Positions 1 to 51,034 of a stretch of DNA of 51,034 nucleotides are shown in pieces. The translations under genes and the position numbers were made by a program. Position 1 is the stretch's first letter, and each line of letters opens with the position of its first letter. Source of the DNA: an uncultured Commensalibacter sp. (GTDB lineage: Bacteria > Pseudomonadota > Alphaproteobacteria > Acetobacterales > Acetobacteraceae); NCBI GenBank assembly GCA_946699565.1, contig CAMPDW010000017.1:1-51034 (forward strand), read 5' to 3'. The notes beneath the pieces were generated by a model. That model saw only the letters and a list, made by a program, of their open reading frames with translations. It ran no database searches and was not told where the DNA came from.

Positions 1-701
1 TATTAGTGGTTGATGATGATCCAAAGTTAATTGAAACGCTTACCGAACAATTACAAGAAAATCAAGAATTTGAAGTTTCAAGTGCGCACACGGTAGCTGA
101 AGCCAAAGAAAAAATATTAAAATCAGACAAACATTATGATGCTATTATTTTAGACGTGATGTTACCAGATGGCGATGGGTGTGATTTATGTGCTTATTTA
201 CGTAAAGAAGGTTGCAGAACACCTATTATCATGTTAACGGGCTCGGATGATGAGGCAGATGTCGTTAGGGGGCTTGATGCTGGAGGAAATGATTATGTAT
301 CAAAGCCATTTCGTATAGCTGAATTGCTTGCGAGATTACGTGCGCAAATGCGTATTTTCGCAAGTAGCGAAGATGCTGTTTTCACAATTGGTTCTTATAT
401 TTTCCGTCCTTCTGCAAAATCATTGCAAGAACAGAATACAAATCGGCGTATTCGTTTAACTGAAAAAGAAGCAGCTATACTTAAATTCCTTTATAGGTCA
501 GGTTCAAGACCTGTTCCGAGACAGGTTTTATTGAACGAGGTTTGGGGTTACAATTCAGCTGTAACGACCCATACCCTTGAAACTCATATTTATCGCTTAC
601 GTCAAAAAATTGAACCTGATCCATCAAATGTTACACTTTTAATTACTGAAGCAGGTGGTTATCGGTTAAGTTCAATTTCTGATAAAAAAGATGAAGAATA
701 A
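1..701 (+). CDS. OmpR/PhoB-family response regulator (5' end outside the window)
   Basis: DNA-binding two-component response regulator. The receiver domain shows the acidic cluster VVDDDPK at the very start, the phosphoacceptor Asp in IILDVMLPDGDG, the Thr switch in IIMLTGSDD and the conserved Lys in DYVSKPF. It is followed by a C-terminal winged-helix domain (LTEKEAAILKFL, then VWGY and THTLETHIYRLRQKIE, ending EAGGYRLSS). A GTG at base 6 can be read as a start, but the frame stays open to the window edge and the preceding codon is Leu, giving the usual LVVDDDP strand, so the real start lies upstream and the first few residues are missing. Only one base separates its stop from the convergent exonuclease gene. 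The partner kinase is not visible, so the regulon cannot be named. Confidence 0.93.
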   Translation, partial: LVVDDDPKLIETLTEQLQENQEFEVSSAHTVAEAKEKILKSDKHYDAIILDVMLPDGDGCDLCAYLRKEGCRTPIIMLTGSDDEADVVRGLDAGGNDYVSKPFRIAELLARLRAQMRIFASSEDAVFTIGSYIFRPSAKSLQEQNTNRRIRLTEKEAAILKFLYRSGSRPVPRQVLLNEVWGYNSAVTTHTLETHIYRLRQKIEPDPSNVTLLITEAGGYRLSSISDKKDEE

Positions 702-702
702 T

Positions 703-1500
703 TTATTGATCTAATTCAAGCATGATTGGAACATGGTCAGAGGGTTTATCCCAGTTTCTAGCTTCTTTGAAAACATATATATTTGATAAATAAGGACGCA
801 GGGCTGGGGTAATCCAAAGATGATCTAAGCGACGTCCTCGATTAGATTTTTCCCAATTTCTGCTCCTATATGACCACCACGTATAAAGTTTTTTATTTGG
901 AGGAATAAATTCCCGCATAGCATCAAGAAACCCTGTATTTATCCATTGGTTTAGTTTGTCTACTTCTATGGGTGTATGACTGACAACCTTTAAAAGTTGC
1001 TTATGACTCCACACATCTTGTTCAAGTGGGGCAATATTAAAATCACCAACTAAAATAGCATTAGGTTCTTTATTTTGCTTAAACCATAGGGTTGTTTCAT
1101 GAAGAAAATTTAATTTGTGAAGAAATTTAGGATTAATATTGGGGTCTGGTTCATCACCTCCTGCTGGGATATAAAAATTATGTAATGTTATTTTTTGATT
1201 CAGATAATTAAAATAAACTGCTAAATGTCGGCAATCTTTCTTATTACACCATTCTATTGAATTTGCATCATGTATTTCTAAAGGGTATTTGGATAAAATA
1301 CATACACCATTATAACTTTTCATTCCTTTGAAAATATTATACATAAAACCAATTTTTTTTATTTCAGTTAAAGGAAATAAAAGATCAGGAACTTTTGTTT
1401 CCTGTAAACATATTATATCGGGATTAGATATATCGATAAGTTGTTTTAGTAAAGATAATCTTAATCTTAAAGAGTTTATATTCCAACTTATTATACGCAT
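703..1500 (-). CDS. xth: Exodeoxyribonuclease III (AP endonuclease)
   Basis: DNA-repair nuclease of the exonuclease III/AP-endonuclease family, acting at abasic sites and 3' ends. Visible active-site blocks are RIISWNINSLR at the N terminus, CLQETKV with the metal-binding Glu, NFYIPAGG, LVGDFNIAP, RGRRLDHLW and the terminal SDHVPI with the catalytic His. I chose the ATG at 1500 (MRIISWNIN) because family members begin there; an upstream TTG-type start at 1527 would add nine unconserved residues. The length of 265 residues is normal. It converges on the response regulator with a one-base gap. A second, shorter EEP-fold protein occurs at 36.5 kb and is not the same family. Confidence 0.92.
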   Translation of the reverse strand: MRIISWNINSLRLRLSLLKQLIDISNPDIICLQETKVPDLLFPLTEIKKIGFMYNIFKGMKSYNGVCILSKYPLEIHDANSIEWCNKKDCRHLAVYFNYLNQKITLHNFYIPAGGDEPDPNINPKFLHKLNFLHETTLWFKQNKEPNAILVGDFNIAPLEQDVWSHKQLLKVVSHTPIEVDKLNQWINTGFLDAMREFIPPNKKLYTWWSYRSRNWEKSNRGRRLDHLWITPALRPYLSNIYVFKEARNWDKPSDHVPIMLELDQ

Positions 1501-1633
1501 TTGGGAGTTTCGGTTTAAAAGCAACAAAAGAAGTAAAGTATAATTAATTTTTTTAGATGTCTATTCAAAATTATATTATTAGTATTTGAATCGGTAGTGT
1601 AAAAATTATTAATAAAAAATTAATTTGATTTTT

Positions 1634-1653
1634 GTCCACTTATGGACTTGACA
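1634..1653 (+). promoter_or_regulatory. Inverted repeat abutting a TTGACA hexamer
   Basis: GTCCA-CTTA-TGGAC at 1634-1647 is directly followed by a consensus -35 hexamer TTGACA at 1648-1653. No good -10 box lies 16-18 bases downstream (the bases there are A-rich), so promoter activity is uncertain. An operator next to a promoter is an inference from layout only. Confidence 0.3.
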
Positions 1654-1823
1654 GTATTTTTTTATTTGGAGAAAAATAACCTTGTTTTCTGATTTAAAAC
1701 ATCCATATAATTAAAATACTTAAAATTCAATAGTTTATAAAAATTGCCTAATTTTTAAGCAAAACATATAAGCTCTTGATAAACAGCCTTTTATGTCCAT
1801 ATTTTAGATATTCATCCAGAGAG

Positions 1824-1832
1824 TTATCCACA
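1824..1832 (+). promoter_or_regulatory. DnaA-box consensus 9-mer upstream of uvrC
   Basis: TTATCCACA matches the DnaA-box consensus exactly and lies 55 bases before the uvrC start, about 15 bases upstream of a TATGAT hexamer (1848-1853). A single 9-mer of this composition is expected about once by chance in an AT-rich 51 kb window, so binding is not established. Confidence 0.3.
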
Positions 1833-1886
1833 AGATCAGTGGAGAAGTATGATAAGCCCTAGAAAATAAAAGGATAGTAGATTTCA

Positions 1887-3776
1887 TTGCAAAAAGAAAA
1901 ACAAAAAGAAGAAATAAATTCAGATGAAATAGAGTCGTTGGAGTCTGTTATTGGAGTAAAAGTCATTCAACATGCTTTAAAAACGATGCCTGTTTCGGCA
2001 GGTGTTTATCGTATGCTGAATGATAAAGGGGAAGTTCTGTATGTTGGAAAGGCAAAGAATTTAAAAAAACGCGTTATTTCTTATACGCGGTTAACACAGC
2101 TATCCGAACGTATACGTAAAATGGTTTTACAAACAAGATCAATGGAAATCATTACAACTTATACAGAGGCTGAAGCATTATTATTAGAAGCCAATCTTAT
2201 TAAGAGCCTTAAACCGCGTTATAATATTTTATTGAGAGATGATAAATCGTATCCATGGCTTGTTATAACGAAAGAAAAATGGCCACGTATCGATAAACAT
2301 AGAGGTAAAATTTCCAAGAAAAATTCATATTGGGGACCTTTTGCTTCTGTTGGTGCTGTTAATCAAACATTGGAATTATTACAAAAGATATTTTTATTAA
2401 GAAGCTGTGAAGATAGTATTTTTAAATTTCGTAAACGTCCTTGTTTATTATATCAAATTAAACGTTGTTCTGGACCCTGTGATAATCGTATTACAAAACA
2501 AGATTACGATCATTTAATTGAACAGGCTAAATTATTTCTTTCAGGGGAAACACATTTTATTCAAAAACAATTAGCGGAAGAGATGGAAAAAGCTGCTGAA
2601 AAATTAGATTTTGAGCGAGCTGCAGTAATGCGGGACCGAATTCAAGCGTTTACTTATGTTCAAACAAATAGTGTAATTAATCCCTCAACAATTGATAATG
2701 CGGATGTAATAGCTTTGGCTCAAAAAGGAAACTTATGCTGTATTCAAGTTTTTTTTATTCGGAGTGGTCGTAATAATGGAAATCGGGCTTTATTTATAAT
2801 TCAGTCAGAAGACCAAAGTGATGAGGAGGTACTTGATGCATTTTTAGGTCAGTTTTATGAAAATAAACCCCCTCCATCAGAAATATATTTAAATATAAAG
2901 TTAGCTGATCATGCTTTAATGTGTAAAGCTTTAAGTTTGAAGGCAGGGAAAAAAGTCCGATTAAATGTTCCAAAAATTGGGGAAAAAAGGGCTGTAGTTG
3001 ATTATGCCATTCATAATGCTTTTATGGCTTTAGATCGTAAACTTGCTGAAACAGCTTCGCAACAAAAGCTTCTTGAAGAAGTACAATTACTATTTCAATT
3101 ACCAAAAATACCCAAACGTATTGAAATTTATGATAATAGTCATATTATGGGAACGAACCCTTATGGAGCAATGGTTGTTGCAGGGCAAGAAGGATTTATA
3201 AAATCTGCTTATCGAAAATTTTCAATCAAATCGGATATCACCCCAGGTGATGATTTTGGGATGATGCGCGAAGTTTTATATAGGCGGTTCAATAAAGGGA
3301 AAATTTGGGATAAAAAAGATTATCCTGATCTTTTATTGATTGATGGAGGTGCAGGACAATTTTCTGCTGTTGATTCAATTTTAAAAGAATTAAATATTAA
3401 TGATGTTACATTAGTTAGTATTGCAAAAGGTTCAGATCGTAATGCGGGTAAAGAATGGTTTTTTACGCATGATCAAAAACCATTTCAATTACCCGAAAGA
3501 AATCCTGTTTTATATTACTTACAACGATTAAGGGATGAAGCACATCGTTTTGCAATTACAACACATCGTTCAGGTCGTTTGAAAGGTATCAAAAAATCAG
3601 AACTTGATACAATTCCAGGAATAGGTGTCAAAAGAAAACGAAGTCTTTTAAATCATTTTGGTTCGACCAAAGCAATAAAAGAGGCTAGTGTTTTGGATCT
3701 AGAAAATATATCTGGAATTAATCGAGCATTAGCAGAAACTATTTATGATCATTTTAGACTTGGTGTATATAAGTGA
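1887..3776 (+). CDS. uvrC: UvrABC excinuclease subunit C
   Basis: Dual-incision nuclease subunit of nucleotide excision repair. The N-terminal GIY-YIG domain (from about residue 36: [23 protein letters not shown]) makes the 3' cut. It is followed by a Cys-rich stretch ([15 protein letters not shown]), a UvrB-binding UVR motif near residue 230 ([15 protein letters not shown]), an RNase H-like endonuclease domain ([21 protein letters not shown]) and C-terminal helix-hairpin-helix motifs ([16 protein letters not shown]). At 629 residues it has about 20 extra charged N-terminal residues compared with typical members. The start is TTG, supported by AAAAGGA 12 bases upstream and by the lack of an ATG before the conserved domain. 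It stands as a single gene 107 bases before pgsA. Confidence 0.96.
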
Positions 3777-3883
3777 TATAGGTTAGAAAAATAAAGATTA
3801 TCTAGTTTTTTTATTCCTTTTTTTTTATAAAATGCTAAATAAATAATTGTAATGAAATTGTAAAGCCGTGAATTAAATCTAAT

Positions 3884-4456
3884 ATGTTTAATAATTTACC
3901 AAATTGCTTAACATTATCCCGTATTATTATAATTCCTGTGTTGGCAGTTCTTGTAATGATTCATAAGCCTATTACAGATTTTTTAGCATGTATATTATTC
4001 ATTCTAGCTGGAATTACAGATTATTTAGATGGAAAGTTAGCTCGAGCATGGCAACAACTTTCAGATTTTGGCAGGATGTTGGATCCTATTGCTGATAAAT
4101 TATTAGTTGGTATTTTGTTAATTGTTATGGCAGGTTATAGTCGTCTTCCTTATTGGGGTTTAATTCCTGCAATGATCATTTTATCAAGGGAAATACTTGT
4201 AAGTGGTTTAAGAGAATATTTGTCTTTATTTAAAGTAAGTATACCTGTTACTCAATTAGCAAAATGGAAAACAACTGTTCAGATGATTGCTATTGGATTC
4301 TTATTGGCAGGTGATAGTAGTGCAGAATTATTAAACATAAACTGGTTGCCTGTTGGCATCATAGGTGCGGTTTTATTATGGATTGCTGCATGTTTAACGA
4401 TTATAACAGGGTGGGGATATATTCAAACAGGTATAAAATTTTTTAATACAAATTGA
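3884..4456 (+). CDS. pgsA: CDP-diacylglycerol--glycerol-3-phosphate 3-phosphatidyltransferase
   Basis: Integral membrane enzyme that makes phosphatidylglycerophosphate, the committed step to phosphatidylglycerol and cardiolipin. The CDP-alcohol phosphotransferase signature is complete at residues 46-71: D46, D49-G50, A53-R54, G63, D67 and D71 (TDYLDGKLAR, then FGRMLDPIADK). Hydrophobic stretches near residues 14-27, 33-46, 80-105 and 145-180 fit a multi-pass protein, and 190 residues is the usual length. No strong ribosome site is visible before the ATG. Its product is the substrate for the cardiolipin synthase encoded at 35 kb. Confidence 0.93.
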   Translation: MFNNLPNCLTLSRIIIIPVLAVLVMIHKPITDFLACILFILAGITDYLDGKLARAWQQLSDFGRMLDPIADKLLVGILLIVMAGYSRLPYWGLIPAMIILSREILVSGLREYLSLFKVSIPVTQLAKWKTTVQMIAIGFLLAGDSSAELLNINWLPVGIIGAVLLWIAACLTIITGWGYIQTGIKFFNTN

Positions 4457-4465
4457 AGATTACTT

Positions 4466-4500
4466 TATATACGAGTTTTAAATATATACGAGTTTTAAAT
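4466..4500 (+). repeat. Tandem 17-bp direct repeat, two copies
   Basis: A perfect 17-base unit (TATATACGAGTTTTAAA) occurs at 4466-4482 and again directly at 4483-4499, with the next base also matching. It sits 10 bases after pgsA and about 60 bases before the lipoprotein start. It could be a slippage duplication or paired binding sites; the sequence does not decide. Confidence 0.8.
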
Positions 4501-4561
4501 CGTTAATTTTAACGAGATCAAGTATTAAATTGCTTAATTTTAGAAAGGATGGAGAATACAT

Positions 4562-5152
4562 ATGCGGGGCTTTGCTGCGCTTATAACAACGGTGTTACTG
4601 CTTAGTGGGTGCTCCGGTATAGATAAATTTTTTGATGATACCGTTACTTTGCCAGGTGCGAATCCAGAAGCTCCCGATGGATATGCAGAAAATATGCAAA
4701 GAGTAAGAGGAAATGTTGCCATCGCAACAACACCCTTGTTACCTCAAAGTGAGAATATTTGGCCATCACGTCCACCAGCATTACCTACTTTAAGTGACGT
4801 TGCAAATGATGATAAAAGTTTTTCATTATCTGATTACAGTAAAGCCGCAGGGGGAGATGTTGACAGTGTAACCCATGATCAGACCAACAAACAATCTGTA
4901 CCTGTTGATTTTCCTGAAGATGGAAAAATTACAGCTGGTGAACAAAATCAAATTAAAAATGGTATGTCTGATTTTACAAGTGGAAGATTACCCGATTCAA
5001 TTAAAGATCAGGGTGCAAAATATATAGAAAAAAATAAAGATAAAATAGTGATTGTACCTAATGGAGATGGTACGAATACGGTTATTGACGCAAAAGGAGT
5101 TGTAAAAATTATTCCTAACAATAAGTTACCTCTCTTGAAAAAATCAAAATAA
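4562..5152 (+). CDS. Predicted outer-membrane lipoprotein of unknown function
   Basis: The N terminus is a clear lipoprotein signal: Arg-2, a hydrophobic run and the lipobox LLSGC with Cys-17 as lipidation site. The mature 180 residues are polar and low in hydrophobic clusters, with a Pro-rich part near residues 50-75 (PLLPQSENIWPSRPPALPTL) and a charged C terminus ending LLKKSK. I recall this Pro-rich pattern in uncharacterised acetic acid bacterial lipoproteins but cannot name a family. The start is well supported by AGAAAGGATGGAG shortly upstream. It follows pgsA on the same strand after a gap holding a tandem repeat, and converges on bioA. Function unknown. Confidence 0.8.
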   Translation: MRGFAALITTVLLLSGCSGIDKFFDDTVTLPGANPEAPDGYAENMQRVRGNVAIATTPLLPQSENIWPSRPPALPTLSDVANDDKSFSLSDYSKAAGGDVDSVTHDQTNKQSVPVDFPEDGKITAGEQNQIKNGMSDFTSGRLPDSIKDQGAKYIEKNKDKIVIVPNGDGTNTVIDAKGVVKIIPNNKLPLLKKSK

Positions 5153-5196
5153 AACTAGCTAAATGTGATTGATCGTAGTAATCAAAAAATAATTAA

Positions 5197-6447
5197 TTAA
5201 CATTCCTTTTTTATTATATTATATATGGCATAAGTTAAAGATGATAGTGCCTCTGCTGTGATAATGAATGATGGGGTAAGATAAATAATATTTCTAAAAG
5301 GGCGTATCCAAACATTTTGAAGAAGGAACATTTTTTTAAGTTTATTCATATCTGGAATATGATTTAATTCAACCACTCCAATAGCTCCTTTAACCCTTAC
5401 ATCTTTGACATTTTTTAATGATTTACAATGTGCAAGTTCTTTTTGTAATTGTAACTCAATGGATGCAACATTTTCATCCCATGAATAATGATCAAAAATC
5501 TCAAGTGAGGCATTTGCACAAGCACAAGCTAATGGATTAGCCATAAAAGTTGGTCCATGCATTAAAGCGTTTTGTTCATTTTCAGATATAAATTTATCAA
5601 ACACAAAATTCCTGACTATTGTGGCTGCCAAAGCCATTGTTCCACCAGTTAAAGCTTTGGATAAAGTTATAATATCAGGAATAACCTCTGCTTGATTACA
5701 CGCAAAAAAACTTCCTGTTCGTCCAAATCCGGTAAAAATCTCATCAAATATTAATAAAATATCAAAATGGTCAGCTTGTTTGCGTAGAAATTTTAATAAT
5801 TCAGGGGAATGAAATAACATACCGCCAGCACCTTGCACTAAAGGTTCTATTAAAATGGCAGATATGGTTTGATTATTTTTTTCAAGAAATTGCGTAAAGG
5901 CTCGTTGTTTTTCTAAAGTATTAGGAAGTGGAACATTATATTGTTTTGGTAAAATATTTTTGAATAAATTATGCATTCCTTCTTCCGGATCACATACCGC
6001 CATAGTTGCCATAGTATCACCATGATAACCACCATAAAAGGAAACAATTTTGGTCTTATCGAGCTTTTTTTGATTGAGCCAATATTGAATGGCAATTTTT
6101 AAAGCAACTTCCACAGAAACAGAACCAGATTCTGAAAAAAATATTCTATTTAGATCACCTGGTAATCGTTTAGCCAGTTTTTTTGATAAATCTATGGCAG
6201 GTTGATGGATGATGCCGCCAAACATAATATGAGGCATAATATCAAGTTGTTTTCTTACTACTTGAGCAATATAAGGGTGATTATAGCCATGACACGCTGT
6301 CCACCATGAGGCTATACCATCTGTCAATTCTGTATCGTCTTCTAAAATAATTGAAGTACCATAAGTAGCTTTTACAATAAGTGGAGCATTGCACGTTTTC
6401 ATTTGTGTATAAGGTAACCAAATATTTTTTAAAGTTGATTGAGTCAT
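5197..6447 (-). CDS. bioA: Adenosylmethionine-8-amino-7-oxononanoate aminotransferase
   Basis: PLP enzyme of biotin synthesis that transfers an amino group from S-adenosylmethionine to KAPA, giving DAPA. Visible features: the N-terminal WLPYTQMKT and GIASWWTACHGYNHP substrate-pocket segments, SESGSVSVEVALKIA, GGYHGDT, the cofactor Asp in LLIFDEIFTGFGRTG and the Schiff-base Lys in ITLSKALTGG. The 416-residue length is normal. It is transcribed away from bioF with only 68 bases between the starts, so the two arms of the locus share one control region. The remaining steps, except biotin synthase (BioB), are encoded by the opposite arm. Confidence 0.95.
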   Translation of the reverse strand: MTQSTLKNIWLPYTQMKTCNAPLIVKATYGTSIILEDDTELTDGIASWWTACHGYNHPYIAQVVRKQLDIMPHIMFGGIIHQPAIDLSKKLAKRLPGDLNRIFFSESGSVSVEVALKIAIQYWLNQKKLDKTKIVSFYGGYHGDTMATMAVCDPEEGMHNLFKNILPKQYNVPLPNTLEKQRAFTQFLEKNNQTISAILIEPLVQGAGGMLFHSPELLKFLRKQADHFDILLIFDEIFTGFGRTGSFFACNQAEVIPDIITLSKALTGGTMALAATIVRNFVFDKFISENEQNALMHGPTFMANPLACACANASLEIFDHYSWDENVASIELQLQKELAHCKSLKNVKDVRVKGAIGVVELNHIPDMNKLKKMFLLQNVWIRPFRNIIYLTPSFIITAEALSSLTYAIYNIIKKEC

Positions 6448-6468
6448 AGGGTTTTGCCTATAATTGAA

Positions 6469-6499
6469 TTGATAATTAGAATTTTATGTAAATTATAAT
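6469..6499 (+). promoter_or_regulatory. Candidate promoter of the bioF arm
   Basis: A perfect TATAAT lies at 6494-6499 and TTGATA (one mismatch to TTGACA) at 6469-6474, with a rather long 19-base spacer. Transcription would start around 6506, leaving a very short leader before the bioF ATG at 6516. I saw neither a BioR-type TTATCTATAA palindrome nor a BirA-type operator in the 68-base gap. Confidence 0.45.
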
Positions 6500-6515
6500 A
6501 GAAAAGATAAATTGA

Positions 6516-7697
6516 ATGAATCAATTTGATGAATTTTTTTATAATTCTTTAAAAAAACGTGCTAAAAAAGGTATAGAACGGAATTTAAAATCTATTTATT
6601 TAAATAATTTATTTCAAATTCAATATAAAAATAAAAAATACATTAACTTTGCCAGTAATGATTATTTAGGACTATCACAGGATCTACGAATTAAATCTAA
6701 AAGTCAGGAATGGGTAAAAAGATTTGGAGCAGGAAGTGGGGCTTCAAGATTAATTACTGGGAATGCGGCCTATTATAAGGATCTTGAAAAAGAATTAGCT
6801 GATTTTTTAGGCACAGAGGCCGCATTGATCTTTCCATCAGGATGGCAAACAAATGTTGGAGTTGTTGCTTCATTAATTGAAAATTTTCCAAAACCTGTAT
6901 GGGTATTTACCGATAAATTAAATCATGCGAGCTTACATTATGGATGCAAGGCTGGACAGGTTAAACAAATACGATTTTATCATAATGATTTAATTCATTT
7001 ACAAGAAAGACTTGATAGATTTGCAAATGAAAAAGGTACAAAAATTATTCTTACGGAAACGCTTTTTAGTATGGATGGTGATATGATAGATTTAGAACAT
7101 TTAAGAAAAATTGCCAATTACCATAAAGCATTTCTCTTTTTAGATGATGCGCATGCAACAGGTGTTTATGGAAATAAAGGACAAGGTTTAGCACCCGCAT
7201 ATGCTGATTTAACAATGGGAACATTTAGTAAAGCATGGGGAAGTTTTGGAGCATATGTGGCTGGATCTAGATTATTATGTCAATGGTTGATTAATTTCTG
7301 CTCTGCTTTTATCCATACAACAGCTTTACCTCCTACTGTCATTGGGAGTATTAAAGCGGCTCTTGATATTATGCCTGATTTGAATAATCTACGTGTTAAA
7401 TTACAAAATAATATTTTAAAAGTTAGAAATCAATTGACTCTATTAGGATTTAACTGTGGGAACACAAATTCTCAAATTATTCCAATCATTATAGGTTCTG
7501 CTGAAAATGCTTATTTATGTTCAAAAATATTACGTGATCATAATATTTGGATTATGCCTATATGCCCACCAACGGTAATACCTAAAAGTAGTCGATTAAG
7601 ATTAACGTTAAGTGCAGCCCATGATGATGATGAAATAGGGCTTTTGTTAAACTCTTTTAATTCTCTTAAGAAAATAATACAGAATGAAAAAGTTTAA
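6516..7697 (+). CDS. bioF: 8-amino-7-oxononanoate synthase
   Basis: PLP-dependent alpha-oxoamine synthase joining a pimeloyl thioester to alanine to form KAPA. The sequence shows FASNDYLGLS, the cofactor pocket GAGSGASRLITGN, the pyridine-stacking His in DKLNHASLHYG, LFLDDAHATGVYG and the Schiff-base Lys in GTFSKAWGSFGAY. Length of 393 residues is typical. Its last 14 bases overlap the following esterase gene, which implies translational coupling. The ribosome site is weak and the predicted leader short. Confidence 0.95.
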   Translation: MNQFDEFFYNSLKKRAKKGIERNLKSIYLNNLFQIQYKNKKYINFASNDYLGLSQDLRIKSKSQEWVKRFGAGSGASRLITGNAAYYKDLEKELADFLGTEAALIFPSGWQTNVGVVASLIENFPKPVWVFTDKLNHASLHYGCKAGQVKQIRFYHNDLIHLQERLDRFANEKGTKIILTETLFSMDGDMIDLEHLRKIANYHKAFLFLDDAHATGVYGNKGQGLAPAYADLTMGTFSKAWGSFGAYVAGSRLLCQWLINFCSAFIHTTALPPTVIGSIKAALDIMPDLNNLRVKLQNNILKVRNQLTLLGFNCGNTNSQIIPIIIGSAENAYLCSKILRDHNIWIMPICPPTVIPKSSRLRLTLSAAHDDDEIGLLLNSFNSLKKIIQNEKV

Positions 7698-8349
7698 ATC
7701 ATTACTATTCGTTCATGGTTGGGGTTTTTCTGAATCTTTTTGGTCTGATATTAGGAAAAATTTGAATGAATATGATAGCCTTACTATTGACCTAGGTTAT
7801 ATTCATAGCAATTCTGAAAATAATCCCTTCATTGAAAATATTTTAAATCAGCAAAAAAATTATATTGTAATTGGTCATTCTCTAGGTTTTATTTATTTAT
7901 TAAAAAAGTTTCCATTATATTTTTATCATTATATTGCAGTAAATAGTTTTGCTAAATTTGCCCAAGATGAAGATTTTTCTCAGGGTATTGCATTAAGAGT
8001 ATTGGATCGTATGTCCAGAAGATTAATGCTTAATCCTAACATAGTGATGACTCAGTTTTATCTAGAATGTGGTTATCATTGGATCAATCTACCTCATTTT
8101 AATAATGATAATCTTATAAAAGGAATAGAAAAATTAAAAAAAGAAGATATTCGCAATTTAATTCCTTCTATTCAGCAAAAATTGACAGTTCTTGCTTCAA
8201 CTGATGATCCTATTGTATCAAGAGAAATGACATTGGGTTCTTTTGAAAATTGTCATTGTTACTGGATTGAAGATAATACGCATCTTTTACCTTTATATAA
8301 AATAAAAGAATGTGCTGATATTATACGAAAAATTATTAATAATGCTTAA
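7684..8349 (+). CDS. BioH-like alpha/beta-hydrolase, probable pimeloyl-ACP methyl ester esterase
   Basis: Small alpha/beta-hydrolase of 221 residues. The N-terminal LLFVHGWGFSESFW is an oxyanion-hole HGW motif; the nucleophile Ser lies in VIGHSLGF; a later Asp (TDDPIV) and His (DNTHLLPL) complete the triad. It lies between bioF and bioC-bioD, overlapping both, so the most likely job is BioH's: hydrolysing the methyl ester of pimeloyl-ACP made by BioC. The context argues strongly for that role, but sequence alone does not separate BioH from analogues such as BioG or BioV, so I leave the symbol open. Confidence 0.8.
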   Translation: MKKFKSLLFVHGWGFSESFWSDIRKNLNEYDSLTIDLGYIHSNSENNPFIENILNQQKNYIVIGHSLGFIYLLKKFPLYFYHYIAVNSFAKFAQDEDFSQGIALRVLDRMSRRLMLNPNIVMTQFYLECGYHWINLPHFNNDNLIKGIEKLKKEDIRNLIPSIQQKLTVLASTDDPIVSREMTLGSFENCHCYWIEDNTHLLPLYKIKECADIIRKIINNA

Positions 8350-9769
8350 ATCATATAAAGAAAAAATTATTCATTCGTTTGATCAGGCTGATCAATATGA
8401 TGATTATGCTGTAATTCAGAAAATTGTTGCTGTAAAACTTTCAGAATATATTAAAAATAATTGTATGGATTACAATTCATTAGATCACAAAATTTCAATA
8501 TTGGAAATTGGATGTGGAACCGGATTTTTGACGGAACATTTGTTATATTTATTTCCAAACGCTGAATTCGTTATAACGGATATATCATCACAAATGTTAA
8601 AAAGAGCAGAACAGAAAATTAAAAAATGTTCCAATGATATAATTTTTAAAATCATGGATGGAGAAAATCCTCAATTCGATAAAAAATTTGATTTGATATG
8701 TTCAAATTTATCTATACAATGGTTTCATGATCTTGCATGTGCTTTAAAAAAATTAACAAATTATTTAAAACCTAATGGTTATATTATTTGTTCTACCCTC
8801 GCATCAGAAACTTTTAAAGAATGGCGATCAATCTATTTGCATCATCAATTTGAATGTACCTTACAAAATTATCCTAAAAAAGAAGAATTTGAGTTTTTTT
8901 GGCCAAAAACAGGTTCAGGTTATTGGGTATATGAAAAGATAATAGATCATTTTAATCATGGTCTTGATTTTTTTAGAGAATTAAGATTTATAGGGGCATC
9001 GGTGCCAAATAAAGCTTCAGTACCTTTAAAGCGTTTCCAACTGAATAAGATAATTTCAGATTTTAATAATTATTATAAATATTGCACATATCATTTGGCT
9101 TTTGGAATTTTTCGAAAATTTTCTGCTAAAGGTTTTTTTGTAACTGGTACTGATACAGATGTTGGCAAAACGTTTATATCTGCATGCCTAACAAAATTAT
9201 TAAATGCCATTTATTGGAAGCCTATCCAAACAGGTTTAAATTGTAATCTGGGGGATACCCATAGAATTTGCCAATTGTTAAATTTAAAAAATTATGACTT
9301 TTTAAAACCGATAATTGAATTACAGGCACCATTATCACCTGAAGAAGCTGCAAAAGTTGAAAATAGATATATTAATTCTGATTTTATGGATAGAATTAAT
9401 CTTAATTCTAACAATACTTATATTATTGAAGGGGCAGGTGGAGTTTTTGTTCCAATTAATGAAAATTTAATGATGATTGATTTGATTCAAAAAATTAATC
9501 TTCCTGTTATCATAGTTACTCGAACAACTCTTGGAACGCTAAATCATACTTTAATGACTATAGAAGCTTTAAGAAAGCGTCATATTTCTATTGCGGGAAT
9601 AGTTTTAAATGGAGAAATGAATGAAGCGAATAAACAAGCTATTATTAAACATGGAAAAGTTAAAATTATAGGTGAAATTCCTTTTTTTCCATCTATTAAT
9701 TTAAAAGAATTAGAAATCTCATGTCGTAAAATAAATATACCTATGAAATATTTTGGTTACGATTATTAA
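8342..9769 (+). CDS. Fused malonyl-ACP O-methyltransferase (BioC) / dethiobiotin synthetase (BioD)
   Basis: One uninterrupted frame encodes two biotin enzymes. Residues 1 to about 250 are a class I SAM methyltransferase: SFDQADQYDDYA at the front, motif I LEIGCGTGFL near residue 54 and SNLSIQWFHD. This is the BioC pattern, which starts pimelate synthesis by methylating malonyl-ACP. From about residue 264 there is a BioD ATPase: Walker A GTDTDVGKT, YWKPIQTGL, ELQAPLSPEEAA and IIEGAGGVFVP; BioD closes the ureido ring of dethiobiotin. The start at 8342 (MLKSYKEK) overlaps the esterase stop by eight bases; an earlier start at 8312 would overlap by 38 and add nothing conserved. The domains are joined by only a few residues with no stop or shift. 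Confidence 0.88.
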   Translation: MLKSYKEKIIHSFDQADQYDDYAVIQKIVAVKLSEYIKNNCMDYNSLDHKISILEIGCGTGFLTEHLLYLFPNAEFVITDISSQMLKRAEQKIKKCSNDIIFKIMDGENPQFDKKFDLICSNLSIQWFHDLACALKKLTNYLKPNGYIICSTLASETFKEWRSIYLHHQFECTLQNYPKKEEFEFFWPKTGSGYWVYEKIIDHFNHGLDFFRELRFIGASVPNKASVPLKRFQLNKIISDFNNYYKYCTYHLAFGIFRKFSAKGFFVTGTDTDVGKTFISACLTKLLNAIYWKPIQTGLNCNLGDTHRICQLLNLKNYDFLKPIIELQAPLSPEEAAKVENRYINSDFMDRINLNSNNTYIIEGAGGVFVPINENLMMIDLIQKINLPVIIVTRTTLGTLNHTLMTIEALRKRHISIAGIVLNGEMNEANKQAIIKHGKVKIIGEIPFFPSINLKELEISCRKINIPMKYFGYDY

Positions 9770-9918
9770 TTATTTTGTTTTAAAAAAAATTTGACAAATT
9801 TCTTAAAATTTGTAACTAAAAATAGTATTGAAGAATGGACTTGCTTTTATATATACAATATTAACTTATATCTGAAAAGTTATATTGGATAAAATAGCCT
9901 AATCATAATGAGGACATA

Positions 9919-10086
9919 ATGGCGAAAAGTAATACGATACAAATTAAACTGCTTTCAACAGCAGAGACAGGTTTCTTTTATGTAACTAGAAAAAACGCAC
10001 GTGCACATACGGGGAAGATGGAATTAAAAAAATATGACCCAGTTGTACGTAAACATGTTGTTTTTCGCGAAGCAAAAATCAAATAA
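9919..10086 (+). CDS. rpmG: 50S ribosomal protein L33
   Basis: A 55-residue basic protein starting [18 protein letters not shown] and continuing [18 protein letters not shown], then [19 protein letters not shown]. This matches L33 over its full length. It is the form lacking the zinc-binding cysteine pairs. An AGGA ribosome site lies a few bases before the ATG. It is a single-gene unit bounded by a 149-base upstream gap and a terminator hairpin downstream. The upstream gap contains a TTGACA at 9791-9796 without a good -10 box, and a small AT hairpin at 9794-9813. Confidence 0.96.
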
Positions 10087-10115
10087 TTTTTTAAAATAAA
10101 ATTATTGTACAATTT

Positions 10116-10153
10116 AAAAACTTTGGCTATTCAATTTAGTCAAGGTTTTTTTA
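10116..10153. terminator. Rho-independent terminator between convergent rpmG and ftsB
   Basis: A 13-base stem (10116-10128 with 10138-10150, including two G-T pairs) encloses a nine-base loop and runs into a T tract on the plus strand. The 5' arm starts with five A's, so the minus strand also ends in a T run; it could stop both rpmG and the eno-ftsB transcript. Confidence 0.75.
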
Positions 10154-10203
10154 TTTTATAAAATTTATACTTTTGTGATAATTAAACAAGTTTTTTTAAA
10201 AAA

Positions 10204-10548
10204 TTAATATAAATGTTCATTAGTTTTATAAGGGATGACAATTTCATCACTATGTGCATAACTCAACATAACTCTTGTTCGTTCATCTAGCAAATCTGCA
10301 TCAAGCGCATTTTCTTTTAATCCCTTAACACGCTTGTTCCAGGCATTAAATTCAGATATTGCATCTTTTTGACTTTGTTGAGCTCTAATCATTTGCTCTT
10401 GCTGAATACGAAAACTTTTAAGCCCGTAATCACCATCAAATGTATTTTTCACAAAATAAGCGGTTAGCATTAAAAAGAAAAGGGGAGGTATTGTTGCCTT
10501 TATAAATCTTTTAATTGCATGAAATATATGCACAATACTCTCCCTCAA
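10204..10548 (-). CDS. FtsB/DivIC-family septum formation initiator protein
   Basis: A 114-residue bitopic protein: a short basic cytoplasmic start, one membrane helix at about residues 18-34 (TIPPLFFLMLTAYFV), then DGDYGLKSFR and a Gln/Glu-rich helix that should form a coiled coil, matching the FtsB layout. FtsB links FtsL and FtsQ in the divisome. It sits 22 bases downstream of eno on the same strand, the conserved alphaproteobacterial eno-ftsB arrangement, which strengthens a call that would be modest on sequence alone. Confidence 0.8.
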   Translation of the reverse strand: MRESIVHIFHAIKRFIKATIPPLFFLMLTAYFVKNTFDGDYGLKSFRIQQEQMIRAQQSQKDAISEFNAWNKRVKGLKENALDADLLDERTRVMLSYAHSDEIVIPYKTNEHLY

Positions 10549-10570
10549 TCTTTTACAACCCTGATCAAAA

Positions 10571-11863
<1,293 letters not shown>

Positions 11864-12066
11864 TTAACCTTACATTTTTATTTTTTAATTAGCGTATGAA
11901 TTTGTATTCAAATCTAGTTCTTTAGATTGATTAACTTGCAAAAATATCGAATAAATAGATATTGTATAAAACAATACCAATTATAAACAACAAATAGTTA
12001 AATTACTAGTTATTTACAATATACGAGCAGTTTTTAAGTAATAAAATGAATAGCAGGAGAAATTTT

Positions 12067-12523
12067 ATGAAGCGAATTCCCTTTATTTATTTTGTATTGG
12101 GGATCTTATCGCCTTTACCATTAATTATAATGGCTTTATTTATATTATTTTATCCAGCATCGATACCATTACCAAAATTGATGGTTCTATTTGTTAGCTA
12201 TGCAGCGGTTATCTTATCTTTTATGGGTGGTATTCATTGGATGTTAGCAATACAAAAGCCAATTGTTTATTTGCAAGAGGATGATGGAGAAACGAGTATA
12301 AAACGATTATTATTATCAGTTGTTCCTTGTATCATTGGTGAAATAACAATTTTAGCAATTTTATATAATTATATTTTAACATCATTAATAATCTTAATGT
12401 TAAGTTATTACTTTTTGTTATTTTATGAAAAAAATAGTTATTTACCCACTGAATTACCTAATGGTTATTTTTCTGTACGTTGGATAATAACCTGCCTCAT
12501 GGAAACATGTTTTATAGGAGTAT

Positions 12524-12543
<20 letters not shown>
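12067..12543 (+). CDS. DUF3429-type integral membrane protein
   Basis: A 158-residue protein with about five hydrophobic segments ([94 protein letters not shown]). The SFMGGIHW motif in the second helix is characteristic of DUF3429, whose function is unknown. I chose the ATG at 12067 because AGGAGA lies six bases before it; a start at 12046 lacks a site. Its last 20 bases overlap the end of kdsA on the other strand. The gene points against its leftward neighbours and interrupts the usual kdsA-eno order. Confidence 0.78.
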
Positions 12544-15012
<2,469 letters not shown>

Positions 15013-15039
15013 TTATATTTAAAAGTTAGTAATTATTAT

Positions 15040-15339
15040 TTATTTATGAGGAGTATTTTGATTTGATGGTACAGGTTGAGGTTGCGCAAGTATATCATTT
15101 GTTTTCGTTGAGGCGCCTTTGTTCATGATTGCCATTGTTAGACATAAAATCATGAAAATAGCGGCAAGAATTGCCGTTGTTTTTGTTAAGAGATTTGTGG
15201 TTCCTCGACCTGTCATAAACGCACCCATACCTTGACTGGATCCGATACCCAATCCACCACCTTCACTTTTCTGAATTAAAACAATTCCAATCAAAGCAAA
15301 AGTTACGAATATGTGTAAAATTAACAAAACAGTCATCAT
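15040..15339 (-). CDS. secG: Preprotein translocase subunit SecG
   Basis: Small inner-membrane subunit of the SecYEG channel. The 99 residues have two membrane helices (about 3-20 and 53-72) flanking the conserved cytoplasmic loop LIQKSEGGGLGIGSSQGMG, followed by the GRGTTNLLTKTTAILA block. The polar tail is variable in the family. It lies 38 bases after tpiA and 51 before pyrG on the same strand. Confidence 0.93.
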   Translation of the reverse strand: MMTVLLILHIFVTFALIGIVLIQKSEGGGLGIGSSQGMGAFMTGRGTTNLLTKTTAILAAIFMILCLTMAIMNKGASTKTNDILAQPQPVPSNQNTPHK

Positions 15340-15377
15340 GGTATTTATATACTTTCATAATCAATAGGAATAAAAAG

Positions 15378-16133
15378 TTAAGACCTGATAAATTCTTGGG
15401 CAATATCAATTAATTTAATAAAGTCTTTTGGAATAATACTAACTCCTCCAACTAACACACCGCTAAGTTCAGGGATAGCATAAATATCTTTGACATTATC
15501 AGGTTTCACAGAACCTCCATATAATATAGATATTTTTTTACCATTTTCTCCATATTGAGCAACAAGTTTTTTACGAATGAACTGAATCATTTCGGTAATT
15601 TGTTCATTATTAGCTGTTAAACCTGTACCAATAGCCCAAATAGGTTCATAAGCAACCAAACCATCAAATTGTTCTGGTAAGGAACCTTTTAATTGGACTT
15701 CAACAATGGATTCCTGATTATTTGCATTACGTTCTTGTTGGGTTTCACCAATACAGACAATGGGTAATAATCCGTTGTTTTGTGCAGCCACTGTCTTTTT
15801 AAGAACAAGTTGGTTACTTTCATGATGATCTTTTCTGCGTTCTGAATGTCCAAGAATAACATAGTTTACACCGATATCTTGTAATATTGCGGGAGAAATA
15901 TCTCCTGTGTGTGCGCCTTTATTAGCGTAATGACAATCTTGTGCGCCTAAACCCAAAGGGCTATTTTTGATCATTTCCTTAACAAGTTGCAATTGTGTAA
16001 AAGGTGGACAGAGGATAGTTTTAGCAAAATTCTGATGTTTTTTTGTATAGGTGAGTAATGTTGAAACAATATGTTTTGTTTCATTTATTAATCCATTCAT
16101 TTTCCAATTACCAATAATAATCGGATTGCTCAT
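15378..16133 (-). CDS. tpiA: Triosephosphate isomerase
   Basis: Interconverts dihydroxyacetone phosphate and glyceraldehyde-3-phosphate. The sequence shows IGNWKMNG with the catalytic Lys, VILGHSERR with the catalytic His, AYEPIWAIGTG with the catalytic Glu, and the phosphate-binding ILYGGSVKPDN and VLVGGVSI. At 251 residues it is full length. First gene of the leftward tpiA-secG-pyrG-kdsA unit; the 209-base gap to the divergent ppiD gene must hold both promoters, but I could not pick a clear pair. Confidence 0.96.
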   Translation of the reverse strand: MSNPIIIGNWKMNGLINETKHIVSTLLTYTKKHQNFAKTILCPPFTQLQLVKEMIKNSPLGLGAQDCHYANKGAHTGDISPAILQDIGVNYVILGHSERRKDHHESNQLVLKKTVAAQNNGLLPIVCIGETQQERNANNQESIVEVQLKGSLPEQFDGLVAYEPIWAIGTGLTANNEQITEMIQFIRKKLVAQYGENGKKISILYGGSVKPDNVKDIYAIPELSGVLVGGVSIIPKDFIKLIDIAQEFIRS

Positions 16134-16342
16134 TTCGATATACTCCTTAAAATAAAGTAACGTTTAATAATCAGGATAGATTAGATATAAAGCTTATAGT
16201 ATATAAAGTGGATATGTTATAAAAAATGTTTTTTAAAGTTATCTATGAATAATATTTTTAAATGTTTTTGTAGATCAGTTTAGTCTTATCATTTATAGAT
16301 TGATTTATTGTTAATTAAAATAACGCGGTTGGATTATATCAC

Positions 16343-18265
16343 ATGTTATCTCGGTTAAGGCATTTATTTATTGATTCCTGGTTTGGACGAATTCTTATCG
16401 GACTTATCTTTGTTGTATTTGTTGGATGGGGTGTCAGTGATATTTTCATGAATATTTGGAGCAACGGCTTTAATGGAGACCCAAATATTGTTGCAACGGT
16501 TGGTGATCGAAAAATTTCCGTTCAAGAACTAGATAATTTTGCCCAGAAGGAAATAAACCAACTTGTTGCTAAACAGGGTTTTTCTGATCCTACTCAAATT
16601 CCACCAATTGAAAAAAGTATGGTAGTAAGAGAAACATTGCAAAAATTAATTCTTCAAAATATATTGGTAAATAAATCGAATTCATTAATTGTTGAAGTTC
16701 CTGATGCGATTATTCGTGATGAAATTTGGAATACGCCTGAATTACAAACAAATGGTAAATTTGATCGTGCAAAACTTAATTATATTTTAAGGAGGGCTAA
16801 TCTTTCAGAAGCTAATTTCTTAAAAGATGTTCGTGATCAATTATCAATTCAAAGCATGATTAATCCAATGGTTTCTGGGATTCAAGCTTCTGAAAGTTTT
16901 ATAAAACCTTACTATCAATTTTTAAATCAAACACGACAATTAAATTTTATTTTTGTTCCTTTTAATTATTTTCACGCTAATGAGCTTTTTCAAGAAAGAG
17001 ATTTAAAACGTTATTACGATAATCATCTTTGGGAATTTACAATCCCTGAATATAGACGAGTAAAACTTGTTATTTTGACTCCTAAAACAATTGCAAAAAG
17101 CCTAGAAATTGATGATAAAACTTTACTTCAATATTATGATGCAAAAAAAAATGATTTTGTTCGTGCTGAGGCAAGAAATTTTCAGATTGTAACTTTTAAT
17201 GATCAAAAACAAGCCCAATTGTTGTTTGATTTTTGGAAAGTTCATAATGATTGGAGCAAGGTTATGGATTTTGCTCAAAGAAATAAGGGAACAGCCATTG
17301 AAATGAAAAATTTGCAACAATCAGCGATTCCTTTACCAGAATTAGGAAAAACTGTATTTAGTATAAATTCAGGAAGTGTTGCTAAACCATTTCAAACGAC
17401 AACAGGTTGGTCTGTTATAAAGGTTACACAAATTATTCCACCTAAAAATATTAGTTTTGAACAAGCTAAATCTCAATTAAGAGAGGAAATGGTCAATGAA
17501 CAGGCAATGCAAACACTTGGAAATCGTGTAAGTCAATTGCAAAATATTATTGCTGGAAGCAAGGATCTTGAAAAAATTACTTCTGATATTGGTGTTGCTG
17601 CAATAGAGGGAACTTTGAATGAACAGGGATTGACTTTAGAAGGTGATCCTGCTCCTATTCCAGCAGAAGGGAAATTTAGACAAAATATGCTTAATAAAAT
17701 TTTCTCTAGTGCTAAAAATGCTTATCCATCATTAATAGCTGGTGATAATAATGCTTACTATGCTTTCATTGTTGAAAATATTTTACCCGCCCATCAGGAA
17801 TCGTATGAGCAGGCTAAAAATAAAGTTATAAAAACATGGAAAAATGCTAATATTCAGCGACAGGCTAATATTGCTGCAACTGAAATTTACAAAACTGTTT
17901 TATTACAGAAAAAAAGAATTGAAGATGTAAAATCGGATTTCGCTTTGCAAGTAAGCCAACCTTTTTCTAGACAAAAGGCAGTTTATAATCTTGTTCCTGC
18001 CGTACAAAATCAGGCTTTTTTAATGAATATAGGGGATGTTACTATGATGGAAACACCTGATGGTTTTATTGTTGCTAGTTTAAAATCTATTAAGACGCCA
18101 AATCCAAAAGATAACATGGAATCTTATCAACAATTAAAAGATAATTTAACCGATTCCATGAAATTTGATATTCAAGCTAGTTATGCAATTTCATTAGAAC
18201 AGCTCAATAAATCTATTATCAATCAAAAAGCCCTGGATGCACTTATCAATCAGCTGAGTCATTAA
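16343..18265 (+). CDS. PpiD/SurA-type membrane-anchored peptidyl-prolyl isomerase
   Basis: Envelope folding factor of 640 residues. It has a short cytoplasmic start, a single membrane helix (about residues 14-35, ILIGLIFVVFVGWGVSDIFM), a SurA-like N-terminal domain beginning TVGDRKISVQELDNFAQKEI, and a parvulin-like segment near residues 240-365 (EARNFQIVTF, then VFSINSGSVAKPFQTTTGW, VIKVTQIIPP). The parvulin region looks diverged, so it may act mainly as a chaperone, as E. coli PpiD does. The position before trpE, 21 bases away, is common in alphaproteobacteria. Confidence 0.85.
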   Translation: MLSRLRHLFIDSWFGRILIGLIFVVFVGWGVSDIFMNIWSNGFNGDPNIVATVGDRKISVQELDNFAQKEINQLVAKQGFSDPTQIPPIEKSMVVRETLQKLILQNILVNKSNSLIVEVPDAIIRDEIWNTPELQTNGKFDRAKLNYILRRANLSEANFLKDVRDQLSIQSMINPMVSGIQASESFIKPYYQFLNQTRQLNFIFVPFNYFHANELFQERDLKRYYDNHLWEFTIPEYRRVKLVILTPKTIAKSLEIDDKTLLQYYDAKKNDFVRAEARNFQIVTFNDQKQAQLLFDFWKVHNDWSKVMDFAQRNKGTAIEMKNLQQSAIPLPELGKTVFSINSGSVAKPFQTTTGWSVIKVTQIIPPKNISFEQAKSQLREEMVNEQAMQTLGNRVSQLQNIIAGSKDLEKITSDIGVAAIEGTLNEQGLTLEGDPAPIPAEGKFRQNMLNKIFSSAKNAYPSLIAGDNNAYYAFIVENILPAHQESYEQAKNKVIKTWKNANIQRQANIAATEIYKTVLLQKKRIEDVKSDFALQVSQPFSRQKAVYNLVPAVQNQAFLMNIGDVTMMETPDGFIVASLKSIKTPNPKDNMESYQQLKDNLTDSMKFDIQASYAISLEQLNKSIINQKALDALINQLSH

Positions 18266-18286
18266 CATTAAAAGGATTTATATTTC

Positions 18287-19798
18287 GTGTTGCAGGAAGA
18301 TTTTCAGATTAATCATCAAAAAACTGTAATTTATTCAATTAAATCGGCTGATTTATTAACACCTGTTGCAGCATTTTTAAAATTATCCAATTTAATAGGT
18401 AAAAATCCGGCAAATATTTTTTTATTAGAAAGTGTCCAAGGGGGAATTTCTCGGGCGCGATATTCTATAATAGGGTTATTACCTGACTTGATATGGAAAA
18501 CAATTGACGGCGTTGCATATATCAATCGAAATCCTTCGAAAAATAAAGAAGCGTTTATTCAAGAACATGAAAAACCCTTAGACTCATTAAGAAAATTAAT
18601 TTCCGCAAGTCAATTGGAAAGCAATATAGAAATGCCTCCAATGGTTGGAGGGATTTTTGGATATTTAGGATATGATATGGTAAGACAAATGGAAAACTTA
18701 CCTTGTCCACCGCTTAATGATCTTCAATTACCAGAAGGTGTGATGATAAGACCGTCAGCTTTTGCAATTTTTGATACCGTTAAAGATGAGTTGATTTTGG
18801 CTGCGCCTTTACGAGATCAATTTAAAGAGACGTTCAATAAGGCATTAAATACATTGCAAAAAATCCAAAATGCTTTAAATGAACCGCTTTCTCTGGAGCA
18901 AAAAGTACCAATTCGAGACCAAAAAACAATTTCAGAACCTGTTTCAACATTTACAAAAGAACAATTTAAAAGCATTGTTGCAGATATTAAAAATTATATT
19001 TTTAATGGAGATGTTTTTCAAGTTGTACCAAGCCAACGTTTTTCAATTACTTTTACTCTATCACCTGTTGCTTTATATCGTGCTTTAAGGCGGATAAATC
19101 CTGCCCCGTTTTTATTTTGTCTTCAATTGGATGATTTTTCCTTGATTGGTTCTTCTCCTGAAATTTTGGTAAGGTTTAGAGATGGCAAGGTTACAGTACG
19201 TCCTTTGGCAGGTACACGCCCAAGAGGTGAAAATTACGAAGAAGATATAAGGTTTGAAAAAGAACTTTTATCTAATCAAAAAGAACGAGCGGAACATTTA
19301 ATGCTTATTGATTTGGGTCGTAATGATGTGGGACGTGTAAGTGAAATAGGGTCTGTTCATGTAACGGAAAAATTTGTTATTGAACGTTTCAGCCATGTTA
19401 TGCATATTTCTTCCAATGTTGAAGGTACTTTGAAAAAAGGATTAAATGCCTTGGATGCTTTAATTTCAGGATTTCCAGCGGGGACACTTACTGGTGCCCC
19501 TAAAATAAGAGCTATGCAAATTTTGGACGAAGTAGAACCAACACGAAGAACCACTTATGCAGGTTGTGTTGGTTATTTTGGAGCAGATGGGAGTATGGAT
19601 ACTTGCATTAGTTTGCGTACTGCCTTAATTAAAGATAAAAAAATGTATGTTCAAGCGGGTTGTGGCGTTGTTGCGGATAGCGATCCAGAAGCTGAATATC
19701 AAGAGACAAGACAAAAAGCAAAAGCTTTGTTTCGTGCGGCAGAAGAGGCTTGGCGATTTGCATCTTCTAATAAAGCTTTCTTTAAAAAAGCAAATTGA
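18287..19798 (+). CDS. trpE: Anthranilate synthase component I
   Basis: Converts chorismate to anthranilate with ammonia from TrpG. Visible: the N-terminal feedback-site segment (LLESVQGGISRARYSIIG), GGIFGYLGYDMVR, and the chorismate-binding core with GDVFQVVPSQRF, LIGSSPEILVRF, RPLAGTRPRG, LMLIDLGRNDVGRV, FPAGTLTGAPKIRAM and QAGCGVVADS. Length of 503 residues is typical. The start is GTG, with AAAGGA 11 bases upstream. There is no Trp-rich leader or attenuator in the 21-base gap to ppiD, so control must act further upstream or on the enzyme. Confidence 0.96.
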   Translation: MLQEDFQINHQKTVIYSIKSADLLTPVAAFLKLSNLIGKNPANIFLLESVQGGISRARYSIIGLLPDLIWKTIDGVAYINRNPSKNKEAFIQEHEKPLDSLRKLISASQLESNIEMPPMVGGIFGYLGYDMVRQMENLPCPPLNDLQLPEGVMIRPSAFAIFDTVKDELILAAPLRDQFKETFNKALNTLQKIQNALNEPLSLEQKVPIRDQKTISEPVSTFTKEQFKSIVADIKNYIFNGDVFQVVPSQRFSITFTLSPVALYRALRRINPAPFLFCLQLDDFSLIGSSPEILVRFRDGKVTVRPLAGTRPRGENYEEDIRFEKELLSNQKERAEHLMLIDLGRNDVGRVSEIGSVHVTEKFVIERFSHVMHISSNVEGTLKKGLNALDALISGFPAGTLTGAPKIRAMQILDEVEPTRRTTYAGCVGYFGADGSMDTCISLRTALIKDKKMYVQAGCGVVADSDPEAEYQETRQKAKALFRAAEEAWRFASSNKAFFKKAN

Positions 19799-19843
19799 TC
19801 GTGTGTTTTAATAATAAAAAAATTTATGGATTTCAAAGATACC

Positions 19844-20440
19844 ATGATTTTACTTATCGATAATTATGACAGTTTTACGTATAATCTCGTTCAATATTTA
19901 GGGGATTTAGGATGTGAATGTCAGGTTTACAGAAACGATACAATATCCGTTGAAGAAGTTATGGCTTTAAAATCAGAAGCTATTGTTATTTCGCCTGGTC
20001 CTTGTACACCAACTGAAGCTGGTATTTGTTGTGATTTAATTAAAGTTGCTGCCCCTAAAATACCTATTTTAGGTGTTTGCCTTGGTCATCAAGCAATAGG
20101 TCAGGCTTTTGGTGCAAAAATCATTAAAACTAACCCCATGCACGGCAAAATTTCTGCTATTTATCACGATGGACAGGGATTATTTAAAGAGTTGCCCAAT
20201 CCACTTAATATTACACGTTATCATTCGCTTATTATACAAGCTGATACCCTATCAAATGATTTCTTATTAACAGCATTTACAGACGATAAAATTTTAATGG
20301 CTTTGCAACATAAATATTTTCCTTTATATGGAGTTCAGTTCCATCCAGAAAGTATTGCTTCTGAAAAAGGACACGAAATATTAAAAAATTTTCTTTTATT
20401 AGCCGAGAAATGGAATGAAAAACAGGATTTAAAAAAGTAA
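19844..20440 (+). CDS. trpG: Anthranilate synthase component II (glutamine amidotransferase)
   Basis: Glutaminase partner of TrpE. Class I amidotransferase signatures: ILLIDNYDSFTYNLVQYLG at the N terminus, ISPGPCTPTEAG, nucleophile Cys in ILGVCLGHQAIGQ and the His-Glu pair in GVQFHPESIASE. I place the start at 19844 because homologues begin MILLIDNYDSF; an in-frame ATG at 19826 would add six residues, and neither has a strong ribosome site. It lies 45 bases after trpE and nine before trpD. Confidence 0.95.
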   Translation: MILLIDNYDSFTYNLVQYLGDLGCECQVYRNDTISVEEVMALKSEAIVISPGPCTPTEAGICCDLIKVAAPKIPILGVCLGHQAIGQAFGAKIIKTNPMHGKISAIYHDGQGLFKELPNPLNITRYHSLIIQADTLSNDFLLTAFTDDKILMALQHKYFPLYGVQFHPESIASEKGHEILKNFLLLAEKWNEKQDLKK

Positions 20441-20449
20441 GGTATAACT

Positions 20450-21532
20450 TTGTCTTTTACATATATATTACAAAAAGCATTGCAAGGACAAAAGTTTTCC
20501 TCTGAAGAGTCTTATGAAATTTTTGAGGAAATTTTTTCTGGACGGGTTCCTCATGCGCAAATTGCGGCTTTTTTAATTATTTTACGGATGCGTGGTGAAA
20601 CAGTAGACGAGCTTTTGGGTGCAGTTCGTTCTATGCGTCAAAGAATGTTGCCAATTCAATTAATGGATTCAGAAACAATTGATGTTTGTGGAACAGGTGG
20701 GGATGGTCGGAGTACCTTGAATATTTCTACAGCGGTAAGTTTTGTATTGGCCGCTTTGGGGATATCTGTGGCCAAACATGGTAATAGGGCTCAGTCTTCT
20801 AAAAGTGGTGGCGTGGATGTTCTTGCTGCTTTAGGTATTCCTCCAGAAGATAATTTTGAAGTTATTCAAAATAATTTATCTGAACATAAACTGGCTTTTT
20901 TATCAGCATTTATTCATCATCCAGCCCTTAAGGAAATAAATATTGTTCGCAAAGATCTTGGTGTCCGAACCATTTTTAATCTTTTAGGTCCTTTATTAAA
21001 TCCTGCAAATGTCTCTTATCAAATGATAGGTGTTTATCAGGAAAAATGGCTTTATCCTTTGGTTCAGGTTTTAAAAAAATTAGGTTCCAAACGAATTTGG
21101 GCTGTTCATGGATATATTGATCCAAATAAATCAGAAAATGGTGTGGATGAAATAACTTTGGCAGGCCCTTCTACAATATTAGCATTAGAAAATAATCATA
21201 TTATTCCTGTTGACTTAACTTTATCAATTATTGAATCTGTTGGGTTAAAGCCAGCTCCACTTTCAGAAATTCTAGGGGGAAACCCTATTGAAAATGCCAA
21301 AGCCTTATTAAGTATATTAAATGGAAAAAAGGGGGCTTATCGAGATACAGTTTTGATTAATGCAGCTATTGCACTACATATCGTAAAAGGTTATTCTTTA
21401 ATAAATTCACATGGTGAAATTAATATTACTATTTTAAAAAATCTTATTGTTCAAGCTACGGAAGCTATTGATAGTGGTTCTGCTTTATCTGTTCTCCAAT
21501 CTATACAATGTAAAAATTTAACAAAAATTTAG
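20450..21532 (+). CDS. trpD: Anthranilate phosphoribosyltransferase
   Basis: Attaches phosphoribosyl pyrophosphate to anthranilate. It shows the PRPP-binding glycine-rich segment IDVCGTGGDGRSTLNIST, the KHGNRAQSSKSGGVDVLAALG block, RKDLGVRTIFNLLGPLLNPA and VHGYIDPNKSENGVDEIT. At 360 residues it is slightly longer than average. The start is TTG with AAGG seven bases upstream, nine bases after trpG, consistent with one operon. Confidence 0.96.
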   Translation: MSFTYILQKALQGQKFSSEESYEIFEEIFSGRVPHAQIAAFLIILRMRGETVDELLGAVRSMRQRMLPIQLMDSETIDVCGTGGDGRSTLNISTAVSFVLAALGISVAKHGNRAQSSKSGGVDVLAALGIPPEDNFEVIQNNLSEHKLAFLSAFIHHPALKEINIVRKDLGVRTIFNLLGPLLNPANVSYQMIGVYQEKWLYPLVQVLKKLGSKRIWAVHGYIDPNKSENGVDEITLAGPSTILALENNHIIPVDLTLSIIESVGLKPAPLSEILGGNPIENAKALLSILNGKKGAYRDTVLINAAIALHIVKGYSLINSHGEINITILKNLIVQATEAIDSGSALSVLQSIQCKNLTKI

Positions 21533-21540
21533 ATGAAATC

Positions 21541-22398
21541 ATGAATGACGAAGAAAAATCTAATTCTGTCTTAAACGCAATTTTACAATCCGAAAATCAA
21601 CCTTTTGATATTTTAGAACGGATTTGCGCTAGAACGCGTGCTGAAGTCGCCAAAAGAGCAGAAAAAAAATCATTTAAAGAAATTATAAATGAGGCAAAAA
21701 ACAAAAAAATTCCTACACGCGGTTTTGCAAGTATAATTAAAGAGCAAGTTGCAAAAGGGCAGATTGGATTAATTGCGGAATGTAAGAAAGCTTCACCTTC
21801 AGCAGGAATTATACGACCAGATTATGACCCTGCAATGATTGCCGTACAATATGAAAATGCAGGGGCATGTTGTTTATCTGTTCTTACGGAAAATGCATAT
21901 TTTCATGGTAATAATGAAGACTTGAAAATTGCCCGGGATGCATGCTCTTTACCAGTTCTCCGTAAAGATTTTATTCTTGAACCTTATCAAGTTTATGAAA
22001 GCCGGGTTATTGATGCTGATTGCATTTTATTGATTATGGCAGCTTTAAAAGATAAGGAAGCAACAGCTTTGCTTGAATTGGCTACTTGTCTGGAGTTAGA
22101 TGTTTTGGTTGAAGTTCATAATCAGGAAGAATTAAATCGAGCATTAGCTTTAGATGTATCGTTAATTGGTATTAATAACAGAAATTTAAAAACACTTACG
22201 ACTGATATTTCTATAACTAAGCATTTGGCACCTTTAATACCACCTGATCGGATTATTATTTCTGAAAGTGGTTTGAAAACACACGAAGATATTCAGGCAG
22301 TTCAAAAAGTAGGTGCAGGAGCTGTTTTAGTTGGTGAAAGCTTATTATCACAAAAAAATGCAGGAGTTGCTGCCAGAAATTTATTAGGAATTAAATAA
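21541..22398 (+). CDS. trpC: Indole-3-glycerol-phosphate synthase
   Basis: Cyclises the anthranilate deoxyribulotide to indole-3-glycerol phosphate in a TIM barrel. Diagnostic segments: ILERICARTRAEV, LIAECKKASPSAGIIR with the catalytic Lys, CLSVLTENAYFHG, LPVLRKDFILEPYQVYES, DVLVEVHNQEELNRAL, IGINNRNLKTLTTD and IISESGLKTHEDI. At 285 residues it carries about 20 extra polar N-terminal residues before the family's usual start. It follows trpD by eight bases. trpF, trpB and trpA are not in the window. Confidence 0.96.
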   Translation: MNDEEKSNSVLNAILQSENQPFDILERICARTRAEVAKRAEKKSFKEIINEAKNKKIPTRGFASIIKEQVAKGQIGLIAECKKASPSAGIIRPDYDPAMIAVQYENAGACCLSVLTENAYFHGNNEDLKIARDACSLPVLRKDFILEPYQVYESRVIDADCILLIMAALKDKEATALLELATCLELDVLVEVHNQEELNRALALDVSLIGINNRNLKTLTTDISITKHLAPLIPPDRIIISESGLKTHEDIQAVQKVGAGAVLVGESLLSQKNAGVAARNLLGIK

Positions 22399-22454
22399 AT
22401 TTGTTTTATTGTGTTTTACATACTCGTTATATGTATTCGGAATAATAACACAAA

Positions 22455-23390
22455 ATGACTTTAAAACATATTGTTGTCCGTCATCAGACAACTGTTAAAC
22501 TTGATACAATTGATAAAATTCTTAAACCTGCTTGGATAAGAACCAGGGTTAAGCATGATGCGATTTTTAGTGAAACCGATAAATTAATTCAACATTATCA
22601 ATTAAATACTGTATGTGCTGAAGCTGCTTGTCCAAATATAGGTGAATGTTGGTCAGAAAAACATGCAACAGTAATGATTCTTGGAAATATTTGCACGAGA
22701 TCATGTCGTTTTTGTAATATTGCAACGGGGAAACCAGATCCTATTGATCATGAAGAGCCTCAGAAAATTGCTGCAATGGTGCAAAAACTTGGTCTTCGCC
22801 ATGTCGTTATTACCTCTGTTGATCGTGATGATTTGCAAGATGGTGGGGCGCATCATTTTGCAGATGTAATCCATGCAATAAGATCCATTTCATCAACGGT
22901 AACAATTGAAATTTTAACTCCGGATTTCCTAAAAAAAGCTGAGGCTTTACCTATCATTGGTTCTGCCAAACCTGATGTTTTTAATCATAATATAGAAACT
23001 GTTCCAAGATTGTATCCTTCTATTCGACCAGGGGCTCGATATTTTCAATCTTTAAAAATATTAAATGAAATTAAAACTTTTAATCCTACATTATTTACAA
23101 AATCAGGAATGATGCTTGGACTTGGTGAAACAAAGGAGGAAGTTATTCAGGTTATGGAGGATTTACGTTGTGCCGATGTTGATTTTTTAACATTAGGTCA
23201 ATATCTTCAACCTTCCCCAAAACATGCTCCTGTAAAAGAATATATTCATCCCGATGAATTTAAAGCATTGGAAAAAATAGCAAGATCAAAAGGATTTTTA
23301 ATGGTGAGTGCATCACCTTTAACGCGATCTTCTTACCATGCTGATGCGGATTTTATGGAGCTCAAACGTAAGCGTTATGCAATGCATTAA
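22455..23390 (+). CDS. lipA: Lipoyl synthase
   Basis: Radical SAM enzyme that inserts two sulfurs into protein-bound octanoyl groups. Both [4Fe-4S] sites are visible: the auxiliary cluster [12 protein letters not shown] and the SAM cluster CTRSCRFC. Further markers are [40 protein letters not shown] and [14 protein letters not shown], and the C-terminal Arg-Ser pair in LTRSSYHAD that ligands the auxiliary cluster. At 311 residues it is full length. It is 56 bases after trpC and 29 before the COQ10-type gene, a common alphaproteobacterial pair. Confidence 0.96.
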
Positions 23391-23419
23391 TATTGTAAGA
23401 TTTCTGGAGTAATTAAATT

Positions 23420-23857
23420 ATGCCAACGCATACTGAAAAACGGGTTATTAACCATACCCCTGAACAAATGTTTGATCTTGTTGCTGCTGTCGATCAATAT
23501 CCAGATTTTTTGCCTTGGTGTAACGGAGCTTATATTCGATATAAAGATAAAGAACTTTTATTAGCAGATTTAAGGGTAGGATTCGGCCCATTTAGAGAAG
23601 TTTTTGGAAGCCGTGTTGAATTGCATCGCCCAGATAAAATCGTAGTTACTTATGATCGTGGACCATTAAAATATTTAAGTAATCATTGGTTTTTTATTCG
23701 AAATGAAAAAGGATGTATGATTGATTTTTTTGTAGATTTTGAATTTAAATCTAAAATAATGCAAAAAGCCATGGGTATTATTTTTCATGAAGCAGTTCAA
23801 AAAATGGTTTCTGCCTTTATTAAAAGAGCTGATGATATCTATGCAACATTAGAGTAA
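23420..23857 (+). CDS. COQ10/RatA-type START-domain protein
   Basis: A 145-residue START-fold protein. It matches the group named both RatA and COQ10: HTPEQMFDLVAAVDQYPDFLP, WCNGAYI and the C-terminal VDFEFKSKIMQ. Members bind ubiquinone or related lipids and assist respiration; the toxin name comes from an E. coli study and is not implied here, since no antitoxin-like gene adjoins it. GGAG lies about ten bases before the ATG. It pairs with lipA. Confidence 0.87.
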   Translation: MPTHTEKRVINHTPEQMFDLVAAVDQYPDFLPWCNGAYIRYKDKELLLADLRVGFGPFREVFGSRVELHRPDKIVVTYDRGPLKYLSNHWFFIRNEKGCMIDFFVDFEFKSKIMQKAMGIIFHEAVQKMVSAFIKRADDIYATLE

Positions 23858-24042
23858 TTTATTTTAAATTTATGTTTTTTAGTGAAATTTAACTTTTTTG
23901 TTGTGCTAAATATAGCTAATTAAATGAGAATAAAGTATAATTATTACGTGACTTAAAAATAACACGAATTAAACATAACTTTTTCTTTATTTTAATTAAA
24001 AATGAAGAGTCAAATGTTAGTTCAATATTAAAGGATAGAATT

Positions 24043-24495
24043 ATGAATTCTACGTTTAAATTATCTCTTTTAGCTGCAGCTTTTACTTTTGTTTTACCTG
24101 GTGCAGCAATAGCTGCAACTCATGGACATCATGCATCTCATGTAACAAAACATAAAGCAAGCCATCATAACAGATCCAAGAAAGTAAGAGGACGTCATGC
24201 TTCTTATAGACAAGATAAATCAAGTCAGGATCAAGCAACTCGTGATTTAAATGAACGTAGTTTACAAACTGCACAATCTGTAAACAGAGATCCTAATACA
24301 GGTGTTCTTGCTCCTCAGGGACGAGCACAAGCTCAGTCTTTGACTTCTGGTGGTCAAGTAGGTAATCCAGCTATTCAATCTCCTGTAAATAATACAGTCA
24401 ATCAACCTACACCACCATCTGGAATGGGTGCTCCTGTTGGACCAGCTAATGCACCAGGTGCTGTTAATCCTAATAATATGCCTCCTGCAAACTAA
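24043..24495 (+). CDS. Small secreted His/basic-rich protein of unknown function
   Basis: A 150-residue protein with a Sec signal peptide (KLSLLAAAFTFVLPG then AAIAA, cleavage probably after residue 25). The mature part starts with a His/Lys/Arg-rich segment (THGHHASHVTKHKASHH, then RSKKVRGRHASYRQ) and changes to a Gln/Asn/Pro/Gly-rich low-complexity tail ending NPNNMPPAN. It has no cysteines. Composition suggests an exported, unstructured, metal- or polyanion-binding protein, but that is inference. AAAGGA precedes the ATG and a TATAAT lies at 23936-23941. The basic segment resembles part of the secreted protein at 34.3 kb. Confidence 0.72.
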   Translation: MNSTFKLSLLAAAFTFVLPGAAIAATHGHHASHVTKHKASHHNRSKKVRGRHASYRQDKSSQDQATRDLNERSLQTAQSVNRDPNTGVLAPQGRAQAQSLTSGGQVGNPAIQSPVNNTVNQPTPPSGMGAPVGPANAPGAVNPNNMPPAN

Positions 24496-24510
24496 TAAAA
24501 TTTTAATAAT

Positions 24511-24550
24511 GTTATTTGCAAATTTATTTTTATTTAAATTTGCAAATAAT
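24511..24550. terminator. Bidirectional AT-rich terminator hairpin
   Basis: A perfect 12-base stem (ATTTGCAAATTT at 24514-24525 with its complement at 24536-24547), extendable by two A-T pairs and one G-T pair, with a ten-base loop. It lies between the stops of the secreted-protein gene (24495) and pncC (24556), so it most likely ends both transcripts. The GC content of the stem is low. Confidence 0.6.
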
Positions 24551-24555
24551 TCTAT

Positions 24556-25074
24556 TTATTGTAAAATTCGATTTTTAATATTTTTTTTGATTAATTCCAG
24601 TGCGTTTATGGCTGTTTGAATTCTTATATTTTCTCGATTTCCATAAAATATATTTTTTTGTGTTATTAAGGGATGATTTTTATGTCGATATCCAATCCAA
24701 ACAAGACCTACAGGTTTATTTGTGGTTCCGCCATCTGGTCCAGCTATTCCAGTTACAGCAATCGCACAATTTGCATTTTGAGAATTTTTAAGTGCACCAT
24801 TAACCATTTCTTTAGCAACTTGCTCGCTAACAGCACCAAATTCATCGATTATTTTTGTGGAAATATTTAACATTGAGTGTTTCATATCATTAGAATAGGC
24901 TATGAATCCACCTTCAATATATTTTGATGATCCTGGTAGATTAGTTAAACTAGCACAAATTAGTCCTGCAGTACAACTTTCAGCTGTAACAATTTTCAAA
25001 GGATATTGGTGAGCAAGAAGGGATATTTCTTCGCATAATTTGTTCAGTTGATATTTTAATATATATATATTCAT
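24556..25074 (-). CDS. CinA C-terminal-type nicotinamide-nucleotide amidohydrolase
   Basis: PncC-family amidase that deamidates NMN for pyridine-nucleotide recycling. Family markers: IVTAESCTAGLI, LPGSSKYIEGGFIAYSN, GAVSEQVAKEM, IAVTGIAGPDGGT and KPVGLVWIGY. This is the stand-alone CinA C-terminal domain (about 172 residues), without the COG1058 N-terminal domain. I prefer the ATG at 25074 because an AAAAGA element sits nine bases before it; an ATG at 25083 is the alternative. It is 27 bases downstream of the lytic transglycosylase, probably in one transcript. Despite the cin name it is not evidence of competence. Confidence 0.9.
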   Translation of the reverse strand: MNIYILKYQLNKLCEEISLLAHQYPLKIVTAESCTAGLICASLTNLPGSSKYIEGGFIAYSNDMKHSMLNISTKIIDEFGAVSEQVAKEMVNGALKNSQNANCAIAVTGIAGPDGGTTNKPVGLVWIGYRHKNHPLITQKNIFYGNRENIRIQTAINALELIKKNIKNRILQ

Positions 25075-25101
25075 ATTGCACATTCTTTTTATAAAGTAAA
25101 A

Positions 25102-27075
25102 TTATTGATTGTAATCAGTTTGATAAATCATAAGATTTTCCATCACTCGTTGGACATAATTTCTTGTTTCAGTAATCGGAATCATCTCAATCCAATCTAA
25201 AAGGTCATCTTGATTTTGTAATTTATTTTCATTTAAAGAATTAAGCCAATTTCTTACACGGTTAGGGCCAGCATTATAGCTTGCAATTGTATAAACAATA
25301 TTATTATGGAATCGTTTCATTAGTTTAGTTAAATAAGCGTTTCCCAAACGTATATTATTTTCAGCAACTGTTAAATTACTAGGGTTTCCCATTTTAAGCG
25401 GAATATTATTCTGTTGACATATTTCACGAGCAGTTGAAGGTAAAAGTTGCATTAGACCATAGGCATGAGCATGACTTACAATGAATGGATTAAAACTGCT
25501 TTCTTGACGCATTATTGACAGCGATAGCCCTTTAGGTAAATGAATATTATATTCAGAATATGGACGTGGCCAACCGTTTTTAAAAATTATATTACCTTTA
25601 CTTGCTGCAATACGAGATAATGTTACGGCATCTTCAGGTAATTTTATTTCATTAGCAAGCTTGGCATTCATGGCTTGCTGAAGCGGATCAGAATTTATTA
25701 GATTATAAGCAAGTAAAAATGGGCGTGCATGATTAAAATCATTTTGTTTAACTAATATAATAGCTGCTTGTAACAACTCATTGTTTTTAAAAAATTTATA
25801 CTGATCATTAGTATAAGAAATTTCTTGAATATTATCTAAATAATTTTGAAGTTTATTTTTAAGTAAAAATGGTTGAAGTAAAATATTTTGTTTATCTAAA
25901 TGGGTAAGTTTAGCAATAGATATTTGACCATAAAATGTTGTTGGAAAAGAGGAAGCTTTTTGCCACGCTTGAAAGGCTACCTTATGATTATTTAAAATAT
26001 CATAAGCTTTACCGAGCCAATAATAGCCTTTACTTTTAATTGTAATATTATCAGTTTGAGTTAACTTGTTAAAATAACTTATTGATTTTTTAGCATTGTT
26101 TAACTTTCTTAAATAAATCCATCCCCCAAGAAAAAACTCATCTAATTGACAAGTATCCAACGAACAAGTTGGGTCAGAAATAAGTGAAAGAGCTTGTTTT
26201 TCATGGTCAGTTTGTAAAAAATCACGAATTAAGTTACTTCTTTCATCCCAAAAACGTTTTTGATTGATATTTTGTTCTGTTTGTAATCCTAAAGATTGCC
26301 ATAACTTTAAAGCTTCATCTTCTCTATTTTGTAATCTTAACCAACGTAATCGATTATATATCAAACTTGGGTCATTAAGTTGAAAAGAGCTTAAATTATT
26401 AAGAAAATTTTCTGCATTAATTTGTTTTTTTCTAAAAGCTAATCGTGCTTTTGCAAGATTTATTTGTTCGGCGGTTAAATTATTTACCTGACGTGTTGCT
26501 GATACAATCAATCCAGCATTTTCAAGCCTATTAAATCTGTTCCAATGATCCTGTTTAGAAAAGAATTGACCAAAGATGGATAGAATTTCTTGTTCGTCAT
26601 TCAACGAAGTTATTGAATTGATCCAAGCTTTTTTAGCTTTTTGAATTAAATTTTGATTAGTTTTTAAATGCTGGTTACAAATATTTAATGCAAAAGCAAG
26701 ATAAATTGATTGATTGTTACATATAGAACTAATAATATCTGGATCTGTTTCATTCAAAAGAGCTTTTTGCATTAAAGTTGCAAGAATTTTTTGATTAGGC
26801 CATGTTGGGTTATTTTTAATAAATTCAGTGTAGCTATTAGCTGATATATCTTTTGATTGTAAAAGTTGAAGATAAAGTTTAACTTTATCAGTTAAACGAA
26901 TATTTGTTGATACTAAATTTTTATTAACATCCAAATTTTTTTTTGGGTTTATGGCTGGATAAGTTTGGACAGAATTTTTAGAACGAGGTTGACTGCATCC
27001 AATTGTTGATAAGGATATACAAGTTGTTAAAGTAAGAATGTAAACACTTAATTTTTTTATGTTCCATTTAGGCAT
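25102..27075 (-). CDS. Slt-family soluble-type lytic transglycosylase, predicted lipoprotein
   Basis: Peptidoglycan-cleaving enzyme of 657 residues. The N terminus has a signal with the lipobox-like STIGC (Cys-27), suggesting an outer-membrane anchor. A long helical region rich in Leu, Asn and Gln resembles the superhelical doughnut domain of Slt70. The C-terminal catalytic domain has the Glu in IMRQESSFNPF, then AHAYGLMQLLPSTAREI, RLGNAYLTKLM, ASYNAGPNRVRNW and IPITETRNYVQRV. These are the family 1 transglycosylase motifs in order. It lies 40 bases downstream of the TerC gene and upstream of pncC. Confidence 0.92.
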   Translation of the reverse strand: MPKWNIKKLSVYILTLTTCISLSTIGCSQPRSKNSVQTYPAINPKKNLDVNKNLVSTNIRLTDKVKLYLQLLQSKDISANSYTEFIKNNPTWPNQKILATLMQKALLNETDPDIISSICNNQSIYLAFALNICNQHLKTNQNLIQKAKKAWINSITSLNDEQEILSIFGQFFSKQDHWNRFNRLENAGLIVSATRQVNNLTAEQINLAKARLAFRKKQINAENFLNNLSSFQLNDPSLIYNRLRWLRLQNREDEALKLWQSLGLQTEQNINQKRFWDERSNLIRDFLQTDHEKQALSLISDPTCSLDTCQLDEFFLGGWIYLRKLNNAKKSISYFNKLTQTDNITIKSKGYYWLGKAYDILNNHKVAFQAWQKASSFPTTFYGQISIAKLTHLDKQNILLQPFLLKNKLQNYLDNIQEISYTNDQYKFFKNNELLQAAIILVKQNDFNHARPFLLAYNLINSDPLQQAMNAKLANEIKLPEDAVTLSRIAASKGNIIFKNGWPRPYSEYNIHLPKGLSLSIMRQESSFNPFIVSHAHAYGLMQLLPSTAREICQQNNIPLKMGNPSNLTVAENNIRLGNAYLTKLMKRFHNNIVYTIASYNAGPNRVRNWLNSLNENKLQNQDDLLDWIEMIPITETRNYVQRVMENLMIYQTDYNQ

Positions 27076-27115
27076 AGTTAAATAATCCTTATCTTTCTGA
27101 TGTGATATTGCATTA

Positions 27116-27715
27116 TTACGTTAATAATTTATAGATTTGAATAATACCTTTATAGACAAGTTCAATTGCTACACTGAGGATTATTAGAATACCAATCCAA
27201 GTTAGCCATTTATATTTATTAAGAAGTTTGGCTATAAAAGTGGATACTATACCCATTAAAGCTACTGAAAGAATTATTCCTCCTGATAATAACCATACGT
27301 TATTGCCTGCTGCTCCAGCAACACCAAGAACATTATCAAGACTCATGGAAACGTCAGCAATGATGATACTTCGAATAGATTTTTTTAATGTATTATTAAG
27401 TGGTGTTGTTATATAAAGTTGATCATGATGATGTTTTTTTATACCATTATAAAGTTCCCAACAAACCCATAAAAGTAATAGCCCACCAAGTAAATTAAGT
27501 CCAGGAATTTTCAATAAAAATTGTGCAATAACAGCGAAAAAAATTCGAATAAATGCTGCAGATCCTAATCCCCAAAATATTGCTTTCTTTTTTTGATATT
27601 CAGGTAGACCATTTACAGCCATTCCTATAGCAATTGCATTATCAGCAGCCAAGGTTATATCCAAAAATACGATACGTATAAGACCAATAAAATCAATAAG
27701 GATGTAATCAAACAT
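27116..27715 (-). CDS. TerC-family integral membrane protein
   Basis: A 199-residue multi-pass protein of the TerC group, linked to metal (often manganese) efflux and metalation of exported proteins. Both signature Asp-rich helices are present: FLDITLAADNAIAIGMAVNG near residue 17 and ADVSMSLDNVLGVAGAAG near residue 115, plus FWGLGSAAFIRIFFA. Hydrophobic segments suggest six or seven helices, with a His-rich loop (KKHHHD) between them that may touch metal. It leads the leftward terC-slt-pncC group. The exact substrate cannot be read from sequence. Confidence 0.9.
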   Translation of the reverse strand: MFDYILIDFIGLIRIVFLDITLAADNAIAIGMAVNGLPEYQKKKAIFWGLGSAAFIRIFFAVIAQFLLKIPGLNLLGGLLLLWVCWELYNGIKKHHHDQLYITTPLNNTLKKSIRSIIIADVSMSLDNVLGVAGAAGNNVWLLSGGIILSVALMGIVSTFIAKLLNKYKWLTWIGILIILSVAIELVYKGIIQIYKLLT

Positions 27716-27840
27716 GGGTTTATGGATTGCTTTCTATATAATCAACCTAAAAGTTATTAAAAATAAGGCTGGACGAAATCTATAAAATTTATGATATAAA
27801 CTGTTTTTAAGCTATCGAAAAGAAGAAAGGAAGTCAGAGA

Positions 27841-29193
27841 ATGATTCCACGTTATAGTCGTCCTGAAATGACAGCAATCTGGGACTCTGAGAATCGTTAT
27901 CGAATTTGGTTTGAAATTGAGGCTTTGGCTTGTGAAGCCATGGAAAAATATGGATTTATACCAGAAAATTCTGCCAAGAACATTCGATATAATGGTGATC
28001 AGGCAATGGTGACATTTAATCAACAAGATATTCAGGCCATTGATGCAATTGAAGCAAAAGTACATCATGATGTTATTGCTTTTTTAACGTGGCTAGCTGG
28101 TAAGGTTGGAGAAGATAGTCGTTTTGTACATTTAGGCATGACATCTTCAGATGTTTTGGATACATGTTTGTCGGTCCAGTTAACTCAAGCTACTGATCTT
28201 TTATTAAAAGATATAGATCGTGTTTTAAATGCTTTGAAAAAGCAAGCTTTTAAACATAAATATACGCTAACAATAGGTCGAAGTCATGGTATTCATGCCG
28301 AACCCATTACTTTTGGATTAAAAATGGCCGGATATTATGCAGAATTTAAACGGAACAAGGAACGTTTGATTGCTGCACGTAAAGAAATTGCTATATGTGC
28401 AATTTCTGGGGCAGTGGGAACTTATGCTCATATTGATCCAAGAATTGAGGCTTATGTTGCAAAACATTTAGGATTGGAAAAAGAAACTATTTCCACACAA
28501 ATTATTCCCAGAGATCGTCATGCTACTTTTTTCACAATTTTAGCAATTATTGCAAGTTCTATTGAACGTTTAGCCATTGAAATAAGACATTTACAACGTT
28601 CTGAAGTGCATGAAGCAGAAGAATACTTCCATCCTGATCAAAAGGGTTCTTCTGCAATGCCACATAAACGTAATCCTGTTTTATCTGAAAATCTAACAGG
28701 ATTAGCGAGAATTGTGCGTTCTCATGTTATTCCTGCATTGGAGAATGTTGCTTTATGGCACGAAAGAGACATTAGTCATTCATCAGTTGAAAGAATGATT
28801 TGTCCAGACGGTACCATTACACTTGATTTTGCCTTGAATCGCTTGGCAGGTGTAATTGAAAAATTGGTTGTTTATCCTAATCAAATGCTTTCGAATCTTG
28901 AAAGTCTTGGTGGTGTGATTCATTCAGGAGAAGTGTTACTAGTATTGGCTCGTGCTGGTTTATCGCGTGAACAAGCATATCATATTGTTCAACGTTGTGC
29001 AATGGCAACATGGAGTAAATTAAATGAACCAAATGGAAAAACATTTAGGGAAAACCTTGAAAATGATCCAGAAATAATGGGTAAAATTAGCTCAGATATT
29101 TTGGATAAAGTCATGGATGGTAAAATGCATATTAAAAACCTTGATTATATCTATCAAAATGTTTTTGGTGAAATAGGTCCTCATCAGAACTAG
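27841..29193 (+). CDS. purB: Adenylosuccinate lyase
   Basis: Acts twice in purine synthesis, releasing fumarate from SAICAR and from adenylosuccinate. Visible: N-terminal IPRYSRPEMTAIW, VHHDVIAFLTWLA, FVHLGMTSSDVLDT, IGRSHGIHAEPITFG with a catalytic His, and the mobile signature loop KGSSAMPHKRNPVLSE with the catalytic Ser, then HERDISHSSVERM. At 450 residues it is slightly longer than the Bacillus-type form. AAAGGA precedes the ATG. It stands 132 bases upstream of the purC operon on the same strand; the gap looks AT-rich and featureless. Confidence 0.96.
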   Translation: MIPRYSRPEMTAIWDSENRYRIWFEIEALACEAMEKYGFIPENSAKNIRYNGDQAMVTFNQQDIQAIDAIEAKVHHDVIAFLTWLAGKVGEDSRFVHLGMTSSDVLDTCLSVQLTQATDLLLKDIDRVLNALKKQAFKHKYTLTIGRSHGIHAEPITFGLKMAGYYAEFKRNKERLIAARKEIAICAISGAVGTYAHIDPRIEAYVAKHLGLEKETISTQIIPRDRHATFFTILAIIASSIERLAIEIRHLQRSEVHEAEEYFHPDQKGSSAMPHKRNPVLSENLTGLARIVRSHVIPALENVALWHERDISHSSVERMICPDGTITLDFALNRLAGVIEKLVVYPNQMLSNLESLGGVIHSGEVLLVLARAGLSREQAYHIVQRCAMATWSKLNEPNGKTFRENLENDPEIMGKISSDILDKVMDGKMHIKNLDYIYQNVFGEIGPHQN

Positions 29194-29328
29194 GTTTATT
29201 ACAATAAAAAGCTTGTAAATCCAATAATTCTAGCAATATTATATGAAAAGGTTCATAGAATATTTATTTAGATTGAAAGCATTTATTATTTCTAATTTTT
29301 CATTCACTTTAAAAGATTAAAGGACATG

Positions 29329-30096
29329 ATGACCCGACGACGGAAAATTTACGAAGGTAAGGCAAAGATTCTTTATGAAGGTCCAGAACCAGGAACTGTA
29401 GTGCAATATTTTAAAGATGATGCGACGGCTGGTAATGGTGCAAAAAAAGGGGTAATTACAGGTAAAGGAGTATTAAATAATCGTATTAGTGAATATTTAA
29501 TGCTTCAACTTGCTGATATTGGCATTCCAACTCATTTTATACGACGTTTAAACATGCGTGAACAATTAGTTAAATCCGTTGAGATTATTCCTTTGGAAGT
29601 AGTCGTTCGCAATGTTGCAGCAGGAAGTATTGTCAAACGTCTTGGACTGGAAGAGGGGAAAAAATTACCACGCCCCATTATTGAATATTACCTTAAAAAT
29701 GATGAATTAAATGATCCATTGGTTCTGGAAGATCATATTACGACCTTTAATTGGGCAACCTTGCAAGAAATGGATGAAATTGTAAGCTATACATTAAGAA
29801 TTAATGATTTTTTACGGGGTTTGTTCTCAGGTATTGGTATTAGATTGATTGATTTCAAATTAGAGTTTGGTCGTCTTTGGAAAGATGATGAATTCAATAT
29901 TGTATTGGCCGATGAAATATCTCCAGATAACTGCCGTTTTTGGGATGTCGTCAGTGGTGAAAAACTAGATAAAGATCGTTTTCGTCGTGATCTTGGCAAA
30001 GTTGAAGAAGCATATCAAGAAATTGCTCGGCGTTTAAGAATTATTCCTGAAAAGAATTTTGAAGTTATTAAAAATAATCTGGAGAATAAAGCGTGA
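29329..30096 (+). CDS. purC: Phosphoribosylaminoimidazole-succinocarboxamide (SAICAR) synthase
   Basis: Ligates aspartate to CAIR in purine synthesis. Markers: [75 protein letters not shown] and [15 protein letters not shown] use the second of two adjacent ATGs (29329) because AGGA at 29321-29324 is only one base from the first. At 255 residues it is normal. It opens a tightly coupled operon; its stop overlaps the purS GTG start by four bases. Confidence 0.96.
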
Positions 30097-30335
30097 AAAT
30101 TCGTTTAATTATTCAATTGAAAAAAGGGGTTCTTGATCCTCAGGGTAAAGCAATTAGTCATGCTTTGCATAATCTTTCTTATCAAGAAATTCAATATGTT
30201 CGAGTTGGACGTGTTATTGATCTTGAATTGTCCGATATGCCAGTATATGAAGCAAAAGAAAAAGTAGCGAAAATGGCAAGAGATTTGTTGGCTAATAGCG
30301 TTATTGAAAATTTTGAAATCGAGGTTTTATCATGA
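30093..30335 (+). CDS. purS: FGAM synthase subunit PurS
   Basis: Small 80-residue subunit that joins PurQ and PurL into the three-part phosphoribosylformylglycinamidine synthase. The sequence begins [20 protein letters not shown], with [18 protein letters not shown] and an acidic C-terminal strand, as in the family. It starts with GTG inside the purC stop (GTGA) behind a GGAG site and ends overlapping the next gene by four bases (ATGA). The matching large subunit at 31.4 kb is the short bacterial type that needs PurS. Confidence 0.94.
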
Positions 30336-30733
30336 TTATGAATAGAAAAATATTAATCGTTTTATTAAGTTTTGCTGTATTGACAACTTTATCATTAACA
30401 TCAATTCAAGCACAACGCGTTAGCAAAGTAAGAACTATAGATTTTTTACAACTATGTCAAAACCATCAAACTGTAAAAGCATGTAATATTTATATTAGCG
30501 GAATTGCAGATTCAGTTGCTTTTTCAAAGGTGTATGCAAAAAATCAAGGTGATTTAAAAGCACCATCTGGTTTTTGTATAAATCCTTCTGTTTCAGGAAA
30601 TGAGATGAGACAAAAAGTTGTTAATTATATAAATTCACACACTGATCAATTAAATCAGCCTGCAGGTGCCACTGTTTTTACTGCTTTGCATGAATCTTAT
30701 CCATGTGTGAATGTAACAAACGGGGTTAAGTAA
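30332..30733 (+). CDS. Secreted four-cysteine protein resembling the Rap1a/Tai immunity fold
   Basis: A 133-residue protein with a clear Sec signal peptide ([15 protein letters not shown], cut probably after IQAQ or nearby). The mature part has four cysteines in the order [40 protein letters not shown] and SYPCVNV, with two helices between. That spacing and the CxxYxxGxxD-like and C-terminal PC elements recall the Rap1a/Tai periplasmic domain known from type VI immunity proteins and from many orphan proteins. No toxin gene is nearby. It is translationally locked into the purine operon: its ATG overlaps the purS stop and its stop shares one base with the purQ ATG. The family match is by eye and the role unknown. 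Confidence 0.6.
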
Positions 30734-31431
30734 TGAAAATAGGTATCGTTGTTTTTCCAGGTACCAATCGTGAGCGGGATGTTGTGATTGCTTTTGAACG
30801 AGTAACGGGGATTAAACCTATAATTATATGGCATCGTGAAACAACTTTACCTTCATTGAATATGATTATTTTACCTGGCGGGTTTAGCTATGGTGATTAT
30901 TTACGTTGTGGTGCTATGGCAGCTCATTCTCCGATTATGAATGAAATTCGAATTTTTGCTGCTAAAGGTGGTTATATTTTGGGAATTTGTAATGGATTTC
31001 AAATTCTTACAGAAGCTAAATTACTTCCTGGTGCTTTATTACCAAATGCGAGCTTAAGATTTTTATCACGGGATTGTTATTTAAAAATTGAACGTAATGA
31101 TACGGCGTTTACGCGGGGATGGAATAAAGGTGATGTTTTTAAAACAGCTACCGCACATGGGGATGGAAATTATTTTTGTAATAATGAGACTCTAAAGCAG
31201 CTTGAAGGTGAAGGGCAAATTGTTTTTCGTTATAGTGCGGCAAATGGATTTGTTAATTCTAAAGATAATCAGACTAATCCGAATGGAAGTATTAATGCAA
31301 TTGCAGGGATTGTAAGTGCAAATGGAAGAATTTGTGGAATGATGCCACATCCTGAAGATATGGTTGATCCTTTGATGGGAAGTGAAGATGGAAAACCGTT
31401 ATTTCAAGGTATTATGGAGACATTGGCTTGA
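30733..31431 (+). CDS. purQ: FGAM synthase subunit PurQ (glutaminase)
   Basis: Glutamine amidotransferase that feeds ammonia to PurL. It begins [16 protein letters not shown], has [18 protein letters not shown], the nucleophile Cys in [14 protein letters not shown], and the C-terminal His-Glu pair in [11 protein letters not shown]. At 232 residues it is full length. The first base of its ATG is the last base of the preceding stop, and its own stop overlaps the purL start (TGATG), so translation is probably coupled throughout. Confidence 0.95.
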
Positions 31432-33641
31432 TGAATAAAGCACAGCAATTGGTAGTTAATGAAAGTTTGGCAAAAGAATTTGGTTTGTCAGCTGATGAAT
31501 ACCAGAAGGTCTTGTCGATAATGAGAAGGACACCAAGTATGACTGAATTAGGAATTTTTTCAGTCATGTGGTCTGAACATTGCTCTTATAAATCTTCCCG
31601 TGTTTGGTTAAAAAATTTACCTACTAAAGCACCATGGGTTATTCATGGACCCGGCGAAAATGCTGGCGTTGTTGATATTGGTGAAGGGTTAGCGGCCGTT
31701 TTTAAAATGGAAAGTCATAATCATCCCTCTTTTATTGAACCATATCAGGGTGCAGCAACTGGAGTAGGGGGTATATTACGTGATGTCTTTACCATGGGTG
31801 CAAGACCCATTGCCAATTTGAATGCTTTGCGATTTGGTAGTCCAGAAAATTCTCAGACTCGTCATATTGTCGATGGTGTTGTTCGAGGTATTGGTGGATA
31901 TGGAAATTGTGTTGGTGTCCCTACAATTGGTGGCGAAGTTAATTTTCATGAAAGTTATAATAGTAATCCATTGGTAAATGCAATGACAGTTGGAATTGCA
32001 AGAAAAGATCGTATTTTTTTATCCGTAGCTGTCGGTGTTGGTAACCCTGTTATTTACGTTGGTTCAAAAACTGGACGTGATGGTATCCATGGAGCAACGA
32101 TGGCTTCTGCAGAATTTGACGAGGATGCAGCAACTAAACGTCCAACCGTGCAAGTTGGTGATCCTTTTGTAGAGAAGCTTTTAATTGAAGCCTGTCTTGA
32201 ATTGATGGCAACGGACGCTATTGTGGCTATTCAAGATATGGGTGCGGCAGGTTTAACTTCATCTGCTGTTGAAATGGCAGGCAAAGGTGGTGTTGGAATC
32301 GAATTAAATCTGGATCATGTGCCTCAACGTGAGACCCAGATGTCAGCATATGAAATGATGCTTTCCGAAAGTCAGGAAAGAATGTTGATGGTTCTACGTT
32401 CTGATCGGATTAATATAGCCAAACAAATTTTTGAAAAATGGGAGCTTGATTTTGCCATAATTGGTTATTTAACAGATACGGGACATATTGTTGTTAAACA
32501 TCATGGACGAATAGAAGCTGATATTCCTCTTGCTCCTTTAGCTGATGAAGCTCCATTCTATAAACGCTCTTTCTCTCCCTATTTTAAACCTAAACCCATT
32601 GAACCTTTAAACATTACGATGGATATTGAAAGGTCATTGATTAAATTATTAGGATGTGCAGATCTAGCATCTCGTTCATGGATCTGGGATCAATATGACA
32701 GCACAATCGGTGGACAAACTGTTTATCGTCCAGGACAGAGTGATGCGGCAGTTGTCAAGGTAGAAGGAACGTATCTTGGACTTGCTTTAACAACAGATTG
32801 TACACCACGTTACTGTCAAGCAGATGCTTATCAGGGTGCTGCTCAAGCAGTTGCTGAAGCATGGAGAAATATTACTGCCGTTGGTGCAAAACCTTTGGCA
32901 ATTACGGATAATCTAAATTTTGGTAATCCTGAAAAACCTGAAATTATGGGACAAATTATTTCTGTAATTGAAGGAATAAAAGATGCTTGTAATGCGCTGA
33001 ATTTTCCAGTTGTGAGTGGAAATGTTTCGCTTTATAATGAAACATGCAATGCTCAAGGTGAAAATATTTCTATTTTGCCTACACCTGCCATAGGAGGTCT
33101 TGGGGTATTAGATAATGTTTCCAGAGCTGTTGGTAATGCTTTGAAGGAAAATTTTCAATTAGTAATAATTGGTGAAACAAAAGGTCATATTGGGCAATCT
33201 CTTTGGTTAAGAGAAATTATGGGACAAGAGGCAGGACCTCCCCCTACTGTTGATTTAAAAACAGAACGTAAGAATGGTAATTTTGTTCGTCAAGTGATTA
33301 ACCAAGGTTTAGTTGCTGCATGTCATGATATTTCTGATGGTGGTCTTTTGATATCAATAGCAGAAATGGCAATGGCTGGTAATATCGGTTGTACCTTGGA
33401 TGCTCCAGAATGCGGAATGCGTCCTGAAGCTTATTGGTTTGGGGAAGATCAAGGTCGTTATATTATTATGACCTCTGATTCAGATGAATTAATTCAAAAA
33501 GCCAAACAGCAAGATGTTATTGCAAAATTAATTGGATATACTGGTGGCGATTGCATTGTTATGCCTTCTGGTGCCATGATAACCATTATACGAATGAAAG
33601 CAGCCTCAATGTCTTTCTTTGAAAATTTAATGAAAGTTTAA
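31431..33641 (+). CDS. purL: FGAM synthase large subunit PurL
   Basis: ATP-dependent amidation of formylglycinamide ribotide. The 736-residue small form lacks the fused glutaminase and needs PurS and PurQ. Motifs: [99 protein letters not shown] and [19 protein letters not shown] use the ATG at 31431, overlapping the purQ stop; a TTG at 31428 would add one residue. Two bases separate its stop from the bolA ATG. Confidence 0.97.
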
Positions 33642-33643
33642 CG

Positions 33644-33871
33644 ATGAATGTTTCAGAAATTAAAGATCGATTAGTAGCAGTCTTTCCAGATGCTATTATT
33701 GATGTTGGTGCATTGAAAAATGATGGCAGACATTTTTATTGTAAAATTAGCGCAAAAGAATTTAAGGGCTTAAGTAAAGTTCAACAACATCAACTTGTTT
33801 ATGAAGCGCTAGAAAATTTTATGGATAAAGATTTGCATGCTTTGGCATTACAAACTTCAATTCTTAAATAG
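33644..33871 (+). CDS. BolA-family protein
   Basis: A 75-residue BolA protein. It has the class II KH-like pattern: VSEIKDRLVAVFPDAIIDV, the HFYCKISAKEFKGLSKVQ segment with the metal-cluster Cys, and the conserved QHQLVYEALENFMDKDLHAL with its His. BolA proteins of this type pair with monothiol glutaredoxins to hold and pass [2Fe-2S] clusters, and the next gene encodes such a glutaredoxin. It lies two bases after purL, a linkage conserved in alphaproteobacteria. Confidence 0.93.
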   Translation: MNVSEIKDRLVAVFPDAIIDVGALKNDGRHFYCKISAKEFKGLSKVQQHQLVYEALENFMDKDLHALALQTSILK

Positions 33872-33892
33872 GTATAACTAAGGAAAAAAAGA

Positions 33893-34219
33893 ATGAGTAA
33901 TTCTATATTTAAATATATTCAAAATGAAATTGATACCAATCCAGTCGTATTATTTATGAAAGGAACTGCAGATTTTCCAAGTTGTGGTTTTTCTGCTAAA
34001 GTTGTCCATATTCTTTCTGATCTAGGTGTATCTTTTAAGGATATTAATATTTTGGAAGATGATAATTTACGACAGGGGCTTAAGGATTTTTCTAAATGGC
34101 CAACTTTTCCTCAACTATATGTTAATGGTAAATTTGTTGGTGGATGTGATATCGTTCGTGAAATGTATTCTTCTGGGGAACTTAAAAAATTACTTCAAAA
34201 TGAAAATATTCTGAATTGA
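33893..34219 (+). CDS. grxD: Monothiol glutaredoxin (Grx4/GrxD type)
   Basis: A 108-residue CGFS-type glutaredoxin for [2Fe-2S] cluster transfer. The active site reads FPSCGFSAKVV, preceded by the VVLFMKGTADFP strand and followed by SKWPTFPQLYVNGKFVGGCD, which includes the cis-Pro TFPQ and the glutathione-binding GG. A strong AAGGA precedes the ATG. It ends the purC-purS-X-purQ-purL-bolA-grxD run and is followed by a hairpin region. Confidence 0.95.
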   Translation: MSNSIFKYIQNEIDTNPVVLFMKGTADFPSCGFSAKVVHILSDLGVSFKDINILEDDNLRQGLKDFSKWPTFPQLYVNGKFVGGCDIVREMYSSGELKKLLQNENILN

Positions 34220-34226
34220 ATAAAGA

Positions 34227-34281
34227 TGTAGAAAATCTACAATGCAAGAATAATTTTATAGTAAAGTAATTTTGTTCTTGC
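34227..34281 (+). terminator. Tandem hairpins ending the purine operon
   Basis: A six-base hairpin (TGTAGA-aaa-TCTACA, 34227-34241) is followed by a ten-base stem (34244-34253 pairing with 34272-34281, core GCAAGAA/TTCTTGC), which leads into TTTATTTAATTT. The second hairpin is the better terminator candidate; the loop is long at 18 bases. Confidence 0.5.
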
Positions 34282-34337
34282 TTTATTTAATTTAAAGTTG
34301 TTTCTTATAAGAATTGAATTTTGTGATTTGGGATTAA

Positions 34338-34706
34338 ATGATGTTTGAGAATATAAAAAAATCTTTCTATGTATTTACGGGTGTAGCGTTTTTTGGTTTT
34401 TTATCACCATCTTTGGTTAAAGCTCAACATATTGTCACCGAGTCTGAAGCAGGAAAACTAACACTAGCTTCATTAACTGCAGCTCCTGTTATACATTATT
34501 CTCATGTTGCAAAACATTTATATAAAAATTCAAAACATGTAAGATATAGAACAGTTTCCTATCAAACAACATCCAATAAAAGATATATATCTTTAATTCA
34601 TAAAATTTCTTATAAACAAAAAGCTCTAGATAAAATAAGAATTAGAGGTGGTGTGTATAACCTTTCTGCACATAAAAAATCTAAAACGCGTCGTCATCGC
34701 AGTTAA
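34338..34706 (+). CDS. Small secreted basic protein of unknown function
   Basis: A 122-residue protein with a signal peptide (FYVFTGVAFFGFLSPSLVKA, cleavage probably after the Ala) and a very basic mature part rich in Lys, His, Arg, Tyr and Ser, without cysteines. Its segment IHYSHVAKHLYKN then SKHVRYRTVSYQTTSN resembles the basic region of the secreted protein at 24.0 kb (SHVTKHKASHH then KKVRGRHASYRQ). It may start at the next ATG (34341), which sits seven bases from a GGGA. Function unknown; the composition could suit binding of nucleic acid, lipopolysaccharide or cell wall. Confidence 0.68.
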   Translation: MMFENIKKSFYVFTGVAFFGFLSPSLVKAQHIVTESEAGKLTLASLTAAPVIHYSHVAKHLYKNSKHVRYRTVSYQTTSNKRYISLIHKISYKQKALDKIRIRGGVYNLSAHKKSKTRRHRS

Positions 34707-35027
34707 TAATAAAGCTATATTTTCTTTATGTTGAATTTGGTTATGATTATTTAATGTGATTAAGTCAAATTGAACATTGTTAAAATCTAATAATAACTTG
34801 TTGAAATTAGATTAATTTCTCCAAAAACGATATCGTTTACAAAGAATTTCCTATTTTAGATTTATTAAATAATTAGCATCAATATTTTTAGCTATAAGTT
34901 TATTCATATAATTATATTTTGTTGATGAATTTTTCATTTTATTCATGACTTAAATTCTCAATTAATTCATAATTTATCTTTATCATTTATAAAATTAGTA
35001 CATATCAATTGTTAAGGAAATTTTTTT
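34707..35027. promoter_or_regulatory. AT-rich gap with two inverted repeats upstream of cardiolipin synthase
   Basis: No ORF is supported in these 321 bases. Two symmetrical elements stand out: AATCTAAT at 34784-34791 with its complement ATTAGATT at 34806-34813, and a perfect 14-base palindrome AAACGATATCGTTT at 34825-34838. They lie roughly 190-245 bases before the cls start. An operator role is possible but unproven; I saw no convincing -35/-10 pair. Confidence 0.4.
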
Positions 35028-36464
35028 ATGACTGCCTTTTATACTTATCTTTTTTTTATCGAAATAAAACAAGATTGGTTTATGGCAATTGTAAGAATAA
35101 TTCTGTTAATAACTGTGACTTATCATGTATTAAAATATGTTCGTGATACAAAAGCAGCAATAGGATGGATTGGTTTTTCATGGATTATGCCCATTACTGG
35201 GTTTATTCTTTATTTTATGTTTGGGATTAATCGTGTTACTCGAAAGGCGCAAAAACTTGCTACTCATCGTCCATGGTCTCATAAACTAATTAGAAATCAC
35301 TTTATCTATAATGTTCAAGGACATTTTTTTCCTTTAGCTAAAGTTGTAGAAAGTTTTACACAACGAGCTTTGTTAAAAGGAAATAATATAGATATTTATC
35401 ATAATGGGGATGAAGCTTATCCTGCTATGATAGATGCAATAAATACAGCAAAAACATGCGTTTTTTTATCTAGTTATATTCTTGAAAGTGATGATATAGG
35501 TAAAAAATTTGCTGATGCTATTATTAAAGTCCATCAAAGAGGTGCAACAGTACGTGTTCTTGTCGATGGGATAGGAAGCGGATATTTTTATTGCCCAATT
35601 GCAAAATATCTAAAAAAATATGGTGTTAAAATTGACCGTTTTATGCATACATTTCTACCTTGGAAAATGGCATTTATAAACTTAAGAACGCATAAGAAAA
35701 TATTAGTTGTAGACGGAAAAATTGGTTTTATAGGTGGTTTAAATATAGCAGCCGTAAATGAATTGTCAAGATTACCTAAAAATCCAGTTTCTGACACACA
35801 TTTTAAAGTAAAGGGACCTATTGTTCATGAACTTACTGAGGCCTTTTTAAAGGATTGGTTTTTTATCACTTCTGAAAAATTGGATAATAAAATCTTTTTT
35901 CCTGAAGTTAAGGAAGAGGGAGATATGGTGTGTCGTATTATTACTGCCGGTCCAGATTCAGATATGGAAAAAATTAAATATACAATGATGCAAGCCATAA
36001 GTTTAGCGCGTAAATCAATTCGAATTATGACACCTTATTTTTTACCTGATGATCGTTTTTTATCTTTATTATGTATGGCTGCAATACGTGGTGTTGAAAT
36101 TGATATTGTAACTCCAGAAAAAAGTAATCAATTTTTAGTTGATTGGGCAAGAAATATAAATAATATATTACCTTTATATTATGGTTGCAAAATTTGGTTG
36201 GCGAAACCTCCTTTTAATCATTCAAAATTAATGGTTATTGATCGTTTATGGTCTTTTGTAGGAAGCTCTAATATTGATATGCGAAGTCTACGTCTTAATT
36301 TTGAAATTAATATGGAAGTTTATCATGAACAATTTGCTTCTAACATTGATGATTTCATTTCTATACATAAAAATAAATTATTAACTTTAAATGAATTAGA
36401 AAAAAGGTTTGTTTTAGCCAAATTAAGGGATGCGACTACACGTTTATTATTACCTTATTTATAA
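35028..36464 (+). CDS. cls: Cardiolipin synthase (phospholipase D family)
   Basis: Makes cardiolipin from phosphatidylglycerol. Two N-terminal membrane segments (near residues 18-38 and 43-65, the second WIGFSWIMPITGFILYFMFG) precede two HKD catalytic domains: THKKILVVDGKIGFIGGLN around residue 220 and NHSKLMVIDRLWSFVGSSN around residue 397. The 478 residues match the ClsA-type length. AAGGA lies about 12 bases before the ATG. It converges on an EEP-family hydrolase gene, a pairing I recall from other alphaproteobacteria. Confidence 0.93.
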   Translation: MTAFYTYLFFIEIKQDWFMAIVRIILLITVTYHVLKYVRDTKAAIGWIGFSWIMPITGFILYFMFGINRVTRKAQKLATHRPWSHKLIRNHFIYNVQGHFFPLAKVVESFTQRALLKGNNIDIYHNGDEAYPAMIDAINTAKTCVFLSSYILESDDIGKKFADAIIKVHQRGATVRVLVDGIGSGYFYCPIAKYLKKYGVKIDRFMHTFLPWKMAFINLRTHKKILVVDGKIGFIGGLNIAAVNELSRLPKNPVSDTHFKVKGPIVHELTEAFLKDWFFITSEKLDNKIFFPEVKEEGDMVCRIITAGPDSDMEKIKYTMMQAISLARKSIRIMTPYFLPDDRFLSLLCMAAIRGVEIDIVTPEKSNQFLVDWARNINNILPLYYGCKIWLAKPPFNHSKLMVIDRLWSFVGSSNIDMRSLRLNFEINMEVYHEQFASNIDDFISIHKNKLLTLNELEKRFVLAKLRDATTRLLLPYL

Positions 36465-36471
36465 TAATTCA

Positions 36472-37125
36472 TTATAAATTAGGTTCAAGTATAACCATAA
36501 TTGGATGATGATCCGAAGTAAAACGGGATAAAACTTTGCTAGAAACACATTTCATTCCTCTTATTAAACAGCGATCTAATCGAATGGGTAAAAGATTGAT
36601 CATTTTATGCGTAGGATGATTCGGACCAACATCTTTAAATCCATGTATCATTGCAGGACCTATTTGATTAAAATCTCCTAATATTGCTGAATGAGGGGGT
36701 AAAAAATCTGATAAAGCTTGCAATTGTTTACGATTTAAAAATTGTCCATGAGACAAGTGAACATTTGCAATCCAAAAATTTTTATAATTAATAATTTGGG
36801 CAACACGTCTGATTAAGGTTCCTCGAGGTAAATCATAAAAGGATGGAGGGGCAAGGAAAGGATAGGGACTCCAACAAGCTACACCATGAATTCTTCTAGG
36901 TAATGGAAAACGACTATAAAATCCTCCAACTAATTGGGGAAGAATATTAATTTCTTCAGTAGCTTCTTGCATCAATAAAAGATCAGGGTTGTGATTATTA
37001 ATTAAAAAAGCTACATCCTCAACAGAAGCACCTTTTTTTCTTAAAAGATTCCAGCTAATAATTTTCATTTGTAAAAAATCATAAGGTTTTTCAAATGTAG
37101 TATGAGACGACATTAATAAGATCAT
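36472..37125 (-). CDS. Endonuclease/exonuclease/phosphatase (EEP) family protein
   Basis: Compact EEP-fold hydrolase. Motifs: MKIISWNLLRKKGAS, LLLMQEATEEI with the metal Glu, NVHLSHGQFLNRKQLQAL, AILGDFNQIGP, LDRCLIRG and SDHHPIMVIL with the catalytic His. The fold covers nucleases, phosphoinositide phosphatases and sphingomyelinases; the substrate here is unknown. The match begins at the ATG at 37068; the 19 residues before it in the longer reading are not conserved, so the true start may be 37068. Being next to cls suggests a membrane-lipid role. Confidence 0.8.
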   Translation of the reverse strand: MILLMSSHTTFEKPYDFLQMKIISWNLLRKKGASVEDVAFLINNHNPDLLLMQEATEEINILPQLVGGFYSRFPLPRRIHGVACWSPYPFLAPPSFYDLPRGTLIRRVAQIINYKNFWIANVHLSHGQFLNRKQLQALSDFLPPHSAILGDFNQIGPAMIHGFKDVGPNHPTHKMINLLPIRLDRCLIRGMKCVSSKVLSRFTSDHHPIMVILEPNL

Positions 37126-37249
37126 GAGTAAAATTGAAATATATGGACAAAATTAAAACATAATTAAAAAGAAGATAGGTTATTGATTAATAAGTAATTT
37201 AAGTTTTAATTTATAAATATCAAGTCAATTTAAATAATAGAATTTTAAC

Positions 37250-37291
37250 GTTACTTTAAGTAACTGGAATTAGTTTTATTGTGTATACAAT
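37250..37291 (+). promoter_or_regulatory. Two palindromes in the metC upstream region
   Basis: GTTACTT-t-AAGTAAC (37250-37264) is a seven-base inverted repeat around one base. ATTGT-gtat-ACAAT (37278-37291) is a second symmetrical element that overlaps a TATACAAT -10-like stretch. They end 23 bases before the metC start, a position where a repressor could act. No known regulator site (for example MetJ) is recognised. Confidence 0.45.
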
Positions 37292-37314
37292 TATATTTGA
37301 AAAAAGGTAAATTT

Positions 37315-38535
37315 ATGTCGCTGTCAATTGAAGAAAAAGCCGTATCTTATGGTTGGAAAGTTTTATCAACTTTGTTAACACAATTGGGGAGACATAATTT
37401 ACCTTTACCTTTGAAGGGTAAATTTGTAAATGAACCTTTAGCACGAGGTTCAACCGTTATTTATCCATCTGTTGAGGCTATGCAAAAAGCTAATATAGGT
37501 TTTTATAATCATGAAACCTTGTATGGAGCCATGGGATCGCCTAATCAACATCAACTTGAAAAGGCCATTGCTTTGATTGAAGGTGGAAGAGATTGTCAAA
37601 TTGTTTCTTCGGGATTGGCTGCTTGCACTGTTCCTTTGTTGAGTTTTTTATCTTCAGGTGATCATTGTTTAATTATTGACAGTATTTATGGACCAACCCG
37701 TCGGTTTGCTGATAACATTATGAAACGATTTGGGGTTGAAATTAGTTATTATCCAGCGGATTCTTCATTGGAAGAAATAGAAACTTTTATTCAAAAGAAC
37801 ACAAAAATCATTTTCACTGAAAGTCCAGGAAGTCATAGTTTCGAAATTCAAGATATTCAAGGAACGGCTAAAATTGCACATCGCCATAGTGCTAAACTTA
37901 TTTTGGATAATACGTGGGGAATTGGTATTTTTAAACCTTTTGAACACGGTGTTGATATTTCAGTGCAAGCTTTAACGAAATTTGCGAATGGTCACTCAGA
38001 TTTGGTCTTGGGGGCAATTACCGTTAATAATAATGAAGATTGGCATCAACTAAGGAATACTGCTGTTGCTTTAGGTGAAGTTGCGGGATCAGATGTTTGC
38101 TGGTTAACTTTACGGGGATTACGTACTTTAGCTGCACGATTAGAAAAGCAATCCATTACTAGTTTTAACCTAGCATTATGGTGTAGTAAACTACCTTTTG
38201 TAAAACGTGTCCTACATCCCGCTTTACCAAGTTGTTATGGACATGAAATTTGGAAACGTGATTTTACAGGAGCAAGTAGTGTTTTTGGTATTGTATTTAA
38301 AGAAAATATTAAAACAGAACAACTTATACAAATCATCAATAGTTTAAAGATTTTTTCAATTGGAGCATCGTGGGGTGGATTTGAAAGCTTGGTTTTGCTT
38401 TCTGATGGGGAAATAAAAAGAAATTTTAAAAGCAGAACACTTACGGGTTCAGCTTTCCGTTTACATATAGGGTTGGAAGATAAAGATGATCTTATTCAAG
38501 ATCTAAAACAAGCGTTTGAAAAAATATTAGGTTAG
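37315..38535 (+). CDS. metC: Cystathionine beta-lyase
   Basis: PLP enzyme of the Cys/Met metabolism family that splits cystathionine to homocysteine, pyruvate and ammonia. Visible: LARGSTVIYPSVEAMQ, FYNHETLYGAMGSPNQHQLE with the cofactor-phosphate residues, SSGLAAC, LILDNTWGIGIFKPFEHG, the Schiff-base Lys in VQALTKFANGHSD, and SIGASWGGFESL, the SWGG..S pattern of beta-lyases. I place the start at 37315, six bases after AAAAAGGT; a GTG at 37279 would add 12 poorly conserved residues. Length is 406 residues. Its last nine bases overlap the end of the comM remnant on the other strand. Confidence 0.93.
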   Translation: MSLSIEEKAVSYGWKVLSTLLTQLGRHNLPLPLKGKFVNEPLARGSTVIYPSVEAMQKANIGFYNHETLYGAMGSPNQHQLEKAIALIEGGRDCQIVSSGLAACTVPLLSFLSSGDHCLIIDSIYGPTRRFADNIMKRFGVEISYYPADSSLEEIETFIQKNTKIIFTESPGSHSFEIQDIQGTAKIAHRHSAKLILDNTWGIGIFKPFEHGVDISVQALTKFANGHSDLVLGAITVNNNEDWHQLRNTAVALGEVAGSDVCWLTLRGLRTLAARLEKQSITSFNLALWCSKLPFVKRVLHPALPSCYGHEIWKRDFTGASSVFGIVFKENIKTEQLIQIINSLKIFSIGASWGGFESLVLLSDGEIKRNFKSRTLTGSAFRLHIGLEDKDDLIQDLKQAFEKILG

Positions 38536-39878
38536 ATTTCTTTTTCTAAAAGTCAGAGCATCAGCAATACACGTTATATCAATTATAGATTCATTTGAGA
38601 GCTTAGTAATTGCTTTTGCTACTCTTAATAAATGTGTTGTGCCGCCTGCTGATAATCAAAGGTGTGAGGATGCTTTTTTAACAAAATTATCTATTTTAAG
38701 AGGTAAAATTAATTTAAATGTTTTTTAAAGTATTATTTAAATAATTTTGGCGTTTAAATTGTCTTTCTCATGATTTATAAACACGTTTAGCTATATTTAC
38801 ACTTTTTTGCTATTGACAATCGTAATGATATTTTTCGGAGGAACAGGTTCAACATAGGCAATAAGGTTTATACGATCAGTTAATGGCCCTGGCCATGATA
38901 TTTTACGCGTATATTCTTTGCTACATTTTGGAACACAATGATACTCTTTGTCTTATACCTCCTATATATCCGCACATCGACAAAGGTTCATTGTAGCAAT
39001 AAGTTGAAAATTTACTGGAAACGCTATTGATTTGTTGTTTGAGCAGTTAAGATGCTACTATTTTTAAATGGTTGATGTAAAGTTTATAAACTATTTCTAT
39101 TAAATTCTGATAATTCATTCAAAAATAATACGTTTGATATGCCAAACTTATTTTACTCGCTATTATTTTTATTACTCGCTCAATATAAATTAATTTTATA
39201 TAATTACCAGAATCATTATAATAAAATTTTATAAATTATGGATGAGGGTCAGTTGCTCTGTATAACGATTAATATTTCCTCTACTACTCTAGCTATCTTG
39301 TCTAATATTATTAGGATTTGTTGCATAATGACCACGAATATAAGTTCTATGTCGTCTTTGATACACTCGTGTATAATGAACATTTGGGACGAATAACCTT
39401 CAGGATTATATGAATATAGATAATACTCACCACACGCAAGAAACACTTCTGTTTTTAATCCCAATGCTAAAACAAATCAAATTTAATGAAGCACTAATTG
39501 TTATGAGAATAACGTCGGTGAAAGTCTTTATTTACCATCAAGATATAACTCACTTATAAAAGCATATTTTTATAATGTTTTATTAAATATTATATCTAAA
39601 GTAGCTAAAAGCTCTAGAGGAATAGAAAATCATAATGCGTACCCTTTTCTACAATATCCGCAGGTAAAAGATTAACTAATATATACTTGTAATTGACAGG
39701 TAATGCAATTTCTATTGAAATGAGGGCTGCCTTAAAACCGTTCATGAAATTCAGTTATAGTTGTACCGACAAGACCCACAATTGTATAGGTGGGTAAACC
39801 TCGTGAAATTAGGATCTGAATTTTAATAGAAATGCGATTAATACTAGAAAAAGCGAAAGCTAGAATTCTGATTATCAT
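38527..39878 (-). pseudogene. comM: Decayed comM (Mg-chelatase-like AAA+ protein / YifB)
   Basis: This stretch has no full-length ORF, but reading it leftward in shifting frames gives ComM blocks in the correct order. They are: IIRILAFAFSSI and ISRGLPTYTIVGL (39732-39878); ALPVNYKYILVNLLPADI and EKGTHYDFLFL (about 39620-39720); ISELYLDG (about 39530-39570); FLNELSEFNRNSL (about 39085-39125); FQLIATMNLCRCAD (about 38970-39010); KISWPGPLTDRINLIAYVEP (about 38830-38925); and the C terminus LSAGGTTHLLRVAKAIT, ending ALTFRKRNLT (38527-38655). Many frameshifts and stops separate them, and the P-loop ATPase region between about 39150 and 39440 is not recognisable. ComM is a branch-migration helicase of natural transformation. 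The remnant is about 1.35 kb against some 1.5 kb in intact genes. Confidence 0.9.
39242..39393 (-). other. Unassigned basic-protein fragment inside the comM remnant
   Basis: In one frame of this segment the conceptual peptide reads VPNVHYTRVYQRRHR then TYIRGHYATNPNN, a stop, and SSRGNINRYTEQ. It does not match ComM, whose P-loop domain should be here, but looks like the basic part of the secreted protein at 34.3 kb (IHYSHVAKH, RYRTVSYQTTSN). It may be the remnant of an inserted or recombined secreted-protein gene. The match is short and of low complexity, so chance is possible. Confidence 0.25.
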
Positions 39879-39906
39879 TATGATATTTATTGATCCTAAA
39901 GTTGTT

Positions 39907-41172
39907 TTAATATTTATTTTCATTGGGACGATACAAGATACGCGCCCGAATAGTTCCTTCCAAATTTCTTAATGAACGTAAAATATTAATATCAGTTTCT
40001 TTATTTCCTTCTGTAGTCGCTTCTATGACGACATAACCAACATCACCATCTGTTTGTAAATATTGGGCGGAAATATTCGCATTAACCTGGGTAAAAATAT
40101 GATTAATTTTTTGCATAATGCCAGGAATATTTTTATGTACGTGCATATAACGTGTGCCTTTTAAACGGATTGGAAGTTGAACTTCTGGAAAATTAACTGC
40201 ACTTAAGGTTGAACCAATATCAGAATATTCTATAAATTTATTCCCAACCTCTCGTCCGATACGTTCTTGAGCTTCGATGGTTGAACCTCCAATATGAGGA
40301 GTTAAAATAACGTTATCCAAACCACGTAAAGATGATGAAAATTCTTCATCTTTAACTTTTGGTTCAGATGGAAAAACATCAATAGCTGCACCTAACAGAT
40401 GTTTTGATTTTAAAGCTGCGGTTAAAGCGTTAATATCGACAACTTGACCTCTTGCATTATTAATGAGAAAAGATCCAGGTTTCATCATTGCAATTTCTTT
40501 TTCACCAATTAAATTAATGGTTCCCTTATTATGTGGAACGTGCAAGCTAATAATATCACTTTTCTTTAGTAATTCCTCTAAAGAATTTACGGGGTGTGCA
40601 TTTCCATGATTTAGTTTGTCAACAATATCATAATAAAGAACATGAAGACCGAAAGATTCCGCCAAGATTGAAAGTTGTGAACCAATCGAACCATATCCAA
40701 TAATGCCAAGCGTTTTTCCTCTGACTTCCCAACTATTAACGCTACTTTTATCCCATAATCCATTGTGACATTCAATAGAGCGAACAAAGATTCGTCTTAG
40801 TAGCATAACAATCTCGCCCATGACTAATTCTGCAACGGAACGTGTATTGCTAAAAGGTGCATTAAACACAGGAATTCCTAGATTACGTGCTGTTTTTAGA
40901 TCTACTTGATTTGTTCCAATACAAAAACAACCAATTGCAATAAGTTTATCAGCTTCTTCCAATATCTCTTTGGTAAGTTGAGTGCGGGAACGTATACCGA
41001 TAAGATGTACACCCTTGATTGTCTTTTTCAAAGCATCTCCCTCAAGTGCAGTTTTTAAGTATGTTATATTGTGATATCCATTTTTCTCTAATAAATCGAC
41101 AGCACTTAGGTGAACACCTTCAAGAAGAAGAATGTGAATTTTGTCTTTTGGAAGTGATAAATGTGAAGTCAT
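39907..41172 (-). CDS. serA: D-3-phosphoglycerate dehydrogenase (ACT-containing)
   Basis: First enzyme of serine synthesis, oxidising 3-phosphoglycerate. The 421 residues follow the E. coli SerA layout. The catalytic domain has IGIRSRTQLT, IGCFCIGTNQVDL and FNAPFSNTRSVAELVMGEIV; the NAD site is GIIGYGSIGSQL; INNARGQVVD, AAIDVFPSEP and the catalytic His in LTPHIGGSTIEAQE follow. The ACT domain from about residue 345 (VHKNIPGIMQKINHIF) normally mediates serine feedback. It lies 23 bases after the frameshifted phosphatase gene; downstream is only the comM remnant. Confidence 0.95.
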   Translation of the reverse strand: MTSHLSLPKDKIHILLLEGVHLSAVDLLEKNGYHNITYLKTALEGDALKKTIKGVHLIGIRSRTQLTKEILEEADKLIAIGCFCIGTNQVDLKTARNLGIPVFNAPFSNTRSVAELVMGEIVMLLRRIFVRSIECHNGLWDKSSVNSWEVRGKTLGIIGYGSIGSQLSILAESFGLHVLYYDIVDKLNHGNAHPVNSLEELLKKSDIISLHVPHNKGTINLIGEKEIAMMKPGSFLINNARGQVVDINALTAALKSKHLLGAAIDVFPSEPKVKDEEFSSSLRGLDNVILTPHIGGSTIEAQERIGREVGNKFIEYSDIGSTLSAVNFPEVQLPIRLKGTRYMHVHKNIPGIMQKINHIFTQVNANISAQYLQTDGDVGYVVIEATTEGNKETDINILRSLRNLEGTIRARILYRPNENKY

Positions 41173-41195
41173 TATAAATCCTATTTAAATAATAT

Positions 41196-42004
41196 TTAAC
41201 TGTTTAATATTGAAATGACATCTTGTTTTAGGTTTGGATCACCTAAAGCTAATACAGATTTATTTTTATTTTGAAGAGTTAAAGGATTTCCTTTCCAATC
41301 GGTTATAGACCCACCTGCACCGTTTATAATTGGAACTAAAGCAGCCCAATCCCAAATTTTATTTCCATATTCGAAAACAATATCAATTTGCCCAAGAGCT
41401 AACAAACCGTAATTGTAACAATCACCACCCCAACTCATTCTCTTACATTTTGACAAAGTTGTTTCCATCGCTGATTAGGAGAATCTTCTAAAATATCAGG
41501 TGCAGTACAGGAAGCTTCAGCTTGAGATATATTTTTACATAATCTAGTGCCAATTTTTCCGCCAAAATTTGAAATAAATTTGCTTTTTTCCCCCTCTAAT
41601 CCAATCCAACGTTCCTGAGTGATAGGTTGATCAATTATACCAAGAACAGGATAATCCTTATATAATAATGCAATTAAAATTCCAAAAATGGGTTTTCCTG
41701 TTATAAAAGCTTTTGTTCCATCAATAGGATCAATTACCCATTGAAATTTTGAATGCGTATTTGTTGATCCATATTCTTCACCTATAATACTGAAATGAGG
41801 CGTTTCTTTTTGTAAAATATAGCGTATGGTTTGTTCTGATTCTCTATCTGCTTGAGTGACAGGTGATTCATCAATTTTGTCATCCGCATGAACTGATTGA
41901 CGGAAATAGAGACGAATAATTTTCCCAGCTTCTTGAACCGCATGTTCCGCAACTTGTAGGTAGGTTTTGATATTCTTCACAATTATTTCCTGATTTAAAT
42001 TCAA
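41196..42004 (-). pseudogene. Frameshifted inositol-monophosphatase-family gene, HisN-like histidinol phosphatase
   Basis: Two overlapping reading frames make one protein. The first (42004-41435) carries ESPVTQADRESEQTIR, the metal site IIGEEYG and WVIDPIDGTKAFITG, and stops just after QLCQNVRE. The second (41468-41196) resumes at RMSWGGDCYNYGLLALGQID with the C-terminal metal-Asp motif IWDWAALVPIINGAGG. The break lies near 41438-41446, where restoring one base would give an intact protein of about 268 residues. Both halves are otherwise well preserved, so the change is recent or an assembly error. The pattern matches the HisN-type histidinol-phosphatase group. It is upstream of serA in one likely transcript. 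Confidence 0.82.
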
Positions 42005-42205
42005 TAATAAAATATTTTACAATTAATTATATATTGAAAACTAATTAAATTTTTAATATTCATTTTTTTATTGAATTGTTTACCAACGATTTTATAATTA
42101 ATAATAGGTTCATTAAACTTAAAATAATAAATTTCCCTTTAGCATAATTAGAATTTAAAAGTGATGCAATGCGTTTAAATAGAATAAATATGGTTTAATT
42201 TTTGA

Positions 42206-42706
42206 TTAGTTACCTTTTGCAAATTCCGAATGTTGATCTGTTAATGAATTTATATAAACTATTATATCTGCTCGATCTTGTTTCGAAGATAGACCACCAT
42301 ATGCCATTAATGTTGCTGGTGCGAATTGAAGAGGTTTATAGAGCCATTTATTTAAATTTTCCGTTGTCCACCGTTCTTGTTTATGCAGTTTAAGGGAAGT
42401 AGAATAATTAAATTTAAGCAGTGATGCAATTTTTCTGTTTTTGATATTAAAAAGTGAAGGACCTATTTTATCGGGTTCATTAGAATTAAAAGTATGACAT
42501 ACGCCACATTGTTGTGCTGCAATAATTTTTCCTCTAGAAATGTTCGCTGTTTTAAGATTTAAATTTATCTGAGTATCTTTATCGTAAGCAGGGAATTCAA
42601 AAGAAGAATAGGGAATGGATATTTTGCTAATAAACCAGCAATTAATTAATATACAACAAGATAAAACACTTGCTGCTGCTAAACGATTCCAATCGTAACT
42701 ATCCAT
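42206..42706 (-). CDS. Membrane-anchored class I cytochrome c
   Basis: A 166-residue protein with an uncleaved N-terminal hydrophobic anchor (about residues 9-27, AAASVLSCCILINCWFI) and a periplasmic c-type domain with one heme site, CGVCH in AAQQCGVCHTFN. KIGPSLFNIKNRKIA and the axial Met in PATLMAYGGL follow, the layout of class I cytochromes of the CycM/c552 kind, which carry electrons between the bc1 complex and oxidases. It is divergent from kdsB with 124 bases between starts. The 201-base gap downstream to hisN holds nothing recognisable. Confidence 0.88.
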   Translation of the reverse strand: MDSYDWNRLAAASVLSCCILINCWFISKISIPYSSFEFPAYDKDTQINLNLKTANISRGKIIAAQQCGVCHTFNSNEPDKIGPSLFNIKNRKIASLLKFNYSTSLKLHKQERWTTENLNKWLYKPLQFAPATLMAYGGLSSKQDRADIIVYINSLTDQHSEFAKGN

Positions 42707-42830
42707 AATGAAATTATCTTTGTAGTTAAACCAATTAAAAGTGATTATTAAATTGATTATAAGATAAAAGCTTACTATTAATTATACAAGATAAAGATAT
42801 GATGGATACAGAATTTATAGAGAATTCCAT

Positions 42831-43571
42831 ATGATTCCTGCTTTAATTATGATTCCAACACGATTGGCTTCTTCACGACTACCACGAAAGCCTCTTGCAG
42901 ATATTGGGGGTAAACCAATGATATTGCATGTTATGGAACAAGCCTTAAAAACAAATATAGGTCCTGTAGTTATTGCTTCGGGGGATCATGAAATATCAGA
43001 AATTGTAAGGGGTGCAGGTGGAAATGTGATTGATACTGATCCTGATCTTTCATCAGGTTCAGATCGTATTTATAACGCATTGAAACAATTAAAAGAATAT
43101 GACCATATTGAAAGGATTATAAATCTTCAAGGAGATTTGCCCTTAATTGATCCAAAAGATATTCATAAATCCTTTATTCCATTACAAGATCAAGATATAG
43201 ATATAGGAACATTGATTGCTCCCATTAATCATGATTTTGAAAAAAAAATATCATCTGTTGTAAAAGTGGCTTGTAGTTTTAGACCAGACGCTTTATTTGC
43301 TAGGGCTTTGTATTTTTCTCGTGCGACAATCCCATGGGGAGAGGGAGAATTATGGCATCATGTAGGAGTTTATGCTTATAAGCGAAAATCGCTTGAACAT
43401 TTTGTTCATTTACCGCCATCTTATTTGGAAAAACGTGAAAAACTTGAACAATTAAGGGCGTTAGAAGCAGGAATGAAAATAGGTTGTGCAATTATTGATC
43501 GAGCTCCATTGGGTGTTGATACACTATCTGATCTTGAGCGAGTGAGAAATATTTTAGATAAACGGGATTAA
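42831..43571 (+). CDS. kdsB: 3-deoxy-manno-octulosonate cytidylyltransferase
   Basis: Activates Kdo with CTP for lipopolysaccharide assembly. Signature segments: IMIPTRLASSRLPRKPLADI, PMILHVMEQA, SGSDRIYNAL, INLQGDLPLI, YFSRATIPWGEG and HVGVYAYKRKSLEHF, ending GVDTLSDLERVR. At 246 residues it is standard. It precedes pheA by five bases and complements kdsA at 12.5 kb and pyrG, which supplies CTP. Confidence 0.96.
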   Translation: MIPALIMIPTRLASSRLPRKPLADIGGKPMILHVMEQALKTNIGPVVIASGDHEISEIVRGAGGNVIDTDPDLSSGSDRIYNALKQLKEYDHIERIINLQGDLPLIDPKDIHKSFIPLQDQDIDIGTLIAPINHDFEKKISSVVKVACSFRPDALFARALYFSRATIPWGEGELWHHVGVYAYKRKSLEHFVHLPPSYLEKREKLEQLRALEAGMKIGCAIIDRAPLGVDTLSDLERVRNILDKRD

Positions 43572-43576
43572 TTTAA

Positions 43577-44416
43577 ATGACTGCAAAAATTATTGCATTT
43601 CAAGGACGGCCAGGGGCTTATTCGGATATGGCGTGTCGTTTCGCGCGAGAAGGTTGGCAAACCTTGCCATGTGAGAATTTTAGTGAGGCAATTAAAGCTG
43701 TTCAAATAGGTAAGGCTGATCAGGCAATGTTACCTTGTGAAAATAATCTGGTAGGACGGGTTCCTGATATTCATAATTTATTACCCGCTTCGGGTTTATT
43801 TATTGTTGATGAACATTTTCAACGTGTTGAACATTGTCTTGTTGGAATAAAAGGAACTAAGATTTCAGATATTAAGCGTGTTCATACTCATTCTGTTGCC
43901 ATGGGACAAGTTTCAGATCTTATTCATACAAAAAATTTTGAATCTATAGTAGAATTCGATACAGCAGGTGCAGCAGAAATTATAGCAAAAATGAATAATA
44001 GGGAAGATGCGGCAATTGCATCATCGCTTGCTGCAGAATTGAATGGATTGGATATTATTCAATATAATGTTGAAAATGAAAGCTGTAATACTACGCGGTT
44101 TTATATTGTTTCAAAAGAAAAAAAAATACCTTTGCAACATAATCATATGATAACTACATTATTATTTAGAACTAAAAACATTCCAGCTGCTCTTTATAAA
44201 GCACTTGGTGGATTTGCAACAAATAATATTAATATGACACGTCTTGAAAGTTGTATGGATAAGGGTGGATTTGCTGCTACAAAATTTTTGGTTGATGTGG
44301 AAGGACACATCGAAGACCAATCTTTGAAACGAGCAGTAACGGAATTAAGATTTTATTCTGATGATTACGTTCTTTTGGGTGTTTATCCTGCATCAAAATA
44401 TCGTCAGACTATATAG
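43577..44416 (+). CDS. pheA: Prephenate dehydratase
   Basis: Converts prephenate to phenylpyruvate in phenylalanine synthesis. The periplasmic-binding-like catalytic domain begins IIAFQGRPGAYSDMACR and includes MLPCENNLVGRVPDIHNLL and the catalytic TRF motif in ESCNTTRFYIVS. A C-terminal ACT domain follows (KNIPAALYKALGGFATNNIN). The usual ESRP allosteric motif reads ESCM; a replaced ESRP (for example ESYM) is, as I recall, ordinary in alphaproteobacterial homologues. The 279-residue monofunctional form has no chorismate mutase domain. Its stop codon lies inside a 16-base palindrome. Confidence 0.95.
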   Translation: MTAKIIAFQGRPGAYSDMACRFAREGWQTLPCENFSEAIKAVQIGKADQAMLPCENNLVGRVPDIHNLLPASGLFIVDEHFQRVEHCLVGIKGTKISDIKRVHTHSVAMGQVSDLIHTKNFESIVEFDTAGAAEIIAKMNNREDAAIASSLAAELNGLDIIQYNVENESCNTTRFYIVSKEKKIPLQHNHMITTLLFRTKNIPAALYKALGGFATNNINMTRLESCMDKGGFAATKFLVDVEGHIEDQSLKRAVTELRFYSDDYVLLGVYPASKYRQTI

Positions 44417-44420
44417 TCTG
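44405..44420. repeat. Perfect 16-base palindrome over the pheA stop codon
   Basis: CAGACTATATAGTCTG is fully self-complementary, and the pheA TAG forms part of it. As RNA it would give a six-base stem with an ATAT loop. A T-rich run follows only about ten bases later, so it is a weak terminator candidate between pheA and dapA. Confidence 0.6.
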
Positions 44421-44494
44421 TATATTGATTCTTAATTTTTTTCGATAAACTTTTAAATAATTTTATTTAATAAATGGCAAAGGATACAAACAAG

Positions 44495-45382
44495 ATGGGT
44501 ATTTGGTTCGAAGGCTCAATTACTGCTCTAATTACACCTATGAAACAAGATGGTTCTCTAGATATACCTATATTTGAAAAATTTGTAGATTGGCAAATAC
44601 AAGAAGGAACATCTGTATTGGCACCTGTTGGAACAACAGGTGAAAGTCCAACGTTATCGCATAATGAACATAAAAAAATTGTTGAAGTTGCCGTTAAAGT
44701 TGCCAATGGTAGAGTTCCCATTCTAGCAGGTGCTGGATCAAATAGTACTTCTGAAGCGATTGAAATGGTTAAATTTGCAAAAAAAATTGGTGCAACTGCC
44801 GCTTTGGTCGTAACGCCTTATTATAATAAGCCAACTCAAGACGGTTTATATCGTCATTATATGGCCATCATTGAAGCAACAGAATTTCCTATATATATTT
44901 ATAATATTCCTGGAAGATCAGTTATTGATATGTCTGTTGAAACTATGGTAAAGCTTGCTGAAAATCCCTACATTGTTGGGGTAAAAGATGCTACAGCCAA
45001 TCTTGTTCGCCCTATTCAAGTAAGACGTAATGTTAAAAAAGATTTTAATCAATTATCTGGTGAAGATGGAACTGCCATTTCATTTTTAGCTGCAGGTGGA
45101 CATGGGTGTATTAGTGTTACAGCAAATATTGCGCCAAAATTATGTGCCGAAATGCAGCAAGCCTGGAAAGATGGACATATTGCTAATGCCATTGCATTAC
45201 AAGATCGTTTATCTATTTTACATGATGCTTTATTTATTGAAAGTAACCCTGGACCTGTTAAATATGCCGCTTCCGTATTAGGATTGGCAGGAGAAACTTG
45301 TCGATTACCTTTAGCACCCATCATGCAATCGACACGTATAAAAGTTAAGGAAGCTTTAACTCAAATAGGATTATTGGGATAG
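44495..45382 (+). CDS. dapA: 4-hydroxy-tetrahydrodipicolinate synthase
   Basis: Condenses pyruvate with aspartate semialdehyde on the way to diaminopimelate and lysine. Markers: GSITALITPMKQDGSLD, VLAPVGTTGESPTLSHNEH, ILAGAGSNSTSEAIEM, VVTPYYNKPTQDGLYRHY with the proton-relay Tyr, the Schiff-base Lys in IVGVKDATANL and GEDGTAISFLAAGGHGCISV. I prefer the ATG at 44495 (MGIWFEGS) because AAAGGA lies ten bases before it; an ATG at 44474 has no ribosome site and adds seven polar residues. The smpB start follows its stop with no gap. Confidence 0.95.
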   Translation: MGIWFEGSITALITPMKQDGSLDIPIFEKFVDWQIQEGTSVLAPVGTTGESPTLSHNEHKKIVEVAVKVANGRVPILAGAGSNSTSEAIEMVKFAKKIGATAALVVTPYYNKPTQDGLYRHYMAIIEATEFPIYIYNIPGRSVIDMSVETMVKLAENPYIVGVKDATANLVRPIQVRRNVKKDFNQLSGEDGTAISFLAAGGHGCISVTANIAPKLCAEMQQAWKDGHIANAIALQDRLSILHDALFIESNPGPVKYAASVLGLAGETCRLPLAPIMQSTRIKVKEALTQIGLLG

Positions 45383-45865
45383 ATGGCAGAAAAAAAGAAA
45401 AGCACACTCATTTCTTTTGGTAATGTAACCAAAAATCGTAAGGCAACATTCAATTATTCTATTATTGAAAAAATTGAAGCTGGTCTGATGTTAAAAGGAC
45501 CAGAGGTAAAAAGCTTACGTTTTGGTCACGCTACTATTAATGAAGCCTATGCTGGGGAACGAGAGGGGGAAATATGGCTGTTTAATAGCTATATTCCTGA
45601 ATATCAAGGTGGTATTTTTTCAAAATTTGATCCAAGAGCACCTCGGAAACTATTGCTCCATAAGAAACAAATTTTTAAATTATTAGGAGCCATTACACGA
45701 AGTAATATGACCTTGGTTCCTCTTGATATTTTTTTCAATAATCGTGGTATAGCCAAAGTTACACTTGGTTTGGGGCAGGGCAAGAAAAAAGCTGATAAAC
45801 GTCAAGCTATCGCTGATCGTGATTGGAAAAGAGATCAAGCAAGGTTGCTGAGAAATAAAATTTAA
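45383..45865 (+). CDS. smpB: SsrA-binding protein SmpB
   Basis: Partner of tmRNA in ribosome rescue. The 160 residues show the SmpB oligonucleotide-binding fold: NRKATFNYSIIEKIEAGLML, GPEVKSLRFGHATINEAYA, FNSYIPEYQGGIF, RKLLLHKKQIFKLLGAI and LVPLDIFFNNRGIAKVTLGL. The basic C-terminal tail (GKKKADKRQAIADRDWKRD) enters the decoding site. It starts directly after the dapA stop, an arrangement common in alphaproteobacteria. The tmRNA gene itself is not seen in the window. Confidence 0.96.
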   Translation: MAEKKKSTLISFGNVTKNRKATFNYSIIEKIEAGLMLKGPEVKSLRFGHATINEAYAGEREGEIWLFNSYIPEYQGGIFSKFDPRAPRKLLLHKKQIFKLLGAITRSNMTLVPLDIFFNNRGIAKVTLGLGQGKKKADKRQAIADRDWKRDQARLLRNKI

Positions 45866-45960
45866 TACTATCCTTTTGACAAAAAAAGAATTACGTTTAA
45901 TCATTAATTTTGTGAAAGGTAAAAGATAAACTGAATGCTCAATTTTTACAATAAATAAAA

Positions 45961-45988
45961 TTGTCACGTATTATTTATGACATAAGAT
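45961..45988 (+). promoter_or_regulatory. Candidate ackA promoter with internal inverted repeat
   Basis: TTGTCA (one mismatch to TTGACA) at 45961-45966 and TAAGAT at 45983-45988 are 16 bases apart. A TGTCA/TGACA inverted repeat (45962-45966 and 45978-45982) overlaps the -35 box and spacer, where a repressor could act. The ackA start follows 68 bases downstream. Confidence 0.4.
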
Positions 45989-46056
45989 TATTGAAACAGT
46001 TTTATAACTTTACGCTTTACTAGATATCAAATAATATTTTTTAGAAAGGTTATAGT

Positions 46057-47280
46057 ATGGCATCGGTCGTATTAATTATTAATGCGGGTTCATCAAGTTT
46101 AAAGTTTTCTTTATATCGTAACGGAAATAATCAACCTACTTCAGAGTTTGTATTATATTCCAAAGGATTATTAGAGGGAATTGGATCAGAACCTCATTTA
46201 AAAATTGTAGACAGCCATGATAAAACCCTACATGAAAAAAGCTGGAAAGAAAGTAAATATGCTACACTAAGTTTAAGGGACGAACTTTTAGATCAAGTAT
46301 TACAATGGCTTTTTGATTTCACTAAAAATGACAAAATTATTGCCATTGGTCATCGTGTTGTTCACGGAGGTATGAAATATTACCGTCCTGTCGTTATTAA
46401 CCAAAAAGTTTATGATTACCTTGATTCATTAACTCCTTTTGTCCCATTACATCAACCTGCCAGCCTTGCCCCGATGAAAGTAATTATGGATAATTATCCA
46501 AACATTACCCAAGTTGCATGTTTTGATACAGCATTTCATGCCACAATGCCTGACAAAGCAAAGCGTTTTGCCTTACCAAGAAAATATTATGAGAGCGGAT
46601 TAAGACGATACGGTTTCCATGGACTTTCTTATCATTATATCATTCATTATTTACAAAAAAACAAATCTCCTTTAGCAAAGGGAAAAATAATTGTTGCACA
46701 CCTTGGAAATGGTTCAAGCGTTACGGCAATAAGTAAAGGTAGATCCATTGATACTTCAATGAGCTTTACACCTTTAGATGGTTTAATAATGGGGACAAGA
46801 ACGGGTCAAATTGATCCAAATGTCGTTCTTTATATGACACGGGAAGAGAAAAAAACACCTGATGAAATTGAAGATATTATATGGAAACAATCAGGATTAT
46901 TAGGAGTTTCCGAGGTATCAAGCGATATGCGTGGGTTAATTCACGAGATCGCTCAGAATGGCCCTAAATCAAAATTTGCGAAACAAGCGCTTGATTTATT
47001 CATTTATAAATTAATCGGAGAAATAGGGAGGTTGATTGTTGCTCTTAAAGGAATAGATGGGTTGATTTTTACTGCTGGTATCGGGGCGCATGCAACCTAT
47101 GTCCGATCCGTTGTATGTCATTCATTGTCATGGTTAGGCATTGAATTTGATGAAGAGGCCAATAAACATGGTTATCAACTGGTCAGTTTGCCAACGAGTA
47201 AAATTCAAGTCTATACAATCCCTACAAACGAGGAATATATTATCTTAAAAGAAATTCAACGTTTGATTTTAACACCTTAA
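46057..47280 (+). CDS. ackA: Acetate kinase
   Basis: Transfers phosphate between acetyl phosphate and ADP, giving acetate and ATP. Family blocks: LIINAGSSSLKFSLYR, AIGHRVVHGGMKYYRPVVI, FVPLHQPASLAP, CFDTAFHATMPD, RYGFHGLSYHYI, VAHLGNGSSVTAISKG, TPLDGLIMGTRTGQIDPNV, VSSDMRGL and LIFTAGIGAHATYVR. At 407 residues it is full length. AAAGG lies about eight bases upstream. Placed 83 bases before xpk, it uses the acetyl phosphate that phosphoketolase makes. No pta gene is visible. Confidence 0.96.
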   Translation: MASVVLIINAGSSSLKFSLYRNGNNQPTSEFVLYSKGLLEGIGSEPHLKIVDSHDKTLHEKSWKESKYATLSLRDELLDQVLQWLFDFTKNDKIIAIGHRVVHGGMKYYRPVVINQKVYDYLDSLTPFVPLHQPASLAPMKVIMDNYPNITQVACFDTAFHATMPDKAKRFALPRKYYESGLRRYGFHGLSYHYIIHYLQKNKSPLAKGKIIVAHLGNGSSVTAISKGRSIDTSMSFTPLDGLIMGTRTGQIDPNVVLYMTREEKKTPDEIEDIIWKQSGLLGVSEVSSDMRGLIHEIAQNGPKSKFAKQALDLFIYKLIGEIGRLIVALKGIDGLIFTAGIGAHATYVRSVVCHSLSWLGIEFDEEANKHGYQLVSLPTSKIQVYTIPTNEEYIILKEIQRLILTP

Positions 47281-47363
47281 AAACAATCCTAACACTCGTT
47301 AAACCTTTAAGTTTAAAATTAATGTAAATGAACTGAATGTTACTATTTATTTGGGAGTAAAAA

Positions 47364-49718
47364 ATGACTGATAAAAAGTTATTAACTGATCAAGAAGTCG
47401 AATTATTTAATAAATGGTGGCATGCAGCTAACTATTTATCCATTGGTCAAATCTATTTAATGGATAATCCTTTATTAAGACAACCCTTAAAAATTGAACA
47501 TACTAAACCTCGATTACTTGGACATTGGGGAACAACACCTGGACTTAATTTTATTTATTTACATTTAAACCGCATCATTTGTAAGCGTAATAAAAATATA
47601 CTTTTTATCGCAGGTCCAGGGCATGGGGCACCTGGTGTAGTTGCATCTACTTATCTTGAAGGAACTTATACAGAGTTATTTCCTGAAATTACACAAGATG
47701 AACTGGGAATGAAAAAATTGTTTAAACAATTTTCTTTCCCTGGAGGTATTCCCAGCCATACAGGTGCACCAACACCGGGTTCAATTCATGAAGGAGGTGA
47801 ATTAGGTTATTCTCTTTCTCATGCATATGGTGCAATATTTGACAATCCAGATTTAATTGTAGCTTGTGTTATAGGAGATGGGGAAGCAGAAACAGGACCA
47901 TTGGCAACTTCATGGCATAGTAATAAATTTGTTAATCCGAAAACTGATGGTGCTGTTTTACCTATTTTTCATTTAAATGGATATAAAATAGCTAATCCAA
48001 CGATTTTTGCACGTATTGATCATGAAGAATTGATAAATCTTATGAAAGGATATGGATACGATCCTATTTTCATAGAAGATCATGATCCAGATCAAATGCA
48101 TCAAAAAACGGCCAAAGCCATGGATAAAGCATTTGATAAAATTCAAAAAATACAAAAAAATGCCCGTGAAAATAATGATACAAATCGACCCTTATGGCCA
48201 GTTATTATATTTAAAAGCCCAAAAGGATGGACATGTCCAAAAACAATAGATGGCCAAAAAGTTGAAGATTATTGGAGAGCTCATCAAGTCCCTTTTGGTG
48301 ATTTATCTAAACTTGAGCATCTGAAATTACTGGAAAAATGGATGAAATCCTATCATCCTGAAAAATTATTTGACAAAAACGGCACACTTTTTCCAGAAAT
48401 TGCAGCTTTAGCCCCCAAAAAAGATAAGCGAATGAGTGCTAATCCAAACGGTAATGGTGGTTTATTAAGACATCCTTTAAAAATCCCAGATTATACGCAA
48501 TATGCTGTTCAGTTAGAGAAACATGGACATGTCATTGCTGAATCTACCCGAATAATGGGGTCGTTTTTACGCGATGTTATTAAAATTAATCCAGATAAAT
48601 TTTTGCTTTTATCACCGGATGAAAATGACTCTAACCGGCTGAATAATGTTTTTGAGGTCACTAATCGTATTTGGAATGCAGAGATTTATGATTATGATGA
48701 TCATCTTGCGCATAAAGGACAAGTCTTGGAAATTTTAAGTGAACATACGGTAGAAGGATGGCTTGAAGGTTATCTTTTAACAGGAAGACATGGACTTTTT
48801 TCCTGTTATGAAGCTTTTATTCATATTGTCGATTCAATGATTAATCAATTTTCCAAATGGTTGGATGAAGCTAGCAGAGTGGAATGGCGACGACCTATTT
48901 CCTCTTTGAATATTTTATTGACATCTCATGTTTGGCGACAAGATCATAATGGGTTTAGTCATCAAGATCCTGGTTTTATAGATCATGTTGTATCTAAAAA
49001 ACCAAAAATAAGTAGAATTTATTTACCACCCGATGCAAATACTTTATTATTAGTGACAAGCCATTGTTTGAAAAGTACAAATAAAATCAATGTCATCGTT
49101 GCTGGAAAACAACCTGAACCACAATGGCTTACTATGGATGAAGCAATCAAGCATTGTTATAAAGGGATTGGTATTTGGGAATGGGCAAGCAATGATAAAG
49201 GGGAAGAACCTGATATTATTATCGCTTGTGCAGGGGATGTTCCAACTCTTGAAGCACTGGCGGCCACTAAAATATTGAATCAATATGTTGCTGACCTTAA
49301 GATTCGTTTTATTAATGTAGTTGATTTAATGACTTTAATGACGGATACACAGCATCCTCATGGATTATCGAATCAGGAATTTGATGCTTTATTTACAATA
49401 AATAAACCAGTTATATTTGCTTATCATGGTTTTCCAAGGTTAATTCATTCTCTTATTTATAAACGTAATAATGCACGTAATTTTCATGTTCATGGATTTA
49501 GGGAAGAAGGTACAACTACGACACCTTTTGATATGGTTGTATTAAATAATCTTGATCGATTTCATTTAGTATCAAATATTATGAATAGAGTTGATCGTTA
49601 TAAATCAAAAATTGCTTATATTGATCAATTTGTTCGGAATAAATTGGTTGAACATGGATTGTATATTCGAAAATATGGAGAGGATATGCCAGAAATTAAA
49701 AATTGGCGTTGGAAATAA
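47364..49718 (+). CDS. xpk: Xylulose-5-phosphate/fructose-6-phosphate phosphoketolase
   Basis: Thiamine-diphosphate enzyme that cleaves xylulose-5-phosphate (and often fructose-6-phosphate) with phosphate to acetyl phosphate and a shorter sugar phosphate. Markers: [60 protein letters not shown], the cofactor site [56 protein letters not shown] and the C-terminal [20 protein letters not shown]. At 784 residues it has the usual size. GGGAG precedes the ATG. Substrate preference cannot be read by eye. One base separates its stop from the convergent gene. Confidence 0.96.
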
Positions 49719-49719
49719 A

Positions 49720-50094
49720 TTAATCCCTTAATTTTCTACATTCCAATCGAACAAAAGATGGAACTTGATGATTACACAGTGATAGAGCATCGACTTTGCA
49801 AAATTCATAGGCATTATTATATAAGGATCTTAATATAGCATTATTAAGATCCTTATCATTTATGTCGTTTGAATTTGAAAGCTGATTTTTAAAATTATGA
49901 AGTTTTTTTAAAGATTCAAGACAGGATTGACTTATATCACGTGAATCAATTTTAAGAATTTTAAATATGAATTGCAATTGTGTATATGAATAATCTATGG
50001 ATTTTTCATCGCTTGATTGTCCATGAATTGAAATAGGTGAAAGAACAATAATATAAGAAAATAATAATGATAAAATTTTAAGGTTGATTTTCAT
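49720..50094 (-). CDS. Small secreted four-cysteine protein, unknown function
   Basis: A 124-residue protein with a signal peptide (ILSLLFSYIIVLSPISIHGQ, cleavage probably near residue 26) and an Asn/Asp/Ser-rich helical mature part. Four cysteines occur in SQSCLESLKKL, EFCKVDAL, LSLCNHQ and LECRKL, suggesting two disulfides in the periplasm. I do not recognise a family; it is not a good match to the Rap1a/Tai pattern seen at 30.3 kb. It is divergent from the lipoprotein gene at 50.4 kb and ends one base from xpk. A 15-base perfect inverted repeat lies inside the coding region. Confidence 0.6.
   Translation of the reverse strand: MKINLKILSLLFSYIIVLSPISIHGQSSDEKSIDYSYTQLQFIFKILKIDSRDISQSCLESLKKLHNFKNQLSNSNDINDKDLNNAILRSLYNNAYEFCKVDALSLCNHQVPSFVRLECRKLRD
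49821..49856. repeat. Perfect 15-base inverted repeat inside a coding region
   Basis: ATAAGGATCTTAATA at 49821-49835 is followed by a six-base loop (TAGCAT) and its exact complement at 49842-49856. It lies within the secreted-protein gene, encoding the KDLNNAILRSL segment. There is no T tract after either arm, so it is not a typical terminator. It would form a stable hairpin in the mRNA. Confidence 0.85.
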
Positions 50095-50128
50095 TAGGAT
50101 TTTAATTTCATAAGAGTAAGTCTAATTC

Positions 50129-50270
50129 AATCCAGATATAAGTCTGGATTAAAAATCTTTATTTTTTATATATTTATAACATATAAGATTATTTTATACA
50201 GTTTTTTGATATCTTATTCTATAATCATACACAGGGTGTTCCTCAGCTTTATCCCCGAAATTGTGGATAA
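50129..50270. promoter_or_regulatory. Divergent intergenic region with a hairpin and three DnaA-box-like 9-mers
   Basis: AATCCAGA-tataag-TCTGGATT forms an eight-base hairpin at 50129-50150. After an A/T-only-like stretch, three 9-mers resemble DnaA boxes within 46 bases: TCATACACA at 50225-50233 (one mismatch), TTATCCCCG at 50249-50257 (two mismatches) and TGTGGATAA at 50262-50270, a perfect box on the minus strand. The region lies between two divergent genes for exported proteins and must also hold their promoters. Confidence 0.4.
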
Positions 50271-50365
50271 CTTTATCGTTTTTGTCAGATAAAGTTAATA
50301 TGGTTATTTTAAAAGAGAACTTTTTGCATATGAGTAAAATAGAAACAAGATTTAAAGTAATAAAA

Positions 50366-50602
50366 ATGAAAAAATTAGTATTGTTTACTATAAGTATACT
50401 GAGTTTTACAGTTTTTCTTTCTGCATGTTCAGGAACGGCGGAAACCCCTGTACCTGCTGGAACTCAATCTCAGACAGGATATGGTTCGGTTTGTAAAGCA
50501 GGATTTTATACATGTCATACACCTTATCAAGTTCCTTTAGGTTCACCATGTAGTTGCCCAGGCTTAGGGGCTCCTTCTTATGGTAATGTGCATGTAAAAT
50601 AA
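50366..50602 (+). CDS. Small Cys-rich lipoprotein, unknown function
   Basis: A 78-residue protein with a lipoprotein signal (KKLVLFTISILSFTVFLSAC, lipobox Cys-21). The short mature part has four further cysteines in SVCKAGFYTCHTPYQVP and SPCSCPGLGAPSYG. I have the impression of similar CSCPGLGAPS tails in other acetic acid bacterial lipoproteins but cannot name a family. A longer reading starts at 50261, but its first 35 residues run through the intergenic DnaA-like boxes; the ATG at 50366 gives the proper signal. It is followed 31 bases later by rarA. Confidence 0.7.
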   Translation: MKKLVLFTISILSFTVFLSACSGTAETPVPAGTQSQTGYGSVCKAGFYTCHTPYQVPLGSPCSCPGLGAPSYGNVHVK

Positions 50603-50633
50603 TTATTTAAAAATTTAAAGCAGTAAAGAAAGT

Positions 50634-51034
50634 ATGATAGTATCCTCTTTTTTACATAATAATAATGATTTATTTGCTGCTGATCTTACAAAATCAAATA
50701 ATTCATTAAAAAATGAACATAATATTAATAATTTGTTAAATGTTAGATTACCTTTAGCTGATCAATTACGTCCAAAAAATCTAGGCGAGATTATAGGACA
50801 GGAGCATCTTGTAGGGGAAAAGGGTATCCTTACCCGGATGTTGGAGAATAATACTTTATCAAGCCTGATTTTATGGGGTTATCCTGGTACAGGTAAAACT
50901 ACTATAGCAAGAATATTAGCAAATTACGTTCATTTACGATTTATCCAGTTATCAGCTATTTTTTCAGGCGTTGCTGAATTAAAGAAAATTTTTGAGGAGG
51001 CTAAAAAATATCGTCAAACAACAGGGCAAAGCAC
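50634..51034 (+). CDS. rarA: RarA/MgsA-type replication-associated AAA+ ATPase (3' end outside the window)
   Basis: The first 133 codons of a RarA-like recombination factor, which acts on stalled replication forks. After about 37 polar residues the conserved start reads LPLADQLRPKNLGEIIGQEH, with GEKGILTRMLENN, SLILWGYPGTGKTTIARILA (Walker A; Tyr in place of the common Pro) and the IQLSAIFSGVAELKKIFEEA segment. The frame is open to the window edge. Family members have about 430-450 residues, so some 300 are missing here. Confidence 0.93.
   Translation, partial: MIVSSFLHNNNDLFAADLTKSNNSLKNEHNINNLLNVRLPLADQLRPKNLGEIIGQEHLVGEKGILTRMLENNTLSSLILWGYPGTGKTTIARILANYVHLRFIQLSAIFSGVAELKKIFEEAKKYRQTTGQS

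Follow-up and report, generated by a model that had tools for sequence, protein, structure and literature searches.

The locus examined here raises the question of what fills the interval between two intact genes, serA (phosphoglycerate dehydrogenase; 39907–41172, minus strand) and metC (cystathionine beta-lyase; 37279–38535, plus strand), and what its condition reveals about the Commensalibacter lineage that carries it. The interval lies in what we call the window, the whole stretch of 51,034 nucleotides that was analyzed (positions 1–51034 of contig C17), in a draft genome of 1.92 Mb that is distributed over 29 contigs and rated 100% complete. A preliminary description of this DNA had called the region apparently empty, an impression that holds for open frames, the longest stop-free run in any of the six frames being 75 codons (at a GC content of 29.1%). 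It had also recognized a decayed comM gene on the minus strand from sequence blocks such as GLPTYTIVGL, LRVAKAIT, and ALTFRKRN; that reading is borne out by a frame-aware alignment in which these blocks are visible.

Profile searches recovered, on the minus strand of the window, the three domains of a YifB-type AAA+ ATPase in the order in which they occur in ComM. These are the remnant of an N-terminal Lon-like ChlI domain (PF13541; 39507–39818; E = 2.5e-4, under the cut-off), with five stops inside (one TGA and four TAA); an Mg_chelatase AAA+ domain (PF01078; 38836–39134) in two pieces that are both over the cut-off (38836–39036, E = 4.2e-12; 38994–39134, E = 1.9e-5); and the remnant of an Mg_chelatase_C domain (PF13335; 38545–38697, model positions 44–94; E = 6.4e-5), which falls below the family cut-off. 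In tblastn searches with the ComM proteins of eight relatives, the N- and C-terminal parts were recovered by all eight queries. A frame-aware protein-to-DNA alignment of ComM from the relative G003 to window positions 39875–38533 covers residues 3–493 of 494 with a score of 686, whereas 12 mononucleotide shuffles scored 27–38 and the opposite strand scored 27. Of the 435 codons aligned, 211 are identical, and the alignment requires 13 frameshifts and five stops, with 49 codons lost. The Walker A segment is among the lost codons and has no counterpart in the remnant, and the AAA+ core is thus not intact. The remnant therefore resembles the ComM/YifB helicase family (TIGR00368; PF13541-PF01078-PF13335) in its three recognizable, correctly ordered domains but differs from it in being broken by frameshifts and stops and in having lost Walker A. 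We conclude that 38533–39875 on the minus strand is a comM pseudogene; judged from its sequence, this remnant cannot make a ComM protein, given the frameshifts, the stops, and the missing Walker A segment.

Several other accounts of this interval were considered. The frame-aware alignment reveals no insert in comM, and a mobile element was thus rejected as the cause of the break. Profile searches of the genome detected neither a second intact comM nor a further PF13335 match, and its other two ChlI matches, considered as a second comM, correspond to Lon and RadA. The window contains no Rfam match, on which basis replacement of comM by a structured RNA was likewise rejected. That the remnant has acquired a new role, e.g., by encoding a short protein or yielding a regulatory RNA, is a very remote prospect: we found no evidence in its favor, and the lack of an Rfam match in the window, the short stop-free runs, and an excess of changes at the first two codon positions (see below) all speak against it.

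The state of this locus in relatives places the lesions in context. A tree of seven concatenated proteins (with serA absent for G005, metC for G008, and topA for G006) groups our genome, the smallest of the nine genomes of the genus, as sister to G003 and G004, two genomes of 2.0 Mb each; among named genomes, the best matches to its serA protein are those of Commensalibacter communis, C. papalotli, and C. intestini (82–85% identity). An open comM frame of 492–501 residues over the C-terminal domain is found in all eight other Commensalibacter genomes, and the serA–metC interval of the three named species holds an open comM of 491–496 residues, i.e., the intact copy that the preliminary description had proposed to seek there. 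The gene is flanked by both serA and metC in six of the eight relatives and by one of the two in the others, such that each flanking gene adjoins comM in seven, as both do in our genome, where metC is convergent with comM. Within an 18-kb stretch around comM, serA was not found in G005 and metC was not found in G008, pointing to local rearrangement or gene loss. Intact ComM copies of distant genus members share 64–74% identity.

Three further genes of the transformation pathway are broken in this genome, and all three lie on two contigs other than that of comM. The relative G004, which is open in comM, comEC, dprA, and comF, served as reference. Its ComM orthologue scores 513 bits against TIGR00368 (cut-off 362), and its DprA is over the cut-off of TIGR00732; its ComEC exceeds the cut-off of TIGR00360, a model of the N-terminal domain, but is under the NCBIfam cut-off of the full-length model TIGR00361, and its ComF has TIGR00201 as best match, yet under the NCBIfam cut-off. 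comEC is open in seven of the eight relatives and persists here only as fragments with stops; relative to G004, it carries nine frameshifts and 13 stops and has lost 150 codons, lesions that disable the DNA channel. dprA, also open in seven of eight relatives, is reduced to fragments (seven frameshifts and three stops relative to G004). A profile search for DZR_2, the zinc-finger domain of comF, found it in all eight relatives and not in our genome; a comF remnant with four frameshifts and nine stops relative to G004 is located on contig C14, next to a decayed yjbQ and an intact gene that we read as trpS. By the same comparison, comM has 13 frameshifts and five stops. RadA, the general recombination helicase, retains an open frame of 461 residues.

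When the four com genes of each of the eight relatives were put through the same lesion test (with G004 also compared to itself), 28 of the 32 cases showed neither a frameshift nor a stop. The exceptions are comEC of G003, and dprA and comF of G008, with one frameshift each, and dprA of G006 with two. The two frameshifts in G006 were taken as an alignment artefact, since the frame is open over 403 residues. Those in G003 (L096) and G008 (L097 and L104) may mark the onset of independent losses or may be errors of sequencing.

In an effort to determine how selective this decay is, we took the stretches of G004 that correspond to ours and compared their open reading frames of at least 120 residues, gene by gene, with the window, 35 kb of contig C16, and 20 kb of contig C14 (≈106 kb), scoring an orthologue as intact where at least 80% of it is covered by a single frame in our genome. 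Of 87 such frames, 18 were dropped (16 without a counterpart and two at an edge), leaving 69 that are testable. (A cruder first pass with a limit of 100 residues flagged more genes, with stops in probably over-long starts or in short, doubtful frames, and the stricter pass is used instead.) Sixty-three of the 69 are intact, and the six that are broken are comM, comEC, dprA, comF, yjbQ, and hisN; the chance of finding all four com genes among six of 69 is P = 1.7e-5, a figure to be read with the knowledge that the C16 and C14 stretches were picked for holding com genes, and that the other 65 orthologues are their neighbors rather than a random sample. The decay mainly strikes the transformation pathway and is not the product of sequencing error.

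Errors of sequencing or assembly that break an otherwise intact comM might be suspected in a draft assembly, particularly as the nearby hisN is split by a single frameshift. For comM itself, this is refuted by the number of lesions (13 frameshifts, five stops, and 49 lost codons, at 48% identity to G004) next to flanking genes that are well conserved (serA, 90%; metC, 77%) and have no frameshift. The high proportion of intact orthologues and the similar decay of comEC, dprA, and comF on two other contigs point the same way, and we give this explanation next to no credence.

The lesions, taken together with the intact neighbors, exclude sequencing error as their origin and make general erosion a poorer explanation. 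In that reading, a reduced insect-symbiont genome is decaying at large, and the com genes were struck by chance. The genome is small for the genus, as noted above, and the GC content is 32.3% in the window versus 36.5% in the matching stretches of G004, consistent with a shift toward AT in this lineage. Damage to yjbQ, hisN, and lon further indicates that decay is not confined to the transformation pathway. Nonetheless, all four transformation genes tested are among the six that are not intact in the ≈106 kb surveyed (two of the three stretches having been picked for com genes), and each has many lesions, whereas hisN and lon have one each. We regard chance erosion as improbable.

The three genes outside the pathway differ in condition. 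hisN (histidinol-phosphatase; window 41196–42004, minus strand) consists of two overlapping frames separated by one frameshift, with no run of more than four bases around the break, and is either a young pseudogene or a sequencing error. lon (contig C26, L091 positions 599–3073, minus strand) is divided into frames of 348 and 422 residues by a single in-frame stop that lies just ahead of the segment with Walker A. yjbQ (TIGR00149; contig positions 33279–33626, within L117, which is C14:22001–42000), adjoining the comF remnant, is decayed, with three stops in its best match.

The extent of sequence divergence has to be interpreted gene by gene. The difference from G004 at second codon positions is 0.20–0.27 for comM, comEC, and dprA, 0.072 for hisN, and 0.03–0.10 for six intact controls; part of the excess in comEC and dprA reflects ordinary fast evolution, as open copies in the six non-sister relatives are 46–50% (comEC) and 52–61% (dprA) identical to G004, and 48–52% in the case of comF. 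Because these three genes evolve fast even where they are open, low identity alone proves nothing for them, and the case for their decay rests on the stops and frameshifts that we read in the remnants. The names gltX, pyrB, pyrC, plsY, topA, and trpS, which we use for control and neighboring genes, are our own reading of the sequences.

To evaluate constraint, changes at the first two codon positions on the branch leading to our genome were divided by those on the branch of its sister G004, with two or three outgroups. This ratio is 3.5–7.7 for comM (six estimates) and 0.9–1.4 for the controls topA, metC, and plsY (eight estimates), with bootstrap ranges that barely overlap (lowest comM bound, 2.20; highest control bound, 2.55). 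Constraint on comM is thus relaxed. The ratios for comEC (1.7–2.3), dprA (2.2–2.5), and comF (1.6–2.3) have bootstrap ranges that overlap those of the controls. A crude conversion to the unconstrained share of our genome's own branch returns 1.08 for comM, 0.55 for dprA, 0.53 for comF, 0.41 for comEC, and 0.08 for hisN; these ages are only rough, as third positions are near saturation and the comM fraction exceeds 1, and for the same reasons a precise dating of the losses was rejected. With this reservation, comM looks to have been free of constraint during much of the period after its lineage parted from the nearest relatives, and its rough age differs from those of the other three genes (about all versus about half of the branch), a hint that comM was lost first among the four.

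Two claims of the preliminary description are affected by these results. It had taken the readability of the relic as a sign that the loss is moderately recent, a view that finds no support here, since the ratios set comM apart from the controls and the rough branch figures, with comM unconstrained over about the whole branch, speak against a recent loss; that the relic can still be read may be owed more to the slow evolution of ComM, apparent from the identity of intact copies given above, than to recency. It had also proposed that efficient transformation has probably been lost. On comM alone, this was a guess, and loss of comM by itself was rejected as proof of nontransformability, as Acinetobacter baumannii strains without comM still transform measurably, by the account given in PMC11472951, whereas inactivation of comEC there brings transformation below the assay threshold. 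With decay also seen in comEC, dprA, and comF, the proposal now has good support.

We therefore consider it very probable that comM is one of four genes for the intracellular part of the transformation pathway (ComEC, ComF, DprA, and ComM), a part that was released from selection as a whole, with all four genes decaying in place. In the relatives the orthologues are open or nearly so; in our genome the neighboring genes are mostly intact, and comM has a clear excess of changes at constrained codon positions. In the proposed sequence of events, use of the pathway would have been lost in this Commensalibacter lineage, lifting selection on all four genes, which would then have decayed through small indels, stops, and deletions in a genome that drifted toward AT. 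ComEC would form the inner-membrane DNA channel, ComF would handle single-stranded DNA behind that channel, and ComM would drive branch migration. DprA loads RecA on incoming single-stranded DNA. Retention of an open RadA is what would be expected if general recombination is kept. These roles in the genus Commensalibacter, like the inability of the lineage to be transformed, are inferred, and for our species, represented by one genome, loss of natural transformation is the most likely outcome on the basis of its gene content.

We then placed the four genes in the context of the family, using 248 genomes of Acetobacteraceae (ours included), each at least 95% complete. PF13335 matches 244 of the 248, 242 of them over the cut-off. 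Among the 248, a ComM match was not found in G077, G148, G230, and G232; a ComEC match was not found in these same four or in G044, G067, G075, and G192; and a DprA match was not found in G067, G077, and G230. All four genomes without ComM thus lack ComEC (P = 4.6e-7), as do all three without DprA (P = 2.2e-5), with P values that ignore relatedness and losses that may include draft gaps. Without G077, which is 7% contaminated, and our own genome, P becomes 1.4e-5 for ComM and 7e-4 for DprA. The coupling is one-way, as G044, G075, and G192 lack ComEC yet have ComM and DprA matches.

The DNA-uptake machinery upstream of this pathway is less evident in the genus. PF00437, which comprises the ATPases of type IV and Tad pili and related systems, is over the cut-off only in G005 among the nine genus genomes, a match that we would guess to be a conjugation ATPase, and the ComEA-type HHH_3 domain was not found in any of the nine; transformation in the intact relatives is therefore itself unproved. 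ComEC, DprA, ComF, and ComM might then share some job other than transformation, and it would be that job that was lost. The relatives keep all four genes although a recognized pilus ATPase is lacking in eight of nine genomes and HHH_3 in all nine; across the family, genomes that have lost ComM or DprA have lost ComEC too; and in Piscirickettsia, com genes that persist although comEC is not intact are described as having other effects (PMC12955456). Against this, the proteins have been characterized elsewhere for their part in transformation, which in Vibrio cholerae is, as far as PMC11612176 describes it, the sole role of ComM, and receptors or pili beyond the reach of the PF00437 and HHH_3 models may exist. 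Another joint job is in our estimation unlikely, if more plausible than erosion by chance, and release of the transformation pathway from selection is the reading we retain. A more speculative extension of it, which we put forward tentatively as less likely than not, is that in acetic acid bacteria like Commensalibacter, ComEC, ComF, DprA, and ComM make up a single self-sufficient module, which operates with neither ComEA nor the ATPase of a type IV or Tad pilus and which lineages retain or lose as a whole. In our lineage the discard would be far advanced, and G008 (dprA and comF) and G003 (comEC) may be at its first step.

These findings fit a wider picture drawn from published work. ComM is described as a transformation-specific branch-migration helicase of Gram-negative bacteria (PMC11612176; PMC11784430), ComFC links transport to the handling of single-stranded DNA (PMC9005727), ComEC is the DNA channel (PMC12955456), and DprA is required for transformation in Riemerella (PMC6533540). 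ComEC-domain proteins have been lost in Buchnera, Wigglesworthia, Kinetoplastibacterium, Blattabacterium, and most of Rickettsia, Francisella, and Coxiella (PMC6299819). Our lineage, like these, is host-associated and has lost the DNA channel; it differs in that four genes can still be read as relics, with G004, a member of the sister pair, open in all four. Piscirickettsia salmonis, too, is a host-associated bacterium with a broken comEC, but there transposable elements cause the break and comEA, comM, and dprA are kept (PMC12955456), whereas here the lesions are small and comM, dprA, and comF are gone as well. Inactivation of comM is shared with A. baumannii, in which comM is hit mostly by mobile elements and within the species, and other transformation genes are rarely inactivated (PMC11472951); in our genome the comM alignment shows no insert, and decay extends to three other genes.

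Commensalibacter is a genus of the insect gut in which one species with a reduced genome is already known (PMC10149009), and the main text of that genus comparison does not use the words competence, transformation, or pseudogene. Among the matches listed in searches of the open literature, we found neither a transformation test of this organism or its genus nor a report of competence-gene loss in Commensalibacter. Host-bound bacteria are already known to lose competence genes; what is new is a Commensalibacter case in which four relics can still be read and a relative, G004, is open in all four genes. A remark on one gene becomes a natural knockout at the level of a pathway, with ComEC, ComF, DprA, and ComM lost beside a close relative that keeps them. 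This pair allows one to test whether the four genes have a single shared function in bacteria without a recognized competence pilus, and what effect loss of transformation has on genome content in an insect-gut genus.

Finally, the gap between serA and comM varies in the genus. An additional open reading frame of 209–215 residues is located there in C. communis (7343–7972 in L008) and in C. papalotli (7328–7975 in L009). For C. intestini (L010), no frame of 100 residues or more is listed in this gap, and in the window no frame there reaches 80 residues.
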